NCBI RefSeq assembly: GCF_000374645.1
Contig: NZ_KB894805.1
Span: 1 to 64,000 of the forward strand
Length of the DNA: 64,000 nucleotides
Reading direction: 5' to 3'
Source of the DNA: Arhodomonas aquaeolei DSM 8974
GTDB taxonomy: Bacteria > Pseudomonadota > Gammaproteobacteria > Nitrococcales > Nitrococcaceae
The position numbers were made by a program, and so were the translations under genes. Below the pieces are notes generated by a model. It did no database searches. It was not told where the DNA came from and worked only from the letters and a program-made list of their open reading frames with translations. This document shows, piece by piece, positions 1 through 64,000 of this stretch (positions are counted from its first letter, which is position 1; the number at the start of each line of letters is the position of its first letter).

Positions 1-77
1 CTGTCCCCTTCCCGTAGATTAGGTCCATGGATTAGTAGAACTTCCGGCATGATGGCGGTCTCGACCTGGAGGTCATC

Positions 78-296
78 ATGCGCAAGAGTCGGTACAGCGA
101 ACACCAGATCGTCAGCGCCCTGAAGCGCGCCGAAGAGGGCATGGCGCTCAAGCGCTATTGCCATCTGTACAATCACCACATCCCGCAGAGAGCGCTGCAT
201 CACCGAACACCGATTCAAGCGCTCAACGGCTGGCAGCAAAGCCATCTGCATCTGTTCGTCCGGGAAGAGCGCAATCATCCGGGACGTGACACATAG
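78..296 (+). pseudogene. IS3-family transposase remnant (OrfA start fused to OrfB end)
   Basis: The 72-residue reading frame starts like an IS3-family OrfA (MRKSRYSEHQIVSALKRAEE, the first helix of the transposase helix-turn-helix). After about residue 25 it jumps straight into the C-terminal end of an OrfB integrase (LYNHHIPQRALHHRTPIQAL, ending in PGRDT). Everything between, including the DDE catalytic core, is missing, so the element cannot transpose by itself. The sequence from base 2 (tgtccccttcccg) may be its left terminal repeat. I do not see a matching inverted copy downstream, so the right end is lost or diverged. The family assignment is from recognised protein motifs. Confidence 0.75.
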
Positions 297-397
297 CCAG
301 TATCTGTTGGCGGGAGCACCTGTGCTCTGTTCCGGTGCGCAGCAAAGCGAAAACGTTGGGCTGGAGTTGGTCCGGTGGCGTTGAAAGGGGGTTGTCG

Positions 398-862
398 ATG
401 CTTTCAGATGAAGTGAAGTCGTACGTGGAGCGTAGCGTCCTATGCTGGCTGGCTACTGTGGACGCTGAGGGCTGGCCGAATGTTTCCCCTAAGGAAATAT
501 TCACAGCGTATGACGACGAGCGCCTTATCATTGCGAATGTCGCCTCGCCCGGTAGCGTCCGCAATTTACTACGCGTGGAACGCGCATGCGTGAGCTTCAT
601 AGACGTTTTCGTGCAGAAAGGTTTCAAGGTGCGTGGGCGCGCGCAGCTAGTGTGGGTGTCAGATCCGCGGTATCGCGAGCTGCTGACGCCGCTGGAAGAT
701 ATGGCCGGGGGTAAATTCTCGATCAACGGCATAATTGAGGTATGGGCCGATGAGGTCGAGGCAATTCTTGCCCCAAGTTACCGGTTCTATCCGGAGACTA
801 CGGAAGGCGAGCAAGTGGAAGGGGCGATGGTGGCGTATGGGGTGACGCCTGCCCGGCGATAA
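398..862 (+). CDS. Pyridoxamine 5'-phosphate oxidase-like (split-barrel flavin-binding) protein
   Basis: A protein of 154 residues with the pattern of the PNPOx-like split beta-barrel family: an N-terminal segment ending in CWLATVDAEGWPNVSPK (first strands and flavin-phosphate loop), then NLLRVERACVSFIDVF and the FKVRGRAQL strand. Members bind FMN, F420 or haem, and many are small single-domain enzymes of unknown substrate; the specific reaction cannot be read from sequence. The ATG at 398 is preferred because AAAGGGGG precedes it and homology-like sequence begins immediately; an upstream in-frame ATG at 335 would add 21 residues with no family character. Base composition is visibly less GC-rich than the genes from 1.3 kb onward. 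It lies between the IS remnant and a gene-free stretch and is flanked by integron-core-like heptamers, suggesting acquisition by transfer. Confidence 0.75.
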   Translation: MLSDEVKSYVERSVLCWLATVDAEGWPNVSPKEIFTAYDDERLIIANVASPGSVRNLLRVERACVSFIDVFVQKGFKVRGRAQLVWVSDPRYRELLTPLEDMAGGKFSINGIIEVWADEVEAILAPSYRFYPETTEGEQVEGAMVAYGVTPARR

Positions 863-1285
863 AGGCGTTCGGGAGTGGGTCTAACGTTCCAGCGTTTGGC
901 AGTGAGACGGCAGGGCCGTGGCCAGCGGCGGTTCTCACGGCCCAATAGCCACTGTCGCGCTTTGCGAAGGGCGCCCGGTATCGAGTCGGGGCATTGATTC
1001 GACGGCCGTTGTCGGCTGCCAGGAGCAGCCGACCTACCGGGGATTGCGGTTTTGTTTGCGGTGCGGGGGTTGTCGGGTGGGGGTGGTGTAGTCAGGTGAT
1101 CTGGCGTTGCTGCTCTTTGCGTATTGGCGGTACCGGCCCCGTTCGATCCCTGCTCCTTTGATATCCCCGGGCGGTGACGCCCTGAAATATCCGTGTCCCA
1201 ATCACGTCATCCGGCCGTCACACCTCGGACGCGTGTTCTCCCTAGACTGTGGCTCGGTTGAGCCCAACGCAAGGGAGCTAAGACG
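863..1285. other. Gene-free stretch with attC-like start and a palindrome
   Basis: No supported gene. It opens with gtctaac (879-885), which fits the RYYYAAC end of an integron attC site, followed by the complementary pair gtgaga/tctcac. No canonical GTTRRRY partner is found at a normal attC distance. At 1011-1033 lies a perfect 9-bp palindrome with a 5-base gap. The last ~60 bases presumably hold the promoter and leader of phnD (AAGGGAG before the ATG), but no clear -35/-10 pair stands out. Confidence 0.5.
1011..1033. repeat. REP-like extragenic palindrome
   Basis: Perfect inverted repeat of gtcggctgc (1011-1019) and gcagccgac (1025-1033) with the 5-base gap cagga, flanked by cctacc. Its size, GC content and intergenic position resemble repetitive extragenic palindromes of gammaproteobacteria. 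Only one copy is seen in this window, so the repeat status is inferred. Confidence 0.45.
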
Positions 1286-2299
1286 ATGTCGACCAAGCGG
1301 AATAACAAGGGAATCACGGCCCGGGTGCTCACGGCGGTGCTCGGGGGGGCGCTGCTGATGTCCGGCTTCTCGGCCGCTCAGGCGCAGTCGATGGAGTGCA
1401 GTCACCGGGGCGATCTCGCCGAGCGCTACTGCGATGAGGACCGCGATCTGGTCGCGGACCTGCCGATGGACGAGTCGGAGTGGCAGGACCCGGACACGCT
1501 GTTCTTCTCCTACGTCCCGGTCGAGGACCCGGCGGTGTACGCCGACGTCTTCAAGCCGTTCATCAAGCACCTGGAAGAGGTGACGGGCAAGGACGTGCGC
1601 TACTTCTCCGCGCAGTCCTACGCCGCGCAGATCGAGGCGCTGCGCAGTGGGCGGCTGCAGGTGGCGGGCCTGTCCACCGGCTCGGTGCCCTTCGGCGTGA
1701 ACATCGGCGGTTTCGTGCCGTTCACGATCATGGGCACGGAGGACGGTGAATACGGCTACCGCATGCAGGTGATCACGCGCCGCGACAGCGGCATCAAGAA
1801 CCTGGACGACCTGCGCGGCAAGACGGTCGCCCACACCGAGTAGGCCTCGAACTCCGGTAACCAGGCGCCGCGTGCGCTGCTCGCGGAGCGGGGCATCGTC
1901 CCCGGCGAGGACTACGAGGTGGTCTACTCCGGCGGGCATGACCGCAGCATCCTCGGTGTCGCCAACGGCGACTACGCGGCGGCGCCGGTGGCCTCCTCGG
2001 TGCTGGATCGCATGGCGGACCGTGGCGTCGTGGACCGCGACAAGCTGCGGGTGATCTTCGAGACGGAGTCGTTCCCGACCACCGCGTTCGGTACCGCCCA
2101 CAACCTGAACCCGAAGCTGGCGCTGCTGATCCGCAAGGCGTTCTTCACCTTCGATTTCGAGGGCAACAGCGTGGGTGAGGAGTTCTCCGACGCGGACCGC
2201 TTCATCCCGATCACCTACCGTCAGCACTGGAAGGACATCCGCACCATCCAGCAGGCGAACGGCGTGGAGTACACCCAGGAAGGGCTCTCCGAGGAGTAA
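1286..2299 (+). pseudogene. phnD: Phosphonate-type ABC transporter substrate-binding protein, interrupted by in-frame TAG
   Basis: PhnD-family periplasmic binding protein: it would capture phosphonate, phosphite or a related phosphorus compound for the PhnCE transporter. The first 185 codons encode a signal peptide (cleavage probably after AQA near residue 33) and the N-terminal lobe through LDDLRGKTVAHTE. A TAG codon at 1841-1843 then ends the frame. The same frame continues without further stops as ASNSGNQAPRALLAERGI to a natural stop at 2297-2299, giving a family-typical total near 337 residues. The TAG falls inside the HTxxxSNSGN ligand-loop region, where family members usually read HTSPSSNSGN. 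Downstream phnC and both phnE genes are intact. Options are a recent nonsense mutation, a sequencing error or readthrough; a split protein is unlikely because each half would lack a lobe. Confidence 0.85.
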
Positions 2300-2305
2300 C
2301 GCCGG

Positions 2306-2331
2306 CCCGCCCCGGCCACCGCCGGGGCGGG
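2306..2331 (+). promoter_or_regulatory. Intercistronic hairpin between phnD and phnC
   Basis: Perfect 10-bp stem cccgccccgg (2306-2315) / ccggggcggg (2322-2331) with a 6-base loop, just after the phnD stop. There is no T-tract, so it is more likely an mRNA-stabilising or attenuating hairpin that favours binding-protein expression than a full terminator. Confidence 0.5.
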
Positions 2332-2355
2332 GCCTTCCGGCAGGAGCCCGCCACG

Positions 2356-3162
2356 ATGCTCGAGATCGATAACCTCACCAAGACCTACGCCGACGGCCTG
2401 CAGGCCCTGCGCGGATGCAGCCTCACCGTGCCCGGTGCGGAGGTCGTGGCCGTCATCGGCCCGTCCGGGGCCGGCAAGAGTACGTTCATCCGCTGTATCA
2501 ATCGCCTGGTGACGCCCACCGGCGGCAGCATCCGGCTCGACGGCACCGAGCTCACCGCCCTCGGCGAGCGTGGCCTGCGCGGTGTCCGCCGGCACATCGG
2601 CATGATCTTTCAGGAGTACAACCTGATCGAGCGGCTGACCGTGATGGAGAACGTGCTCGCGGGGCGGCTCGGCGCCGTGTCCTTCATGCAGGCGTTGCTG
2701 CGGCGTTTCCCCCAGGCGGACGTGGACCGCGCCTTCGAGCTGCTCGCCCGGGTGGGGCTGGAGGGCTACGAGAACAGCCGTGCGGACGCGCTCTCCGGCG
2801 GGCAGCGCCAGCGCGTGGGGATCGCCCGCGCCCTCATGCAGGAGCCGCGGCTGCTGCTGGTGGACGAGCCCACGTCGTCGCTGGACCCGAAGGTGGCGCG
2901 TTCGATCCTGGCGCTGATCTGCGAGCTCGCGAGCGAGCTCGGGATCCCGGCGCTGATCAATATCCACGACGTCGGCCTCGCGCTGCGGTTCGCACGCCGG
3001 GTGATCGGGCTCTCCGCGGGGGAGATCGTCTTCGACGGGGCGCCGGCGGAGGTCGACGAGGCGGCGCTGTCGCGCATCTATGGCGCGGATGACTGGCGGG
3101 ACGCCTTCCGCCAGGAGGGCGAGGAGGATCGCCACGTCGCCGGCGAGGGCATGGCATCGTGA
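2356..3162 (+). CDS. phnC: Phosphonate-type ABC transporter ATP-binding protein
   Basis: ATPase that powers the PhnE permease pair on the cytoplasmic face of the inner membrane. The 268-residue protein has Walker A GPSGAGKS (35-42), the Q-loop at IFQEYN, the ABC signature LSGGQRQR (146-153), Walker B LLLVDEP (167-172) with its catalytic Glu, and the switch histidine in INIHDV. Length and the phnD-phnC-phnE-phnE order are typical of phosphonate/phosphite importers. The ATG at 2356 has an AGGAG-type site upstream. Its stop overlaps the GTG start of the next gene, so translation is coupled. No C-P lyase or phosphite dehydrogenase genes follow, so the substrate is not fixed by context. Confidence 0.93.
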
Positions 3163-3965
3163 GCGCGCCCGCCACCGTCTCCCCGCGCCGCTGGCGGCGG
3201 CCGCCGGTGATCGCCACGCCGTGGCTGCGCTGGGTGGCCGTTGCCGGCGTGATCGCCTATCTCGCCTTCGCGGTGGTGGACCTGGAGTTCGACTACGCCC
3301 GCTTCGTGCGCGGCGTGCCCCGGGGCGTGGACATGGTGGTGTCCATGTTCCCGCCGGACTTCAGCCGCTGGGACCTGCTCCTGGGTGGCCTGCTGGAGAG
3401 CCTGCAGATGGCCTTCTTCGCCACCGCGATCGGGGTGGTGGTGAGCATCCCCATCGCCGTCGGGGCCGCGGCGAACGTCGCGCCTAAGTGGCTGTATGCC
3501 GTCTGCCGGGGCTATATCGGGGTCTCGCGCACCTTCCCGGAGGTGCTCATCGCGATCTTCTTCGTGAAGGCCTTCGGCTTCGGCGCCTTCGCCGGCGTGC
3601 TGACGCTGGTGATCGCCTCCACCGGGTTCGTGGGCAAGCTCCTCGCCGAGGAGATCGAGGCCATTGACCCGGGCCAGGTGGAGGCCATGCGCGCCACCGG
3701 CGCGGGGCCGCTCGGGGTGCTGCTCTTCGGTGTCGCGCCGCAGGTGATGCCGCGCTACATCGGTCTCGTGATCTACCGGCTGGACATCAACCTGCGCGAG
3801 TCCACGATCCTCGGCATCGTCGGTGCCGGCGGCATCGGCGCGGTGCTGTACAACTCCTTCGCCCGCTACGAGTACGACTTCTCGCTCGCTATCCTGCTCG
3901 CGATCATCGCGGTGGTGCTGGTGGCGGAGTGGTTCAGCGGGTTCGTACGGGCGCGCACCAAATGA
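3159..3965 (+). CDS. phnE: Phosphonate-type ABC transporter permease 1
   Basis: Inner-membrane permease of 268 residues that forms the translocation path together with the second PhnE. Hydrophobic helices begin near residues 25-45 ([18 protein letters not shown]), with about six spans overall. The BPD-transporter coupling region contains [21 protein letters not shown], and the tail has [19 protein letters not shown], both PhnE hallmarks. It starts with GTG in a GTGA overlap with phnC and ends in an ATGA overlap with the second permease gene, so the operon is tightly coupled. It is similar to but clearly distinct from the following copy, and heterodimeric PhnE pairs are common. Confidence 0.92.
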
Positions 3966-4780
3966 GCACGATGATCCGGGAAGGCGCCGCCCCCATGCCG
4001 CGCCCATGGCACCGCTACAGCGCCCGGGAACGCCTGGCGCGCTTCGCCGCGTGGCTCGTGGCCGTCGCCGTCATCGCCTGGTCGGCGACCACGCTGGATA
4101 TCTACTGGCCGTTCGTGCTGGACGCCCCGGAGCAGGTCGCGGACCTCGCCGGGCGCATGGTGCCGCCGGACTGGCCGTTCTTTCTGCAGATCATCGACCC
4201 TATGGTGGAGACCCTCAATATCGCCACCCTGGGGACGATCCTCGGTGCGGTGCTGTCGGTGCCCGTGGCGCTGATGGCCGCGCAGAACACCACCCCGAAT
4301 CAGACGACGCTGTGGCTGGCGCGGGTGATCGTGGTGGGCTCGCGCTCGGTGAACGAGCTGGTTTGGGCGCTGATCTTCGCGGTGGTCTTCGGGCCCGGCG
4401 CCACCGCCGGCATGGTGGCCATCGGCGTGTCCTCCGTGGGCTTCATCAGCAAGCTCATCGCCGAGGGCATCGAGGAGATCGACGATGGCCAGGTGGACGC
4501 CATCAACGCCACCGGCGCGGGTCGCGGCCAGGTGCTGATCTACGGCGTGCTGCCCCAGGTCATGCCCACCATCATCGGGGTGCTGACCTTCCGCTGGGAC
4601 ATCAACATCCGCCAGTCGTCGATCATCGGCCTGGTGGGCGCCGGCGGCATCGGCATCACGCTCAGCAACCAGATGGACAGCTTCGCCTGGGACAACGTCA
4701 GCGTGATCCTCATCGCCATCTTCGCCGTGGTGATGGCGAGCGAGTGGGTGTCCGCCGCGCTGCGCCGGCGGGTGACGTAG
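3962..4780 (+). CDS. phnE: Phosphonate-type ABC transporter permease 2
   Basis: Second PhnE-type permease, 272 residues, partner of the preceding gene. It repeats the family signatures DAINATGAGRGQVLIYGVLPQ and DINIRQSSIIGLVGAGGIG near the C-terminus and has about six membrane spans, the first around residues 28-46. The ATG lies in an ATGA overlap with the stop of the first permease gene, so a longer upstream frame is not needed. This is the last transporter gene; a 350-base gap follows before the amidase. Its function depends on a working PhnD, and the phnD gene is interrupted in this sequence, so the system may be inactive or use another binding protein. Confidence 0.92.
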   Translation: MSTMIREGAAPMPRPWHRYSARERLARFAAWLVAVAVIAWSATTLDIYWPFVLDAPEQVADLAGRMVPPDWPFFLQIIDPMVETLNIATLGTILGAVLSVPVALMAAQNTTPNQTTLWLARVIVVGSRSVNELVWALIFAVVFGPGATAGMVAIGVSSVGFISKLIAEGIEEIDDGQVDAINATGAGRGQVLIYGVLPQVMPTIIGVLTFRWDINIRQSSIIGLVGAGGIGITLSNQMDSFAWDNVSVILIAIFAVVMASEWVSAALRRRVT

Positions 4781-5056
4781 TGACCCGGCCCGTGAGAGGG
4801 CGTGCGCCGTGCGGGCGTTTCACGCTTGTGTCGTTCGGTGCCGTTATCACCGGCGGCCGGGGCAGGGGACTGGCCTCGGCCGCGATGTACAGCCTCCATC
4901 GCGTTTGGCGCGGGTGTTCGCCGAACGACGAAGGCGGGCTCCGTTCCATCCACCTGATGCGTGATCCTGCAGGCCTAAGCGGTGGCGGGGTTTCCCGCCT
5001 GTAGTGGCCGGGAAGGGGCGGGGACAGGTGCAGGGATAGAGAACGCAGGTATCAGT

Positions 5057-5085
5057 TTGCCCGCTACGGGCTTTGAAACTATGAT
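5057..5085 (+). promoter_or_regulatory. Candidate sigma-70 promoter of the amidase-tetR operon
   Basis: TTGCCC (5057-5062) and TATGAT (5080-5085) are separated by 17 bases, close to the -35/-10 consensus (4/6 and 5/6 matches). It is 48 bases upstream of the amidase ATG and abuts a palindrome that would cover the transcription start. Confidence 0.5.
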
Positions 5086-5089
5086 AAAA

Positions 5090-5108
5090 AGCGAATCCGT
5101 TATTCGCT
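5090..5108. promoter_or_regulatory. Candidate TetR operator (7-5-7 palindrome)
   Basis: Perfect inverted repeat agcgaat (5090-5096) / attcgct (5102-5108) around ccgtt, starting five bases after the candidate -10 box. The only regulator in the operon is the TetR-family gene overlapping the amidase end, which makes this its likely autoregulatory operator. Confidence 0.5.
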
Positions 5109-5132
5109 ATACAAGGCAGGGAGGCAAGCATC

Positions 5133-6590
5133 ATGGCAGCGGAAGGCACGGCGCGCCCCGGTGGTGACGGGTTCGCTGATCTGGACGCTACTGCGCAGGC
5201 GCGGCTGGTCCACAGCGGTGACGTCTCCCCGCTCGAACTGGTGGATGCGGCCATAGGCCGTATCGAGCGGCTCGATCCGCTGATCAACGCCGTCGCCGCC
5301 GCCGATTTCGAGCGGGCGCGGGACCAGGCGGGGCGTGTGGACACATCCGGCCCGTTCGCAGGCGTGCCGACGCTGGTGAAGGACCTGCTTGCCTATCCGC
5401 ATTTGCCGCTCGGGATGGGGGCGCGGCTGTTCGAGGGGCAGGTTGCGCCGGCGGGGTCGGCGTACACACAGGCACTGGATGCGAGCGGGCTGATCGTGCT
5501 CGGGAAATCCACCACGTCCGAGTTCGGGCTGCTGGGGACGACCGAAACACTCGCGTGCGGCGTGACCCGCAATCCCTGGGACCTCGAGCGCTCGCCGGGT
5601 GGGTCCTCCGGCGGTGCGGTGGCCGCCGTCGCCTCCGGGATGGTCCCCGTCGCCCACGCCTCCGACGGGGGCGGCTCGATTCGAGGGCCCGCGTCGTTCT
5701 GCGGCCTGTTCGGGTTCAAGCCCGGCCGGGGGCGGCACCGGTCCACGGGGCAGCCCGGGGGCTCGCCCTTCACGGCGATGCTCAGTGAGCACTGCGTCTC
5801 CCGCAGCGTGCGGGACAGCGCCACCTGGCTGGCCGCTACCGAGCGGAACGATCCTGCCGCCCCGTTCGCTCCCGTCGGCCGGGTGACGGAACCGTCGCGC
5901 CGGCGGCTGCGTATCGGCCTGTATCAGCGCACCGCTTTCGGCGAACTGCCCGACCCGGAGGTGGCCGGGGCGCTGGTCGAAACGGGCCGGCTGTGCGAAT
6001 CGCTGGGGCATGAGGTAGTGGTGACGCCGGGGCCACAGTACGACGCCCGGGCGGCCAGCGATGCGTTCTTCACGTTCGCCGCATTGACGATCGGTGCGGC
6101 CTGCGAGCAGATACGCGCGGCCATGGGTCCGGCGTTCGACGAGGAGCGACTGGAGCCGTACACGCGCGAGCTCATCCGGTACGCGGGCCGTCTCCCGGAG
6201 GCGGCGGGGACGGACGCGGCGGCTGCACTCGAGGCCGCCGCGGGCGCGGCCGATCGCTGTATGGCCGGATTCGACGTGCTCCTCTCGCCCACGGTGGCCT
6301 TCCCGGCGTTTCCGCTCGGGCGTCACGGCGGTGCGGAGCCTTTCCAGCAGGCTGCCGCTTTTACCGAGGCGCTGGCCGGCTACACGGCGATCGCCTCCAT
6401 TGCCGGGTGGCCTGCGATGTCGGTGCCGCTGCACGTCTCGCCACAGGGCCTGCCGATTGGCTCCCATTTTGCCGCGCCGCGGGGGGAGGAGGCGCGCCTC
6501 CTGGGCCTGGCGCTGGAGCTGGAGCAGGCAGCGCCCTGGGAAGACCGACTGCCGGTGGATGTGGGCGCCAGCCAATGCCTCAGCAGCTGA
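5133..6590 (+). CDS. Amidase signature family hydrolase
   Basis: A 485-residue Ser-cisSer-Lys amidase, expected to hydrolyse a carboxamide to acid and ammonia in the cytoplasm. The catalytic lysine is K83 in GVPTLVKDLLAY. The glycine-serine-rich signature is at about 154-185: SPGGSSGGAVAA contains the cis-Ser near 158, and SDGGGSIRGPAS contains the nucleophile S182. The C-terminus GWPAMSVPLHVSPQGLPIGSHF is also family-typical. Which amide it uses cannot be read from sequence; relatives include aryl-acylamidases, indoleacetamide hydrolases and the GatA subunit, but gatB and gatC are absent here. A GGGAGG site precedes the ATG. The gene overlaps the TetR gene by 16 bases, implying co-transcription and likely control by that repressor. 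Confidence 0.9.
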   Translation: MAAEGTARPGGDGFADLDATAQARLVHSGDVSPLELVDAAIGRIERLDPLINAVAAADFERARDQAGRVDTSGPFAGVPTLVKDLLAYPHLPLGMGARLFEGQVAPAGSAYTQALDASGLIVLGKSTTSEFGLLGTTETLACGVTRNPWDLERSPGGSSGGAVAAVASGMVPVAHASDGGGSIRGPASFCGLFGFKPGRGRHRSTGQPGGSPFTAMLSEHCVSRSVRDSATWLAATERNDPAAPFAPVGRVTEPSRRRLRIGLYQRTAFGELPDPEVAGALVETGRLCESLGHEVVVTPGPQYDARAASDAFFTFAALTIGAACEQIRAAMGPAFDEERLEPYTRELIRYAGRLPEAAGTDAAAALEAAAGAADRCMAGFDVLLSPTVAFPAFPLGRHGGAEPFQQAAAFTEALAGYTAIASIAGWPAMSVPLHVSPQGLPIGSHFAAPRGEEARLLGLALELEQAAPWEDRLPVDVGASQCLSS

Positions 6591-7189
6591 AGCCCGCTGT
6601 CAGGGCCCGGATTCTCGCCGCCGCGGCCGATGCCTTTGCGCAGCGCGGTTACGCCGCCGCGCGGCTGGCCGACATCGCCGGGGCGGCTGGCGTGTCGACG
6701 GGCAATCTCTACCGCTACTATCCGAACAAGGAGGCGCTGTTTGCGGCGGTGGTCCCGCGTTCTGTCGCTGCGCGGTTTCTCCGCCTGATGCGGGCACGCG
6801 TCCGCGAGCTCGCGACGCGCAGCGACTGGCGTACCGCCACGGCCGCCGGCTCGTCGAAGGCGGACGCCCTGCTGGATTTCTGGATCCGCCAACGCCTTCC
6901 GGTGGTTATCCTGCTGACCGGCGCCCAGGGCTCGCCGCTCGCCCACGTGCGCGCGCTGGTGGTCTCGGAGCTTGCGCGGCTCTCGGATGAATACGCGGCG
7001 ACGCGGCTCGGGGATAATGCCGGCGAACGGGTGCCGCGCGTGGTCCTGGTGCAGCTATTCTCCGCCACGGTGGACATGATCGCGGCGATCCTGCGAGAGC
7101 ACGCCGACGACGCTACGATCCGGACCGCCTTCCAGGCCTTCTGGCGCTATCAGCTTGCCGGCCTGGATGCCCTGCTCAGGGACGGTTAG
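6575..7189 (+). CDS. TetR family transcriptional regulator
   Basis: A 204-residue DNA-binding repressor-type protein. Residues ~8-55 form the TetR helix-turn-helix: RARILAAAADAFAQRGYAAA, then LADIAGAAGVSTGNLYRYYPNKEALFAAV, with the typical GxLYxYFxxKexL recognition-helix signature. The C-terminal ~150 residues are a variable ligand-binding and dimerisation domain. The start at 6575 lies inside the end of the amidase gene (16-base overlap); longer frames upstream only read through amidase sequence. Its position suggests that it senses the amidase substrate or product and represses the operon through the palindrome at 5090-5108, which is inference. Confidence 0.9.
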   Translation: MPQQLKPAVRARILAAAADAFAQRGYAAARLADIAGAAGVSTGNLYRYYPNKEALFAAVVPRSVAARFLRLMRARVRELATRSDWRTATAAGSSKADALLDFWIRQRLPVVILLTGAQGSPLAHVRALVVSELARLSDEYAATRLGDNAGERVPRVVLVQLFSATVDMIAAILREHADDATIRTAFQAFWRYQLAGLDALLRDG

Positions 7190-7250
7190 AACGGTGGCTC
7201 TACGTGATTTCACCGGATACGGGCCGGGCGCATCAGGGAGGAACGTCTGA

Positions 7251-7634
7251 ATGTTACGGACACTGCTGGCCCGCGATGTCTACGTGCAGGTCTACCCGAA
7301 CCGCTTCGTGCTCAGGCGCCTCGAAGCCGGCGCCCGGCCGGTGACGCTCGAGGCCGACGAGCCGTTTACCACGGAGCGCCTGCTGGTCGGGCAGTTTTCC
7401 ATTGCCGAGCGCCTGCTCAGACAGGGGCTGAAGGCGGTCTTTCCCGCGCGCTGGTTGTCGCCCGGCCCGGTCGTGGTGGTCCATCCCATGGAGAAAGTGG
7501 AAGGCGGCCTGTCGGAGGTGGAAGACCGGCTGTTCCGGGAGCTGGCGGCCGGGGCGGGGGCGCGCAGGGTGGTCGTCTGGACCGGGCACGAGCTCTCGGA
7601 TGCCGAGGCGAGGGCCCGGGCCGCCGACGCGTAG
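7251..7634 (+). CDS. YjaA-like protein
   Basis: A 127-residue protein whose pattern recalls E. coli YjaA: an N-terminal short-strand segment (VYVQVYPNRFVLRRLEAG), then FTTERLLVGQFSIAERLL, and the strongly similar segment MEKVEGGLSEVEDRLFRELAAGAGARRVVVW, ending in a short acidic tail. YjaA has been described only as a stress-associated protein without a defined biochemical role, so no function is assigned. The ATG follows GGGAGGAACGTCTGA, a good ribosome-binding site. It stands alone 61 bases after the TetR gene on the same strand and faces a convergent gene downstream. The assignment is from remembered motifs, not a search. Confidence 0.6.
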   Translation: MLRTLLARDVYVQVYPNRFVLRRLEAGARPVTLEADEPFTTERLLVGQFSIAERLLRQGLKAVFPARWLSPGPVVVVHPMEKVEGGLSEVEDRLFRELAAGAGARRVVVWTGHELSDAEARARAADA

Positions 7635-7705
7635 TCGCCCGGCCAGCGCGGTGTTTCGCATCCCGGGGCCGGGCATGCAGCCCACGCCCCGTTTCGGCGC
7701 CGTGC

Positions 7706-8638
7706 TCACCGGATCGCGATCCCGGCCTTCGCGGCGACCATCTCCCCGAGCACCCGGACCGTTCTGACGTCCTCCGGCGGTTCCAGGCCCGCGGCGAGGC
7801 GGGCGATCTCCAGGTTGAGGTAGCCGATCTCTGTTTCCCGGTTCGCGCGGATGTCCTGCAGCGTGGAGATGAGCTGGCCGTCGGAGCCCTGGCTGATGCG
7901 CAGCAGCTGCTCCATCAGCTCGCGCTGCTCGAAGGGGATGCCGAGCCGTGCGGCGACGGCGCGGGATTCCGCCACCACCGTCTCCGCGATCCGCGCCGCC
8001 TGTTCGTCCCGGTGGAAGATGCCGTTGTCCACGTCCAGCAGCGGGCAGATGGAGTTGAAGGCCGCGTTGATGATGGCCTTCTTCCACGCCTCGCGCTGGA
8101 TCGCGTCCGTGGCGCGAAAGCGGAAACGGGGCGTGGACAGCGCCTGGACGATGGTTTCCGCGCCGGCCGCATTCCCGCCGGCCGTGCCCACCGGCGACTC
8201 GGCGACCTCGCGGAACCGGTAGGCGTGCTCACCGAGGACCTGGCCGGTGGCGTAGAGGACGCAGCGGTACACCGCGGTGAATCCCGCCTCGGTGAACGGG
8301 CGCTCCACGCCGAGGCCGTTCTGCATCGCGACCAGGGGCATGTCGCCGAAGCGCCGCCACAGTTCCGCTGCAACGGCCCGGTTCGCCGTGGCCTTGATCG
8401 TGACGGCGAGGATGCCCGGCTTGGGGTCCCGTACCGCGGACAGTGGGATGGCGCGGACCCGGGCCTCGATCGGCCCGCCGTCCTCCGGCTCGACCGTGAC
8501 GGTGATGTCGTTCTCCGGCCGGTCGCGGGCGCTCGTGCGTACGGCGAGGGTGGGGCGGCCCTGCGCGGACAGCAAGGCCGCCAGTGGCATGCCGATCGCG
8601 CCGGCGCCGACGACGTAGACGGGAGTGGTGGCGTCCAT
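7706..8638 (-). CDS. Ketopantoate reductase family (PanE/ApbA-like) oxidoreductase
   Basis: NAD(P)H-dependent reductase of 310 residues with the ketopantoate-reductase fold. The N-terminal Rossmann motif is VVGAGAIGMPLAALL (residues 9-23). Further along are the substrate-binding lysine segment TIKATANR, the QNGLG loop, and the C-terminal helical domain with WKKAIINAAFNSICPLL plus SQGSDGQLISTLQDIRANRETEIGYLN, where family members keep K, N and S residues for ketopantoate. True PanE makes pantoate for coenzyme A; many paralogues act on other 2-oxoacids, so the symbol is left blank. It is transcribed in the same direction as araC and lysE, 113 bases after araC, perhaps in the same unit. Confidence 0.85.
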   Translation of the reverse strand: MDATTPVYVVGAGAIGMPLAALLSAQGRPTLAVRTSARDRPENDITVTVEPEDGGPIEARVRAIPLSAVRDPKPGILAVTIKATANRAVAAELWRRFGDMPLVAMQNGLGVERPFTEAGFTAVYRCVLYATGQVLGEHAYRFREVAESPVGTAGGNAAGAETIVQALSTPRFRFRATDAIQREAWKKAIINAAFNSICPLLDVDNGIFHRDEQAARIAETVVAESRAVAARLGIPFEQRELMEQLLRISQGSDGQLISTLQDIRANRETEIGYLNLEIARLAAGLEPPEDVRTVRVLGEMVAAKAGIAIR

Positions 8639-8751
8639 CGATGTGCTCCCTGTTGGCGGCGTGCCGCGACGGCCGATGAACCCGCCTGACCTGGCGGCAG
8701 GCCGTGGTGTCGGACGATGACTGGGCGGGGCGGCCCCGCTATGGCGCCGCG

Positions 8752-9588
8752 TTAACCGCCTGTCGGGGCCGTGTGCCCGGCGTTGCCCTCGATGAGCCTG
8801 CGCCAGCGGCCGGGGCTGATGCCGTAGGCCTCGGAGAACTGGCGCGTCATGTGGCTCTGGTCGGCGAAGCCGGCCTCGATCGCGGCGTCCGATAGGGCGG
8901 CGCCGGAGCGCAGGCGCTGTTTCACGCGCTCGAGGCGGCGCATGGTGAGATACCGGTACGGGCTGGTGCCGAACAGCGTGCGGAAGTCACGGGACAACCG
9001 CCAGCGGTCCCGCCCGCTGGCGGCCTCGAGCTCGGCGAGGGTGACGGCCCGCCCTTGCGCGGCATCCAGGAACTCCCGTGCGCGCTGGGCGGCGGGGTAG
9101 TCGAAGCCGTGCCGGTCCGGTCGCTGGCCGGCGTGCGCGCTCAGCGCCATGGCGAGGTCGAAGAGGCCGTCGTCCTCCTCGAAGTCCTCCGGCGGATTGT
9201 CGACGTGGCGCAGCAGCCGGGCGACGCAGGCGCCGAGCCGGCGGTCCCGGGTGATGCCGCCGGGGATGTAGGGCAGGGCGCGGCCGCCGAGCATGTCCTG
9301 AATGATGGCCGGCGGGATGTAGATCATCCGGTAGCGGAAGCCGCCCTCACTGCCCGCGTGGCCGTCGTGCAGCTCGTCCGGGTGGAGCACGATGGTCCGC
9401 CCGGGCACGCTGTGGCGGTGCTCGCCGCGGTAGTGGAAGCTCTGCACGCCGGACAGGGTCATGCCGATGGCGTAGGTGTCGTGGCGGTGCGGCTCGTAGG
9501 CATGGCCGCCGAAATAGGCCTCCAGCCGCTCGATGCGGGCATTCTGCGAGTGGACGAACCAGTCGCGGTCGCTGGTGCTTTGCGTCAT
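8752..9588 (-). CDS. AraC family transcriptional regulator
   Basis: A 278-residue regulator. The N-terminal ~150 residues form an AraC-type cupin sensor (YFGGHAYEPHRHDTYAIGMTLSG, followed by the PGRTIVLHPDELHDG turn). The C-terminal ~100 residues hold two helix-turn-helices (LAELEAASGRDRWRLSRDFRTLFG and DAAIEAGFADQSHMTRQFSEAYGISPGRW). This architecture is common in regulators sitting next to LysE exporters. The ATG at 9588 forms an ATGA overlap with the lysE stop, so the pair is translationally coupled; a frame starting at 9636 would run into lysE. It probably controls lysE expression in response to an amino acid, by analogy with such pairs. Confidence 0.9.
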   Translation of the reverse strand: MTQSTSDRDWFVHSQNARIERLEAYFGGHAYEPHRHDTYAIGMTLSGVQSFHYRGEHRHSVPGRTIVLHPDELHDGHAGSEGGFRYRMIYIPPAIIQDMLGGRALPYIPGGITRDRRLGACVARLLRHVDNPPEDFEEDDGLFDLAMALSAHAGQRPDRHGFDYPAAQRAREFLDAAQGRAVTLAELEAASGRDRWRLSRDFRTLFGTSPYRYLTMRRLERVKQRLRSGAALSDAAIEAGFADQSHMTRQFSEAYGISPGRWRRLIEGNAGHTAPTGG

Positions 9589-10214
9589 GAAGGGCCCCCG
9601 GGGGTGGCCACGAAGAAGTCGTAGATGATCGAGCATGCCACCAGCACCAGCATGAGCGCCATTGCCCGGTTGAAACGGCGGAAGTAACGCTCAGCCCGGA
9701 TCCGCCGGCCGGCCAGCGCGCCGAGGAGGGCATAGCTCGCCGGTGCACCGACGGCGCCGAGGGAAATCAGCCCGGCGGAGAGCGTGACGTCGATGCCGGT
9801 GATCTGTGCGGCGGGGAACATCAGCGTCGTCACCGGCAGGATCACCACGAACCCCTTAGGGTTCAGGATCTGCAGGAAGTAGCCCTCCCGGAACCGCAGC
9901 CGCGAGCGCGCGTCCCGTCCGGGCTGCTCGACGGACACCTCCGCGACGAACAGCCGGTATGCCAGGTACAGGATGTAGCCGCTGCCCACCGCGGCGAGGT
10001 AGGGCAGCACCGCCTGGCGCACCAGCGCCTCGCCGGCGTAGCCCAGCACCAGGAACGCGCTGAACATGCCGGCGCCGACGCCGACGCAGTAGCCCGCCAG
10101 GGTCCAGCCGTTGCCTCGCAGCCCGCCGTTCAGGGCGAGGATGTTCACCGGCCCGGGCGAGTACATGACGCAGAAGGCGTACAGCGCGATCTCCACCGTT
10201 CCACTCCGCAGCAT
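9585..10214 (-). CDS. LysE family amino-acid exporter
   Basis: Inner-membrane exporter of 209 residues with the LysE/RhtB layout: the N-terminal helix and signature YAFCVMYSPGPVNILALNGGLRGNGW (the SPGPN-like family motif), six predicted spans, and the central NPKGFVVILPVTTLMFP loop typical of the family. The substrate of this branch cannot be read from sequence; homologues export basic or small neutral amino acids. The start at 10214 fits the normal length, whereas the longer frame to 10457 adds a non-hydrophobic, proline/arginine-rich stretch. It is first in an apparent lysE-araC operon and divergent from the PhzF-like gene across about 290 bases. Confidence 0.9.
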   Translation of the reverse strand: MLRSGTVEIALYAFCVMYSPGPVNILALNGGLRGNGWTLAGYCVGVGAGMFSAFLVLGYAGEALVRQAVLPYLAAVGSGYILYLAYRLFVAEVSVEQPGRDARSRLRFREGYFLQILNPKGFVVILPVTTLMFPAAQITGIDVTLSAGLISLGAVGAPASYALLGALAGRRIRAERYFRRFNRAMALMLVLVACSIIYDFFVATPGGPS

Positions 10215-10500
10215 TCGATCGGATACCGCCCGATAGTGCGCGCACGCGGCGCGGCAGTATTGAACGATCTTGCAGGGGCCGTGGGTTCGTCGCGTCGGTC
10301 CTGGCGTCGGTGTGTCGCGCCGTGCCGAGGGGGTATAGAGTGCCTGTTGTCGATGGGCTGCCGGCCCCGCGGCGCGTGAATACGACGCTCCGCGCCTGCC
10401 GGCGGGAATGCGATAACAGCCGACGCCCGGTGAGGCGATTCGTGGCGCGGGCCCCACCGGGATGCAGGGGCCGGCGATTACCGGGTCAGGTGGGTGAGGA

Positions 10501-11355
10501 ATGATGCTGCGACGTTTTCAACAGGTCGATGTCTTCGGTGCCCGGCCGTTTGCCGGTAACCCGCTCGCGGTCGTGCTGGATGCGGAGGGCCTCTCCACCG
10601 GGGAGATGCAGGACTTCACGCGCTGGATGAATCTCTCCGAGACGGCGTTCATCCTGCCGCCGACGACGGACGAGGCGGACTACCGCGTCCGCATTTTCAC
10701 GCTCTCCCACGAGCTCCCTTTCGCCGGGCACCCGACGCTGGGCAGCTGCCACGCGTGGCTGGCGGCCGGCGGTGAGCCGCGGGACCCCGGCCGGATCGTC
10801 CAGGAGTGCGGCGCGGGCCTCGTGCCGATCCGCCGGGAGGCGGGCCGGCTGGCGTTCGCGGCACCGCCGCTGGTGCGCTCGGGGCCGGTCGACGAGGCGC
10901 GGGTCGCCGAATTCGCCGGCGTGCTCGGGATCGGTCGCGAGGAGATCGTCGATGTCCGGTGGGTGGACAACGGGCCCGGCTGGGTCGGGATCCTGCTCGC
11001 TGACGCGGACGCCGTGCTGGCCGTTGAGCCGGATTTCGGACGCTATTCCGGCGAGGACGAGCTCGATATCGGCCTCGTGGGCCTGTACCCCGAGGGCTCG
11101 GAGTGCGCCGTCGAGGTGCGCGCGCTCTTCAACGACGCCCACGGCGCGATGATCGAGGACCCGGTGACCGGCAGCCTCAACGCCTCCCTCGCCCAGTGGC
11201 TGCTCGGCGCCGGCCGCCTGGGCGCACCCTACGTTGCGAGCCAGGGCACGCGGCTCGGCCGCAGCGGCCGGGCTTTCATCGATCGGGGTGCCGGGGACAC
11301 GGTCTGGGTGGGCGGTGCCACCGCGACCTGCATCAGCGGGACGGTCGAGCTGTAG
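10501..11355 (+). CDS. PhzF family phenazine-biosynthesis-like isomerase
   Basis: A 284-residue protein of the PhzF/diaminopimelate-epimerase-like fold. Visible hallmarks are the start FQQVDVFGARPFAGNPLAVV, the catalytic-glutamate segment MNLSETAF (E47), the half-domain turn FAGHPTLGSCHAWL, and the second-half repeat FNDAHGAMIEDPVTGSLNASLAQWLL. Most bacterial PhzF homologues do not make phenazines and their substrates are unknown; no other phz gene is present, so no phenazine pathway is implied. The start could be either of two consecutive ATGs (10501 or 10504) behind GTGAGGA. It is monocistronic by spacing, with the divergent lysE unit on one side and a small membrane protein 139 bases downstream. 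Confidence 0.88.
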   Translation: MMLRRFQQVDVFGARPFAGNPLAVVLDAEGLSTGEMQDFTRWMNLSETAFILPPTTDEADYRVRIFTLSHELPFAGHPTLGSCHAWLAAGGEPRDPGRIVQECGAGLVPIRREAGRLAFAAPPLVRSGPVDEARVAEFAGVLGIGREEIVDVRWVDNGPGWVGILLADADAVLAVEPDFGRYSGEDELDIGLVGLYPEGSECAVEVRALFNDAHGAMIEDPVTGSLNASLAQWLLGAGRLGAPYVASQGTRLGRSGRAFIDRGAGDTVWVGGATATCISGTVEL

Positions 11356-11494
11356 CGGCCGGCGAGACCCGGGAGGGCAATCCGGGTAGACTCCGCAAAC
11401 CGGGGCGGCCCCGTCCCGGTGACGGGATGTTCCCATCATCGTTCCGGCGGCGTACGGCCGTTGGACAAACCAGCGACACAGGCAGGGAGGCGGA

Positions 11495-11752
11495 ATGCTG
11501 GACCGGCTTTTCATGAAATATCTGAGCCGAAAGGGAATCTGGTGCTACTGGGTGGGGCAGATCGCCCTCGATATCATCCTCCTCGGTTATCTGTTCGGGA
11601 TCGCCGGGTACTCGTTCGACGACGAGAGTGTCCGGACGACGCTGATCGTCGGCGTGCTTGGTGTGGCGGTCGTTTGGGGCGGAGTGTGCCTGGTGTTCTG
11701 GCGCAGGCAGGACGAGCCAGAAGGGGAAACGGCGTCCACCGGGGATAGCTGA
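11495..11752 (+). CDS. Small two-helix membrane protein of unknown function
   Basis: An 85-residue protein I do not recognise. Two hydrophobic helices are evident, about residues 17-36 (WVGQIALDIILLGYLFGIAG) and 48-68 (TTLIVGVLGVAVVWGGVCLVF). They are separated by an acidic loop (SFDDES), with a positively charged N-terminus and a polar, acidic C-terminus (RRQDEPEGETASTGDS), so both ends probably face the cytoplasm. The ATG is supported by AGGGAGGCGGA. It stands alone between the PhzF-like gene and a 0.7-kb gap and could share a transcript with the upstream gene. Confidence 0.6.
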   Translation: MLDRLFMKYLSRKGIWCYWVGQIALDIILLGYLFGIAGYSFDDESVRTTLIVGVLGVAVVWGGVCLVFWRRQDEPEGETASTGDS

Positions 11753-12465
11753 TGCACCGCCCGGTGTAGCGAGCCGGGCGGGACGGTCATGCAGGGGGCC
11801 GTGCCCTGAAGCGGCCCGCCTGCCTGGAGCGGCGCCGTCGGCGTGTGCGACACCGCCAGGTGTCCCCCGCGCCCGGTGCCGTTCCGAGTCGTGCGGTGAG
11901 TGCCGGGTGGGTCCCTGCCGTGGCACATTCGTACCAGTGACATACACTTGAGTGACCCGCCGGGCGGGCCGGTTTCCCGCCCACCATGCTGCATGCGCAC
12001 ACAGCCCGTCGGACTCTCGGGCAAATATCCGGATGGACTGGCCATGCCGTGCCGGGGTTTTCTCCGTAGCCTGATTCCCAGGCCAACCGTTGGTTGTGCC
12101 TCTCCTCTTTAAATCTGGTCGCTCCACGAATCCCATTTGGAGCGAGTGCGCGGGGCGCCGGCGTAGGCCGCCGGCTTACGGCCTGCCCCCGCGCCGGCCT
12201 TTTTTGCCGCGGGTCTTGCAAGGCAGGTCTCGGGCGGCTCCGCCCGTGACCTTGCCCGCACCTGGCGATGACCGGCCTGGATAGGGTCGCGATCATCCAC
12301 TTCCTCGCCGTGCAACCGTTTCCGCGTCAAGATGGTGACTAAGGCGTTCGGTAGCGGTGTGACGCAGAACGAGGAATTCCTGGCAGTGCACCCGCCGATA
12401 CCGGGGCCCGCCTACGTGCGCTAGCTTCAGCGTAGTGCACGTGCGATTCGAGGAGGAGAGTGAGG
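11753..12465. other. Long intergenic gap with inverted repeats
   Basis: No credible protein gene in 713 bases; the open frames here are low-complexity readings in several directions at once. It holds an 8-bp inverted repeat ccgcccgg/ccgggcgg (11757-11781), another perfect 8-bp repeat tcgctcca/tggagcga (12119-12145), and a terminator-like structure at 12157-12205. The last bases carry the AGGAGGAG site of the next gene. A non-coding transcript or a long 3' untranslated region could account for the terminator. Confidence 0.45.
12157..12205 (+). terminator. Orphan rho-independent terminator-like structure
   Basis: An outer 7-bp stem gccggcg (12157-12163) / cgccggc (12192-12198) encloses a perfect inner stem aggccg (12165-12170) / cggcct (12179-12184). 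A run of six T (12200-12205) follows. The nearest upstream plus-strand gene ends about 400 bases earlier. Confidence 0.5.
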
Positions 12466-14160
12466 ATGGGAGAGATAACCCGGCGTAATGGCGGCCAGAT
12501 CCTGGTGGATGCCCTGCGCGTCCATGGCACGGACACAGCGTTCTGCGTGCCCGGAGAGAGCTTTCTGCCGGTGCTGGATGCCCTGCACGGGGCGCGGGAC
12601 GAGGTCCGCCTAGTCGTCTGCCGCCAGGAGGGCGGTGCCGCGCACATGGCCGAGGCCTACGGCAAGCTCACCGGGCAGCCCGGCATCTGTTTCGCGACCC
12701 GTGGCCCGGGCGCGTCCAATGCCAGCATCGGCGTCCACACCGCGGCCCAGGACTCCACGCCGATGGTGCTGTTCATCGGCCAGGTGGGCACGGACGCGCT
12801 GGAGCGCGAGGCCTGGCAGGAGGTCGACTTCCGGCGGATGTTCGGCGGCATGGCCAAGTGGGCCACGCAGATCGAGCGCGCCGACCGGATCCCCGAGGTC
12901 GTGGCGCGGGCGTTCCAGACCGCGGGCTCGGGGCGGCCGGGCCCGGTGGTGGTGGCGCTGCCCGAGGACGTCCTGTTCGACGAGGTCGAGGTTGGGGACA
13001 CCCGCCGCTACTCGCCGGTGCAGGCCCATCCCGGCACGGCGGACCTGGAGCGGCTGCGCTCGCTGCTCGCCGATGCGGAGCGGCCCTTCGTGCTCCTGGG
13101 CGGCGGGGGCTGGGACGCCGGGGCCTGCGAGCGTATCCGCGCCTTCATCGAGGCGGCGGACCTGCCCGTGGGCTGCACCTTCCGGCGCCAGGACCTGCTC
13201 GACAATCACCACCCCAACTACGTCGGCGACGTCGGCCTCGGGATCAACCCGGACCTGGCCCGCCGGATCCGAGAGGCGGACCTGGTCCTGGCCATCGGTC
13301 CGCGCCTGGGTGCGACCACCACCAGCGGCTACACGCTGATCGAGTCGCCGACCCCCCGGCAGACGCTGGTGCACGTCCACGCCGACCCGGACGAGCTGGG
13401 CCGTGTCTACCAGGCGGAGCTGATGATCAACGCCGGCATGCGGGAGTTCGCCGAGGTGGCGGAGCGGGCCGTGCCGCCGGGCGCCGGCGGGCGCTGGGCG
13501 GCATGGACCGAGGCCGCGCGCGAGGACTACCGCCGGGAGATCCGCCACGCGGCCATGCCCGGTCCGCTGGACCTCGGCGAGGTCATGGCGCACCTGCGCG
13601 AGACCCTGCCCCGGGACACCATCGTCACCAACGGTGCCGGCAACTACACGCTCTGGGTGCACCGCTTCTACCGCTACGGCGGCTTCCGCACCCAGCTCGC
13701 GCCCACCAGCGGGGCGATGGGCTACGGCGTGCCCGCCGCGCTGGCGGCGAAGCTCGTCCACCCCGAGCGCGAGGCCGTGTGCTTCGCCGGTGACGGCTGC
13801 TTCCTGATGAACGGTCAGGAGCTGGCCACAGCCGTGCAGTACGGCCTGGACGTGTTGTTCATCGTCATCAACAACGGCATGTACGGCAGCATCCGCATGC
13901 ACCAGGAGAAGCGATACCCCGGCCACGTGCACGGCACCGCCCTGACGAACCCGGACTTCGTCGCCCTGGCCAACGCCTACGGCGTCCACGCCGAGGCGGT
14001 GGTGGAGACCGACGCGTTTGCCGCGGCGCTCGAACGGGCGCGTGCCGTCGAGGGGCCGGCCCTGCTGGAGCTGCGCATCGACGCCGAGGCGATCACGCCG
14101 CGCACCACCCTGAGCGCGCTCCGCGACCGCGCCATGGCCTCCGGGAGTGGCGGGGCATGA
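12466..14160 (+). CDS. Thiamine-pyrophosphate enzyme, acetolactate-synthase-like
   Basis: A 564-residue TPP-dependent enzyme of the acetolactate synthase/benzoylformate decarboxylase/oxalyl-CoA decarboxylase superfamily. The catalytic glutamate is E55 in VVCRQEGGAAHMAEAYG. The middle FAD/nucleotide-like domain spans about 190-330, and the TPP-Mg motif is GDGCFLMNGQELATAVQYGLDVLFIVINN (GDG to NN). No regulatory small subunit (IlvN/IlvH) or branched-chain genes lie nearby, so it is more likely a catabolic 2-oxoacid decarboxylase or carboligase than the biosynthetic IlvB; the substrate is open. The ATG at 12466 sits 7 bases after AGGAGGAG; the GTG at 12460 is too close to that site. Confidence 0.88.
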   Translation: MGEITRRNGGQILVDALRVHGTDTAFCVPGESFLPVLDALHGARDEVRLVVCRQEGGAAHMAEAYGKLTGQPGICFATRGPGASNASIGVHTAAQDSTPMVLFIGQVGTDALEREAWQEVDFRRMFGGMAKWATQIERADRIPEVVARAFQTAGSGRPGPVVVALPEDVLFDEVEVGDTRRYSPVQAHPGTADLERLRSLLADAERPFVLLGGGGWDAGACERIRAFIEAADLPVGCTFRRQDLLDNHHPNYVGDVGLGINPDLARRIREADLVLAIGPRLGATTTSGYTLIESPTPRQTLVHVHADPDELGRVYQAELMINAGMREFAEVAERAVPPGAGGRWAAWTEAAREDYRREIRHAAMPGPLDLGEVMAHLRETLPRDTIVTNGAGNYTLWVHRFYRYGGFRTQLAPTSGAMGYGVPAALAAKLVHPEREAVCFAGDGCFLMNGQELATAVQYGLDVLFIVINNGMYGSIRMHQEKRYPGHVHGTALTNPDFVALANAYGVHAEAVVETDAFAAALERARAVEGPALLELRIDAEAITPRTTLSALRDRAMASGSGGA

Positions 14161-14441
14161 GCGGCACGGCCACCGGGCACGATGCCGGCGCCCCGGGCGT
14201 CGAGTCGAACTGCGAGGAGGTACTACCCGAGGGGCACAGACGCGCTGCGGCCGGCCCGGGCTCAATGTCGGCAACAGCGTAACACCCGCCCCCGTTCCGG
14301 TCCTGTCTCCCGCCGGTCTCCCGAACACCGTATGATGCAGAAAAACCGCAGCCCCCGGAGCGGCGAACCGCCGAGAGGGCATGTCCGGTGATCCCGAAAC
14401 GGTGGCCACGGCGCCGTCACGCGTGAACAGGGAAGGTGGGT

Positions 14442-15434
14442 ATGGGGTTCGTTGTGGTGCTCTCGGTGGTGATGTCCATCGGCAATATGGTGCCGGCTTA
14501 CCTGTACAGCCCGGAGACCGCGGTGCCGCCGGTCCCGGATCGGGGCCGGGAGGAGCGGCCGGTCCGGGAGGAGCGCGAACCCTGCGGTTTCGAGGGGTTG
14601 CGTCTGCCCGGCGATGTGGCCGTCTACGCCGCCGGCGGCTACGCCGGCCGGGACGCCGGCTTCCAGATCGACCAGAGCGGGCATGAGGCCACGCGATTCG
14701 ACGTGACCGTCAACAGCCGTACCCGGCCGGTGGTGCTGATGCTCGGTGCCTACGAGCCGACGATCTGGAACCTGGAATGGACCGAGGGCACGCGGATCCT
14801 GGCGGTCTTCGCCTCGGGTTACCACAGGCAGGTGATCGCGGGCCTTGGCGATGATGTTCCCGTGCGTGTCAGCACGCACGGGAACCGCGGCGGTTGCGGC
14901 TATTTTTACGTTCGCGACGCGGGCAATCCGGAGCTGAACCCGATGGCCCGGACCCTGTTCGACAGGCCGGTGGCGCTGGTGTACCCGGGTGACAGCGCCG
15001 GGCGGATCGTGGTCGGGGAGACGGTCTCCCCCGGGCAGCGGTTGATCACCTCGCCCCGGACGACGCCGGAATCGTTCAGGGATCCGGACGCGCCGCTGGC
15101 CGGGGAGGCCGGACTCGAGGCCGCGGTGTCCCGGGGCGCTATCCGTCCTGCCACGGATGCCGATGCCGTGCGGTGGGTGGCGGCCGTGGCCGCGAACTCG
15201 CCGGAGCGCGATGTCCCGCCCGTGGCGGGGAAGGGCGTGCCGCGGCCGCCCCGTCCCCGGCTGCACAATGCCTACGTCGTCATGAAGGATTTCACCTATC
15301 CTTCGGGCCTGTACGGGGCCAACGCGGCGACGTTCTTCATCGAGCGTGGCGTGCCGGAGCCCGCGGGCGACCCGGGCCACTCGGCCGTCTACGACTTCAA
15401 CACGCTCGACTGTCACGGCGCGTTGTGCCGATAG
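14442..15434 (+). CDS. Exported protein of unknown function
   Basis: A 330-residue protein with no domain I can name. A hydrophobic N-terminal segment (MGFVVVLSVVMSIGNMVPAYLY) looks like a signal peptide or anchor, followed by a charged Pro/Arg/Glu linker. A compact central region has striking segments FQIDQSGHEATRFDVTVNS, RPVVLMLGAYEPTIWNLEW and GNRGGCGYFYV, ending with DFNTLDCHGALCR. Cysteines in CGYF, CGFEG and the C-terminal CHGALC could form disulfides in the periplasm. The start chosen (ATG 14442) has GGAAGG five bases upstream; GTG 14436 overlaps that site. It is 281 bases after the TPP enzyme and 27 bases before the GNAT gene. The unusually well-formed QIDQSGHEAT and YEPTIWN blocks suggest a conserved uncharacterised family. 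Confidence 0.7.
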   Translation: MGFVVVLSVVMSIGNMVPAYLYSPETAVPPVPDRGREERPVREEREPCGFEGLRLPGDVAVYAAGGYAGRDAGFQIDQSGHEATRFDVTVNSRTRPVVLMLGAYEPTIWNLEWTEGTRILAVFASGYHRQVIAGLGDDVPVRVSTHGNRGGCGYFYVRDAGNPELNPMARTLFDRPVALVYPGDSAGRIVVGETVSPGQRLITSPRTTPESFRDPDAPLAGEAGLEAAVSRGAIRPATDADAVRWVAAVAANSPERDVPPVAGKGVPRPPRPRLHNAYVVMKDFTYPSGLYGANAATFFIERGVPEPAGDPGHSAVYDFNTLDCHGALCR

Positions 15435-15461
15435 TCACGCGCATGCAGCAGGGGGCGGCGG

Positions 15462-15923
15462 ATGATCGGTATACGCGCTGCGACGATGGACGACGCTGAC
15501 GCCGTTACCGCCTGCGTCCATGCCGCCTATCGACACTATGTGCCGCGGCTCGGGTGCCGGCCCGGTCCCATGGATGACGACTACCGCGCGGCGATTGCCG
15601 CGCACGATGTGTTCGTCGCCGTGGCGGACGACGTGGTCGCCGGGGTGCTGGTGCTCGTCGCCGAGCCTCACGCCTGCCTTCTGGACAATGTCGCGGTCGA
15701 TCCGAGTATGCAGGGCCGTGGCATAGGCCGCCGGCTGCTCGCCTGGGCGGAACAGTGGGCCCGTGAGCGCGGGTACGCCGCCATCCGGCTCTACACCCAC
15801 GAGCGCATGACGGAGAATCAGGCCCTTTACGCCCGCCTTGGCTACGCGACGTATCGGCATCGGACGGAGAACGGGCTGGCCCGCGTGTACATGTGCAAGC
15901 GCCTGGATTCCTCCGGGCCCTGA
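15462..15923 (+). CDS. GNAT family N-acetyltransferase
   Basis: A 153-residue acetyl-CoA-dependent acyltransferase. Acetyl-CoA binding motif A is DNVAVDPSMQGRGIGRRLLAWAEQWARERG (core Q-x-x-G-x-G/A at QGRGIG), preceded by the beta-4 strand HACLLDNVAV and followed by motif B (NQALYARLGYA). The substrate is unknown; the family acetylates small molecules, antibiotics or protein N-termini. The ATG at 15462 follows GGGGGCGG. It is closely spaced after the unknown exported protein and may share its transcript. Confidence 0.9.
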   Translation: MIGIRAATMDDADAVTACVHAAYRHYVPRLGCRPGPMDDDYRAAIAAHDVFVAVADDVVAGVLVLVAEPHACLLDNVAVDPSMQGRGIGRRLLAWAEQWARERGYAAIRLYTHERMTENQALYARLGYATYRHRTENGLARVYMCKRLDSSGP

Positions 15924-16096
15924 TCCCCACACCGCCGGAATCCCCGAGCCGGTCAGGGCTGGTCGTATGACACGGCCACGCCTGCCCGGGCGAATCCCGG
16001 AAATGTCTCATCCCACCGCCCGTCGGTTCCTGGTCCGGGGGGCCGCCGGCCCGTCGACGGTTATCCCCGGTATCGGCACGAGGTATCAGACATGCT

Positions 16097-16125
16097 TTGC
16101 ATAAATGTCAGACATGATCTACGTT
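16097..16125 (+). promoter_or_regulatory. Candidate gntR promoter with operator in the spacer
   Basis: TTGCAT (16097-16102) and TACGTT (16120-16125) are 17 bases apart, upstream of the regulator ATG at 16152. The spacer holds the palindrome atgtc-a-gacat (16105-16115). An almost identical half-site repeat tcagacatg occurs at 16086-16094 and 16108-16116, 22 bases apart on one face of the helix. This fits an autoregulatory FadR/GntR-type operator (TGTnnnACA-like core). The -10 match is weak. Confidence 0.5.
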
Positions 16126-16151
16126 AGGTCAGATCAACGGAGGAGAGCGCG

Positions 16152-16928
16152 ATGACCCCGAAGGGCCGGAACACGGGTCGGGATCTGGGCAGACAGCTTG
16201 CGGAGTCGCTGGCGGCGGACCTGTTCGCCGGGCGTTACCGCCCGGGTGATTTCCTGCCCAAGGAGACCGAGCTCTGCGAGCTGTTCGACATGAGCCGGGC
16301 GTCGGTACGCAGCGGCCTGCAGCTGTTGCAGTCGCTCGGGATCATTGCCCGTACCGCGGGTCAGGGGACGCGGGTGGAGGAGTTCCGCGACTGGAACATC
16401 CTCGATCCGGTGGTCATGGGCTGGATGGCCGAGCACGCCGTCCCCAACCCGGAGTTCCTGCGCGAGATCTACGAGTTCCGTCACGCGGTCGAGCCGTTCG
16501 TTGCCATGACGGCGGCATCCAGGGCCACGGCCCGGGACCTGGTGGCCATGGAGGAGGCCTTCGCCGGCATGGAGGCGGCGGTCGAGTCCGGTGGGCTGCA
16601 GCACGACGGCGAGGCGTTCAGTGATAACGACATCGCCTTTCACGCCGCGATCTACCGGGCCACGCACAACCTGGTGTGGTCCCAGCTAGCCACCATCCTG
16701 AGACCGTCCATCCTGCTCGTCATCCGCAAGAGCAACGACACCGCCGACGAGCTTCGCGACAGCCTCAACCGCCACCGCCATCTCATGGAGTGCATCCGCC
16801 TGCGCCAGCCCGAGGCCGCCCGGGAGGCCGCACAGCACGTGCTGCACCGGACCGGACAGGACCTCGGTGTCGACGGGGTGGAGGCGGCGGCGCAAGACCC
16901 GTCCGCCGCCGGCCGTGGGGCCGGCTGA
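16152..16928 (+). CDS. GntR family (FadR/FCD subfamily) transcriptional regulator
   Basis: A 258-residue regulator with an N-terminal winged helix (about 10-75: LAESLAADLFAGRYRPGDFLPKETELCELFDMSRASVRSGLQLLQSLGII) and a C-terminal FCD ligand-binding domain (about 100-240). The FCD domain contains the metal/ligand histidine pattern NDIAFHAAIY and RHRHLMECI. The linker WNILDPVVMGWM resembles sugar-acid regulators such as DgoR-like proteins. It is followed by dctP, dctQ, dctM and a gluconokinase gene on the same strand, so the likely effector is gluconate or a related sugar acid. The promoter contains palindromic repeats at 16086-16116, arguing for autoregulation. GGAGGAG precedes the ATG. Confidence 0.9.
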   Translation: MTPKGRNTGRDLGRQLAESLAADLFAGRYRPGDFLPKETELCELFDMSRASVRSGLQLLQSLGIIARTAGQGTRVEEFRDWNILDPVVMGWMAEHAVPNPEFLREIYEFRHAVEPFVAMTAASRATARDLVAMEEAFAGMEAAVESGGLQHDGEAFSDNDIAFHAAIYRATHNLVWSQLATILRPSILLVIRKSNDTADELRDSLNRHRHLMECIRLRQPEAAREAAQHVLHRTGQDLGVDGVEAAAQDPSAAGRGAG

Positions 16929-16960
16929 GTTCCGATGCCGCCCGTTCGGGCGCGATATCA

Positions 16961-16978
16961 CTGCCGCCCAGGCGGCAG
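16961..16978. promoter_or_regulatory. Palindrome upstream of dctP
   Basis: Perfect 8-bp arms ctgccgcc (16961-16968) and ggcggcag (16971-16978) around a two-base centre, 28 bases before the dctP start. A second smaller repeat gcccg-tt-cgggc lies at 16940-16951. It could be an operator or a hairpin in the gntR-dctP leader. Confidence 0.35.
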
Positions 16979-17006
16979 ATAAGAGAGCCAATGTGAGGAG
17001 GAGACA

Positions 17007-18038
17007 ATGACTATGCCCAATATCACCAGGCGGATCGCCGTTGCCGCGGTGACCCTTGGCGTCGCGTTCGCCACGCAGGCCGCGCTGGCCGCCAAGTACG
17101 AATGGACCTTCCAGACCTCGGAAACCGCCGGAGAGCCCCAGTTCGAGATCAAGAAGGCGTGGGCGGAGAACGTCGAGACAATGTCCGAGGGGCGGATCGA
17201 GATCGAGATCCTGCCCACCGGTGCGGTGGTGCCCTCCGACCAGACGCTGGACGCGGTCTCCAGCGGTATCCTGCAGGGCCACCTCACCGACCCCAGCTAC
17301 TTCACGGGCCTCAACCCTGCCTTCGGCATGATCGGTAACCTGGTCGGCGCCTGGAGCGACCCGATGGACTTCCTCGAATACATGAAGGAAGGCGGCGGCG
17401 AGGAGATCTACAACAAGCTGGTCGAGCCCTACGGCGTGCACCTGATCGGTGCCGCGGTGACGGGCCTGGAGTCCCTGCCCTCGAAACGCCCGATCCGCAA
17501 GGTCTCCGACCTGGAAGGGCTGAAGATCCGTGCGCCCCAGGGCATGGTGTACAACGTCTTCGAGCGTGCCGGCGCCACCCCGGTGAACCTGCCCGGCTCG
17601 GAGGTCTACACCTCGCTGCAGAAGGGCGTGATCGACGCCGCCGACTACACGGTGTTCGCCACCAACCAGTCCCAGGGGCTGCACGAGTTCGCGCCGTACC
17701 CGAACTATCCCGGCTTCCATTCGCTGCCGATGGTGGCGGTGTCCCTCAACAAGGAGATCTGGGACGGCCTGCCCGATGACCTGAAGGCGATCCTGAAAAC
17801 CTCCGTCGATGCCATGGCCTACGAGATGGCGTTCAAGCTCAAGGAGCGCGACCTCAAGGCGGTGAAGAAGGCGCGGGAGAATCCGGACGTCCACGTCATC
17901 GACATGGCCGACGAGGAGCGCGCCAAGTTCCGCCAGATCGCGCAGAAGGAATGGAAGGCCTGGGCGAAGAAGAACGATCTGTGCCAGCAGATCTACGACA
18001 CCGCGGTCGGGTTTCTCAAGGACCGTCACCTGATGTGA
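17007..18038 (+). CDS. dctP: TRAP transporter substrate-binding protein (DctP family)
   Basis: Periplasmic solute receptor of a tripartite ATP-independent transporter, 343 residues. A signal peptide ends near residue 30 (GVAFATQAALAA). The family body shows EIEILPTGAVVPSDQTLDAVSSG, the conserved arginine segment LEGLKIRAPQG that binds the carboxylate of the ligand, and SEVYTSLQKGVIDAADY. TRAP receptors bind organic acids; the neighbouring gluconokinase gene points to gluconate or another sugar acid, which is inference from context. AGGAGGAG precedes the start. A GC-rich stem-loop in the 82-base gap to dctQ is typical where the receptor is made in excess over the membrane subunits. Confidence 0.92.
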   Translation: MTMPNITRRIAVAAVTLGVAFATQAALAAKYEWTFQTSETAGEPQFEIKKAWAENVETMSEGRIEIEILPTGAVVPSDQTLDAVSSGILQGHLTDPSYFTGLNPAFGMIGNLVGAWSDPMDFLEYMKEGGGEEIYNKLVEPYGVHLIGAAVTGLESLPSKRPIRKVSDLEGLKIRAPQGMVYNVFERAGATPVNLPGSEVYTSLQKGVIDAADYTVFATNQSQGLHEFAPYPNYPGFHSLPMVAVSLNKEIWDGLPDDLKAILKTSVDAMAYEMAFKLKERDLKAVKKARENPDVHVIDMADEERAKFRQIAQKEWKAWAKKNDLCQQIYDTAVGFLKDRHLM

Positions 18039-18050
18039 ATCCGTTGGTCC

Positions 18051-18076
18051 GGCGGGGGGCCGTCCGGCGCCCCGCC
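18051..18076 (+). promoter_or_regulatory. Intercistronic hairpin between dctP and dctQ
   Basis: Arms ggcgggg (18051-18057) and ccccgcc (18070-18076) form a 7-bp GC stem with a 12-base loop and no T-tract. It probably stabilises or attenuates the dctP mRNA relative to dctQM. Confidence 0.4.
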
Positions 18077-18120
18077 GCCCGGTCTTTGGCGGCCCGGGCG
18101 GCCGCGGAGGAGAACCTTCC

Positions 18121-18708
18121 ATGACAGTGGAATTCGAGGACACCGGGGAGGATCCCCGGGAGTCGTTCGACGACGCCGTCGGCGCACGCACACGGCTGGA
18201 CCGGTTCATCAACCGGGGGGCGAAGGGTGTCGCCTGGCTGGTCTTCGCGGCCATGGCCATCAGCGTCTACGAGGTGTTCATGCGCTACGTGCTGAACGCC
18301 CCCACGTCCTGGGTGCACGAGACGACCGTATTCCTGGTGGCGATCACCTTCGCCCTAGGCGGACCGGTGGCCCTGGCCCGGGACCGCCATATCCGGGTGC
18401 GTCTGCTCTACGACGCGGCGGGGCCGCGGCTGCGCTACGTCCTCGATGTGTTCAACGACGCGGTGACGCTGCTGTTCTGCCTGACCATGACCTACGCCGC
18501 GTACGTGATGTTCTGGCGGGCCAGCCACGGCCCGACGGGCGATTGGCACCTGGAGCGTTCGGGCACGAGCTGGAACCCGCCGTTCCCCGCCCTGACCAAG
18601 GGCATCATCATGGTGGCGGTGGGCATCATGTGCCTGCAGGCCGTGCTCCATCTCGTCCAGTCGCTCCGCGGTCAGCGCTCCGGCGGCCAGCCGGCGGAGG
18701 GGCACTGA
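18121..18708 (+). CDS. dctQ: TRAP transporter small membrane subunit (DctQ family)
   Basis: A 195-residue inner-membrane protein with four predicted spans: about 39-58 (GVAWLVFAAMAISVYEVFMR), 68-88, 110-130 and 157-180. DctQ hallmarks are the first-helix end VFMRYVLNAPTSWVHETTVF and LGGPVALARDRHIRVRLLYD. It bridges the receptor to the large DctM subunit. The N-terminal ~30 residues are unusually acidic (EFEDTGEDPRESFDD). The gene ends one base before dctM, so the pair is coupled. Confidence 0.92.
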   Translation: MTVEFEDTGEDPRESFDDAVGARTRLDRFINRGAKGVAWLVFAAMAISVYEVFMRYVLNAPTSWVHETTVFLVAITFALGGPVALARDRHIRVRLLYDAAGPRLRYVLDVFNDAVTLLFCLTMTYAAYVMFWRASHGPTGDWHLERSGTSWNPPFPALTKGIIMVAVGIMCLQAVLHLVQSLRGQRSGGQPAEGH

Positions 18709-18709
18709 C

Positions 18710-20011
18710 ATGGATATCGCGACGGGAACCTACCTGCTGGTCGCCGCGATCTTCGCGCTGCTGATCACCGGCCTGCCGCTCGCGTTCATCACCGGGCTCG
18801 TCGCCCTGATCTTCACCCTGGGCTGGTTCGGGCCCGACGCCCTGCCGCTGGTCACCGCACGGGTGTACGGCTTCATTACCGAGTACTCGCTGGTGGCCGT
18901 GCCCATGTTCGTGTTCATGGCCTCGCTGCTGGACCGCTCCGGGATCGCCGAGGACCTGTTCAACTCCATGCGCGTGTTCGCCGGGCGGCTGCGCGGCGGG
19001 GTGGCGGTGCAGACCATCATCGTCGCGTTCTTCCTCGCGGCGATGTCCGGCATCATCGGCGGCGAGATCGTGCTGCTCGGCATCCTGGCACTGCCGCAGA
19101 TGCTGCGCCTCGGCTACGACCGCCGGATCTCCATCGGGGTGGTCTGCGCCGGCGGCTCGCTGGGGACCATGATGCCGCCCTCCATCGTGCTCATCATCTA
19201 CGGGCTGATGGCCAGCGTGTCCATCGCGGACCTGTTCGTCGCCGCCATCACCCCGGCGGCGATCCTGATGATCTCCTACATCGCCTACGTGCTGATCCGC
19301 TGCTCGATCAACCGGGACATGGCGCCGGATCCGGGGGTTCCGGAGACGGAGCAGCCGCTGACCACCGGGCAGGCCCTGCGTGGCATCCTCTCGCCCGCGG
19401 TGATCGCGTTCATGGTGCTGGGCACGATCTACACCGGGATCGCCTCGGTCACCGAGGCCTCCGCCATGGGCGTGTTCGCCGTGCTGCTCACCATCGTGCT
19501 GCGCGGCGAGATCAGCTTCCGCCTGCTCCAGGTCAGCCTGATCCAGACGATCAACACCTGCGGGATGATTGTGTGGATCGGCCTGGGGGCGGCGACGCTG
19601 GTGGGCGTGTACAACCTCATGGGCGGCGACCGCTTCGTGCACGCCGCGATCATGGGCCTGGACGCCGAACCCATCGTGATCATCCTCGTGATGATGGCCA
19701 TCCTCGCCGTGCTCGGCCTGTTCATGGACTGGATCGGCATCGCCATGCTGACGCTGCCGATCTTCGTGCCCATCGTGGAGGCCCTTGGCTACAGCCCGAT
19801 CTGGTTCGGTGTGCTGTTCGCCATCAACATGCAGGTCTCCTTCCTGAGCCCGCCGTTCGGGCCCGCAGCGTTCTATCTCAAGGGGGTGGCGCCGCCGGAG
19901 ATCAGCCTGAAGGACATCTTTACCTCCCTGGTGCCCTTCATCGGCATACAGATCCTGGTGCTCGCGCTGATGCTGATCTCGCCGGACCTGTCCATGTGGA
20001 TGCTCCGGTAG
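18710..20011 (+). CDS. dctM: TRAP transporter large membrane subunit (DctM family)
   Basis: The translocation channel of the TRAP system, 433 residues with about a dozen membrane spans; it couples solute entry to a sodium or proton gradient. Typical segments are VAVPMFVFMASLLDRSGIAEDLFNS, GGEIVLLGILALPQML, the glycine-rich VVCAGGSLGTMMPPSIVLIIYG loop, and MDWIGIAMLTLPIFVPIV plus FLSPPFGPAAFYLKG near the end. Length is normal for the family. It is the third gene of the dctPQM set and is followed 60 bases later by the gluconokinase gene. Confidence 0.94.
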   Translation: MDIATGTYLLVAAIFALLITGLPLAFITGLVALIFTLGWFGPDALPLVTARVYGFITEYSLVAVPMFVFMASLLDRSGIAEDLFNSMRVFAGRLRGGVAVQTIIVAFFLAAMSGIIGGEIVLLGILALPQMLRLGYDRRISIGVVCAGGSLGTMMPPSIVLIIYGLMASVSIADLFVAAITPAAILMISYIAYVLIRCSINRDMAPDPGVPETEQPLTTGQALRGILSPAVIAFMVLGTIYTGIASVTEASAMGVFAVLLTIVLRGEISFRLLQVSLIQTINTCGMIVWIGLGAATLVGVYNLMGGDRFVHAAIMGLDAEPIVIILVMMAILAVLGLFMDWIGIAMLTLPIFVPIVEALGYSPIWFGVLFAINMQVSFLSPPFGPAAFYLKGVAPPEISLKDIFTSLVPFIGIQILVLALMLISPDLSMWMLR

Positions 20012-20071
20012 GGCAGAGGGCCCGCCGCGGGGGTGGAGACCACGACACAACAAAAGGTGAAACGGGGAATC

Positions 20072-20587
20072 GTGAAAGAGCGAGGAACGGCGACGGTCGC
20101 CGTGATTTTCGGCGTTTCGGGCTGCGGCAAGACGGAGATCGGCCGGCGTGTGGCGGCGGCCTGCGGCTGGAGCTTCATCGACGCGGACGACCTGCACACG
20201 CCGGCGAACATCCGCAAGATGCAGGCGGGGGAGCCGCTGTGCGACAGCGACCGCTGGCCGTGGCTGGCGACCCTGAGGGAGCGCATCGAGGCCGAGCTCA
20301 ACGCCGGCCGCTCGGCGGTCCTCGCCTGTTCGGCGTTGAAACAGGTCTATCGTGATCGCCTCACGGTGGACCCGAAACGCGTCCGCTTTTTCTACCTCAA
20401 GACCCCGTCGGCCCTGCTGGAGCGGCGGCTGCAGGGCCGACGCGGGCACTTCTTCGACCCCGGGCTGCTCTACAGCCAGCTGCAGACGCTCGAGGAGCCG
20501 ACGGCCATCGCCAGCGTCATCGACGCCTCCGTGAGCCGGGAGGCGGTCACGGCCGCCATCCGGGCGAGGCTCACCAGCGTGGAATAG
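20072..20587 (+). CDS. gntK: Gluconokinase
   Basis: Phosphorylates D-gluconate with ATP to 6-phosphogluconate, feeding the Entner-Doudoroff or pentose phosphate route. The P-loop is GVSGCGKT (14-21 from this start). It is followed by the GntK-specific block DADDLHTPANIRKMQAGEPL and DSDRWPWL, then VLACSALKQVYRDRL and FYLKTPSALLERRLQGRRGHFF (lid). About 170 residues is normal. The GTG at 20072 is chosen because it has CGGGGA just upstream and places the P-loop at the usual distance from the N-terminus; an in-frame GTG at 20033 would add 13 residues. Sharing an operon with dctPQM and gntR, it is the strongest evidence for the TRAP substrate. Confidence 0.9.
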   Translation: MKERGTATVAVIFGVSGCGKTEIGRRVAAACGWSFIDADDLHTPANIRKMQAGEPLCDSDRWPWLATLRERIEAELNAGRSAVLACSALKQVYRDRLTVDPKRVRFFYLKTPSALLERRLQGRRGHFFDPGLLYSQLQTLEEPTAIASVIDASVSREAVTAAIRARLTSVE

Positions 20588-20730
20588 GGCGCGTCGCGCG
20601 GGGCGTCTTTCGCGGACGCCGGCAGGGGCGGACTGGACGTATCCCCGTCTTGCCGGCGAGTGTATCGGGGCCGGTTGCCACGGTGGTGCCCGTGCAGGCC
20701 GGTAAAACACCGACGGGACGGGGATGCACT

Positions 20731-21345
20731 ATGGAACGCGCGCGGCGGCGTATCGTGATGTTCAACTGGGTAACCGCCGACGGATTCTTCGCGGGATCCG
20801 ACGGCGACCTGGACTGGGTCGTTCCGGATGCCGAGCAGGCCCGGGCAACCGCCGGGGAGATCCGGGGTTTCGACACGGTGCTTTTCGGGCGGCGGACGTA
20901 CGAGATGTTCGAGGGATTCTGGCGGCATGCGGACATCGACGAGTCCGGCACGGTGCCGGACCCCCACCATCCGGGCCGGCGCTCGGAGGACCACGGTGCG
21001 GTGGCGCTCGCACTGAACCGGATGACGAAGCTGATCTTCTCTGCCTCCCTCGAGGAGGTGACATGGGAGCCTGCACGCCTGCTCCGCTCATTCGATCCGC
21101 GCGAAATTGAGGCCCTCAGGGAACAGCCCGGCGGGGACATGATCGTATTCGGTAGCGGCTCCATCGTGTCGCAATTGATGCAGCACGACATGATCGACGA
21201 GTATCAGCTCGCGGTGTGTCCGGTCTTTATCGGGAACGGACGGTCCCTGTTCAGTGGCGCGTCGGCGCGTCTGCCGCTGGAGTTACTGGAGAGCAGGCCG
21301 CTCGCTTCCGGTGATGTCATGCTGCGCTATGGGCGTTCTGCCTAG
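20731..21345 (+). CDS. Dihydrofolate reductase/RibD C-terminal-like reductase
   Basis: A 204-residue protein of the DHFR-like RibD C-terminal family of NADPH-binding reductases. Recognisable parts are MFNWVTADGFFAGSDGDLDWV at the N-terminus, GFDTVLFGRRTYEMFEGFW, the central TKLIFSASLEEVTWEPARLL, and the nucleotide-binding MIVFGSGSIVSQLMQHDMIDEYQLAVCPV. Such stand-alone proteins (YwjB/YyaP type) have no agreed substrate. The ATG at 20731 with GACGGGGATG upstream is preferred to a longer frame from 20650. It lies between the gluconate operon and the convergent autotransporter gene, with a strong shared hairpin terminator downstream. Confidence 0.85.
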   Translation: MERARRRIVMFNWVTADGFFAGSDGDLDWVVPDAEQARATAGEIRGFDTVLFGRRTYEMFEGFWRHADIDESGTVPDPHHPGRRSEDHGAVALALNRMTKLIFSASLEEVTWEPARLLRSFDPREIEALREQPGGDMIVFGSGSIVSQLMQHDMIDEYQLAVCPVFIGNGRSLFSGASARLPLELLESRPLASGDVMLRYGRSA

Positions 21346-21438
21346 AAGCGCGGCGGCATTGGCGGATTGCCGGGATCGGCCGGCAGACCCGGCGATGGCG
21401 GGCAATCGGTTGCCGGCCCCGTTACGGCCTTCCGGTGC

Positions 21439-21477
21439 GGACCACGCGCCGCCGGCGTCTGCGGCGGCGTGTGGTCC
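21439..21477. terminator. Bidirectional terminator between convergent genes
   Basis: Fifteen-base arms at 21439-21453 and 21463-21477 pair with a single G-T exception around a 9-base loop. It lies between the ends of the reductase gene (plus) and the autotransporter gene (minus), 8 bases from the latter stop. There is no long T-tract, but the stem is very stable. Confidence 0.65.
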
Positions 21478-21485
21478 ACTTTCCC

Positions 21486-24344
21486 CTACCAGCGCATTCG
21501 CCAGGTGAAGGCAATGCCGTGGTGCCGGTCGGATTCCGCGAACTCCCCCCGGTATTCGAGGTCCAGGCGTGATGCCTGGTCGATCCGGGCCGTGACGCCG
21601 AAGCCAATCGCCGCACGGTCGCGGTCGAGCGCCGGGCCGTTGACCTCGAAGGTGGCGGCGGGCGTGGGGGCGAAGTGTGCGGTCATCGCCGTGTCGCGAT
21701 CGCCGTGCTCGCGGACCCACGCGAACTCGGCGCGGGGTTCGATCGTGGCGCCGTCGATCTCCGCGGTTCCGGCCAGCCGTACGCCGACGCGGGTGCGCAG
21801 CGACTCGGTGGTCTCCTCGTCCACGTCCAGGTTGGCCGTGCCGGCGCCGCTCTCGCTGAAGTCCTCGCGCCGGGTCCGGCTCACGTCGGCGCCCAGGAAG
21901 GGGGTGACCACTGCGGAATCACCCCAGTCCCACTGGTGGCCGCCTTCGATCGACCAGGAGAGCTGGTTGCTCGCGTAGTCCGCGGATGCCGTGCGCGGAT
22001 CACCGCCGACAGTGACGACACGCTGAGCATCCGTCTGGTGCCGACCCACGCCGAGGGTGGTGTCGACGTAACTGCTGTCCGCCGACCAGCCGGCGTAGCC
22101 GGCGATCTGGTAGCTGTCGATGTCCAGGTCGCCGTTGCCGGTGTCGACGTCGGTGCGCCCGTAACTGCCGGCAAGGCCGACGGTGATGCCGCTGGCGAGC
22201 CGGGTGTCCGCGCCGATGGCGAGAGTGGCGCTGTTGTAGTCGTTGCCCGAGGCGTTGTCGGTGCCGCTGATCCTGCCGGTGCCGCCGATGGCGCGGACCC
22301 ACAGGCCGCGGTTGCGGCCGACCGGTCCGCCGGTGCGGTTCATGGTGGCGGCACTGGCCGCCAGCGCGTTGGCCCAACCCCGGCCGGCGAAGGCGAGCCG
22401 GAGATTGTCCGGACTTCCGGCGCCGGCCGTGGTGCCGTTGCCGAGGTGGTCGAAGACCAGGCCGCGGAAGCGGAGCTGCTGGTTACGGGTCATCGTGTGG
22501 TTGTGGGTGTGCTGAACACCGGAGAGGTTGTCGTAGGCAGCCCGGGCGCCGGAGGCGCTCATGCCCCGTACGGCCTCGACGATCGGCGTGACGCCGTTAC
22601 CGGGACCGTTGGCGGCGGCGGTAATGGCTGAGCCGACGGCGCGCTGGTTGGGGGTGTTTGCGACATCGGCGTAATCGATGTCGTTGCGTGCGAGGGTGAG
22701 GGTGACGTCGTCGGTACCGTAGTCGAGCGACGGGTCGAGGAATGCGAAATCCGAGGTCACGCTGTCGAACGTGCCGTCGATCCCGTTGTCGGCGGTCAGG
22801 ACGGTATAGGACGAGGTGGGGGCGTAGGCGCTCCCGGCATCCAGGCCCAGATGCAGGATAGTTCCTCCGTCGAGGCCTGCCGAACCGGCGACGTCGATCC
22901 GGTCGCCGCGGCCGTCCCCGGGGACGACCTGGAGCTCGTAGCGGGCACCCGTGGAGACATCCAGGTCGCCGTCTATCGTGAGGGTGCCGATTCCGTCGCC
23001 CCCCGGCGCAATCGCGCCGTCGGTCCCGATGGTGGTCGTCCCGACGGTACCCGTGCCGCTCAACCGGCCACCGGCGCTGACACTGATCGTGCCGCCCAGC
23101 GTGCCGGTGACGTCCAGTGTGCCGCCAGTCACGCTCGTGCGCCCGGTGAAGCCGGCGCTGTCCGCGCCCAGCAACGTGGTGCCGGCGAGATGCCGGATCG
23201 TGCCGCTTCCCCTGATCGGGGTGTCGAATGCGTAGCCATCGGCCGTGTGGTTGAAGATCAGGCTGCCGCCGCCCTCGTAGAACTCGACCACGGTCGCGTC
23301 GAGCCCACCGGGGGCAGCCGGCGCGTCGCCCCGGGCAGCGCCGATATTCAGCGTACCCGTGCCGTTGCTGCCGTAGCCGATCACGACGCCCCGCCCACCC
23401 GTGATCCGGATGGTGGCGTCATTGCGTAGCGTGGCGTCGCCCGGCCCGTGATAACCGAGCATGAGATAGTCCTCGGCCGTTACCACGGTGCCCGGTCCGT
23501 CGACCAGCAGGAACCCCTCCGCTCGCGGCCGGTATCCCAGCAGAATCGGTGCCGCCGTGAGCGAACCCCGGTTGGTGACCGTGACCGACCCGGTCCCGTT
23601 GTCACCCACGTTGAGAAAGCCGGTCGATACGAATTCGCTGCCGTCACCCGAGACCGTGAGCGAGCCCACGCCGGTACTGTCGGAGGCAATCGTGAACGTG
23701 CCGCCGGTACTGACCGTCGCGCCGCCGGTCACGTTCATCGTGGCCGTTCCCTCGCCGGCGAGCGTGGTTGCTCCAGGCCTGAGAACGGTTCCGTCACCGT
23801 CCACTGTGACGATGCCCGTACCCTCTCCTCCCGGGTAATCGTTCTGAAGGTCCTGCGAACCGACGTAAAGCGAGTTGACCTCAGCGGACGCGCCGCCGCC
23901 GAGCATGAACGTGCCGGTGCCGTTGATCCCCACCGTCAGCTCGCTGGTCACGTCGAACCGCGTGCCGGAGCCGGTGACGGCGATTGTGCCGTCGGCGCCG
24001 GACGCCGTGCCCAGGAATCCGCGCTTGGTTTCAAGCGAGCCGCCGTTGGAGACGGTCAGCGAGCCGTCGGAGCCCGTCGCCACGACAAGCCGGTCTATCA
24101 CCGAGGCGTCGGATTCTATTGCCGGCGCATCCGGATAGGGCCCGGAAATGGTGACGACCCTGTTGATTGGCGGGATAGTGCTCGGAGGCGTGGTGCCATC
24201 CGCCCAGTTAGCGTCGGTAAACCAGTCGGGGGACTCCGAGCCGTCCCACGTGTAATCGGTCGCGTGTGCCGCGCTGACCGCCAGCACAGATGCTGACGCA
24301 ATAAAAACGGCACAGAATGGCCAGGCATTTTTTTTATTATTCAT
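21486..24344 (-). CDS. Autotransporter (type Va secretion) outer-membrane beta-barrel protein
   Basis: A 952-residue secreted protein that delivers its own passenger domain to the cell surface. A signal peptide occupies residues 1-29 (ending AAHA). Residues ~30-560 are a glycine/threonine/serine-rich passenger of short beta-strand repeats (TGVGSLTVSGDGSEF, TGSVTVTNRGSL, SGTGTVGTTTIGTDG), predicting a right-handed beta-helix, with autotransporter-repeat pieces such as GGTLDVTGTLGGTISVSAGG. Residues ~660-952 are the autotransporter barrel, beginning around NRGLWVRAIGGTG and ending in aromatic residues FTWRMRW, the assembly-signal type end. No protease triad or RGD is visible in the passenger, so adhesion or biofilm is a guess. 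AAGGGGG precedes the ATG. The upstream 600 bases are far more AT-rich than the window. Confidence 0.9.
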   Translation of the reverse strand: MNNKKNAWPFCAVFIASASVLAVSAAHATDYTWDGSESPDWFTDANWADGTTPPSTIPPINRVVTISGPYPDAPAIESDASVIDRLVVATGSDGSLTVSNGGSLETKRGFLGTASGADGTIAVTGSGTRFDVTSELTVGINGTGTFMLGGGASAEVNSLYVGSQDLQNDYPGGEGTGIVTVDGDGTVLRPGATTLAGEGTATMNVTGGATVSTGGTFTIASDSTGVGSLTVSGDGSEFVSTGFLNVGDNGTGSVTVTNRGSLTAAPILLGYRPRAEGFLLVDGPGTVVTAEDYLMLGYHGPGDATLRNDATIRITGGRGVVIGYGSNGTGTLNIGAARGDAPAAPGGLDATVVEFYEGGGSLIFNHTADGYAFDTPIRGSGTIRHLAGTTLLGADSAGFTGRTSVTGGTLDVTGTLGGTISVSAGGRLSGTGTVGTTTIGTDGAIAPGGDGIGTLTIDGDLDVSTGARYELQVVPGDGRGDRIDVAGSAGLDGGTILHLGLDAGSAYAPTSSYTVLTADNGIDGTFDSVTSDFAFLDPSLDYGTDDVTLTLARNDIDYADVANTPNQRAVGSAITAAANGPGNGVTPIVEAVRGMSASGARAAYDNLSGVQHTHNHTMTRNQQLRFRGLVFDHLGNGTTAGAGSPDNLRLAFAGRGWANALAASAATMNRTGGPVGRNRGLWVRAIGGTGRISGTDNASGNDYNSATLAIGADTRLASGITVGLAGSYGRTDVDTGNGDLDIDSYQIAGYAGWSADSSYVDTTLGVGRHQTDAQRVVTVGGDPRTASADYASNQLSWSIEGGHQWDWGDSAVVTPFLGADVSRTRREDFSESGAGTANLDVDEETTESLRTRVGVRLAGTAEIDGATIEPRAEFAWVREHGDRDTAMTAHFAPTPAATFEVNGPALDRDRAAIGFGVTARIDQASRLDLEYRGEFAESDRHHGIAFTWRMRW

Positions 24345-24943
24345 TTGTTTTCCCCCTTGTCCGAGAGCGTCGTCGCCTGTGGTGGGTGGCTTTTTTCTGA
24401 CGACGTCTGGAAGTTTTTTTGTTGTCTATTGGTAGACGAATTGAACGTAGCAGAGGGCTCTTTCAGGCGCAATATTGGCGATCCTGGTTCGCGTTGTCCC
24501 ACGGTTGAGGGGAGTTAACGGGGGTGGGCGGGAAGCGCCTGTCCGGCGGCCTGCGACCAGGTGATCGACGATTCCGGAAGCGCTGGGGGGCGCAGAGCTC
24601 CTGATTTAACAAGTTTCTATTATGCTTTTTATGTCGATGGGGCGGGGGCGGGCTGTTGTCCCGGGGTGTGTGAAATAAAAAACGATACTTCGGGGATTGA
24701 TTTGCAGGTGTTTGTGCTGTTGATTTCCCGGTTTTTCTTTGTGTCAATTTCCGTGTCGGCGAATTCCCCGAGTGATTCCGGGCCGGCCGCAGCGGGCGTG
24801 AATCAATCTCGGTCCGAGAGCTGCCGAACCTGGGTTACCGGATACCGGGATAGGCGTGCCTGGCCCGGCAGCGCCCTCTGCACGTCGGTGCCTCAGGCCC
24901 GGGGAAGGCATCAATCCCGGTTGTGACCCGTGGTGCAGGCGGG
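24345..24943. other. AT-rich intergenic region upstream of the autotransporter
   Basis: No supported gene in about 600 bases. Long T runs (around 24391-24420), a 5-4-5 palindrome gtcta-ttgg-tagac (24424-24437) and an AT-rich block at about 24600-24770 contrast with the surrounding GC-rich DNA. It is expected to contain the autotransporter promoter on the minus strand, but no convincing -35/-10 pair was found. The far end holds the terminator of the XRE-type regulator gene. Confidence 0.5.
24424..24437. promoter_or_regulatory. Palindrome upstream of the autotransporter gene
   Basis: gtcta (24424-24428) and tagac (24433-24437) around ttgg form a perfect 14-base inverted repeat, about 80 bases before the autotransporter ATG on the minus strand and next to a T-rich block. 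It could be a regulator binding site. Confidence 0.3.
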
Positions 24944-24953
24944 TCACAACCGG
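24917..24953 (-). terminator. Perfect 14-bp inverted repeat overlapping the regulator stop codon
   Basis: Arms at 24917-24930 and 24940-24953 are fully complementary around a 9-base loop. The right arm includes the stop codon (24944-24946) of the XRE-type regulator. There is no T-tract on either side, so it may act as a terminator or as an mRNA-stabilising 3' end. Confidence 0.55.
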
Positions 24954-25753
24954 AAACTGAACGCTGCCTCCTCCGGCTGCATCTCGTTGCGTACGCGCTC
25001 GCGGATGGCGGGGTCGATCCGCGGGTCGTCCAGGTCGTAGAGGCCGCAGCCGCGCAGGGTCTCGCGCAGGGGCACGTCGCGGCCGAGGTACTGGAGGATG
25101 ACGCGGTAGCAGGCGATGCCGCGGTCGGCCGTGCCGGTCACGCCGAGGGTCAGGCCCGGCATGAGCGAGGGCTGGTCGCGGTCCCGCGCGTAGAGGACGG
25201 TGAGCCACACCATTTTCCCCACGCTCGCCTCCCGCTCGAACATCAGCACGTTCTGCCCCGAGTGGACGAACAGGCCGTTGTACTTGAGCGTGGTCTGCCT
25301 GGGGTCGTCGGGGTAGCGCTCGATGTTGCGGCTGAACACGAAGCCGCTGTCCTCCGTCACCTGGATGAATCCCCGCATCAGCCGGCCCGGGTGCTCCGCC
25401 GGGCAGAAGTAGTTGTAATAGTAGCCGGTGTACTCGCGCAGCCGTTCGTGGCTGTCCGGGTTGAGCAGCAGGATGTCGCGCATGCGCTCGGAGATGGCGG
25501 AGAATTCGCCGGCCACCGGGCGCTTGACGGCCACGAGCCGCCGGAAGGTTTCGTGGTCCAGCAGCATCTCCGACTCCTCGAAGCCGAAGTAGTCGCTGAT
25601 GAGGCGCAGGCGCTGGAGTCCGGGCCGGCTGTCCCCCGAGAGATAGCGATGGAACTGCTGGCGATTCACACCGAGGCGGCGGCAGGTGTCGGCGATGGAG
25701 CGGGTGTAGCTGCACACCAGCCGGAGGTTGCGGGGGAAGTCGTCACTCGCCAT
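24944..25753 (-). CDS. XRE-type helix-turn-helix transcriptional regulator
   Basis: A 269-residue regulator. Residues ~10-60 form a Cro/CI-like helix-turn-helix (NLRLVCSYTRSIADTCRRLGVNRQQFHRYLSGDSRPGLQRLRLISDYFGF). The remaining ~200 residues are a sensor-like domain without a family name I can give (REYTGYYYNYFCPAEHPGRLMRGFIQVTED and LKYNGLFVHSGQNVLMFEREA suggest a beta-rich ligand fold). The ATG at 25753 has AGGTG eight bases upstream; the longer frame to 25783 begins inside the tandem repeat. It is divergent from the polyamine-family ABC operon, so it probably controls that operon and itself through the repeat at 25766-25785. Confidence 0.82.
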   Translation of the reverse strand: MASDDFPRNLRLVCSYTRSIADTCRRLGVNRQQFHRYLSGDSRPGLQRLRLISDYFGFEESEMLLDHETFRRLVAVKRPVAGEFSAISERMRDILLLNPDSHERLREYTGYYYNYFCPAEHPGRLMRGFIQVTEDSGFVFSRNIERYPDDPRQTTLKYNGLFVHSGQNVLMFEREASVGKMVWLTVLYARDRDQPSLMPGLTLGVTGTADRGIACYRVILQYLGRDVPLRETLRGCGLYDLDDPRIDPAIRERVRNEMQPEEAAFSFRL

Positions 25754-25765
25754 TTGGATGACACC

Positions 25766-25785
25766 TGTCGCATTATGTCGCATTA
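25766..25785. promoter_or_regulatory. Tandem 10-bp operator-like repeat
   Basis: The 10-mer tgtcgcatta occurs twice head-to-tail without a gap (25766-25775, 25776-25785) between the divergent regulator gene and the ABC operon. The spacing is one helical turn, as expected for side-by-side binding of a dimeric or cooperative regulator. Confidence 0.55.
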
Positions 25786-25938
25786 ACTATAACAGAGCGC
25801 GTCATATTGCGGTGCCGCATTCTGTTGCCGCGTCGCCACAACGCTCCATAGACTGCGATGAAGCCCGGGGAGCGTCGGTCGAGATCCGTGACCCGCAAGG
25901 CCGCCTTCAGAAACGACCCGCGGGGTCCGGAGGAATGC

Positions 25939-27015
25939 ATGTCCGAGAAACGTCCGTCGTCTTTGCCACTCGCCCGGGCCCTGGTGCTCGGCACCGCCGG
26001 CCTGGCCCTCGTGGCCGGTGCCTCGTTCCGCGCCAGCGCCGCGGATGACGTCCTGCGTGTGCTGACCTGGGAGGGGCTGGCGAACGACCAGTGGGTAAAG
26101 CCCTTCGAGGAGGCGCACGACGTCGAGGTCAAGCGCACCTACGTCGGCTCCAACGACGAGTACATGGCCAAGCTCGCCGCCGGCGACACGCAGTACGACG
26201 TGGTCGTGATCGTGAGCTCGCTGGCGCAGCCCGCCATCGACGCCGGCTTCGTCGAGCCGGTGGATCTGGACAGGATCCCGAATTTCGGACAGCTCTACCC
26301 GAGGTTCCAGAAGCTCGGCTTCCTGCGCCAGGACGGCCGCCAGTACGGCGTGCCCAATGACTGGGACGTGCTGCCGGTGACCGTCAACGCCGACGAGGTC
26401 GACGGCTGCAGCTTCGACGTGCTCTTCGACGACAGCTACAGCGGCCGGATCTCCATGTGGGACGACGTCGCCACCCTCGGCACCGTCGCCGCCTACATGG
26501 GCTACGACAACATCTGGACCCTCTCCGACGAGCAGCTCGAGAAGGTCAAGCAGAAGATGATCGAGCAGAAGCCGCTGGTGCGGACCTACTGGTCCACGGG
26601 CGGACAGATCACCCAGCTGTTCGCTAGCGGCGAGGTGGTGGCGACGCTGTCGTGGAGCTACGTGACCGAGCAGCTCAAGGACCAGGGCGTGAATGTCGTG
26701 CAGTGCACCCCCGAGCGCACCACCGCGTTCCTGGACTCCAACTTCATCGTCTCCGGCACCGAGCACCGCGATCTCGCCCACGCCTTCATAAACTACCTGA
26801 TCTCGCCGGAGGTCATGGCCCAGGTCTACGAGTCGAGCGGTTTCGGTGTCACCAACCCGAAGGCCGAGGCGCACCTGCCCGCGGAGGCGTTCGCCAAATC
26901 GATCATGGCCAGGGACGAGAGCTTCCGCCGCAACATCAACTTCTGGCGGGAGATCCCGCGTCGCGGTAAGTACCTCGAGGTCTGGAACGAGATCAAGGCG
27001 GCCAATGTTGACTGA
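25939..27015 (+). CDS. Polyamine-family ABC transporter substrate-binding protein
   Basis: Periplasmic receptor of 358 residues in the PotD/PotF-like class. A signal peptide covers residues 1-34 (GLALVAGASFRASA). The mature start VLRVLTWEGLANDQWVKPFEEAH is the typical LxxYxWxGYxxxxxxxxFE pattern, followed by YDVVVIVSSLAQPAIDAGFVEPVDLDRIPN and YGVPNDWDVLPVTVNAD. GGAGGA supports the ATG at 25939; an upstream frame from 25858 adds sequence without a signal. The gene overlaps the ATPase gene start. The ligand is not certain: this family also takes opines, amino-acid derivatives and other amines. The downstream cysteine hydrolase suggests an amide- or carbamoyl-containing amine. Confidence 0.88.
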   Translation: MSEKRPSSLPLARALVLGTAGLALVAGASFRASAADDVLRVLTWEGLANDQWVKPFEEAHDVEVKRTYVGSNDEYMAKLAAGDTQYDVVVIVSSLAQPAIDAGFVEPVDLDRIPNFGQLYPRFQKLGFLRQDGRQYGVPNDWDVLPVTVNADEVDGCSFDVLFDDSYSGRISMWDDVATLGTVAAYMGYDNIWTLSDEQLEKVKQKMIEQKPLVRTYWSTGGQITQLFASGEVVATLSWSYVTEQLKDQGVNVVQCTPERTTAFLDSNFIVSGTEHRDLAHAFINYLISPEVMAQVYESSGFGVTNPKAEAHLPAEAFAKSIMARDESFRRNINFWREIPRRGKYLEVWNEIKAANVD

Positions 27016-28120
27016 AACGGGTGAGGTGATCCGCCTCGATGGTGTCGCCAAGCGTTTCGGCGGGTTCGTCGCGCTGGACCATGTCGATCTCGACATCCGG
27101 CGCGGCGAGTTCCTGACGCTGCTCGGCGAGAGCGGCAGCGGCAAGACCACGACGCTGCGGATCATCAGCGGCTTCGAGGCGCCGAGCGAGGGGGCCGTCT
27201 ACATGAACGGCCAGTCCCTCAACGACGTCCCCGCGCACCGGCGGCGGGTGAACACCGTCTTCCAGGACTACGCGCTGTTCCCGCACATGAGCGTCGCGGA
27301 GAACGTCGGCTACGGCCTGCGCTTCGACGGCGTCGCCCGTGCCGAACGGCGGCGCCGGGCGGGGGAGATGCTCGAGCGCGTGGGGCTTGCGGGACGGATG
27401 GACGAATATCCGGACGCGCTGTCCGGCGGCCAGATGCAGCGCGTCGCGCTCGCCCGGGCGCTGATCAAGGAGCCCGAGGTGCTGCTCCTCGACGAGCCGC
27501 TCTCCGCGCTCGACGCCAAGCTCCGCCGCGGGCTGCAGCTCGAGCTCAAGCGCATGCAGCGCGACACCGGCATCACCTTCGTCTACGTCACCCACGACCA
27601 GGAGGAGGCGCTGGTGATGAGCGACCGCATCGCCGTGATGGAGAGCGGCCGCATCCGCCAGCTCGGCGCCCCCTCCGAGGTGTTCGAGCACCCGCGCTCG
27701 CTGTTCGTCGCGGAGTTCGTCGGTGCCTCCAACCGGTTCGAGGGCCGGGTGGTGGACGCCGCCGACGGCCGGGTGGTGGTGGATCTGCAGGACGGCGCCC
27801 GCATCGCCGCCGCCGCGGGGGCGGCGACGGACCTGCGCCCCGGTATGGCGGCCTGCCTGATCGTCCGTCCGGAGCACATCCAGTTCGCTACCGGACTCGC
27901 CGCGCGGGAGAATGTCGTCTCCGCCCGGCTGGAGGACATGGTCTACCTCGGGGTCGACCGCAAGCTCGTCCTCCGCGGGCCGGACGGCACCCGCATCGAG
28001 CTCCACGAGCGCGGCGAGCGCCTGCCCGGCGACATCGGCGAACGGCTCGGCACCACCGTGCTGCTCCAGCTGCCCGAGACGCAGCTGCATGCCTTTGCGC
28101 TGGAGGCGCGCGGTGAGTAG
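27005..28120 (+). CDS. Polyamine-family ABC transporter ATP-binding protein
   Basis: PotA-like ATPase of 371 residues. Walker A is GESGSGKT (41-48), the signature is LSGGQMQR (139-146), Walker B is VLLLDEP (159-165) and the switch His is in YVTHDQEEAL. The C-terminal ~110 residues form a TOBE regulatory domain, including CLIVRPEHIQF and VSARLEDMVYLGVDRKLVL. Length and domain order match spermidine/putrescine-type importers. The ATG at 27005 lies 11 bases inside the receptor gene, and the stop overlaps the first permease gene, so the operon is translationally coupled. It energises the two following permeases. Confidence 0.93.
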   Translation: MLTETGEVIRLDGVAKRFGGFVALDHVDLDIRRGEFLTLLGESGSGKTTTLRIISGFEAPSEGAVYMNGQSLNDVPAHRRRVNTVFQDYALFPHMSVAENVGYGLRFDGVARAERRRRAGEMLERVGLAGRMDEYPDALSGGQMQRVALARALIKEPEVLLLDEPLSALDAKLRRGLQLELKRMQRDTGITFVYVTHDQEEALVMSDRIAVMESGRIRQLGAPSEVFEHPRSLFVAEFVGASNRFEGRVVDAADGRVVVDLQDGARIAAAAGAATDLRPGMAACLIVRPEHIQFATGLAARENVVSARLEDMVYLGVDRKLVLRGPDGTRIELHERGERLPGDIGERLGTTVLLQLPETQLHAFALEARGE

Positions 28121-29039
28121 GGCCCAGGGCGTGGCCACGGCCGCCGGTGGTGCTGCCGTCGGTGCCCCTGCGGTGTCGCTGCTGCGGCGTCTCGGACGCC
28201 GCCGCCTGGAGCTCGCGTCCGGGGGCGCCGCACTGCTCTACACGCTGGTGTTCATCGTGCTGCCGTACGCGATGGTCGCGATCTTCAGCTTCTGGGAGAA
28301 GGACCTCTACACGATCCGTCCGGCACTGTCCGTGGACAACTACGCCAAGATCGCGGGCAGCGGCGTGTACGCCCACGTCATCGGCAACTCCGTGCTGGTG
28401 GCCACCACGGTCACGGTGGTCGCCTCGGTGCTCGGCTATGTGCTCGCCTACTACCTGGCCGTGTACGCCCGGCGCTGGCGCAATCTGCTGTTCTTCCTGC
28501 TGGTGGTGCCGCTGTGGACGAGCTTTCTGCTGCGCGCCTACATCTGGACCATCATCCTCGGCCGCGAGGGGATACTGAACACGCTGCTGGTGAACCTGGG
28601 GATCATCCAGGACCCGACCCCGCTGCTGCTCTACAACAAGTTCTCCATCTGCCTTGCGCTGATCTACATCTTCCTGCCTTTCGTGGCGCTGCCGGTGTAC
28701 GCCGCGCTGGAGAAGATCCCGCGCAGCTACATCGAGGCCAGCCGTGATCTGGGCTCGCCGCCGCTGCCGACCTTCAGGCACGTGGTCTTCCCGCTGACGG
28801 TGCCCGCGCTGGCGGCGGGGGCGACGGTGGTGTTCTGCCTGTCCTTCGGCGACTTCATCACGCCCAAGCTCCTCGGCGGCAGCTCCGACATCATGATCGC
28901 CAACGTCATCATCGAGCAGTTCGGCGCCGCCTTTAACTGGCCGTTCGGCAGCGCCCTCGCGGTGATCGTGCTGCTGGTGGTCTTCGCGCTGCTGGGCGTG
29001 ACCTCGCTCGTCGCCCGCGGCCTGGGGCGGAACGCATGA
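28113..29039 (+). CDS. Polyamine-family ABC transporter permease (PotB-like)
   Basis: First inner-membrane permease, 308 residues with six predicted spans; the first lies at about 38-60 (GGAALLYTLVFIVLPYAMVAIFSFW). The coupling helix to the ATPase is YIEASRDLGSPPLPTFRHVVFPLTVPAL (EAA loop), and SFGDFITPKLLGG is a PotB-type signature. It starts with GTG inside the end of the ATPase gene and overlaps the next permease by four bases (ATGA). The N-terminal ~30 residues are alanine/arginine-rich and probably cytoplasmic. Confidence 0.92.
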   Translation: MSRAQGVATAAGGAAVGAPAVSLLRRLGRRRLELASGGAALLYTLVFIVLPYAMVAIFSFWEKDLYTIRPALSVDNYAKIAGSGVYAHVIGNSVLVATTVTVVASVLGYVLAYYLAVYARRWRNLLFFLLVVPLWTSFLLRAYIWTIILGREGILNTLLVNLGIIQDPTPLLLYNKFSICLALIYIFLPFVALPVYAALEKIPRSYIEASRDLGSPPLPTFRHVVFPLTVPALAAGATVVFCLSFGDFITPKLLGGSSDIMIANVIIEQFGAAFNWPFGSALAVIVLLVVFALLGVTSLVARGLGRNA

Positions 29040-29842
29040 CTATGAATGCATCGACGTCCGGCAACGCGGCCCGGCGCCTGTTCACGGCGGCGGCCGCGGC
29101 GATATTCGCCTTCCTCTACCTGCCGCTGATCGTGTTGGTGGCTTTCTCCTTCCAGGAGAGCCGGATCCTCGCGTGGCCCATCGAGTCGTGGTCGCTGCAC
29201 TGGTACCGCGTGCTCTGGCAGGACGCGGAGATGATTGCGGCGGTGGGCAACAGCCTGTTCGTCGCCACCGCCTGCGTGGTCATCACCACCGTGGTGGGGG
29301 TGCCGCTGGCGCTGACCCTGCGCCGCCTCGGCGGCGGCATGCGCACCGGCGTGGAGCGCGCGCTGCTGCTGCCGCTGATCATCCCCCAGCTGATCACCGG
29401 CCTGGCGCTGCTGATCATCCTCCACCGGGTGGACGTGGGCCTGTCGCTGGGCACGGTGATCCTCGGCCAGAGCCTGGTGTGGATGCCCATCGTGGTGACC
29501 CAGGTGCTCGCGCGGCTGGAACGGGTCAACCCGAACCTGGAGAAGGCGAGCATGGATCTGGGCGCGGGCATGTGGCAGACGTTCTTCCTGGTGACGCTGC
29601 CCTCCATCCGCACCGCGATCATCGGCAGCGCGCTGCTGGTGTTCACGCTCTCCTTCGACGAACTGCCGGTAACGTTCTTCCTCACCGGCTCACGCAATAC
29701 GCTGCCGATGCATATCTGGTCGATGCTGCGGATCGGGATCACCCCCGAGATCAACGCCATCGCCACGGTGACCGTCGGCGTATCCATCATCCTCATCCTG
29801 GCCGGAATCCGGCTGCTTGCGCGCGAGCGCGGGAGGCCCTGA
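29036..29842 (+). CDS. Polyamine-family ABC transporter permease (PotC-like)
   Basis: Second permease, 268 residues with six spans; the first lies at about 17-38 (AAAAAIFAFLYLPLIVLVAFSF). Typical segments are WSLHWYRVLW, NSLFVATACVVITTVVGVPLA, the EAA loop EKASMDLGAGMWQTFFLVTLPSIRTAI, and FTLSFDELPVTFFLTG. It pairs with the preceding permease, whose stop codon it overlaps. The cysteine hydrolase gene follows after four bases, which ties the imported compound to that enzyme. Confidence 0.92.
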   Translation: MTMNASTSGNAARRLFTAAAAAIFAFLYLPLIVLVAFSFQESRILAWPIESWSLHWYRVLWQDAEMIAAVGNSLFVATACVVITTVVGVPLALTLRRLGGGMRTGVERALLLPLIIPQLITGLALLIILHRVDVGLSLGTVILGQSLVWMPIVVTQVLARLERVNPNLEKASMDLGAGMWQTFFLVTLPSIRTAIIGSALLVFTLSFDELPVTFFLTGSRNTLPMHIWSMLRIGITPEINAIATVTVGVSIILILAGIRLLARERGRP

Positions 29843-29846
29843 ACCG

Positions 29847-30557
29847 ATGACCAACGCCCTGTCCCCGCTGTTCGACCTCGTCCCTGCGGTCGACCTGTCA
29901 CGCCGTGAGCGCATGGCGCTGCTGATCATCGACATGCAGTACCACGACGCCTCACCCGCCCGCGGCCTCGGCCGGGCGATCGAGGCGGTCGCCCCGGGCG
30001 CGATGGACTACTACAACGAGCGCCTGGAAGGTGTCACCGTGCCTGCCATCCGCCGGATGCTGGAGTTCTTCCGCGGCGAGGGGATCGCGGTGGTGCACCT
30101 GGTGCTCGGCTCGCGCTACCAGGACCTGCGCGAGTGCCCGCCGCGCTTTCGCGAGTGGACGCGCAACCTGGAGCGCGTCACCGGTGCGCGGGACATCTGG
30201 TGGTCCGGCAATCCGGATTTCGCGGTCCGTGACGAGCTGGCCCCGATCGAGGGCGAGACCGTGGTGCGCAAGACCACCAACGGCGGCTTCAACGGCAGCG
30301 GCCTTGATGACGTCCTCCGCCGCATGGGCATCGATACCTTGGTGGTCGCCGGCGTGGTGACCAGCGCCTGCGTGGAGACTACCGTGCGCGATGCCGCCGA
30401 CCGCGGCTATCACTGCGCCCTCGTCGATGACGCCACCGCCGACTATGATCCGGAGATGCACCGTGCGACGCTCAAGGCCTTCTCCCTCAACTTCGGCCGG
30501 GTGGTGGACTCCGCCGACGCGCTGATCGAGGCGGTGGATCGGGGGGCGAGCGTCTAG
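29847..30557 (+). CDS. Isochorismatase-family cysteine hydrolase
   Basis: A 236-residue hydrolase with the isochorismatase-like fold and an apparently complete triad: Asp in ALLIIDMQYHD, Lys in TVVRKTTNGGF and the nucleophilic Cys in VVTSACVETTVRDAADRG. Family members hydrolyse nicotinamide, ureidoacrylate, biuret, N-carbamoylsarcosine, maleamate and similar amides; the cysteine distinguishes it from true isochorismatases. The exact substrate is not readable. It directly follows the ABC permease genes (4-base gap), so it probably processes the imported compound, releasing ammonia or a carbamoyl group. The ATG at 29847 is chosen because it clears the permease stop; a frame from 29817 would overlap it. 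Confidence 0.88.
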   Translation: MTNALSPLFDLVPAVDLSRRERMALLIIDMQYHDASPARGLGRAIEAVAPGAMDYYNERLEGVTVPAIRRMLEFFRGEGIAVVHLVLGSRYQDLRECPPRFREWTRNLERVTGARDIWWSGNPDFAVRDELAPIEGETVVRKTTNGGFNGSGLDDVLRRMGIDTLVVAGVVTSACVETTVRDAADRGYHCALVDDATADYDPEMHRATLKAFSLNFGRVVDSADALIEAVDRGASV

Positions 30558-30569
30558 CGCCCGGGTCTC

Positions 30570-31475
30570 CTACCGGCTCATGGCGTGGAAGCGCTCGATG
30601 ACGTGCTCGGCGAGGGCGTCCGCGGCGCTGCCGCGGCCGGGGGCGCGCAGGAGCTGGATCCGGTAGGCCCCGAGGGGCGGCAGACCGGCATCCGCGTCCA
30701 GCACGCGCAGGGGCGGGCGGATCAGGCTCCGGGGGAAGGGGGCCACCGCGAGATCGGAGAGCATCGCCGCCTCCTGGGCGGCGCAGTGCTCGCTGGTGTA
30801 GGCGATGCGGTAGTCCCGGCCGCTGCGGTCCAGCGCCTCCAGCGCCATCGCCCGCCAGGCGCAGCCGTGTTCGGCCAGGGCCAGGGGCAACGGCGTTCGC
30901 CCCGCGCAGACACCGCCCTCGCGGCCTGCCCAGACCAGGTGTTCGCTGTAGACCACCTCGCCGCGGCGATCCTCCTGCCCCTCGTTGCTAGCGGTCATCA
31001 GCAGCAGGTCCAGCTCGCCGGCATCCAGGCGTTCCAGCAGATCCCCGCTGCGGCCCACGCGCACCGTGACCTGCACCGCCGGGTGGGTGCGCGCGAAGCG
31101 CGATAGCACGCCGGGCAGGATCCGGGTGCCAGCGTCGTCCGGCGTGCCCAGGCTCACCGAGCCGTCCACGGCAGGGGAGAGGAACCGCGACACCGCCTCT
31201 TCGTTGAGCTCCAGCAGCCGCCGGGCATAGCCGAGCAGGGCCTCGCCCTCCGGCGTGAGCCGCGTGCGCCGCGGCTCACGGACGAACACCGCCCGACCCA
31301 GCGTCTCCTCCAGGCGCTTGATCTGCATGCTCACCGCCGCCGGCGTGCGGAAGACCTGCCGTGCCGCCCGGGTGAAGCTGCCGGTCTCTGCGATGGCGAC
31401 GAAGGTGCGCAGCACGTCGTGCTCCAGCAGCGGCAGTGCCCCGGCGGCGGGGCGGGACTCCGGATGGGCGCTCAT
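30570..31475 (-). CDS. LysR family transcriptional regulator
   Basis: A 301-residue LysR protein. The N-terminal winged helix is at about 18-75 (LLEHDVLRTFVAIAETGSFTRAARQVFRTPAAVSMQIKRLEETLGRAVFVREPRRTRLTPEGE). It is followed by the linker helix and a two-lobe effector domain beginning SVSLGTPDDAGTRILPGVLSRF. It is transcribed divergently from the small DUF1127 gene across an AT-rich 132-base gap, an arrangement often seen for this pair, so DUF1127 is its probable target. Its 3' end faces the cysteine hydrolase gene with only 12 bases between them. Confidence 0.9.
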   Translation of the reverse strand: MSAHPESRPAAGALPLLEHDVLRTFVAIAETGSFTRAARQVFRTPAAVSMQIKRLEETLGRAVFVREPRRTRLTPEGEALLGYARRLLELNEEAVSRFLSPAVDGSVSLGTPDDAGTRILPGVLSRFARTHPAVQVTVRVGRSGDLLERLDAGELDLLLMTASNEGQEDRRGEVVYSEHLVWAGREGGVCAGRTPLPLALAEHGCAWRAMALEALDRSGRDYRIAYTSEHCAAQEAAMLSDLAVAPFPRSLIRPPLRVLDADAGLPPLGAYRIQLLRAPGRGSAADALAEHVIERFHAMSR

Positions 31476-31484
31476 GGCATTTCC

Positions 31485-31532
31485 GTTAACAAAAACTGAA
31501 AGGCGAATTTATTCCTTTTTGTTTGAGTTAAC
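31485..31532. promoter_or_regulatory. AT-rich divergent control region with paired GTTAAC sites
   Basis: The hexamer gttaac occurs at 31485-31490 and 31527-31532, flanking an AT-rich block that also contains aaaaact and tttttgttt in opposing orientation. The block lies between the divergent LysR and DUF1127 genes, where LysR binding and both promoters are expected. Confidence 0.4.
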
Positions 31533-31607
31533 AATGTCCGCGGCACATGCTCTCCCCAACAGTCACGGAGGCGCCGGACAGGCGCTACCACCGGGGAGGC
31601 AAGCGCA

Positions 31608-31874
31608 ATGGCCGTCCACCACGATACGCCGAACACCACCGAATGCGCCCGCCGGGGCGGGTCCGCACCGTCGTCCTCCGCGGGGCTCGTCGGTGCGCTG
31701 CGCGATGCCGTGCGGCGCCGTCTCCGGGCGTGGCGGACCCGTCTTGCCCTGAACCGGGTGATGGACATGGATGACCACCTGCTCAGGGACATTGGTGTCA
31801 CCCGGCAGCACGTGTGCCGTGCCGTGGATCGGGCGGGCCGCCGCGGTCGTGGGCAGGACCTGTGCAGGCGTTGA
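31608..31874 (+). CDS. DUF1127 domain-containing protein
   Basis: An 88-residue, strongly basic protein. The last ~45 residues are a DUF1127 (YjiS-like) motif: RRRLRAWRTRLALNRVMDMDDHLLRDIGVTRQHV, with the family hallmark D-x-x-L-L-x-D-I-G. Small DUF1127 proteins elsewhere have been linked to phosphate, polyamine or RNA-related regulation, but no role can be asserted here. The N-terminal ~35 residues are serine/alanine-rich and probably disordered. The ATG follows GGGGAGGCAAGCGCA. It is divergent from the LysR gene and just upstream of the Fur-box-preceded iron operon. Confidence 0.85.
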   Translation: MAVHHDTPNTTECARRGGSAPSSSAGLVGALRDAVRRRLRAWRTRLALNRVMDMDDHLLRDIGVTRQHVCRAVDRAGRRGRGQDLCRR

Positions 31875-31883
31875 ATATGCGAT

Positions 31884-31898
31884 AGCGAATAATTATCA
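31884..31898 (+). promoter_or_regulatory. Fur box upstream of the siderophore uptake operon
   Basis: The 7-1-7 pattern AGCGAAT-a-ATTATCA matches TGATAAT-n-ATTATCA at 11 of 14 positions, with the right arm perfect. It lies in an AT-rich patch 159 bases before the DUF2218 gene and after the DUF1127 gene, the expected place for iron-dependent repression of the fec-type operon. Confidence 0.65.
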
Positions 31899-32056
31899 TT
31901 TGTTAACGTATCCGTGCGGCCCTGCCTTCGCCCGCGGGGAGGCCTTTGCGGGCGGCTCCGTGTGCAGTGGGGAGCGGCGAAGGGTGGACTTTAAGGGTCC
32001 GCCGCTCCGCCGGTCCCGCCGCACGTCCACTCCGCCATCCACCAGGGAGCGTGATC

Positions 32057-32344
32057 ATGGTCACCACCCGCGCCACCGTTACCACCGAGAAGCCCGCCGT
32101 GAATCTCAAGAAACTCTGCCGACACTTCGGCCACAAGGTCGAGGCCCGCTTCGACGACGAGCGCGGCGAGGTCCATTTCCCCTTCGGCGATATCGAGATG
32201 GCGGCGGGCGAGGGCGTGCTGGTCCTCTCCGGCCGGGCTGGCGACGGCGAGTCCCTGGCGCGTCTCGAGCAGGTGGTGGGTGACCACCTGGTGCGTTTTG
32301 CCTGGAAGGAGTCGCTGCAGGTCGACTGGCGGCGCGACGCCTGA
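32057..32344 (+). CDS. DUF2218 domain-containing protein
   Basis: A 95-residue cytoplasmic protein of the DUF2218 family (LKKLCRHFGHKVEARFDDERGEVHFPFGDIEMAAGEGVLVLSG, ending LVRFAWKESLQVDW). Members are repeatedly found with siderophore uptake or siderophore-interacting proteins, but their biochemical function is not established. The ATG at 32057 has AGGGAGCGTGATC upstream; a longer frame from 31946 would start inside the leader. It is first in the Fur-box-preceded operon, 25 bases before the binding-protein gene. Confidence 0.85.
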   Translation: MVTTRATVTTEKPAVNLKKLCRHFGHKVEARFDDERGEVHFPFGDIEMAAGEGVLVLSGRAGDGESLARLEQVVGDHLVRFAWKESLQVDWRRDA

Positions 32345-32369
32345 CGTTGGCCGACGGGAGATCTGACCC

Positions 32370-33317
32370 ATGCAGCAGACAGCAGCGGCCGAGCGTATCC
32401 ACGGTATCCTTGCGATGACGCTGGTTTTCATGGTCGCCCTCGCGGCGACCCCGGTGGCGGACGCGCGCACGGTGGTGACGGCCTACGGAGAGGTCGATAT
32501 CGACGGTACGCCGCAGCGCGTTGTCACCCTCTACGAGGGCGCACTGGACGCCGCCCTGGCGGTGGATGTCGCGCCGGTGGGTGCGGTCACCACCCGCGGG
32601 GGCGATGGCGTCGCGGGCTATATCCAGGATCGCGCCGGGGATGTGGCCATCGTCGGTACGCCCCGGGAGACGAACGTCGAGGCGGTGCTCGCGCAGCGCC
32701 CCGACCTGATCCTGGCCTCGCCGCGGCTGCCGCGGGCGCAGTATGAACTGCTCTCCGGTATCGCACCGACGGTGGTCCCGGATGTTCAGGGCTTCCGCGC
32801 CGATGCCTGGAAGGACGAGGCGCAGCTCTACGCCCGTGCGCTCGGGCAGACGCCGGCCATGGACGAGGCGATTGCGCGCGTGGAGAACCGCGCTGCGCGG
32901 ATCGCGTCCGCGGTGACCGGGCGTTACAACGCCGATGACCGCACCGCCTATCTCGTCCGCTGGATGCCGCAGGGGCCCATGGTGATGTCGTCTAGGCTGT
33001 TCGCCACCGGGCTGCTCGGCGCTGCCGGTTTCGACGTGGAGACCGCCGGACTGGTCGGCGGGGACCGCCCCCACAGCGACCCCCTCAGCCTGGAGGCGCT
33101 GTCGCGCATCGACGGCGACTGGCTCTTCCTCGCCACCCTCAACGCCGACGGCCGCGAGGCCCTGGACGCGGCCCGTACCTCGCCGGCGTTCCGGCGACTC
33201 GACGTCGTCCGGCGCGAGCGCGTGGTCCCCGTGGACGGTCAGCTCTGGACCAGCGCGTCCGGGCCGCTCGCCGCAGAGGCGGTGCTGGACGACATCGAGG
33301 CGGCGGTCCTGCAGTGA
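32370..33317 (+). CDS. Iron-siderophore ABC transporter substrate-binding protein (FecB-like)
   Basis: Periplasmic receptor of 315 residues with a type III binding-protein fold. A signal peptide is at about residues 1-32 (MTLVFMVALAATPVADA). N-lobe motifs RVVTLYEGALDAALAVDVAPVGAV and AVLAQRPDLILASPR are typical of FecB/FhuD-like proteins, and the long connecting helix region begins about residue 175. The C-lobe includes LSLEALSRIDGDWLFL. The siderophore type cannot be decided. It is tightly coupled to the permease genes (4-base overlap with the next). No TonB-dependent receptor is in the window. Confidence 0.88.
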   Translation: MQQTAAAERIHGILAMTLVFMVALAATPVADARTVVTAYGEVDIDGTPQRVVTLYEGALDAALAVDVAPVGAVTTRGGDGVAGYIQDRAGDVAIVGTPRETNVEAVLAQRPDLILASPRLPRAQYELLSGIAPTVVPDVQGFRADAWKDEAQLYARALGQTPAMDEAIARVENRAARIASAVTGRYNADDRTAYLVRWMPQGPMVMSSRLFATGLLGAAGFDVETAGLVGGDRPHSDPLSLEALSRIDGDWLFLATLNADGREALDAARTSPAFRRLDVVRRERVVPVDGQLWTSASGPLAAEAVLDDIEAAVLQ

Positions 33318-34354
33318 CCGCCGCCGGTTCGAACGGAGCCCCCCGGGTGGGGGAGGCGGGGACGCGCATGCGCATGACCGGGCTGACCGCCGCCTGCGCC
33401 GCCGTGCTCGCCCTGGCGTGTCTCGCCAGCCTGCTGCTCGGGGCCGGCAGCGTCGACGCCGGCCCGGCGCTGGCCGGGCTGCTCGGTCACGGCAGCGAGG
33501 AGGCGCGGTTCGTGGTCTTCGAGCTCCGGGCCCCGCGCACCGTAATCGCCCTGGTGGTGGGGGCGGCCCTCGGCGTCGCCGGGGCGCTGCTGCAGGCGGT
33601 GACGCGCAACCCGCTGGCCGAGCCGGGCCTGCTGGGCGTGAGCGCCGGCAGTGCCTTCGCCGTGGCCGTCGCGCTCACCCTGGGGGCGAGCGCGGCGACG
33701 TTGCGCAGCACCGTGGCCCAGCTCGGTGCCCTCGGTGGCTGCCTGTGCGCCATCGGCGCCGGGCGGCTGCGCGGCGTCGGGGACGATCCGGTGCGCCTCG
33801 TGTTGGCCGGCGCGGCGCTCTCCAGTCTGCTCGCCGCGCTCACGTCCATGCTGCTGCTCGTCGACCAGCGCACCGCCGACGAGATCCGGTTCTGGGTGGT
33901 GGGCAGCGTCGCCGGGCGGCGCCTGTCCGATCTCTCCGGCATCCTGCCGTCGCTGGCGGCGGCCGCGCTCATCACCCTCGCCATCGCCCGGCCGCTGGCG
34001 GCGCTGGCCCTCGGTGACCGGGTTGCCGCCGGGCTGGGGCACCGGCCGGGGACGGTGCGGCTGCTCGCGGTGATCGCCGTGGCGCTGCTGGTGGGGGCCG
34101 CCACCGCGGTGGCCGGGCCAATCGCCTTCGTCGGCCTGGTCGTACCCTTCGCCGCCCGGGCGCTGGCCGGTCCGGATATCCGCCGCACGCTGTGGCTGAG
34201 CGTGCCCCTGGGGGCGCTGGTCGTGGTGGCGGCGGACGTCGTCTCGCGTCTGGTGGTTCAGCCCTCGGAGCTGCCCATCGGGGTGCTCACCGCGCTGCTG
34301 GGTGCGCCGGTTCTGATCGCCGTGGTGCGTGCCCGGCGGCTGCCGACGCTGTGA
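33314..34354 (+). CDS. Iron-siderophore ABC transporter permease (FecC-like)
   Basis: A 346-residue FecCD-family permease with about ten spans. Family signatures are VFELRAPRTVIALVVGAALGVAGALLQAVTRNPLAEPGLLGVSAGSA (start of the FecCD domain), FWVVGSVAGRRLSDL, and AVAGPIAFVGLVVPFAARALAGPDIRR. It begins with GTG overlapping the receptor gene stop; ATGs at residues 19 and 21 are alternatives, because the first ~18 residues are polar and lack family character. It pairs with the following permease. Confidence 0.9.
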   Translation: MTAAGSNGAPRVGEAGTRMRMTGLTAACAAVLALACLASLLLGAGSVDAGPALAGLLGHGSEEARFVVFELRAPRTVIALVVGAALGVAGALLQAVTRNPLAEPGLLGVSAGSAFAVAVALTLGASAATLRSTVAQLGALGGCLCAIGAGRLRGVGDDPVRLVLAGAALSSLLAALTSMLLLVDQRTADEIRFWVVGSVAGRRLSDLSGILPSLAAAALITLAIARPLAALALGDRVAAGLGHRPGTVRLLAVIAVALLVGAATAVAGPIAFVGLVVPFAARALAGPDIRRTLWLSVPLGALVVVAADVVSRLVVQPSELPIGVLTALLGAPVLIAVVRARRLPTL

Positions 34355-35421
34355 CCGTGGCGATGTCCGGTGGCGCTGTTTCCCGCTCCCCTGCGCACAC
34401 TGCGGTGCTGCGCCTGCCCGGCGGGCGCACGCTGCTGGTCCAGCGCCGCACACAGCGGGCGAACCTGCTGCTCGCGCTCCTGCTCGCCGCGGCAGCGGTG
34501 ATGGCCCTGTCGCTGGGCAGCACGGTGGTGGCGCCGCACGACGCCGTCACCGCGCTGTTCGGCGGCGGCGATGCGGTCACGCGCTTTCTGATACAGGCGC
34601 TGCGCGGGCCGCGGCTGCTTGCGGGTATCCTCACCGGCACCGCCTTCGCGGTGGCGGGCTGCCTGATGCAGACGCTGGCGCACAACCGCCTGGCCACGCC
34701 CGGCATCATCGGCATCGACAACGGCGCGACGGCGTTCGCGGTGGCCTCGGTGCTGGGGGTGGGCATCGCCGTCGCGCCGCCGGCCATGGCCCTGGTCGGC
34801 GCGGCCACTGCCACGGCGCTGGCCTTCGGCCTTGCGGGTGGCACCGGCACGCGGGGGTACCGCTTCATCGTCGCCGGTATCGCCATAGGTGCCCTATTCG
34901 GGGCGGTAACCCAGCTCATGCTCGCCCGCGTGGCGATCGACGCCGCCAACCAGGCCTATCCCTGGACCGTCGGCACCCTCAATGCCCGTTCTGCGGATGC
35001 CGTGTGGGTGCTCGGGGCGGGGGTCGCGGTCGGATTGCCGGCGGCCCTGGCACTGGCGCGGACGCTGACGGTGATGCGTCTCTCCGACTTCACCGCCCAG
35101 GGGCTGGGCGTGCGCGTGCGAGCCTGCCGCTGGCTCTCCCTGGCCGTGGCCGTGCTGCTCACCGCGCTGGCGGTGGCGGTCGCCGGGCCGGTGGGGCTCG
35201 TGGGGCTGGTCGGCCCGGAGATCGCCCGTCACCTGTCCGCGCCGGCGAGCGTGCCGGTGGTCGGTGCCGCGCTGGCCGGCGCGCTGGTGATGGTGCTCGC
35301 GGACCTGGCCGGACGGCTGCTGCTCGCGCCCATCGAGATCCCGGTCGGGATCGTCACCGCCGTGGTCGGCGGTCCCTATCTGCTCTGGATCCTGCTGCGT
35401 GCATCGAGGATGACCCCGTGA
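34351..35421 (+). CDS. Iron-siderophore ABC transporter permease (FecD-like)
   Basis: The second FecCD permease, 356 residues with about ten spans. Signatures are LRGPRLLAGILTGTAFAVAGCLMQTLAHNRLATPGIIGIDNGATAFA, YPWTVGTLNARSADAVWVL and VAGPVGLVGLVGPEIARHL. GTG 34351 overlaps the previous stop (GTGA); ATG at 34363 is an alternative start four codons in. The N-terminal ~40 residues are a hydrophilic extension (LRLPGGRTLLVQRRTQ) before the first helix. Its end overlaps the ATPase gene, so the four transport genes are translationally chained. Confidence 0.9.
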   Translation: MTVAMSGGAVSRSPAHTAVLRLPGGRTLLVQRRTQRANLLLALLLAAAAVMALSLGSTVVAPHDAVTALFGGGDAVTRFLIQALRGPRLLAGILTGTAFAVAGCLMQTLAHNRLATPGIIGIDNGATAFAVASVLGVGIAVAPPAMALVGAATATALAFGLAGGTGTRGYRFIVAGIAIGALFGAVTQLMLARVAIDAANQAYPWTVGTLNARSADAVWVLGAGVAVGLPAALALARTLTVMRLSDFTAQGLGVRVRACRWLSLAVAVLLTALAVAVAGPVGLVGLVGPEIARHLSAPASVPVVGAALAGALVMVLADLAGRLLLAPIEIPVGIVTAVVGGPYLLWILLRASRMTP

Positions 35422-36236
35422 ATCGACCCGTGACCGACGGTGACAGCCGCCTGCAGGCCGACCGTCTGGGCCTCGCCTACGGCCGGACCACGATCGTCCG
35501 CGAGCTCAGCCTCGCGCTGCCGGACGGTCGGGTCACGGCCATCGTCGGCCCCAACGGCTGTGGCAAGTCCACCCTGCTTGCCGGGCTGGCGCGGCTGCAC
35601 CCGCCGAGCGGTGGCGGTGTGGTGCTGGACAGCCGGGATATCCGGGACCTGCCGACCCGGGAGGTGGCCCGCCGGATTGCGCTGCTGCCCCAGCACACGG
35701 TGGCGCCGGAGGGCCTGACTGTCGCGGAGCTGATCCGTTTCGGCCGTCACCCGCATCAGGGCCTGATGCGGCAGTGGTCGGCGGAGGACGAGCGGGTCCT
35801 GGCGGAGTCCCTTGCCGTGGCGGACATCGAGGCCCTGGCCGACCGACCGCTGGACGCGCTCTCCGGCGGTCAGCGCCAGCGTGCCTGGATCGCGATGGCG
35901 ATCGCCCAGCAGACGCCGCTGCTGCTCCTCGACGAGCCCACCTCCGCCCTGGATCTGGGCCACCAGCTCGAGGTCTTCGAGCTGATCCGGGCGCTGGCGG
36001 CGAGCGGCAAGACGGTGGTCATGGTCGTGCACGACCTCGTCAGCGCCTGCCGTTTTGCGGATCACATGGTGGCGATGCTGGACGGTGACGTGGTGGCGGA
36101 GGGGCCGCCGGCCGAGGTGGTGACGCCGGCGCTGGTACGCCGGCTCTACGGCATCGAGTGCACCCTGATCGAGGACCCGGTGACGGGCAGCCCCATGCTG
36201 GCGAACCCGCGTCGTCCGGCGACTGCCCGGTCATGA
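35418..36236 (+). CDS. Iron-siderophore ABC transporter ATP-binding protein (FecE-like)
   Basis: A 272-residue ATPase of the FepC/FecE type. Walker A is GPNGCGKS (44-51), the Q-loop is in IALLPQHTVAPEGLTVAELIRFGRHPHQ (a siderophore-transporter signature), the ABC signature is LSGGQRQR (148-155), Walker B is LLLLDEP (168-174) and the switch His is in MVVHDL. It starts with GTG in a GTGA overlap with the preceding permease. It is the last gene of the operon; a strong hairpin follows 44 bases after the stop. Confidence 0.92.
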   Translation: MNRPVTDGDSRLQADRLGLAYGRTTIVRELSLALPDGRVTAIVGPNGCGKSTLLAGLARLHPPSGGGVVLDSRDIRDLPTREVARRIALLPQHTVAPEGLTVAELIRFGRHPHQGLMRQWSAEDERVLAESLAVADIEALADRPLDALSGGQRQRAWIAMAIAQQTPLLLLDEPTSALDLGHQLEVFELIRALAASGKTVVMVVHDLVSACRFADHMVAMLDGDVVAEGPPAEVVTPALVRRLYGIECTLIEDPVTGSPMLANPRRPATARS

Positions 36237-36279
36237 GGCACACAACCGATCCAGCCTGAGGCCGGTCTCATCTTGTGGT

Positions 36280-36306
36280 CCGGCCGTTGCCGTGCGGCAA
36301 GGCCGG
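36280..36306. terminator. Hairpin terminator after the iron-uptake operon
   Basis: Arms at 36280-36292 and 36295-36306 pair almost completely (ccggccgttgccg with cggcaaggccgg, one bulge) with a two-base loop. It sits between the convergent ATPase gene and the His-rich protein gene. No T-tract is present. Confidence 0.5.
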
Positions 36307-36349
36307 TCCGTGAGGGCGCGGCACACGCTATCGGTGTGTCGCGCGGGGG

Positions 36350-36730
36350 TCAGTCGATGCGCTTGTGCCGCCGGTGCCGGTCGTGTCCATCGTCCCAGTC
36401 GTTGCGGCCGCCGAAGCCACGACCGTAGCGATCATGGTCCTCCCGGTAGCCGAATTTGTGGCGCAGTCCGGGCGGACCACCGTGGTGGCGAAAGGCCGGT
36501 GGCGCGAAGTGGCGGCCGCGGTGGTGGTGGCGGTCGCGGTAGCGGTAGCCGTCGTGCCGGTTGAACCAGCCCCGGTAGTCGCCGTAGTAGGGGGCCGGGT
36601 CACGGTAGCCGAAGTGGATGGTGACACCGCTCTCGACGTACTCGCGGGCGTCCGCCCGGGGGCTGGCGACGGCGGCGCCGATGCCCAGGGCGGCGGCCGC
36701 GGCGATGAGGGTGAGTGTACGCAGGCGCAT
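36350..36730 (-). CDS. Exported His/Arg/Gly/Tyr-rich protein of unknown function
   Basis: A 126-residue protein with a clear signal peptide (residues 1-28, LTLIAAAAALGIGAAVASPRADA). The mature part is extremely rich in His, Arg, Asp, Gly and Tyr (YRYRDRHHHRGRHF, DHDRYGRGFGG, DDGHDRHRRHKR). Such composition suggests metal binding or a disordered periplasmic protein; no domain is recognised. The gene lies between the end of the iron-uptake operon (convergent) and the EmrAB-like pump genes on its own strand. The ATG follows GGAAGGAGT. Low complexity makes homology-based naming unreliable. Confidence 0.7.
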   Translation of the reverse strand: MRLRTLTLIAAAAALGIGAAVASPRADAREYVESGVTIHFGYRDPAPYYGDYRGWFNRHDGYRYRDRHHHRGRHFAPPAFRHHGGPPGLRHKFGYREDHDRYGRGFGGRNDWDDGHDRHRRHKRID

Positions 36731-36857
36731 GACGGTACTCCTTCCGGTGGTAGGGCCGGATGCCGGGGTTCGGTACCTAACCGTTATGCCCCCGCGTGCC
36801 TGAACCCGGGCTGAACGGCACGGTCGCCGTGTGCCGGGCCGACGGACGGTCGCCGCG

Positions 36858-38405
36858 TCAGTGGCCGGCCTCGCCCGTCGCCATGGTGGGGCGCTTCATG
36901 AGCAGCATGACGGGGACGGCGCAGAGATAGATCATCCCCAGCCACAGGAAGATGTCGTTGAAGGCCATGGTCTGTGCCTCGACGCCGATGCGTCGTGCCA
37001 GATTGGCGATGGCGCCCGCCCGCGGATCCGCGACGGCGCCGGTGAGCTGCTGGGTCTGGGCCTGGAGCTCGTGCACGACGGTGGCGCGGCCGGTGTCGAT
37101 CGCGGGGATGATTTGGCTCCAGTGGAAGTCGAAGCGTACGTCGCGGATGGTGTCCATCATCGCCAGGCCGAAGGCCCCGCCCAGGTTGCGCAGCACGTTG
37201 AACAGTCCGCTGGCGTTGCCCACCTCGTGGGGCGGCAGGGTGCCCAGGGCGATGCGGGTGATGGGGATCATGCACAGCACCATGCCGGCGCCGCGGATCA
37301 CCTGGGGCCAGAAGAATAGCTCGTAACCGGCCTCACTGGTCATGTGGGCGTTCATGACGGTGCCGGTACCCACCAGCGTCAACCCGATGGCGAGGAGGAT
37401 GCGTGGGTCGATGTGATCGGAGGCGCGTCCGGCGATCGGTGCGCACACGAACATCGCCGCGCCGGTGACGAACATGATCTCGCCGATCTGCAGGGCGTTG
37501 TACTGGCGCACGATGCCGAAGAACAGCGGCATCAGGTAGGTCAGGCCGTACAGGGCGATCCCCAGGCAGAACCCGAGCGCCGCACCGATGGCGAAGTTGC
37601 GGTTGCGGAACGCGTGCAGGTCGACGATCGGGTGATCGGTGCGGAACATCCGCACGAAGAACGCCACGCCCGCCACCGCGCACAGCACGCTCATGTCCCG
37701 GATCAGCGCGCTGGCGAACCAGTCGTCGCCGGGACCTTCCTCGAGGATGTATTCGAGGGTGCCGAGGAAGACCGCCATGAACACCAGCCCCGGGACGTCC
37801 AGGCGCCTGAGCAGGGAGCGGTTGCCGTGGTCCAGGGCGAGGGTGTTCCAGATCGCGAGGCTGACGAGGATGCCGGGCAGTACGTTCACCAGGAACAGCC
37901 AGTGGTAGCTCATCGTCTGGGTGATGTAGCCGCCGATGGTGGGGCCGATGGACGGCGCCATGGTCGCCACCAGCCCCATCACCGCCTGCACGCTGCCCAT
38001 CACCCTACGGGGAAAGATCGAGAAGCTGATGGCATAGGCGATGGGGATCATGGCCCCCCCGAGGAAGCCCTGCACGGCCCGCAGGGTGATGAGCGTGCCC
38101 ACAGAGCTCGCCATCGCGCAGCCCAGGCTCGCCAGGGTGAACCCCCCGCAGGAGACGACGAACGCGACCCGGGTGGAGAGGATGCGCGTGAGCATCCCCG
38201 ACAGGGGGATCATCACGACCTCCGCGATCAGGTATGCCGTCTGCACCCAGGAGATCTGGTCCTCGGTGGCGGACACGCCAGCCTGGATCTCGTTGAGCGA
38301 GCTCGCCACGATCTGAATGTCCAGGATCGCCATGAACATCCCGAACACCGCGGCCACGAACCCCAGTCGCTGGGACCAGGGCGGCATGTCGGTGACGTGG
38401 GTCAC
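36858..38405 (-). CDS. DHA2-family multidrug efflux MFS transporter (EmrB-like)
   Basis: Inner-membrane proton-driven exporter, 515 residues with 14 predicted spans as in the DHA2 family. The first helix region carries the family motif (FGMFMAILDIQIVASSLNEIQ, corresponding to motif D1 LDxTIVNVALP). It is followed by ISWVQTAYLIAEVVMIPLSG, and motif C-like MGLVATMAPSIGPTIGGYI in helix 5. It forms a tripartite pump with the adjacent adaptor and an outer-membrane factor that is not in the window. Its GTG start overlaps the adaptor stop (GTGA), so both are coupled; an ATG six codons in (38387) is an alternative. The likely cargo is hydrophobic toxic compounds, by family. Confidence 0.92.
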   Translation of the reverse strand: MTHVTDMPPWSQRLGFVAAVFGMFMAILDIQIVASSLNEIQAGVSATEDQISWVQTAYLIAEVVMIPLSGMLTRILSTRVAFVVSCGGFTLASLGCAMASSVGTLITLRAVQGFLGGAMIPIAYAISFSIFPRRVMGSVQAVMGLVATMAPSIGPTIGGYITQTMSYHWLFLVNVLPGILVSLAIWNTLALDHGNRSLLRRLDVPGLVFMAVFLGTLEYILEEGPGDDWFASALIRDMSVLCAVAGVAFFVRMFRTDHPIVDLHAFRNRNFAIGAALGFCLGIALYGLTYLMPLFFGIVRQYNALQIGEIMFVTGAAMFVCAPIAGRASDHIDPRILLAIGLTLVGTGTVMNAHMTSEAGYELFFWPQVIRGAGMVLCMIPITRIALGTLPPHEVGNASGLFNVLRNLGGAFGLAMMDTIRDVRFDFHWSQIIPAIDTGRATVVHELQAQTQQLTGAVADPRAGAIANLARRIGVEAQTMAFNDIFLWLGMIYLCAVPVMLLMKRPTMATGEAGH

Positions 38406-39538
38406 GGCCGCCCGCCGTCGCGGTTGTCGTCCGGGCCGCTACGCTCGCCCTGATCCGCGTCGGCGAGGGGGTTGCGATCCTGATTGCGATAGACCCGGCC
38501 CTCGCCGGTCTCGCGGGTGTCCACCTCCGGGACCACCGACAGCCCCGGGCGCAGCAGTGCGAGGCGTTCCGGCGGCTCGGTCACGCGGATGCGCACCGGC
38601 ACCTTCTGTACGATCTTGTTGAAGTTGCCGGTGGCGTTGTCCTGGGGCAGCAGGCTGAACTGCGCGCCGGTGGCCGGGGAGAGGCTCGCCACGCGGCCCT
38701 TGAATACCCGGTCCGGGTAGGCGTCGACGTGGATATCAACCGGTTGGCCGATCTCCATGCGCGCGATCTGCGTCTCCTTGAAGTTGGCCACCACGTAGAC
38801 CTCCGGCAGCGGCACCACGTGCAGCAGGGTGCGCGCGGGCTGGGCCATGGAGCCGGCCTCGACGGTGACGTCGCCGACCACGCCCGCGGCCGGTGCGACG
38901 ATCCGCGTCTTGTCGAGCTGATGGCGGGCGTAGGCGAGGGCGGCCTCGGCGTCCGCCACCGCGGCACTGGCCTGGTCCCGCTGCGCCTTGAGCACTGGCA
39001 ACTGACGCTTCTCGGCGGTCAGCGTCGCCCTGGCGGCCTGTCCCTCCGAACGGGCGACCCGGTAGGCGGCCTGGGCGTTGTCGAGCTCCTGGCGCGAGCT
39101 GTAGGAGCGTTTCTCCAGGCTCTTGGCGCGCTGGAGGTCGAGCCGGCTGCGCTCGGTCTCCGCCTTCGCCGAGTCGACCCGCGCGGCCGCCTGCTCGATG
39201 CGTGCCTGCTGGAGGGTGATCTGGCGCTCCGTGGCCTGGAGGTTGGCGCGGGCCTGTCGCAGCTGCGCGGCAGCCCGGTCCCGCTGGGCGGTGAGGTCCT
39301 TGTCCTCGAGCCGGACGAGGAGCTGGCCCTTGTCGACGACCTGGTTCTCGGCGACCGGCACATCGACCACGCGGGCGTTGATCTCGGGCTGGATGGCGAC
39401 GCTGTCGGCGGCGACCTGGGCGTTGTCTGTCTCCTCGATGAAGCGCCCGACCCGGTACCACTCTATGCCGTAGACCACACCGGCGGCGATCACCGCGGCC
39501 AGCACGACGCCGAACACCACCAGTTTGATACCCCTCAC
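38402..39538 (-). CDS. HlyD/EmrA-family periplasmic adaptor subunit
   Basis: Membrane-fusion protein linking the EmrB-like pump to an outer-membrane channel. One N-terminal anchor helix (VVFGVVLAAVIAAGVVYGI) is followed by the barrel-sandwich entry ETDNAQVAADSVAIQPEINARVVDVPVAENQVVDKGQLLVRLEDKD. A long coiled-coil hairpin spans about 80-190 (repeated Q/A/R heptads), and the beta-barrel returns with APAAGVVGDVTVEAGSMAQPARTLLHVVPLPEVYVVANFKE. The GTG at 39538 is preferred because GAGG lies eight bases upstream; a GTG at 39547 would add three codons. The C-terminal ~35 residues are polar and disordered-looking. Probably repressed by the divergent TetR gene. Confidence 0.9.
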   Translation of the reverse strand: MRGIKLVVFGVVLAAVIAAGVVYGIEWYRVGRFIEETDNAQVAADSVAIQPEINARVVDVPVAENQVVDKGQLLVRLEDKDLTAQRDRAAAQLRQARANLQATERQITLQQARIEQAAARVDSAKAETERSRLDLQRAKSLEKRSYSSRQELDNAQAAYRVARSEGQAARATLTAEKRQLPVLKAQRDQASAAVADAEAALAYARHQLDKTRIVAPAAGVVGDVTVEAGSMAQPARTLLHVVPLPEVYVVANFKETQIARMEIGQPVDIHVDAYPDRVFKGRVASLSPATGAQFSLLPQDNATGNFNKIVQKVPVRIRVTEPPERLALLRPGLSVVPEVDTRETGEGRVYRNQDRNPLADADQGERSGPDDNRDGGRP

Positions 39539-39593
39539 GGCATGCACCTCGACGGAACGTTGGACAATGGAGAACGTGAAGACGTGAAATCGT

Positions 39594-39608
39594 AACGTAG
39601 ATTACGTT
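39594..39608. promoter_or_regulatory. Candidate TetR operator in the emrAB/tetR divergent region
   Basis: Perfect palindrome aacgta (39594-39599) / tacgtt (39603-39608) around gat, in the 123-base gap between the divergent pump operon and the TetR gene. The 15-base size and position are typical for a repressor controlling both promoters. Confidence 0.55.
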
Positions 39609-39661
39609 TCTATCAAGTGTTAGTTTTCGCGGCATGACCGTGACGGCCGAACAGGTGAGCG

Positions 39662-40321
39662 ATGGCTGACAGCGAGACGCCGGGGTGCACGCCCGCGACC
39701 CGGCGTGGCCGTGAGCGCGCGGCGCGCATCCTCGATGCCGCTGCCGGGGTGTTCCTGGAGCGCGGTTTCGAGGCGGCGACCATGAGCGAGATCGGTCGAC
39801 GGGCCGGCGGGTCCATGCAGACGCTCTACCGCCTTTTCGGCAGCAAGGAGGCGCTGTTCCGGGCGATCATGGAGCGCAAGGCCGCCAGCGTGTACGCGCC
39901 GCTGGAGGACGAGTCGATCTTCGAGCAGCCGCCGGAGCGCGCGCTCTTCGAGCTGGGCATGCGGCTCAACCGCCTGCTCCTCGACCCGGATACCCTCCGT
40001 ACCCACCGCGCGATGATCATCGAGTCCCATCGCAACGCCAACCTGAGGCAGATCTTCTACGAGACGGGCCCGGGCCGGGTGCGCGCCGCGCTCGCCCGCT
40101 ATTTCCGCGTCGAGTGCGAGCGCGGTCACCTGCGCCTGGACGACCCGGATGCCGCCGCGCGGCAGTTCCTGGACTTCGTCAAGGGCGCGCACTACCTGGA
40201 GGCGGTGCTCGGCCAGCCGGTCACGGCCACGGAGGCGGAGATCGAGCGCTGCGTGGACGAGGCGGTACGGATCTTTCTCAACGGGGCGCGGGGCGTGGCA
40301 CCGGATCAGCCCTCGCGCTGA
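39662..40321 (+). CDS. TetR family transcriptional regulator (AcrR-like)
   Basis: A 219-residue repressor. The helix-turn-helix is at about 15-65 (RGRERAARILDAAAGVFLERGFEAATMSEIGRRAGGSMQTLYRLFGSKEALFRAIME, containing the usual T-L-Y-x-x-F-x-x-K-E pattern). The C-terminal domain resembles the AcrR/TetR_C family found next to efflux pumps (FELGMRLNRLLLDPDTLRTHRAMIIESHRNANLRQIFYETGPG). It is divergent from the EmrAB-like operon and probably represses it, binding the palindrome at 39594-39608. It is convergent with the next gene, their ends overlapping by 16 bases. Confidence 0.9.
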   Translation: MADSETPGCTPATRRGRERAARILDAAAGVFLERGFEAATMSEIGRRAGGSMQTLYRLFGSKEALFRAIMERKAASVYAPLEDESIFEQPPERALFELGMRLNRLLLDPDTLRTHRAMIIESHRNANLRQIFYETGPGRVRAALARYFRVECERGHLRLDDPDAAARQFLDFVKGAHYLEAVLGQPVTATEAEIERCVDEAVRIFLNGARGVAPDQPSR

Positions 40322-41475
40322 TCCGTCCAGTGCGGATAGTCGCTGCGCAGCTTGTGCAGGTCGAAGTGGCGCTCCACCCAGTCGATCAGGCGGGGCGTCA
40401 GGTCGAGGTCGCGGGATTCCTCCGGCGCTGAGAGGTCGAACGTCCGCCGGGCACCGTCCGGGGCGGCGAGGGTGAGCCGGCGGGGCAGGTCGACGACGAC
40501 CAGGTCCGCGGCGTCGCCGTCGTAGTGATTGGAGTGGCGGGCCCCGCTGCGCGTGGCATAGACCACGTTGTAGGCCTCGGCCATACGCCGGGCCGCCTCC
40601 TTTGTGGCCCGCCAGCCGTCGTCGGTTTGCCAGCGGATCGGGATGTCCAGCCCCCACCCGGCATTGAGCCGCTTCAGCTCGGCGGCCCGCCGCGCCACCG
40701 CCTCGGGACCCCTTGCCCGTGCCAGGATGAAGGCGCCGTACATCAGGTAACCGCGTTCGCGCCGGCGCACCGTCGAGTACAGATACGCCTCCGCGCCCTG
40801 GTCCCGGCACTGGGCCATCAGCGAGAGCAGGCGCGCCGCGAAGTCCGCGGAGCCGGCGTCCACCAGGGCCTGCAGCCGTGCCGCCTCGTCTGCGGGGTTC
40901 GGGTAGCGTGCCGTCCAGCGCGGTCCCGGCGGTGCGCCGTCCGGTGCCGGTTCCAGGTCCGGCGGGCTGGGTGGCGGGCGGATGTCGAGCCGCCGGCCGC
41001 CGTAGCGCCGGGGCGTGTCGCCGAAGACCCCGTCGGGGTGCAGCAGGATGCCCGCGCGCCGGGCCCGGCCGGAGTGCACGTCCACGCTGTCCAGCCGTCC
41101 GCGCGCGGCGGCGACGTCGTCGAGGAAGTAGAGCAGGTCGGTGAGGTCCACCGGCCGGCCGAGCCCTTCGCGCACGGCGCGAAGCAGCGGCTCGTCGGCC
41201 GGGGTAGCGGCGAGCGTCTTCAGCGTGGTGCCGTCCAGGCGCACCCCGGCCAGGGTCACCGGCAGGTCCCGGAGGGCCTGCGCCGCGGCGGCCAGGGTGG
41301 TACGGCCGCCGTCGTCCCCGGGGGCCGGCAGCGCCTCCCACTGCCGGTTCGTGTCGATGGCATCGACACCCGCGGTGGCCCGGCCCCCGGCGATGACGCC
41401 GAGGGCGAGCAGGATGGCGAGCGCGGCGATACGCGGACGAGGGGACGGGCGATATTGGGCGCTGGTGTATGGCAC
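40306..41475 (-). CDS. Exported M15-like peptidase (D-Ala-D-Ala carboxypeptidase fold, tentative)
   Basis: A 389-residue exported protein. After a hydrophobic N-terminal signal (ALAILLALGVIAGGRATA) lies an uncharacterised ~220-residue region. Near residue 330 comes NVVYATRSGARHSNHYDGDAADLVVVD, which fits the M15 zinc-peptidase signature S-x-H-x-x-G-x-A-x-D exactly (SNHYDGDAAD). A later WVERHFDLH may supply the remaining zinc or catalytic residues, but the spacing is not canonical, so activity is uncertain. M15 enzymes cleave D-Ala-D-Ala or peptide cross-links in peptidoglycan. The GTG start at 41475 is placed after the stop of the upstream EAL gene (4-base gap); longer frames would overlap it. 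Coupling to a cyclic-di-GMP protein suggests envelope remodelling under that control. Confidence 0.55.
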   Translation of the reverse strand: MPYTSAQYRPSPRPRIAALAILLALGVIAGGRATAGVDAIDTNRQWEALPAPGDDGGRTTLAAAAQALRDLPVTLAGVRLDGTTLKTLAATPADEPLLRAVREGLGRPVDLTDLLYFLDDVAAARGRLDSVDVHSGRARRAGILLHPDGVFGDTPRRYGGRRLDIRPPPSPPDLEPAPDGAPPGPRWTARYPNPADEAARLQALVDAGSADFAARLLSLMAQCRDQGAEAYLYSTVRRRERGYLMYGAFILARARGPEAVARRAAELKRLNAGWGLDIPIRWQTDDGWRATKEAARRMAEAYNVVYATRSGARHSNHYDGDAADLVVVDLPRRLTLAAPDGARRTFDLSAPEESRDLDLTPRLIDWVERHFDLHKLRSDYPHWTDQREG

Positions 41476-41479
41476 GGGA

Positions 41480-42850
41480 TCAGCGTACCAGCCACGCGTC
41501 GAGCTGGTCGTCCGGCATCGGCCGGGCGAGGTGGAAGCCCTGACCCTCGTCGCAGCCGATGCCCTCCAGGAATTCATAGGCCGTTGCCGTCTCGATACCC
41601 TCCGCGACCACCCTGAAGCCTAGGCCGTGCGCCAGATTATTGATCTTGCCAACGAGAAAACGGGCCTGTTCGCCGCTGTCCAGGTCAAGCACGAAGGACT
41701 TGTCGATCTTGACCACGTCCGCCGGAATGCGGGTCAGATAGGCCATATTGCTGTAGCCGCTGCCGAAGTCGTCGATGGCCACGGTCATGCCCAGGGCACG
41801 GACCTGCCGCAGGGTCTCCAGTGTCCGCGCGTTGTCCGGCGAGACCGCCCCCTCCGTGAACTCCAGCTCCAGGCGCCGCGGGTCCACACCGTAGCGCTCG
41901 AGCCAGCCGTGCAGGCGGCCCAGGAACTCCGGCTCGGTGAGGTTGCGCGGCGAGACGTTCACCGAGATGCCCAGATCGCGTCCCGCGTCCTGCCATCGGC
42001 TGAGCCGGCGGATCGCCGTTTCCAGCACGAGGGCCGTCAGTGGCCGGATGAGGGCGGTGGTCTCCACCAGAGGGATGAACTCCGCGGGCGAGATCCATCC
42101 GAGCCTGGGATGCTGCCACCGGATCAGCGCTTCCACGCTGTGGCTGAGGCGGTCCGCGAACGACACCCGGGGCTGGAAGTGCAGGGTGAACTGGTCGTCG
42201 GCCTCCAGCGCCTCCGGCAGGTCGGTCAGCAGCTGGAAGGCACGGCGCTGGGCGGCATCCGAGCCCGGGTTGTAGTACGAGAACGGATGGTGGGAACTGC
42301 GGCTGTCCTGTGCGGCGGTGAGCGCGGCACGCAGTGCCTCGGCGGGGGCGGTGAAGCCGGCGTCCAGTGCCACCAGCCCGACCCCCGCGGCGGTCTGGAT
42401 GGGGATGTCCTGAACCATGACGGGGTCGGTGAAGTGGGTGGCGATGCTCCTCGCGGTGTGCTCCGGGGGGTATCTGCCGTCGTTGTCGACGACGAACGCG
42501 AAGCTCAGCACGCTGACGTTGTAGACCGTCACGCCTGCATCCAGGCACTCGATGACGCGCTGGGCCCCGGCGCGGATGAAGTCCTCGGAGAAGGCATGGC
42601 CGAGTGCACGCAGGATGCCGTTGAAATGCTGCGCCTCCGCCAGTGTGACCAGTACCAGCGTACGCGGCCGGCCGCTGTACGCGATTCCGTCGAGGTCGGC
42701 GGCAAGCTGCTCCAGGCACTGGACCCGGCTTGGCAGGCGGGTGACATGGTCGTAACGGCCGATGTCCTCGGCGGTGAAACCGCCCGCCGGCGGCAGCGGC
42801 TGTCGCGGCATGGTGCCTGATTCGCCGGCGCCCGCGTTATCGGTGCTCAT
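41480..42850 (-). CDS. EAL-domain cyclic-di-GMP phosphodiesterase with degenerate GGDEF-like region
   Basis: A 456-residue cytoplasmic protein with no membrane segment. Residues ~30-190 resemble a GGDEF fold (YDHVTRLPSRVQCLEQL, VSVLSFAFVVDNDGRYP) but lack the GGDEF active-site motif. Residues ~205-455 are a full EAL domain: EALIRWQHP carries the EAL glutamate, then NVSPRNL, LEFTEG, AIDDFGSGYSN, VKIDKSF, VVAEGIET and GCDEGQGFHLARPM. All usual metal- and substrate-binding residues seem present, so hydrolysis of c-di-GMP to pGpG is expected. The start ATG at 42850 (MSTDNAG) is used rather than 42871. It precedes the M15-like peptidase gene by four bases, implying one transcript. Confidence 0.9.
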   Translation of the reverse strand: MSTDNAGAGESGTMPRQPLPPAGGFTAEDIGRYDHVTRLPSRVQCLEQLAADLDGIAYSGRPRTLVLVTLAEAQHFNGILRALGHAFSEDFIRAGAQRVIECLDAGVTVYNVSVLSFAFVVDNDGRYPPEHTARSIATHFTDPVMVQDIPIQTAAGVGLVALDAGFTAPAEALRAALTAAQDSRSSHHPFSYYNPGSDAAQRRAFQLLTDLPEALEADDQFTLHFQPRVSFADRLSHSVEALIRWQHPRLGWISPAEFIPLVETTALIRPLTALVLETAIRRLSRWQDAGRDLGISVNVSPRNLTEPEFLGRLHGWLERYGVDPRRLELEFTEGAVSPDNARTLETLRQVRALGMTVAIDDFGSGYSNMAYLTRIPADVVKIDKSFVLDLDSGEQARFLVGKINNLAHGLGFRVVAEGIETATAYEFLEGIGCDEGQGFHLARPMPDDQLDAWLVR

Positions 42851-42937
42851 TCTTGGTGACTGCCCGGGCACGCTCGTGGCGCCCCCGTTTCCCTGTTAGC
42901 GTCCGGATTCGGCCAAGTATAGGGATTCGGGGTGACG

Positions 42938-43849
42938 ATGTCCTTCCTGAAGACGATGTGGCGGGCGCCGGCGATCGCGGTGCTCGTGGCGCTCGCCGCC
43001 GGCTGTACGCGGCTCGGTGCGCTGGACTCGGTGATGCCCCGGGACGATGGCGCCCGGCGCGTTGCCCGGGATGCCTCGTACGGGACGCGGCCGCGTCAGC
43101 GCCTGGATGTCTATGCCCCGCGGGCGCCGGTGGCCGGCGCGCCGGTGATCGTGTTCATCTACGGCGGCTCCTGGGACAGCGGGCGCCGCCAGGACTACGG
43201 CTTTGTCGGCCACGCGCTGGCGGCCCGCGGCTTCGTGACCGTGATCCCGGACTACCGGCTGGTGCCGTCGGTGCGTTACCCCGCGTTCGTGGAGGACGTC
43301 GCGGCGGCGGTGCGCTGGACCCATGATCACATCGCCCGCTACGGCGGAGACCCGGCACGCATCGGCGTGGCCGGCCATTCGGCCGGGGCCTACAATGCCG
43401 TGATGCTGGGGGTTGCGCCGCGCTATACCGGTGCGGACGGCGCAGAGGGGCTGCCGGTGGCGGCGGTGGCCGGGCTCTCCGGCCCGTACGACTTCCTCCC
43501 GCTGGACGTGCGCGCCACCCGGCGGGCGTTCGCCGGCGTCGAGGACCTCCGCGCCACCCAGCCGGTGGCTATCGTCGGCTCCCGGGGGCCGCCGCTGTTC
43601 CTCGCCACGGGCACCGCGGACACCACGGTGAAGCCGCGCAACACCACCGCGCTGGCGGAGCGGGCGCGGGCACAGGGACGGCGGGTGGTGGTCCGCCGCT
43701 ATGCAGGAGCGGACCACGTGGACATGCTGCTGTCCCTGGGCTGGTGGTTCCGCGACGATACCGCCGCACTTGCCGACATGATCGCCTTCTTCCGCGACAC
43801 CCTCGGCGGAGCGCCGGAAGGTAGCGACGGCGAGACGGCTACGGACTGA
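42938..43849 (+). CDS. Lipoprotein alpha/beta-hydrolase (carboxylesterase-like)
   Basis: A lipoprotein of about 303 residues. The N-terminus ends in the lipobox VALAAGC, so it is likely anchored to the outer or inner membrane. The alpha/beta-hydrolase core shows the oxyanion segment VIVFIYGGSWDSGRR (HGG-like, here YGG), the nucleophile elbow GHSAG in ARIGVAGHSAGAYNAVML, an acid region near TGTADTTVKP and the catalytic His in YAGADHVDML. This matches esterase/kynurenine-formamidase-like BD-FAE families; the substrate is unknown. ATG 42938 is favoured by GGGG upstream; GTG 42932 is possible. The 3' end overlaps the convergent dehydrogenase gene by 11 bases. Confidence 0.85.
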   Translation: MSFLKTMWRAPAIAVLVALAAGCTRLGALDSVMPRDDGARRVARDASYGTRPRQRLDVYAPRAPVAGAPVIVFIYGGSWDSGRRQDYGFVGHALAARGFVTVIPDYRLVPSVRYPAFVEDVAAAVRWTHDHIARYGGDPARIGVAGHSAGAYNAVMLGVAPRYTGADGAEGLPVAAVAGLSGPYDFLPLDVRATRRAFAGVEDLRATQPVAIVGSRGPPLFLATGTADTTVKPRNTTALAERARAQGRRVVVRRYAGADHVDMLLSLGWWFRDDTAALADMIAFFRDTLGGAPEGSDGETATD

Positions 43850-45047
43850 GCCGGTAGAGCGCGCCGCTGCCGTAGTCGCCGATGTAGAGATTACCGGCGT
43901 CGTCGGTACCGAACGTGGAAATGGAAAGCCCCGTGTCGACGAGCAGCTCGCGCTCGTCGCTGCCGCGGTCGTAGGCCCAGATGCGGCCGCTGATGAAGTC
44001 GCCGAAGACGTACCGGCCGGTGAGCGCCGCCAGCCGCGTGCCGCGGTAGACGTAGCCGCCGGTAATGGACTCGCCGAGGTCGTGGCCGTACTCCGTGAGC
44101 GGAGCGGTGAAGTCGCTGTCCGTGAGACTGTCGCAGGCGCTGGAACGCAGGCTGGCGTCGACGGTGAGGCTGCCCTCGCGGCAGTCCCAGCCGTAGTTGC
44201 CGCCGGCGGTGACCACGTCCACCTCCTCGCGGGCGTCCTGACCCACATCGGCGACCCATATCCGCTGGCCCGAGAGGTCGGAGTCGACGCTCAGCCGGTA
44301 CGGGTTGCGGAATCCGTAGGCGTAGATCTCCTCGCGCAGCCCCGCGGTGTTGCCGGCGTAGGGGTTATCCGAGGGCACAGCGTAGTTGGGCGTCACGCCG
44401 GTGCCCGTGACGGATACGTCGATACGCATCACCGAGCCGAGCAGGTTGGTTCGGTCCTGGGCATTGTCGTCCGGGTCGTAGGAGCCGCCGCCGTCACCCG
44501 CGGTGAGGTAGAGCATGCCGTCCACAGGGCCGAAGGCCAGGGCGCCGGCGTAGTGGTTGTCCGTGCCCGGATGGGGGATCTCCAGCACTACCTCCTCGGT
44601 CGCCGGGTCCACGGGGCGCACGCCGGTGTCGGTGAAGCGTGCGACGACGATGCGCCGGGGGCTGTCGGCCGTGTAGTGGACGTAGAAGTACCCGTTGCCC
44701 GCGAACGCCGGATCGAAGGCGAGACCGAGCAGGCCGCCCTCGCCGTCGGTAACCAGGTCGGCGCGGCCGGTGAGGTCCAGGAAGGTGACCGCGCCGGCAG
44801 CGGGGTCGTTGCGCGAGAATACGCGGATGCGTCCGGCCTTCTCCGCCACGAACAGCCGGGCGTCGGGGGCCGGCGGGGCCTGGATGTCGGTGACGCCGGG
44901 GAAGCTCAGGCCGGAAAAGACCCGTTCGACGGTGTAGTCCGTGGGTGTGGGTTCGGTCACCGGGTCGCCACCGTCGCTGCTTCCGCCGCCGCAGGCCGCC
45001 AGGCCGGCCGCGGCCAGGATCGCCGGTATCAGGGGGAGGGTACGCAT
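43839..45047 (-). CDS. PQQ-dependent sugar dehydrogenase-like lipoprotein (soluble GDH family)
   Basis: A 402-residue lipoprotein: signal and lipobox LAACGGGSSDGG (Cys near residue 19). It carries a six-bladed propeller of the glucose/sorbosone dehydrogenase (GSDH) family. Characteristic pieces are RVFSGLSFPGVTDIQAPPAPDARLFVAEKAGRIRVF, EGGLLGLAFDPAFAGNGYFYVHYT, LAFGPVDGMLYLTAGDGG, EIYAYGFRNPYRLSVD and GGNYGWDCREG, which line the cofactor site in soluble PQQ glucose dehydrogenase. It would oxidise an aldose or other sugar outside the cytoplasm. No pqq biosynthesis genes are in the window. The ATG at 45047 begins the signal peptide; the longer frame upstream is arginine-rich junk. Confidence 0.85.
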   Translation of the reverse strand: MRTLPLIPAILAAAGLAACGGGSSDGGDPVTEPTPTDYTVERVFSGLSFPGVTDIQAPPAPDARLFVAEKAGRIRVFSRNDPAAGAVTFLDLTGRADLVTDGEGGLLGLAFDPAFAGNGYFYVHYTADSPRRIVVARFTDTGVRPVDPATEEVVLEIPHPGTDNHYAGALAFGPVDGMLYLTAGDGGGSYDPDDNAQDRTNLLGSVMRIDVSVTGTGVTPNYAVPSDNPYAGNTAGLREEIYAYGFRNPYRLSVDSDLSGQRIWVADVGQDAREEVDVVTAGGNYGWDCREGSLTVDASLRSSACDSLTDSDFTAPLTEYGHDLGESITGGYVYRGTRLAALTGRYVFGDFISGRIWAYDRGSDERELLVDTGLSISTFGTDDAGNLYIGDYGSGALYRLSP

Positions 45048-45262
45048 GGCCGGTCCTCTGGCCGTCGTGGATGCCTGGGAGCATGGGTCAGCCGCGGGCC
45101 ATCCGCCACGGCGGGCCGACAGTCGGCCGCCGGGGGGCGGCGACCGGTCCCGGTGTCCCCGAGGTGCCCGGCGACATCGAACGGCAACCCGGCATGGGGT
45201 AGAGTTGGAGCGGGGCATGGTCCCCGTTAACCAACGGATAAACAGCTCGTGCGAACCCACCC

Positions 45263-47014
45263 ATGATCGCCCGTCTGTCGCCGATGGCGCTGCTCGTGCT
45301 GGCGGCGTGGATGGTTGCGCGCACCGTCGTCGCGGCGCAGACACAGGAACCGGTACGGCTGCCCGGCGGCGACGGTGGCCCGGTCGGGGAGCACGCCCGC
45401 TACCTGCGCGAGACCGGCGGGCCGCTGACACTGGCGGAGGCCGTCGGGGCCTTCCGCGGTGGCCGGTTCTCTGCCGGTGGATCGCCGGTCCTCGCCTTCG
45501 GGATCGGTGCCCGGCCGGTATGGATCCGTCTCGAGGTGGTCAACGCCGCCGCCGAGCCGCGGCCGGCGCGCCTCACCGTGGCCACGGCGTGGCTGGACGA
45601 CGTCACCGTCTACATCCGTCGCAACGGCCGTACCGTGGCCGCCTACCATACCGGGGACCGGGAACCGCATGCCGCACGGCCCGTGGCGGGGCGTTACTTC
45701 GCGGTCGATCATCGCTTCGCCCCCGGCGCCGCCACAATCTATCTGCGGGTGGCGACCCCCGACCCGATGGTCGTGCCCCTTTATCTCGAGACCCCGGCGG
45801 CGGCCGCCGAACGGGACCTGGTGACCGGTTACGGCTACGGGTTCCTCTACGGCTTCCTGTTCGCCCTGGTGGCTTACAACCTGATGCTGTTCGCCGGGCT
45901 CCGGCAGGCCCGCTACGCCCTCTACGCCCTCTATCTCGGTGCCTTCCTGTTGATGAACCTCTCCTACACCGGTCACGGCTTCGCCTGGCTGTGGCCGCGG
46001 AGCACGGGCTGGGCGCAGTGGTCGAACCCGGTGCTGATGCTCGCCTACGCGACCACCGGGCTGACCTTCGCACTCAGTTTTCTCGATACCCGCGAGCATT
46101 TCCCGCGGCTGCGCCGGGCGGTGATCGGCTACATCGCCGTGGGTGCCGCGTCGATGCTCGCCGCCGTGACCGCCGGCTACCAGGCGGCGGCGCTGGTGGT
46201 GGCGTTCACCTTCATGATCGCGTTCACGGTGATCATGCTCGCCCTGGGGATCGTGTCCGTGCGCGCCGGCCTGCGTGCCGCGCGCTATTTCCTGCTCGCC
46301 GCGGTCTCGTCGATGATCGGCGCCGCGGTCACGGCGATGGCGGTATGGGGGTTCATCCCGTTCAATGCCTGGACCTACCGTGCCGTCGACATCGGCATGC
46401 TGGTCGACGCGACCCTGCTTGCCCTGGCGCTGAGCTATCGTTTCCGCGAGGGGCAGGCTCAGCGCGTCCGCGCGGAGCGGCTGGCACGCATCGACCCCCT
46501 CACCGGCGTCAACAACCGCCGGGCGTTCCACGATGTCAGCGCGCGGATCTGGAACCTGGCGGTACGCAACGCCCGGCCGGTGTCACTGGCGTTGATCGAC
46601 CTCGACCATTTCAAGCAGGTCAATGACCGCTACGGACACACCGGCGGTGACGAGGCGCTGAAGGCGGTCGCCCGGGTGCTCCGTGCCAGTGTCCGGGATT
46701 ACGACGTGCTCGCCCGCTGGGGCGGCGAGGAGTTCGTCCTGCTGATGCCCGAGACGGAGCTCGCCGAGGCCGTGGCGTTCGCCGAGCGCCTGTGCGCGGC
46801 GGTGGCCGCACACCGCGCTCACCATGGCGACGATATCATCGCGGTGACCGCCAGCGTCGGCGTCGCCGGCAAGGACCATCGCCATCGCACCCTCGATGAC
46901 CTCCTTGCCGACGCCGATCGCAGCCTCTACGCGGCCAAGGATGGCGGGCGCGATCAGGTCCGGTTCGACGACGGCCGCGGCGTGGCCCGGGCCGGTGGCG
47001 GGCGCCGGGGGTGA
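45263..47014 (+). CDS. 7TM (7TMR-DISM) diguanylate cyclase
   Basis: A 583-residue membrane receptor that should make c-di-GMP. A signal or first helix at residues 5-25 is followed by a periplasmic 7TMR-DISM extracellular domain (about 40-175; RPVWIRLEVVNAAAEPRPARLTVATAWLDDVTVYIRR). Seven membrane spans follow at about 190-390 (starting VTGYGYGFLYGFLFALVAYNLMLF). The C-terminal GGDEF domain (about 410-570) has RIDPLTGVNNRRAF, the active-site GGEEF, and an I-site RDYD five residues before it for product inhibition. Both sites look intact. It is followed 104 bases later by the molybdenum hydroxylase genes and preceded by a divergent gene. Confidence 0.93.
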   Translation: MIARLSPMALLVLAAWMVARTVVAAQTQEPVRLPGGDGGPVGEHARYLRETGGPLTLAEAVGAFRGGRFSAGGSPVLAFGIGARPVWIRLEVVNAAAEPRPARLTVATAWLDDVTVYIRRNGRTVAAYHTGDREPHAARPVAGRYFAVDHRFAPGAATIYLRVATPDPMVVPLYLETPAAAAERDLVTGYGYGFLYGFLFALVAYNLMLFAGLRQARYALYALYLGAFLLMNLSYTGHGFAWLWPRSTGWAQWSNPVLMLAYATTGLTFALSFLDTREHFPRLRRAVIGYIAVGAASMLAAVTAGYQAAALVVAFTFMIAFTVIMLALGIVSVRAGLRAARYFLLAAVSSMIGAAVTAMAVWGFIPFNAWTYRAVDIGMLVDATLLALALSYRFREGQAQRVRAERLARIDPLTGVNNRRAFHDVSARIWNLAVRNARPVSLALIDLDHFKQVNDRYGHTGGDEALKAVARVLRASVRDYDVLARWGGEEFVLLMPETELAEAVAFAERLCAAVAAHRAHHGDDIIAVTASVGVAGKDHRHRTLDDLLADADRSLYAAKDGGRDQVRFDDGRGVARAGGGRRG

Positions 47015-47118
47015 GATGCGCACGGTGCTCGCGTTGAGGGCACCGTCTACTACACTGGGTCGTACGTTTTCGGACAGTTGCCACCCTTCGCGGTGGCCCG
47101 ACCCGGAGAGAGAGCACT

Positions 47119-47580
47119 ATGAGCATCACCCTCAAGGTCAACGGCAAGACCCACAGCGTGGACGTCGACGCCGACACGCCGCTGCTGTGGGTCCTGCGCG
47201 ATGAGCTGCGGCTCACCGGCACCAAGTACGGCTGCGGGATCTCCCAGTGCGGCGCCTGCACCGTGCACCTCGACGGCAGCCCGACACGCTCGTGCGTGCT
47301 GCCGGTGCAGTCGGTGGGCGATCGTTCCGTCACCACCATCGAGGGGTTGGAGAGTCCGGCCGCCGCCGCGGTGCAGAAGGCGTGGGCGGAGATGGATGTC
47401 CCCCAGTGCGGCTACTGCCAGTCCGGGCAGGTGATGTCGGCGGTGGGGCTGCTCGAGCAGACGCCGCAGCCCGACGACGACGCCATCGACGGCGCCATGC
47501 GTGGCAACGTCTGCCGCTGCGCGACGTATCAGCGTATCCGTGCGGCCATCCATCGCGCGGCCGGCGAGCTGGAGGCGTGA
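47119..47580 (+). CDS. (2Fe-2S) small subunit of a molybdenum hydroxylase (IorA-like)
   Basis: Electron-transfer subunit of 153 residues. The plant-type 2Fe-2S cluster cysteines are C39, C44, C47 and C59 ([17 protein letters not shown]...SCV). The second cluster is C97, C100, C132 and C134 ([17 protein letters not shown]), as in isoquinoline 1-oxidoreductase and aldehyde-oxidase small subunits. It would pass electrons from the molybdenum centre of the next gene product. The ATG follows GGAGAGAG. Its stop is two bases before the large-subunit start, so they are one operon. No FAD subunit is present, which fits the IorAB type. Confidence 0.93.
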
Positions 47581-47582
47581 CC

Positions 47583-49755
47583 ATGCAGCAGCCGTATTCA
47601 CAGCCGTTCTCGCCGTCCCGGCGGCGCCTGCTGAAGGGGGCCGGTGCCGCCGGGGTGGGCCTCGTCATCGGTTTTCACTGGGGCCTTGGCGGTCCCCGCG
47701 CCATGGCGGCGGAGACGGAGAGCGGGGGCTGGGCCCCCAATGCCTTCGTGCGCATCGCCCCGGACGACACCGTCACGGTGATCTCGAAGCACATCGAGTT
47801 CGGGCAGGGTAGCTACACCGGCGTGGCCACCGTGCTCGCCGAGGAACTGGACGCGGACTGGTCGCGGGTGCAGGTTGCTCCGGCCCCCGCCAACGCCGAG
47901 CTCTACGGCAACGCGCTGCTCGGCGGTATGCAGGGCACCGGGGGCAGCACCGCGATGGCAAGCTCCTGGGACCAGCTGCGCCAGGCGGGGGCCACGGCAC
48001 GGGCCATGCTCGTGGCCGCCGCGGCGGAGCGCTGGGGCGTGCCGGCGAGCGAGCTGAGCGTCGCCCAGGGCGTCGTCCGTCACGCCGGCAGCGGCCGCGA
48101 GGCGCGTTTCGGCGAGCTCGCGGAGGCCGCCGGGCGGCGCGAGGCGCCGAAGGAGGTTCGCCTCAAGGACCCGTCGTCCTTCCGCCTGATCGGCCACCGG
48201 GTGCCCCGGGTGGACGCCTCGGAGAAGAGCAACGGCGAGGCCCAGTTCACCCTGGATATCTACCTCCCGGACATGCTCACCGCGGTGCTGCTGCGCCCGC
48301 CGCTGTTCGGCGCGACCCTGCGCTTGCTGGACGACAGCGAGGCCCGCAAGGTGCGGGGGGTGGTCGACGTGGTGCGCACCCCCCGGGGCGTCGCGGTGCT
48401 CGCGGAGGGCTTCTGGGCCGCCAAGAAGGGCCGCGATGCCCTCAAGGCGGAGTGGGACGACAGTGCGGCCGAGAAGCGGGGTACGGAGGCCCTGTACGAG
48501 GACTTCGCCGCCCCTGGCCCGTGAGCCCGGCGCCACCGCGGAGGCCCACGGCGATGCCCAGGCCGCCATCGATGGTGGCACGCGGGTGATCGAGGCGGAG
48601 TACCGCTTCCCCTACCTCGCCCATGCGCCGATGGAACCGCTGGACGCGGTGATCCGCGCCACCGGCGATGGCTACGAGCTGTGGGCGGGCTCGCAGATCC
48701 CGACCATCGACCAGGGCGTGGTGGCGAAGACACTCGGCGTGCCCGCGGAGAAGGTGGCGGTGCACACGCAGTTCGCCGGCGGCAGCTTCGGCCGCCGCGC
48801 GACCCCCAACGGCGACGTCGCCATGGAGGTGGCGGGCATTCTCAAGGCCACCGATGGCCGGCGTCCGGTGAAGCTGGTGTGGACCCGCGAGGACGACATC
48901 CAGGGCGGGCGCTACCGGCCGCTGTTCGTCCACCGGCTGCGGGCGGCGCTGGACGACGACGGCCGGCCGGTGGCGTGGCAGCACCGCCTCGCCGGCCAGT
49001 CCATCATGAAGGAGATGGGCGGACTCCGGGACAACGGCGTCGATCCGGTCTCCGTCGAGGGGGCCGAGGACCTCCCCTATAGCTTCGAGCACTTCGCCGT
49101 CGAGGGGCACAACCCCGAGGCCGGCGTGCCGGTGCTGTGGTGGCGCTCCGTGGGCCATACCCACACCGCCTTCAGCACCGAGACCTTCATGGACGAGCTC
49201 GCCCACGCGGCGGGGGAGGACCCGGTGGCCTTCCGGCTCGCCCGGCTCGGCGATCACGATCGCCACCGCGGCGTCCTCGAGCTCGCCGCCGACCGTGCCG
49301 GCTGGGGCAAGCCCGTCCCGGAGGGCCGCGCCCGGGGCGTGGCCGTGCACAAGTCCTTCAACAGCTACGTCGCCCAGGTCGTGGAGGTCTCCAAGGGTGA
49401 GAACGGGCTGCCCCGGGTCCACCGCGTGGTCTGTGCCGTCGACTGCGGTGTCGCCATTAACCCGCACAACATCGAGGCGCAGATGCAGAGTGGCATCGGC
49501 TACGGCCTCGGTGCGGCGCTCTACGACGAGGTGGTGCTGGAGGACGGCCGGCCGAAGCAGGCCAACTTCGACACGTACCTGCCGACCCGGATGACGGACA
49601 TGCCGGAGGTCGAGGTGCACATCGTCGACTCGGACGCCGCGCCCACCGGCGTGGGCGAGCCGGGGACACCGCCGGTGGCGCCGGCGGTGGCCAACGCCTG
49701 GTTCGCCCTGACCGGCGAGCGCGTGCGCCGTTTGCCGTTCCGACGTAATGGCTGA
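47583..49755 (+). pseudogene. Molybdopterin large subunit of a molybdenum hydroxylase (IorB-like), frameshifted
   Basis: Xanthine-oxidase-family large subunit of about 720 residues when the break is bridged. It begins with a twin-arginine-type signal (SPSRRRLLKGAGAAGVG), then WAPNAFVRIAPDDTVTVISKHIEFGQGSYTGVATVLAEELD and the Moco-binding LLGGMQGTGGSTAMASSWDQLRQAGA. The first frame stops at 48522-48524. Removing one C from the C4 run at 48511-48514 joins it to the second frame, reading [16 protein letters not shown]. That frame holds [43 protein letters not shown] and the catalytic-Glu segment [18 protein letters not shown]. The intact halves and single-base cause point to a recent frameshift or a sequencing slip. 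As written, the product would lack most of its active site. Confidence 0.85.
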
Positions 49756-49824
49756 GCCCGTGTCGGCGCGGTTTTTCCGGCCTGGTGGTCTGCTATCGTG
49801 CGGCCCTCCGCCTGGAGGGCCGCC

Positions 49825-50106
49825 ATGAATCACCACGTCCGTATCCGTTACTGCCCCCGCTGCGGCTGGCTCCTGCGGGCCGCGTGGATGGCGCAGGAGC
49901 TGCTCACCAGCCTGGGTGACGAGCTGGCGGAGGTCTCGCTGTGTCCGGCGGGGGCGGGGGTGTTCGAGATCGTCGTGGACGGCGAGTGCCTGTGGTCGCG
50001 CCGGGAGCAGGGCGGTTTCCCGGAGATCAAGGCGCTCAAGCGCCTGGTGCGCGACGCGGTGGCCCCGGATCGCGATCTGGGGCACACGGACCGCGGCGAC
50101 GACTGA
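49825..50106 (+). CDS. SelT/SelW/SelH-family (Rdx-type) selenoprotein-W-like protein, cysteine form
   Basis: A 93-residue thioredoxin-like Rdx-family protein. It opens with [23 protein letters not shown], where the redox motif is C10-P-R-C13 in place of the CxxU of selenoproteins, and continues with the [33 protein letters not shown] half typical of SelW. A redox role is inferred from the family; partners are unknown. The ATG at 49825 is preceded by CTGGAGGGCCGCC. It follows the molybdenum hydroxylase operon by 69 bases on the same strand. Confidence 0.88.
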
Positions 50107-50273
50107 CGTACGGCAATGCCGTTCCCCTGGCCGGGCATCCGCCCCGGCCGTCTTCGGAGGTCTCCGATCGGCAGCGGCATATCGTTTTCCCAACGGCATG
50201 GCGAGCCGGGTTTTCCCATTGCGGTATCGTTATTGCATCCCGTTCCGGGGCACCGGAATCAGGGAGTGATGGG

Positions 50274-50615
50274 ATGATACAGCTCGACCGGGAGATGACC
50301 GACCTGGCCATGCGTCTGCGCCGGGGGCTGCGCGATCACGGTCTCTCCGTGCCGCGTCTCAGCGACGAGGACCTCGTGCCGACCCTGCTGGAGCTGGCCG
50401 CCTCCGTGGACGACCCGGGGTTGCAGGAGCTCGCTGCGGGTCTGGACGCACGCCTGCCGGCGGAGGAACCGGAGGCGGCTGACGGTGAGCACACCGTCCG
50501 GCGTTACCGGGGGGTCGCCCTGGCCGGTGAGGTGGCGGCCTCCTCCCCGGCGGCCGGGGAGGGGGAGAGCCCGGGCCGGGGGGCCATCGTCTACCGGGGG
50601 CGCCGGATCCGCTGA
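50274..50615 (+). CDS. Small acidic protein of unknown function
   Basis: A 113-residue soluble protein I do not recognise. The first ~60 residues are helical and amphipathic (LDREMTDLAMRLRRGLRDHGL, LSDEDLVPTLLELAASVDDPGLQELAAGLDARL). The rest is Glu/Gly/Ser-rich with a short VRRYRGV and a basic tail IVYRGRRIR. The ATG at 50274 has AGGGAG eight bases upstream. It is separated by 167 bases from the SelW-like gene and followed by the AT-rich convergent gap. Codon use looks like its neighbours. Confidence 0.55.
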   Translation: MIQLDREMTDLAMRLRRGLRDHGLSVPRLSDEDLVPTLLELAASVDDPGLQELAAGLDARLPAEEPEAADGEHTVRRYRGVALAGEVAASSPAAGEGESPGRGAIVYRGRRIR

Positions 50616-51031
50616 GGCCCCATTGCGGGGCGGATGCGTCATCGCGGTGCACTGGCGCGCGGTCAAGAGGGCCTGCGGAGACGGCGATCGTGCCTTGACA
50701 GATGGTTTGTCAAGGAGGGAATCGCAAGTTTGTACACAGGCCGCACAGCTTTCGTCCGGGGGAAGCCCGAAAACGCTGCCGCGTCAAGAAAACAACGCGA
50801 GAATATTTCAAGTAGCTGATTAAAAGCATGTTTTTTTCGTCGTTGAAAAACTGCGCAATCTAACGGGAAGCCGCTTCTGACAGGGGATTGCGATAACTCT
50901 CTACGGTTTGTTCACAGAGTTATCCACAGGTTCTGTGAAAAACTGATGACAGCGCCCACCTGCCCGAACCGGCGTCGGTGTCAAGGGCGATATGGCCGTC
51001 CCGGACGTGCGGTCCGGGACGCGGCGGGCCG
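50616..51031. other. AT-rich gap between convergent genes with DnaA-box-like sequences
   Basis: No supported gene in 416 bases. The block 50690-50950 is much more AT-rich than the window and lies between two gene 3' ends, so it is not an ordinary promoter region. It holds a perfect DnaA-box consensus ttatccaca (50920-50928). Three one-mismatch boxes are also present: ttgtacaca (50730-50738), ttgttcaca (50908-50916) and, on the minus strand, tttttcaca (50934-50942). A T7 tract (50831-50837) and an 8-7-8 palindrome (50693-50715) are also present. It could be a replication- or DnaA-related locus; no dnaA, dnaN or mnmG is nearby. Confidence 0.45.
50693..50715. repeat. Perfect 8-bp inverted repeat
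   Basis: ccttgaca (50693-50700) and tgtcaagg (50708-50715) around a 7-base centre, at the edge of the AT-rich convergent gap. It could be a protein-binding site or a transcript hairpin; no T-tract follows. Confidence 0.5.
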
Positions 51032-51601
51032 TCACGGGAAGGTGTGGACGAAGAACGATTTCACCCGGTGCTGCCAGTGCACCAGCCAGTGCGGTGAGCC
51101 GGTACCGCTGCCCGCCGGCTCCACCGCCGGGTGACGGGCGACGACCGCCTCGAGTACGTCCTCCTGTCCCGGGTCCAGGTCCACGAAGAACACGTGCCGG
51201 CCGTCGGCCAGTGCCTGCTCGAACCGGCGGAAACGCTGGTTCGGGGTCTCGATACCGCGCAACCCCCCTTCCCAGGTGAAAAAGCCCAGCGTGATGATCG
51301 CCAGGAATACGAACGGCAGCCAGCCGGCGGCGGAGTGTACCCAGCCGGCGAAATGGGCGATGAGCAGCAGTATCACGGCGAGCACGGCGCCCACCGCGGC
51401 GCCGATGAGCGTGGAGTGGACCAGGTCGCGCTTCATCAGGGCCTTGACCTGGTTGAGGTGGCGGTGACTGTCCGCCGCGGCGTCGTCCGTGGTGAGGAGG
51501 TGGCACTGGGGCGTGACGATGCCTGCTGCCTCCAGGTCCTCCTCCAGTCGTTCGAGGTCATCCATGTCCGTACTGATGAAGAAGCGTCGCGTCATCTGCA
51601 T
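51032..51601 (-). CDS. Two-helix membrane protein of unknown function
   Basis: A 189-residue protein. An N-terminal soluble segment (RRFFISTDMDDLERLEEDLEAAGIVTPQCHLLTTDDAAADSH) resembles the small alpha-beta domain of DUF1269-like stress proteins. Two membrane helices follow (about 65-84 GAAVGAVLAVILLLIAHFAG and 94-110 LPFVFLAIITLGFFTW). A cytoplasmic C-terminal part (RGIETPNQRFRRFEQALADGRHVFFVDLDPGQEDVLEAVVARHP) appears to repeat the same kind of fold. Related proteins are sometimes labelled NAD/FAD-utilising, which nothing here supports. The ATG at 51601 follows GGAGGTTGCC. It is divergent from the flavoprotein gene. Confidence 0.7.
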   Translation of the reverse strand: MQMTRRFFISTDMDDLERLEEDLEAAGIVTPQCHLLTTDDAAADSHRHLNQVKALMKRDLVHSTLIGAAVGAVLAVILLLIAHFAGWVHSAAGWLPFVFLAIITLGFFTWEGGLRGIETPNQRFRRFEQALADGRHVFFVDLDPGQEDVLEAVVARHPAVEPAGSGTGSPHWLVHWQHRVKSFFVHTFP

Positions 51602-51721
51602 GGCAACCTCCCTCCGTCGGCCGTCCCGCTGCGGGTGGGGATCGCGCCGCTCACTCACCGGAAAAGATAGTTCACGCAGCGGGGCCGGACCATGGCGGCG
51701 TTTCGCGTAGAATGCGCGCCC

Positions 51722-52918
51722 ATGACGCAGACGGTGGACAGGGAACAGCACTGGGACGTGGTCATCATCGGCGCCGGCGCGGCCGGGCTGATGTGCGCCA
51801 TCGAGGCGGGTCGGCGCGGTCGCCGCGTGCTGGTGCTCGACCACGCCAACCGGGTGGGAAAGAAGATCCTCATGTCGGGGGGCGGGCGGTGCAACTTCAC
51901 GAACATGTACTCCGGCCCGGAGCACTTCCTCAGCGCCAATCCCCACTTCATGAAGTCTGCGCTCAGCCGCTTCACGCCGTGGGACTTTATCGCCCTGGTG
52001 GAGCGGCACGGGGTGGCCTACCACGAGAAGAAGCTCGGGCAGCTCTTCTGCGACCGCTCCTCCAAAGACATCGTGGCGCTCCTGCTGGAGGAGTGTGACG
52101 CGGCAGACGTGACCGTGCGCACCAAGGCACCGGTTCACGACATCCGCACCGGCGAGCCGCACGCGCTGGACACGGCGGTCGGCGCGGTGACCTGCGCATC
52201 CCTGGTGATCGCCACCGGGGGCTACTCGATCCCCAAGATGGGGGCCACCGGCTTCGGCATCGACTTTGCGCGTTCGCTAGGGATCGCCGTGCAGCCGACC
52301 CGGGCGGCGCTGGTGCCGGTGATCCTGGATGCCCGCACCCGCGAGCGCCTCGGCGATCTCGCCGGCGTGTCCCTTGATACCGAGACCGCCGCCGGCGGCG
52401 CGACCTTCCGCGAGAATATCCTGTTCACTCACCGCGGGCTGAGCGGGCCCTCCGTCCTGCAGGCGTCCTCGTACTGGCAGCCCGGCGGGCCGCTCGAGAT
52501 CGACCTGTTTCCGGGGCTGGATCTCGCCGCGCATATCCGCGAGGTGCGGGCCCGGCGGCCGGGCCTGGCGCTGCGCACGCTCCTTGCCGAGCGCCTGACG
52601 CGCCGGGTGGCGCGACGCTGGTGCGAGCTGTGGTGCCCGGACCGGCCGCTGGGGGAGCTTGGCGATGCGGACGTCGATGCGGTCGTCCGGGCCTGCCAGC
52701 CCTGGACGGTCTGGCCCGAGGGCACGGAGGGCTACCGTACCGCCGAGGTGACCCTCGGCGGCGTGGATACCGCGGCGCTGTCGTCGAAGACCATGGCCTG
52801 CCGCGATCACCCGGGGGTGTATTTCATCGGTGAGGTCGTGGACGTCACCGGCCACCTCGGCGGACACAATTTCCAGTGGGCATGGGCATCCGGCCATGCG
52901 GCCGGCCAGCATGTCTGA
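51722..52918 (+). CDS. HI0933/YhiN-family NAD(P)/FAD-dependent oxidoreductase
   Basis: A 398-residue flavoprotein. The dinucleotide-binding motif is at about 15-30 (VVIIGAGAAGLMCAIEAGRRG), followed by the HI0933 hallmark GKKILMSGGGRCNFTN, then CDRSSKDIVALLLEEC, VIATGGYSIPKMGATGFGIDFA, and the C-terminal FAD-contacting YFIGEVVDVTGHLGGHNFQWAWASGHAAG. The family is widespread and lacks a confirmed reaction. The ATG at 51722 is chosen because the longer frame adds ten residues without family character. It is divergent from the two-helix membrane protein gene. Confidence 0.9.
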   Translation: MTQTVDREQHWDVVIIGAGAAGLMCAIEAGRRGRRVLVLDHANRVGKKILMSGGGRCNFTNMYSGPEHFLSANPHFMKSALSRFTPWDFIALVERHGVAYHEKKLGQLFCDRSSKDIVALLLEECDAADVTVRTKAPVHDIRTGEPHALDTAVGAVTCASLVIATGGYSIPKMGATGFGIDFARSLGIAVQPTRAALVPVILDARTRERLGDLAGVSLDTETAAGGATFRENILFTHRGLSGPSVLQASSYWQPGGPLEIDLFPGLDLAAHIREVRARRPGLALRTLLAERLTRRVARRWCELWCPDRPLGELGDADVDAVVRACQPWTVWPEGTEGYRTAEVTLGGVDTAALSSKTMACRDHPGVYFIGEVVDVTGHLGGHNFQWAWASGHAAGQHV

Positions 52919-53043
52919 ACGTGTCCCCGCCCGGCACCGCCATGGTACGGATTTATCGTGATGATCGGTCGTTTCGATTTCTCAATGCACCCGGCCGACT
53001 CCATACTTAACATGGAATTTTTCTAACCAAGGGAGATTGAACC

Positions 53044-53511
53044 ATGGACGTTCATATCGGTATCGACGAAGCCAAGCGCAAAGAGATCGCCGACGGCGTG
53101 TCCCGGCTGCTCGCCGACAGCTACACGCTCTACCTCAAGACCCACAACTTCCACTGGAACGTGACCGGGCCGATGTTCAACTCCCTGCACCTCATGTTCG
53201 AGGAGCAGTACACCGAGCTCGCCACGGCGGTGGATCAGGTCGCCGAGCGTATCCGTACCCTCGGGTTCCCTGCGCCGGGCTCGTACAAGCAGTTCGCCGA
53301 GCTCTCCTCGGTCGAGGAGGCGACGGACGTGCCCGAGGCCAAGGAGATGATCCGCCAGCTCGCCGAGGGCCAGGAGACCGTGGTGCGCACCGCGCGCCAG
53401 GTGGTCCCGCTGGCGGAGGAGGCGCACGACGAGCCGACCCTCGATCTGCTGACCCAGCGCATGCAGGTTCACGAGAAGAACGCGTGGATGCTGCGCAGCC
53501 TGCTGGAGTGA
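53044..53511 (+). CDS. dps: Dps-family DNA-protecting ferritin
   Basis: A 155-residue ferritin-like protein that assembles into 12-mers and oxidises and stores ferrous iron, protecting DNA. The ferroxidase residues are visible: THNFHWNV (H34, H37) and HLMFEEQYTEL followed by VDQVAERI. The rest is the four-helix bundle ending KNAWMLRSLLE. Without the long lysine-rich tail of E. coli Dps, DNA binding may be weak. AAGGGAGATTGAACC precedes the ATG. It is probably a single-gene transcript: an AT-richer promoter region lies before it and a clear stem-loop follows the stop. Confidence 0.93.
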   Translation: MDVHIGIDEAKRKEIADGVSRLLADSYTLYLKTHNFHWNVTGPMFNSLHLMFEEQYTELATAVDQVAERIRTLGFPAPGSYKQFAELSSVEEATDVPEAKEMIRQLAEGQETVVRTARQVVPLAEEAHDEPTLDLLTQRMQVHEKNAWMLRSLLE

Positions 53512-53520
53512 GCGGGATCC

Positions 53521-53546
53521 GTCTCCGGGGTGTGTGCCCCGGAGAC
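53521..53546 (+). terminator. Terminator of dps
   Basis: Perfect 10-bp stem gtctccgggg (53521-53530) / ccccggagac (53537-53546) with loop tgtgtg, ten bases after the dps stop and followed by cgcctttcc. It is a strong GC-rich hairpin, though the T-tract is short. Confidence 0.7.
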
Positions 53547-53557
53547 CGCCTTTCCGG

Positions 53558-54004
53558 ATGCCGGGTTCCCCGGTGGCAGGGCTGAGCGATCTCTCCGCCC
53601 TGCTGCGGGGGCTCTCACCGGCGCTTGCCCCCGGCACGTACGTGTTCGTGACCGTGGGCCCGGCGGCCTACGGTGCGTACGCCGGGCTCAATCCCCTGGC
53701 CAGCTTCCGCGAGGCCGAGGGCCTGTCGCTGGTGTGCCGCCGCGAGGCCGCGGACGGCCATGGACTCGCCTACGACGGCCTCTTCCGGCTCATCACCCTG
53801 CGCGTTCACTCCAGCCTGGGGGCGGTGGGGCTTACCGCCGCCGTGGCCCGGCGGCTGACCCGCGAGGGCATTCCCGCCAATGTCATCGCCGCTTTCCATC
53901 ACGATCATATCCTGGTGCCGGCGCACCGCGGCAGCGATGCCGTCGCGGCGCTGCGTGCGCTCGCCGCGGAGAGGACGGGCCCCTCAGCCGGCGACCTCGA
54001 GTAA
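53558..54004 (+). CDS. ACT-domain-containing protein
   Basis: A 148-residue protein resembling the two-ACT-domain family of putative amino-acid-binding regulators ([24 protein letters not shown], then [75 protein letters not shown]). The function is unknown; the ACT fold suggests ligand binding. ATG 53558 and GTG 53573 are both possible; the family-like sequence begins only at LSDLSAL, so the shorter start is plausible. It lies directly after the dps terminator and its 3' end overlaps the convergent chemoreceptor gene by 21 bases. Confidence 0.8.
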
Positions 54005-55408
54005 CCGGTCGAGGCTGACATCCGCCCCCAGCACCCCGCGGATATCGCCGCGTGCGTCAACGAGGGGCACACCCACGGTGAGGCAGAACTGATTGTTCGC
54101 CGCGGAGCGGTAGATATCGGTGACGCAGGCCCGGCCGGTGCTCATCGCGCGGCGGAACCAGTCACGACCGGACCAGTCGCGGCCGGAGCCGTCGCCCTCG
54201 TAGCTGGTGGTGAACGAGGCCTGGGCGACGTTGGCGGTGACCTGATCCCCGGCGGGTGAGGTGATGTAGAACAGCTCCACCCACGGCATCTCCGAGAGGG
54301 CCTCGCGCAGGCGCCGCTCGCGTTCGTCGCGCCCGCCGCCGGCGAGCGCCGGGTCGGCGGCGAGCCCGGTCACCGCGGTGCGGGCGTGGCCGTGGGCGGC
54401 GAGCCGGAACGCGCCCAGGGAGGTGAGGACTTCATCGGAATACTCGTGGATGCGCTGGCTGGCGTGGTTTACCTTGCGCGACTGCTCGAGGATCGTCGCC
54501 GAGACGCTGGCCACCTCGTGGACCTGTTCGGCAACGCCCTGGGTGGTGGTGTTCATCTGGTGCATGGCCGTGGATATCCGCTGGCTGCGTGAATCGAGGT
54601 CCGCCATCGCCTGGCGGGCCGAGTCGAGCTCGTCCAGGGTCGTGGTGACGTCCGCCTGGGATTCGGTCAGCCCCGCCCGTACGGATTCCGCCGCGCTCCC
54701 GGTTTCCTCCATGCCGGTGGTCAGGCCCTCGATCACGCCGGAGACGCGTCCGGTGGCCTCGCCGGTCTGCTGGGCGAGCTGACGTACCTCCTCGGCGACT
54801 ACCGCGAACCCCTGGCCGTACTGGCCCGCCCGGGCAGCCTCGATGGCGGCGTTGAGGGCGAGGATGTTGGTCTGTCCGGCGATCCGGCTGATCAGTCCCA
54901 CCACCTCGGATACCTCCGAGGTCCGGGCCTGAAGCGCGTCGACCTGGGACTCCAGGGCCTGCAGCCGGGTGTCGAGATCGCTCATGTGCCGTGCGATCGC
55001 CTCGCCGCGCCGGTGGCTGGCGTCGACCAGGCCGGTGACCTGGCCGGCGTAGCGCGCGAGCTCCTCGGTGCTCGGGGTGATCTCCTGCTCGAGGGTGGTG
55101 GTCATCTCCTCGCTCGCCGCCGCGATGTGGTTGGCCGCGTCCGAGAGTGCCGTGCTCTGACTCTCGCCCGTCCGGGCGAGATCGGCGAGGGTCGGCGCGG
55201 TCTCCGAGAGCCTCAGCGCGCTGCCCATGGTGTCGGTGATCTGGGCGGCGGTGCGGTCCAGCAGGGTGTTCAGTGCCGCGGCGACGTCCGCCTGGCGGCC
55301 GGTCTCCGGCAGCGACAGGGAGAGGTCGAGGCCTTCCGTGGTGGCGTCCTCGATCCGGGCGGCGACGGTCTGACGCGGCTGGCTGGCGAGCGCGGTGATC
55401 CGGGGCAT
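53984..55408 (-). CDS. Soluble methyl-accepting chemotaxis protein with C-terminal Cache-like sensor
   Basis: A 474-residue chemoreceptor without any membrane helix, so it should act in the cytoplasm. Residues ~80-330 are a long coiled-coil signalling domain with the hairpin tip [40 protein letters not shown] that contacts CheA/CheW. Residues ~340-470 form a Cache/PDC-type ligand pocket ([81 protein letters not shown]). That domain is usually periplasmic and N-terminal; here it follows the signalling domain. No che genes are in the window. GGAGAAAC precedes the ATG. Confidence 0.9.
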
Positions 55409-55436
55409 CGTGTTTCTCCTTTCGGGTGGGTGGGGG

Positions 55437-57281
55437 CTACATGGCGCCGGCGTAGCTCGGCTCGGGCACCAGTGCGTCCACAGGGACGGGGCGGGCGAGC
55501 CCGAAGCCCTGGAGCAGGTCGCAGCCGAGGCTGCGGAGGATGTCGGCGTGGGCCACGGTCTCCACGCCCTCGACCACGGTGTCCAGCCCGAGGGCCCGTG
55601 ACATGGCGAGAATGCCGCGGAGGATGGCGTCGGAGTTCGGGTTATCGAAGATGTCGCCGACGAAGTCGCCGTCGATCTTGACCATGTCCACGGACAGGCG
55701 CTTGAGGTAGGTGAGCGAGGCGTAACCCGTGCCGAAATCGTCCAGTGCCAGGCGCACGTTGAGGCGGCGGCAGGCCGCGGCGGTCTCCGCGGCGGCGCTC
55801 ATGTTGTCGATCAGCGAGGTCTCGGTGAGCTCCAGCACCAGGGTCTCCGGCGGCACCTCGGGGTAGAGGGCGAGGGTGCGGGCGAGGTGGTCCGAGAAGT
55901 CGCCGGCGATGAAATTCCGCGCGGAGACGTTGACGTGCAGTGTCGGGTGGGGGATGCCGCGACGGCGCCAGTCGCGGATCTGGGACAGCGCGGCGTTGAG
56001 TACCCAGCGGTCGATGTCGCGCACGAGCCGGCGGCTGCCGGCCTCCACCGCCGGCATGAAGGCTGCGGCGGGCAGCAATCCGCGGGTGGGATGCTGCCAG
56101 CGCACCAGGCACTCCGCGGCGGGCGGGACCTCCCCGGGGGCGGCGAAGATCGCCTGGTAGTGCACCCGGAGCTCGCCGTCTTCGAGGGCCCGGGCGAGGT
56201 CCTCCGCCAGCGACTCCCGCTCCCGGCTGGCCCGCTCCATGGCCGCGTCGAAACGGTGGAGTTCCGCCCCGCCGCGGGATTTGGCGCGGTACATGGCCAT
56301 GTCCGCACGTCCGAGCAGGGCCTCCGGGCTCGCACCGTGCTCCGGGCACAGGGCGCTGCCCATGCTCGCGGTGCAGCGGAAGGTCCGGGGCATGGTGGCG
56401 GGCTCGGACAGCGTCCGGGCAATGCGGGCGAGCAGGGAATCCAGCGCCACGCTCCCGTGGGCGCCGTCGGCGAGGATCACGAACTCGTCGCCGCCCATGC
56501 GTGCGATGTCGTCGTTGCGCCGGCATACCGCATGCAACCGTTCCGCGGTGTGGCAGAGCACGGCGTCACCGCTGGCGTGACCGAGACGGTCGTTGACGGT
56601 CTTGAATCCGTCCATGTCGATCACGACGACGGCGAAGGGTGTGCCGTCCCGGTGGTAGCCGGCCAGGCGCTGGTTGAGCCGCTCCATCATGCCGGCCCGG
56701 TTGAGCAGCCCGGTGAGCTCGTCGGTGCGCACCATCGCCTCCAGGCGGTGCTCGAGCATCCGCCGCTGGCAGGCGACGGCGATCTGGCCGGCGACCTTCT
56801 CGGCGAGGAGGACGGCCTCCGTTTCCGGTGGCCCGTCCACCGGCCGGAACCACGACAGGGCCAGCGCCCCGATGGCGCCCTCACTGCCGATGAGGGGAAT
56901 GATCAGGTTGGCGCGCAGGCCGGCGTTGACGAACGCCGCCATGGCGTGGCCGTCGTCGGCGTAGTCCGGCGTGAACAGGGTGTGGCCGGCGCGCAGGGCG
57001 CGCCCGACCAGACCCTCGTCCTGGGCGAAGCGCAGTCCGGCGAAACGGGCCAGCCGCCGCAGCGCGCCGTTGAAGAACTGGTACTCGAGGCGGTCGTCGT
57101 CCGTGCACAGGATGAGCGCGGCGCCGTCCGCCTCGACGAACCCCCGCGCCGCCTCTGCGGCGCGGGTGAAGAAACGTTCGAAGTCCGGCTCCAGGGTCAG
57201 CGCATCGGCGACCTGCAGCAGCCGTTCTGTGGCGGCGCTGCCCACGCCGGTGTGCCCCGGAGCCTGCCCCTTGGTATTCAC
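55437..57281 (-). CDS. GAF-GGDEF-EAL cyclic-di-GMP protein
   Basis: A 614-residue cytoplasmic bifunctional protein. An N-terminal GAF sensor is at about 20-165 ([31 protein letters not shown] through [12 protein letters not shown]). The GGDEF domain (~185-345) has the intact motif [11 protein letters not shown] and an RxxD inhibitory site (RRND) five residues before it. The EAL domain (~360-605) contains [51 protein letters not shown] and [11 protein letters not shown]. Both active sites look complete, so it may make or degrade c-di-GMP depending on the GAF signal. It lies 28 bases upstream of the chemoreceptor gene in the same direction, so they probably share a transcript. Confidence 0.93.
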
Positions 57282-57562
57282 GGTCCACCCCCTCGGAGAA
57301 TCCGTCGGGGAGTGTCAAGCAAGACCCGCGCCAGTTGTTAACCCGGTCACACGATCACCGGGAAGAGGCCGGCGTAAGCGCAACCACGCGGAATGCGTGG
57401 GATTCGCGCCGCACCGTCGGGCCGTGCCCCGGTGCTTTCGCGACGCCCCGCCGTGGTGCGTGCGCGTCGTCGCTGCACCGTGCCGGCGCGGATCGGTGTC
57501 GCTATGATTGGGGGAGTAGCGCGGTGCTGCCGCACTGCATCCCCGTGAGGAGGGCATCCGCG

Positions 57563-57979
57563 ATGGAGCCGCGTATCAGCATGATCACCCTGGGTGTGCG
57601 GGACCTGTCGGCATCCACGCGTTTCTACGGAGAAGGGCCGGGGCTGCCGCGCCGGGAGTCACCGCCGGAGGTGACCTTCTTCACCCTGGACGGGACCTGG
57701 CTCGGACTCTATGGACGTGAGGCGCTGGCCGCCGACGCCGGGGTGGATCCCGCGGGCAGCGGCTTCTCCGGGGTGACGCTGGCGCACAACGTCACCAGCC
57801 GGGCGGCGGTGGACACGATGCTCGCCCAGGCGCGCGTGGCCGGTGCCTCCTGGCTGCGGGCCGCGCGGGAGGCGGACTGGGGCGGGTACGCCGGCTATTT
57901 CGCCGACCCGGACGGCCACCTCTGGGAGGTGGCCTGCAATCCCTTCTTCTGGGTGGGGCCGCCGGCCCGGGGTGCTTGA
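57563..57979 (+). CDS. VOC (glyoxalase/bleomycin-resistance) family protein
   Basis: A 138-residue protein of the vicinal-oxygen-chelate fold: ISMITLGVRDLSASTRFYGEGPGL at the start, FFTLDGTWLGLYGREAL in the middle and GYAGYFADPDGHLWEVACNPFF at the end, each a metal-site strand of the family. Substrates vary widely and cannot be assigned. The ATG at 57563 follows GTGAGGAGGGCATCCGCG; the longer frame from 57335 is not supported. It is divergent from the GAF-GGDEF-EAL gene and faces the helicase gene convergently, with 12 bases between their ends. Confidence 0.88.
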   Translation: MEPRISMITLGVRDLSASTRFYGEGPGLPRRESPPEVTFFTLDGTWLGLYGREALAADAGVDPAGSGFSGVTLAHNVTSRAAVDTMLAQARVAGASWLRAAREADWGGYAGYFADPDGHLWEVACNPFFWVGPPARGA

Positions 57980-57991
57980 GCCGGCGGGCGC

Positions 57992-59695
57992 TCAGCGGCC
58001 GCGGTGCTTCGGCTTCGCCCGGCGCCCGCCCCCCGCCGGGCCGGCCTCGAACGGGCGCAGCTCCAGGCGCCGCCCGCACACGCGGGCGGCACGCAGGCGG
58101 TTCAGCGTCTCGCCGGGGAGTTCCTGCGGCAGGTCGACGGTGGTGTAGTCGCCCTGGATATCGATCGCGCCGATGTAGCTGCTGTCCAGGCCGCCCTCGT
58201 TGGCGATGGCGCCCACCAGGTTGCCGGCGCGCACGCCGTTGCGCCGGCCGACGGCCACGCGGTAGCGCGTCATCGCCACGTCCGGGTGCTCGCGCAGCGG
58301 TTTCGCCCGTGCGTCCGGGGCGCCGCGGCGCGGGCCGCGCTCGCGCTGGGGGCCCGGTTCCGGCTCGGCGGCGACCTCGTCAAGGAGCAGCGGCGTGCCG
58401 CCCTGGGCGGCATGGGCGAGGGCGGCGGCGACCGCGGTGGGCTCGGCGCCGGTCTCTTCCACGTACTCCTCGATCAGCCGGCGGAACACGCTCAGGTCCG
58501 TGTCCGCGAGCGTCTCGGTGATCCGCTGCTTGAAGCGCTCGACGCGGCGCGTGTTCACGTCGTCGGCGCTCGGCAGGCGCATGGGCTCGATGCTCTGACG
58601 GGTGGCGCGCTCGATGGTGCGCAGCATGCGCCGTTCCCGGGGCGCGACGAACAGGATCGCCTCGCCGCTGCGCCCGGCCCGGCCCGTGCGCCCGATGCGG
58701 TGGACGTAGGACTCCGGGTCGTAGGGGATGTCGTAGTTGAGCACGTGGCTGACACGCTCGACGTCGAGTCCGCGCGCCGCCACGTCGGTGGCCACGATGA
58801 TATCCACCCGGCCGTCGCGCAGGCGGGCGACGGTGCGCTCGCGCTGGGCCTGGGGGATATCGCCGTTGAGGGCCTCGCAGCTGAAGCCGCGGGCGGTGAG
58901 CTTCTCGGCGAGCTCCACCGTGGCGTTCTTGGTGCGTACGAACACCAGCATGCCGTCGATGGGCTCGGCCTCCAGCAGCCGGGTCAGGGCGTCGAGCTTG
59001 TGGATGCCGCTCACCGACCAGTAGCGCTGGCGGATGGTCTGGGCCGTGGAGGAGCGGGCCTCGATGCGGACCTCCTCCGGGTCGTTCAGGTGGTTGTGGG
59101 CCACCCGGCGGATGCTCGACGGCATGGTCGCGGAGAACAGCGCCACCTGCCGGTCCGGCGGGGTCTGGCCGAGGATCCACTCGACGTCGTCGATGAATCC
59201 CATGCGCAGCATCTCGTCCGCCTCGTCCAGGACCAGCGCGGAGAGGGTCTCCAGGGCCAGGGTGCCGCGGCGCATGTGGTCCATCACCCGTCCGGGCGTG
59301 CCCACGACCACCTGGGCGCCGCGCCGCAGCTGGCGCAGCTGGATGCCATAGTCCTGGCCGCCGTAGAGCGGCAGGACGTGGAAGTCCTCGAGGTGGCGGG
59401 CGTAGGTCTGGAATGCCTCCGCCACCTGGATGGCCAGCTCGCGGGTGGGGGCGAGCACCAGGAGCTGGGTGTCCCGGCGGCTGACATCCAGCCGGGAGAG
59501 CAGCGGCAGCGCGAACGCGGCGGTCTTGCCGGTCCCGGTCTGGGCCTGGCCGAGCAGGTCACGGCCGGCGAGCAGTGGCGGGATGCTCCGGGCCTGGATC
59601 GGGGTCGGGGCCTCGTAACCGGCCTCCTGCAGAGCGGTGAGAACGGGGGCACTCAGGCCCAGTGCCGGGAAGCCGGCGGGCGAATCGGAAGTCAA
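57992..59695 (-). CDS. DEAD-box ATP-dependent RNA helicase (DeaD/CsdA type)
   Basis: A 567-residue RNA helicase that remodels structured RNA, typically in ribosome assembly and cold adaptation. Motifs are: Q-motif around GYEAPTPIQ, motif I AQTGTGKT (51-58), PTREL, TPGR, motif II DEAD (157-160), SAT (188-190), then VATDVAARGLD and HRIGRTGRAGRSG. The C-terminus has a DbpA-type RNA-binding domain (TRYRVAVGRRNGVRAGNLVGAIANEGGLDSSYIGAIDIQGDYTTVDLP) and a basic tail, giving the CsdA/DeaD architecture. It is probably monocistronic, with about 195 bases to the next minus-strand gene upstream. Confidence 0.95.
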   Translation of the reverse strand: MTSDSPAGFPALGLSAPVLTALQEAGYEAPTPIQARSIPPLLAGRDLLGQAQTGTGKTAAFALPLLSRLDVSRRDTQLLVLAPTRELAIQVAEAFQTYARHLEDFHVLPLYGGQDYGIQLRQLRRGAQVVVGTPGRVMDHMRRGTLALETLSALVLDEADEMLRMGFIDDVEWILGQTPPDRQVALFSATMPSSIRRVAHNHLNDPEEVRIEARSSTAQTIRQRYWSVSGIHKLDALTRLLEAEPIDGMLVFVRTKNATVELAEKLTARGFSCEALNGDIPQAQRERTVARLRDGRVDIIVATDVAARGLDVERVSHVLNYDIPYDPESYVHRIGRTGRAGRSGEAILFVAPRERRMLRTIERATRQSIEPMRLPSADDVNTRRVERFKQRITETLADTDLSVFRRLIEEYVEETGAEPTAVAAALAHAAQGGTPLLLDEVAAEPEPGPQRERGPRRGAPDARAKPLREHPDVAMTRYRVAVGRRNGVRAGNLVGAIANEGGLDSSYIGAIDIQGDYTTVDLPQELPGETLNRLRAARVCGRRLELRPFEAGPAGGGRRAKPKHRGR

Positions 59696-59889
59696 CGTGG
59701 TGGAACCCTGGGTGTAGCGGGAGAGGACTGGCAGGCCAGACGAAACGTACAGTATACGTCATCCTCGTCAGCATCCGAAGCCCGGTGCGGTGCCGGCCGT
59801 CGCGTCGGTGGGCCGTTCGTCACCCGGCCACCGGGGCCACCGTGGTTTTCCGGATCAGGTCGTCGCGGCGGTGCCGGCCGCGTCGCCGC

Positions 59890-60621
59890 TCAGCCCTCCT
59901 TCCCTTCGCGGCGCCCGACCAGGCGGAAGGCCACGGTCACCGTGTCCTGCACCCGCAGCAGTCCGCCCATGGCGGTAATCGGCGTGATGCCGAAATCGCT
60001 CTGGCGCAGTACCAGACGACCGGTGGCCGTGAGGCCCTCCGTCCCGGCCTGCACCTCCACCGGCACGGTCAACCGGCGCGTCCTGCCGTGCAGGGTCACG
60101 GTCGTCCGGACCACCAGCCAGGGCAGGGCGCCACGGATGTCGTCGGCGTGCACGGCGATCTGCGGGAAACGCCCGGCATCCAGCACCTGCGGGCCGAGCA
60201 TGTTGGCGCGGGTGCCGGTGCGGGCTTCGTCGTTCAGCGGGTGGGCGAACGCCCCGCCCGCTGCCGAGCGTGCCGCGGGCGGGTCCGCGACCATCCCCCG
60301 GGCAGGCACGGCGAGGTCGAGCCGGGCCTCGTCCAGACCCTTGTCCGGCAGGAATACCAGCCCGCGGAAATCCCGGGCTTCGATGATGTGGTTGTGTCCT
60401 TTTTCCGCGAGCGGACCGCCCCGATAGACGATGATCTGCAGCGAGGAAGCGGCGGGATCCAGCCGGTAAACCGTGCCGTCGGCGGCCAGGGCACGATAGG
60501 CGTCGGCGGGGAAGGCCGCAGATGCGGTGGGCCCCGGCCGCGCGGGGGTGCCGGCACAGCCGGCGGTCAACGCCGCGGCGAGCAGCGTTGCAACGAGAGG
60601 TCTGAAACGCGGATCATACAT
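59890..60621 (-). CDS. YceI-family lipoprotein
   Basis: A 243-residue protein with a lipoprotein signal (LLAAALTAGCAG, Cys near residue 22). It then has a YceI-like lipocalin fold: GTVYRLDPAASSLQIIVYRGGPLAEKGHNHIIEARDFRGLVFLPD and ATGRLVLRQSDFGITPITAMGGLLRVQDTVTVAFRLVG. YceI proteins bind polyprenyl-type or amphiphilic ligands in the periplasm; the ligand here is unknown. The ATG at 60621 begins the signal peptide; a longer frame overlaps the divergent cupin gene. The two starts are only 28 bases apart, so the promoters must overlap the opposite gene. Confidence 0.85.
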   Translation of the reverse strand: MYDPRFRPLVATLLAAALTAGCAGTPARPGPTASAAFPADAYRALAADGTVYRLDPAASSLQIIVYRGGPLAEKGHNHIIEARDFRGLVFLPDKGLDEARLDLAVPARGMVADPPAARSAAGGAFAHPLNDEARTGTRANMLGPQVLDAGRFPQIAVHADDIRGALPWLVVRTTVTLHGRTRRLTVPVEVQAGTEGLTATGRLVLRQSDFGITPITAMGGLLRVQDTVTVAFRLVGRREGKEG

Positions 60622-60649
60622 GTCGCACCCACCAGCCGGGAGGATCCCG

Positions 60650-61108
60650 ATGTACCTTTCTGCCGAGGATATAGCAGCACTGGAAGGCGTGGAGAAGACC
60701 CACTTCCTCAATCCGCAGGCCGTGCGGGTGAATCGCTCGCTCGGTGACGCGGTGGGACTGCGTAATCTCGGTGTGCACCGGATCGCCGTCGAACCCGGCC
60801 ATTTCTCCACCGAGTACCACTGCCATCACTACGAGGAGGAGTGCATCTACGTGCTCGCCGGATGCGGACGGGCGACGATCGGCGAGACGGAGCAGCCCGT
60901 CGGACCGGGCGATTTCATCGGTTGCCCGGCCAACGGCGTCGCCCACGACCTCTACAATGACGGTACGGAGCCACTGGTCTGCCTGGTGGTGGGCCAGCGC
61001 CTCGCCCAGGACGTAACCGACTACCCCCGCCGGGACAAGCGGCTGTACCGCAACAGCGGCGAGTGGAACGTGGTGCGGCATCAGGATATCGAATCCTTCC
61101 GGCGATGA
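60650..61108 (+). CDS. Cupin-domain protein
   Basis: A 152-residue single-domain cupin. The metal-binding motifs are visible: motif 1 STEYHCHHYEEECIYVLAGCGRATIG (His, His, Glu ligands) and motif 2 VGPGDFIGCPANGVAHDLYNDG (His). It is a small-molecule-binding or dioxygenase-like protein of unknown substrate. The ATG at 60650 has GGGAGGATCCCG upstream; an in-frame ATG at 60620 would overlap the start of the divergent lipoprotein gene. The hemolysin III gene follows 45 bases later on the same strand. Confidence 0.88.
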   Translation: MYLSAEDIAALEGVEKTHFLNPQAVRVNRSLGDAVGLRNLGVHRIAVEPGHFSTEYHCHHYEEECIYVLAGCGRATIGETEQPVGPGDFIGCPANGVAHDLYNDGTEPLVCLVVGQRLAQDVTDYPRRDKRLYRNSGEWNVVRHQDIESFRR

Positions 61109-61153
61109 CGGTATCGCCGGAATCGGGCGGGGCAGGGCAACGGAGGTCGAGGA

Positions 61154-61825
61154 ATGCCGCTTTCCAGCCGTAGGTACACGCTGGCGGAACAGATCGCCGA
61201 CCGTATCATCCACGTCGTCGGGCTCGTCGTCGCGGTGCTGGGCGTGGGTGTGCTCGTGTGGCTCGCCGCCGGCCGGCGCGATGCCGTGATGCTGGGCGGG
61301 GTGATGCTCTACGGGGTGGGCCTGATCACCATGCTGGTGGCCTCGGCGCTGGCGAACTACGACCGCCATGACGACCCGAAACGGGTTGCCCGGCGGGAGC
61401 GTTTCGATCACGCCGCGATCTTCCTGATGATCGCCGGCACGTATACCCCCTTCACCCTGAGTGTGCTCGCCGGTGCCTGGGGCTGGGGGCTGCTGGCCTT
61501 CGTCTGGACCGTCGCGCTGTCCGGAGCCGGGCTCAAGCTCGCCGGCAGGCTGGGCTACGCCGCCTCCATCGCGCTGTACCTGCTGCTCGGCTGGAGCATC
61601 CTCCCGGCGCTTCAGCCGCTGGTTGCCGGGCTGGCGTTCCCGCCGCTGGTGCTTCTGGCCGTCGGCGGCGCCGTCTACACCGCCGGGGTGCTGGTGTTCG
61701 TGTTCTCCCGGCTGCCCTACCACACGGTCATCTGGCACTCCATGGTGCTCGTGGCCGCCGGCTGTCATTACGCCGCCGTGCTCACCGGGGTCGTGCTCTC
61801 CGCCCGGCCCGCCCCCGGCCTCTGA
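61154..61825 (+). CDS. Hemolysin III family (PAQR-like, TrhA/YqfA) membrane protein
   Basis: A 223-residue inner-membrane protein with seven predicted spans. The PAQR/hemolysin III hallmarks are present: AEQIADRIIHVVGL at the first helix, RFDHAAIFLMIAGTYTPFTL with the conserved Asp-His-x-x-I-F-x-x-I-A-G-T-Y-T-P-F, and the last-helix motif YHTVIWHSMVLVAAGCHYAAVL with the metal-binding histidines. The family is linked to membrane homeostasis; true haemolysis is not implied. The ATG follows CGGAGGTCGAGGA. Possibly co-transcribed with the cupin gene. Confidence 0.92.
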   Translation: MPLSSRRYTLAEQIADRIIHVVGLVVAVLGVGVLVWLAAGRRDAVMLGGVMLYGVGLITMLVASALANYDRHDDPKRVARRERFDHAAIFLMIAGTYTPFTLSVLAGAWGWGLLAFVWTVALSGAGLKLAGRLGYAASIALYLLLGWSILPALQPLVAGLAFPPLVLLAVGGAVYTAGVLVFVFSRLPYHTVIWHSMVLVAAGCHYAAVLTGVVLSARPAPGL

Positions 61826-61889
61826 GCCGGCGTGTCCCGCCGTCCCGGCCCCGGCGCGGCCGGGCACTGGCGGTGGCGGTGGGTAGCGA

Positions 61890-61898
61890 TGCTATGAT
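61890..61898 (+). promoter_or_regulatory. Extended -10 promoter candidate
   Basis: TG-c-TATGAT (61890-61898) matches an extended -10 element with no clear -35, 88 bases before the acetyl-CoA hydrolase gene start, in a 160-base gap after hemolysin III. Confidence 0.35.
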
Positions 61899-61985
61899 TT
61901 GCCGTCTAACGGTTTCGTGCCGCGTTCCCCCGCCGGCGGACGCGAGTGCGTCCCCTTTCCCCGTATCCTGCAATCGAGGTGTTAC

Positions 61986-63536
61986 ATGGACGAACGCATC
62001 CGGCATCCCGGCCTGCGCCAGCTCCTGATGTCCGCCGAGGAGGCGGCCGCCCTGATCCAGCCGCACATGACCGTGGCGATGAGCGGTTTCACCGGTGCCG
62101 GCTATCCCAAGGCCGTCCCCCAGGCCCTGACCGAGCGCATGAATGCCGCCGCGGATGCGGGCGAGGGGTTTCAGCTGCGCGTGCTCACCGGTGCCTCCAC
62201 CGCGCCCGAACTCGACGGTGCGCTGGCACGGGCCCGGGGCATGGAGCTGCGCCTGCCGTACCAGTCGGATCCGACCGTGCGCGAGCGTGTGAACGCCGGC
62301 GAGCTCGAGTACATCGACATGCATCTCAGCCACGTGGCGCAGCACGCGTGGTTCGGCTATTTCGGCGAGATCGACGTGGCGGTGATCGAGGTCGTCGGCA
62401 TCCGCGAGGACGGGGCGCTGATCCCGTCGTCTTCCGTCGGCAACAACAAGACCTGGCTGGAGCAGGCGGACCGGGTGATCCTGGAGGTCAACCGATGGCA
62501 GCCCGCGGCCCTGGAGGGGATGCACGACGTCTATTACGGCACCGCGCTGCCGCCGCACCGCAAGCCCATCCCGCTGGAGCATCCGGACGAGCGCATCGGC
62601 GAACCCTACCTCCACTGCCCGCCGGAGAAGGTGATCGCGGTGGTGGAGACCGACGCGCCGGACCGCAACTCGCCGTTCAGCCCGCCGGACGGGGTCTCGC
62701 GTCAGATCGCCGCGCACCTGCTCGACTTCTTCGACCACGAGATCCGCCACGGCCGGCTTACCGAGCGGCTGCTGCCGCTGCAGTCCGGCGTGGGCAACAT
62801 CGCCAATGCCGTGCTCGCGGGGCTCGCCGAGGGCGGTTACCGCGGGCTCACCGCCTACACCGAGGTGATCCAGGACGGTATGCTCGATCTGCTGCGCACC
62901 GGCGTGCTGGACATGGCATCGGCGACCTCCTTCTCGCTGAGCACTGACGGGCTGGCGACCTTCGAGGAGGATATCGAGCAGCTGCGCGAGCGCATCGTGC
63001 TGCGTCCGCAGGAGATATCCAACCACCCGGAGCTGATCCGCCGGCTCGGCTGCATTGCCATGAACGGCATGATCGAGGCGGATATCTACGGCAACGTGAA
63101 TTCCACCCACATCGCCGGCAGCCGCGTGATGAACGGCATCGGCGGCAGCGGGGACTTCGCGCGCAACGGCTACCTCTCGGTGTTCATGTCGCCGAGCATG
63201 GCCAAGCGTGGCGGGATCTCCGCGATCGTGCCGATGGCGAGCCACGTGGACCACACGGAGCACGACGTCATGATCCTGATCACCGAGCAGGGGCTCGCCG
63301 ATCTGCGCGGGCTCTCGCCCAAGCAGCGCGCGCGCACCATCATCGCCAACTGTGCCCACCCCGACTACCGGTCGCTGCTGGAGGACTACTTCGAGCGGGC
63401 CTGCCGGGAGAGCTACGGGCGCCATACCCCGCACCTGCTCGACGAGGCCCTGGCCTGGCACCAGCGCTTCGTCGATACCGGAACCATGCAGCCGGAGGCC
63501 GGCGCGGCGCGCAGCGCCGGATCGGCACGGGCATGA
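61986..63536 (+). CDS. Acetyl-CoA hydrolase/CoA-transferase family protein
   Basis: A 516-residue enzyme of the Ach1/succinyl-CoA:acetate CoA-transferase family, moving CoA between acyl groups or hydrolysing acetyl-CoA. The N-terminal domain shows [21 protein letters not shown] and [18 protein letters not shown]. The C-terminal domain has [20 protein letters not shown], then [30 protein letters not shown] (the Glu in TEV is the expected thioester-forming residue), and [30 protein letters not shown]. Length is typical. The ATG at 61986 follows GAGGTGTTAC; a longer frame from 61899 is unsupported. Its stop overlaps the next gene by four bases. Confidence 0.92.
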
Positions 63537-63988
63537 GGATCTGGGTGGACGCGGACGCCTGTCCCGTCCCGATCAAGGAGATCCTCTTCCGCGCCGCGGA
63601 ACGTACCTGCGTGAACGTCACCCTGGTCGCGAACCAGCCGGTCCACGTGCCGCGCTCGCGCTACGTCGACCGGGTGCAGGTGTCGGCCGGCTTCGACGTT
63701 GCCGACAGCGAGATCGTCCGCCGGGTGTCGGCGGGCGATCTCGTGATCACCTCGGACATCCCCCTCGCCGCCGAGGTGCTGGAGCGCGACGCCCGCGTGC
63801 TCACCCCCCGGGGCGAGCGCTACACCGAGGGCACCATACGGGCGCGGCTGACCATGCGCGACTTCATGGAGACCCTGCGTGCGAGCGGCGTGCAGACCGG
63901 TGGCCCGCCGGCGCTCAGCCAGGCGGACCGGCGCGCCTTCGCCGGTGAGCTCGACCGTCTGCTCAACGAACGTCTCCGCGGCGGCTGA
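63533..63988 (+). CDS. UPF0178 (YaiI/YqxD, DUF188) family protein
   Basis: A 151-residue PIN-like fold protein: [24 protein letters not shown] at the start, [49 protein letters not shown] in the middle and a helical tail. The conserved acidic residues (D6, D8, D75-like) suggest metal binding and possible nuclease activity, but the family role is not established. The ATG overlaps the stop of the acyl-CoA gene (ATGA), so it is co-translated. Complete before the window end. Confidence 0.92.
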
Positions 63989-64000
63989 CCCCGGTGCCGG

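Follow-up and report, generated by a model that had tools for sequence, protein, structure and literature searches.

The window, a 64,000-nucleotide stretch of DNA, encodes on its minus strand a soluble chemoreceptor of 474 residues in which a single Cache/PDC domain follows the signalling hairpin. Our overall reading, which we consider probable, is of a cytoplasmic chemoreceptor whose single intracellular Cache domain is attached at the exact end of a hairpin of standard length, offers a pocket to a small molecule and signals from the base of the hairpin to its tip. Swimming would then probably be steered by an intracellular cue. Although each part of the receptor resembles known proteins, their arrangement is rare. 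The locus contains the following features.

53984..55408, minus strand: gene for the soluble chemoreceptor, 474 aa, with HAMP-like segment, MCP hairpin and C-terminal Cache/PDC domain (ORF, Pfam and fold)
55416..55422, minus strand: ribosome-binding site AAAGGAG, 7 nt 5′ of the ATG (read directly)
55220..55378, minus strand: degenerate HAMP-like segment, residues 11–63, without a membrane span (hhalign against receptors of the same genome)
54416..55219, minus strand: MCP coiled-coil hairpin, residues 64–331 (PF00015, E 1.4e-33; lengths)
54824..54874, minus strand: hairpin tip motif, 17 residues, which we take to be the CheA/CheW contact region (motif read in the sequence)
55094..55123, minus strand: match to the methylation-site consensus, residues 96–105 (consensus scan)
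54401..54415, minus strand: GAFRL junction, residues 332–336, canonical receptor C-terminus and predicted helix break (tip distance; model)
53987..54400, minus strand: single Cache/PDC domain, residues 337–474 (Pfam, fold and structure matches)
54158..54166, minus strand: R415-D416-W417, of which R and W align with PctA R126 and W128 (A3 alignment; PctA alignment)
54110..54112, minus strand: Y433, aligned with PctA Y144 (alignment)
54083..54085, minus strand: C442, invariant Cys on the strand following (15 of 15 MCP-PDC proteins)
54020..54022, minus strand: D463, aligned with PctA D173 (alignment)
55437..57281, minus strand: GAF-GGDEF-EAL gene, 614 aa (ORF, Pfam)
53534..54004, plus strand: convergent ACT-domain gene (PF10000, E 1.7e-21)

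The hairpin with its conserved tip places the protein among the MCPs. Pfam matched MCPsignal at residues 146–303 (E 1.4e-33, above cut-off), dCache_1 at residues 348–471 (E 6.4e-12, 46 bits against a cut-off of 45) and MCP-like_PDC_1 at residues 408–469 (E 5e-9, above cut-off); among the best 25 of 35 NCBIfam matches listed, none was above cut-off. No membrane span is predicted, the highest 19-residue Kyte-Doolittle mean being 1.13; of 11 further distinct receptors in the same genome, 10 have a segment above 1.8, L012 being the exception. These data agree with the initial annotation, which had described a soluble protein with its sensor pocket C-terminal to the CheA-contacting hairpin. The domain order is not a misassembly, since it recurs in 15 distinct proteins, the window protein included. 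The ACT-domain gene and the receptor gene overlap tail to tail by 21 bp (53984–54004), and the former is not thought to be part of the receptor system.

In 11 of the 15 fusion proteins, among them that of the window, the F of the junction motif FR[LF] lies exactly 155 residues past the start of the tip motif; four relatives with shorter hairpins have tip-to-F distances of 139 (L024), 145 (L027), 125 (L032) and 124 (L033). By subtraction, a terminal FR falls at the same distance of 155 in seven of the 11 other distinct receptors of the genome itself (L001, L002, L003, L005, L007, L011 and L013), L010 has an F there without the R, and L004, L009 and L012 deviate. The Cache domain has therefore been added where a full-length hairpin canonically ends, and the model places a helix break at GAFRL, between the hairpin and the Cache helix. 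Because the hairpin equals those of the cell's membrane receptors in length, adaptation is probably shared with them, and perhaps arrays as well. Residues 96–105 match the methylation consensus, which is matched a second time in the adaptation helices, and both are predicted methylation sites. The methylation pair of the C-terminal helix, at +100, reads EQ in several relatives (five matched) and HQ in the window protein. In L032 and L033 the tip of the hairpin is degenerate (ATRMIAINTSIAAAHAG), so that these two may make no contact with CheA; near them lies a gene which, from the gene calls alone, looks like one for a subunit of a type II topoisomerase.

Measured back from the tip, residues 11–63 occupy the position of HAMP in membrane receptors. 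When compared by hhalign with ten HAMP-position segments from the same genome, the HAMP-like segment scored 25.0 (probability 70%); none of 100 column-shuffled controls exceeded 13.6, and the helix after HAMP reached 7.9. The family profile used here had 11 rows: the pattern missed L024 and L027, and L032 and L033 were excluded because they were too short. Extending the N-terminal comparison raised the probability to 94% but took in the helix beyond HAMP, and the shorter comparison was relied on. Pfam detected no HAMP domain in six N-terminal fragments. We infer that the segment is a remnant of a membrane-receptor ancestor.

Modelling of residues 316–474 by AlphaFold with five relatives (pLDDT 85.7, pTM 0.82) confirms the Cache fold that had been suggested for the C-terminal region; the outcome named beforehand as refuting it, a prediction of some other fold, did not arise. 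The best match was the sensor domain of KinD, both by Foldseek (E 4.4e-9) and by VIA-align (Z 16.1, rmsd 3.6, 130 residues), with DctB, CitA, PctA, PctB, PctC, CtaA and Tlp3 below it among solved structures; Foldseek also matched YkuI (E 3.2e-7). A whole-protein AlphaFold model from the single sequence was poor (pLDDT 55.9) and was left out of the analysis. The dCache_1 profile is matched only over positions 34–157 of 240, where the protein ends; the domain is one PDC module, not a double Cache. Neither does it have the dCache_1 location between two membrane helices, outside the cytoplasm, for the receptor has no predicted span and carries its Cache C-terminal to the signalling domain. The receptor does share the arrangement of YkuI_C proteins, an intracellular Cache C-terminal to an output domain. 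The window fragment gave no Pfam match to YkuI_C (PF10388); the relatives L032 and L024 scored 26.1 and 25.2 (E about 1e-5) against a cut-off of 26, and L076 is YkuI_C by Pfam (E 1.6e-12). CZB was not among the three Pfam families that the C-terminal 150 residues match up to E 10, nor among the best 25 of 49 Pfam matches listed. The initial annotation had held that a Cache pocket normally sits outside the membrane. This stands as a rule but is too strong, as PMC4822843 names two small Cache families that are principally intracellular, YkuI_C being one of them; its census gives no MCP members there.

An internal cue had also been claimed, together with reversed signal flow through the hairpin. 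Intracellular sensing is indeed probable, given a soluble protein with a C-terminal Cache. The reversal finds no support: the hairpin is antiparallel, so that its two termini lie together at the end away from CheA, and TlpD provides a precedent. With both hairpin ends at the base, a C-terminal sensor therefore sits at the place of HAMP, and signalling should keep its usual direction, from base to tip. We propose a mechanism in which a small intracellular molecule would bind in a pocket around R415, W417, Y433 and D463 and so alter the geometry of a putative pair of Cache domains at the hairpin base. The change would enter via the C-terminal helix, across the GAFRL hinge, and travel from base to tip, biasing CheA. 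The N-terminal HAMP-like segment may help to dimerise or tune the base.

Alignment A3 (ten rows, window protein included) has 21 invariant columns, among them R415, W417, Y433, C442, T444 and D463, which, counted along the alignments, correspond to PctA R126, W128, Y144, I153, T155 and D173. We take the amino-acid pocket set of PctA to be Y121, R126, W128, Y129, Y144 and D173. R415, W417, F418, Y433 and D463 fit the dCache_1AA pocket set, and the full set is not present: the Y121 position is R410, which varies in relatives. The D146 position of the PctA pocket is not kept either, being S435. According to PMC10104139, R126 of PctA bonds the carboxyl group of the ligand, and R126, W128, Y144, D146 and D173 are given as the most frequent dCache_1 pocket residues in PMC7584622. 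Our guess is that the ligand is amino-acid-like or a small carboxylate. It is unlikely, in our judgement, that the Cache is instead a ligand-free structural domain for dimerisation or for sandwich arrays, a clamp in place of the membrane. Such arrays are the alternative to sharing those of the membrane receptors, and in those formed by soluble receptors the bases meet in the middle (PMC3964821); the extra N-terminal PAS domain of TlpD, too, is without an obvious pocket (PMC12871147). However, all ten diverged rows keep R415, W417, Y433 and D463 without change, and a clamp would not obviously need them.

The conserved cysteine raises a second alternative, namely that the Cache is mainly a redox or electrophile sensor acting through C442, like the Cys-Zn switch of CZB receptors. 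Cysteine occupies the C442 column in all 15 fusion receptors, in each of the 7 PDCs linked to EAL and in 18 of the 26 others, a total of 40 of 48 that is biased upward by a profile built from Cys-bearing rows; this count leaves out the membrane receptors L007 and L107 and places L075 with the EAL proteins. In the Cache domains of membrane proteins the column is V, I or Y and Cys was found in none of 11, a small control set drawn from the same genome and relatives, several of them interrelated, with rows gapped at the column dropped. Two residues after C442 comes T444; its PctA counterpart, T155, is a pocket position in purine sensors, and C442 may thus face the pocket. All this is consistent with a redox role, but no metal-binding cluster was seen, the remaining eight of the 48 relatives have S or T, the profile itself favours Cys-bearing matches, the control domains are few and partly related, and YkuI has Ile at this column. 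We regard such a sensor, itself a guess at the role of C442, as improbable. A ligand-binding Cache that signals towards the tip is the reading we retain.

The survey of the domain order that the initial annotation had envisaged returned the 15 distinct MCP-then-Cache proteins mentioned above, distributed patchily over three phyla. Besides the window protein and three from the same order, they comprise L028 (Thioalkalivibrio sp. ALJ16, a record that also supplied the G274 hit), L031 (G292), L062–L066 from one genus, L032 and L033 with their short hairpins, L024 from a Desulfarculus MAG and L027 from a Verrucomicrobium MAG; the relatives from two of the phyla are known solely as MAG contigs, for which misbinning is possible. 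The arrangement is found in 4 of 54 genomes of the window's order and in 1 of 23 of its family, the latter being the genome itself. It is present in at least 5 of 369 genomes of the class sample and at least 6 of 398 of the phylum sample, own genome counted in both, and these counts may be low, as at most 9 and 8 candidates, respectively, were scored per genome.

Maximum-likelihood trees were built for the PDC (47 rows, three of 50 having been dropped as too gappy) and for the hairpin (37 rows). The fusion proteins cluster in both, with 2 label changes each against shuffled means of 12.8 (PDC) and 11.9 (hairpin), and none of 500 label shuffles went as low as 2. Strict monophyly on one branch was recovered in 16% of the bootstrap trees of the hairpin and in 0% of those of the PDC; among the fusions stand the HMGL-linked PDC L059 in the PDC tree and the CZB receptor L016 of the same genome in the hairpin tree. 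Long branches were flagged, that of the window protein's hairpin included, and its joining with L062–L066 is possibly false. The simplest reading is that the fusion is old and was followed by patchy spread or loss.

Among PDB sequences the family profile (A3, ten rows) matched PctA best, with E 2.1e-7 over the pocket part, and it matched YkuI with E 8.1e-6 over a longer stretch, positions 43–154. The same profile matches PDCs behind EAL domains (L022, L061 and L074–L077), behind EAL-CBS-GGDEF (L067) and behind an HMGL-like enzyme (L059), as well as PDCs ahead of membrane helices or other sequence. The HMGL-like enzyme with its C-terminal PDC of the same kind (L059:1474-3414) comes from the genome of the Desulfarculus MAG and is possibly a ligand-controlled enzyme. 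Seven proteins (L034, L036, L037, L039, L042, L044 and L070) have an N-terminal PDC with the Cys, then four predicted membrane helices and none before the PDC. Among plasmids, a single record, for an Acidithiobacillus caldus protein with a PDC, was matched by each of two queries. The window's own genome also encodes a second receptor with a sensor after the hairpin, an MCP with a C-terminal CZB domain (L016:1084-2202; PF13682, E 7e-13), and an MCP with a weak, below-cut-off match to 4HB_MCP_1 after the signalling domain (L015:913-2433; E 5.7e-5).

The GAF-GGDEF-EAL gene ends 28 bp upstream of the receptor gene on the same strand, a spacing that makes co-transcription likely. Two relatives from one genus have EAL-PDC genes adjoining their MCP-PDC genes (L022:96-1508 and L077:6949-8145). 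In genome G044 the receptor and the EAL-PDC ORF behind it share a strand and overlap slightly (the true start of the EAL-PDC ORF may be further in), and in G028 a 56% identical homologue lies upstream of the receptor in divergent orientation. Only 8 and 11 EAL matches were found genome-wide in this pair; chance adjacency is therefore not often to be expected, though both genomes belong to one genus. Across the nine genomes of that genus EAL-PDC occurs in four, namely in 3 of 3 with the receptor and 1 of 6 without (one-sided Fisher p 0.048, a weak value from related genomes).

A c-di-GMP neighbour conserved as a general rule was rejected. In tblastn searches with the EAL-PDC and GAF-GGDEF-EAL proteins, three of the loci, those of the window, G028 and G044, have an EAL gene adjoining the receptor; in G292 a GGDEF match lies about 1.2 kb from it. 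The remaining loci, L062–L066, L032 and L033 included, gave no homologue of either protein, and the loci of the relatives have no homologue of the window's GAF-GGDEF-EAL gene beside the receptor. The window and 15 loci were covered, L028 being a duplicate of L080 and some loci being short or cut off by a contig edge, and the searches detect only homologues of the two queries; the receptors of L024, L027 and L085–L087 were unmarked by the gene caller, and their context comes from tblastn alone. We tentatively suggest, as a possibility well short of even, a class of intracellular single-Cache domains, often with a Cys on the pocket strand, fused behind diverse outputs (an HMGL-like enzyme besides MCP hairpins, EAL proteins and EAL-GGDEF proteins). 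Some bacteria would have such a domain on both a chemoreceptor and an adjacent c-di-GMP phosphodiesterase, and one internal metabolite would set both swimming and c-di-GMP. The two relatives in which EAL-PDC adjoins the receptor offer a direct test of whether a single ligand controls taxis together with c-di-GMP. That the signal instead runs from tip to base, with the array state controlling the Cache or a c-di-GMP partner, fits the adjoining c-di-GMP genes here and in two relatives but is most improbable, as the hairpin has both its termini at the base, the Cache is the last domain with no output behind it, and TlpD sets a precedent (PMC12871147).

Soluble chemoreceptors with C-terminal sensors (CZB) and an intracellular Cache behind an output domain (YkuI) are already known; searches of an open-access library listed no paper naming a chemoreceptor with a C-terminal or cytoplasmic Cache, nor one with the two combined at the end of a full-length hairpin, though such papers may exist and domain databases may list the architecture. 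KinD of Bacillus subtilis, a histidine kinase with an extracellular sensor, provides the best fold match but at 18% identity; a PDB entry is, by its title, a pyruvate complex of this sensor. Tlp1 of Azospirillum brasilense is reportedly a chemoreceptor with an extra cytoplasmic domain, in its case PilZ and not Cache (PMC6406031). It has a link to c-di-GMP. PctA-type dCache_1 amino-acid receptors are periplasmic, with an N-terminal double Cache; the R126, W128, Y144 and D173 positions of PctA are kept here, whereas Y121 and D146 are not. YkuI of Bacillus subtilis (EAL and YkuI_C) likewise has an intracellular single Cache C-terminal to its output domain and shares [DN]WS.R..F and, at the family level, Y..D..G.Q.T.N (the window protein has S for D). 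Unlike the window protein, its output is an EAL domain and it has Ile at the C442 column, and the window domain has no YkuI_C Pfam match. TlpD of Helicobacter pylori and the other CZB chemoreceptors are likewise soluble MCPs with a ligand-binding domain C-terminal to the hairpin; the full-length structure of TlpD has been solved (PMC12871147). TlpD differs in that its sensor is a Zn-binding CZB domain, its hairpin is about half the length of that of Tsr, canonical methylation sites are lacking and an N-terminal PAS domain stands in place of the HAMP-like segment. An intracellular Cache on the far end of the rod would add the window protein to TlpD as a second receptor whose CheA tip is driven by a sensor at the C-terminus. 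As its hairpin has the length of those in the cell's membrane receptors, it would offer a clean system for comparing signal entry through the C-terminal helix with entry through the N-terminal one.
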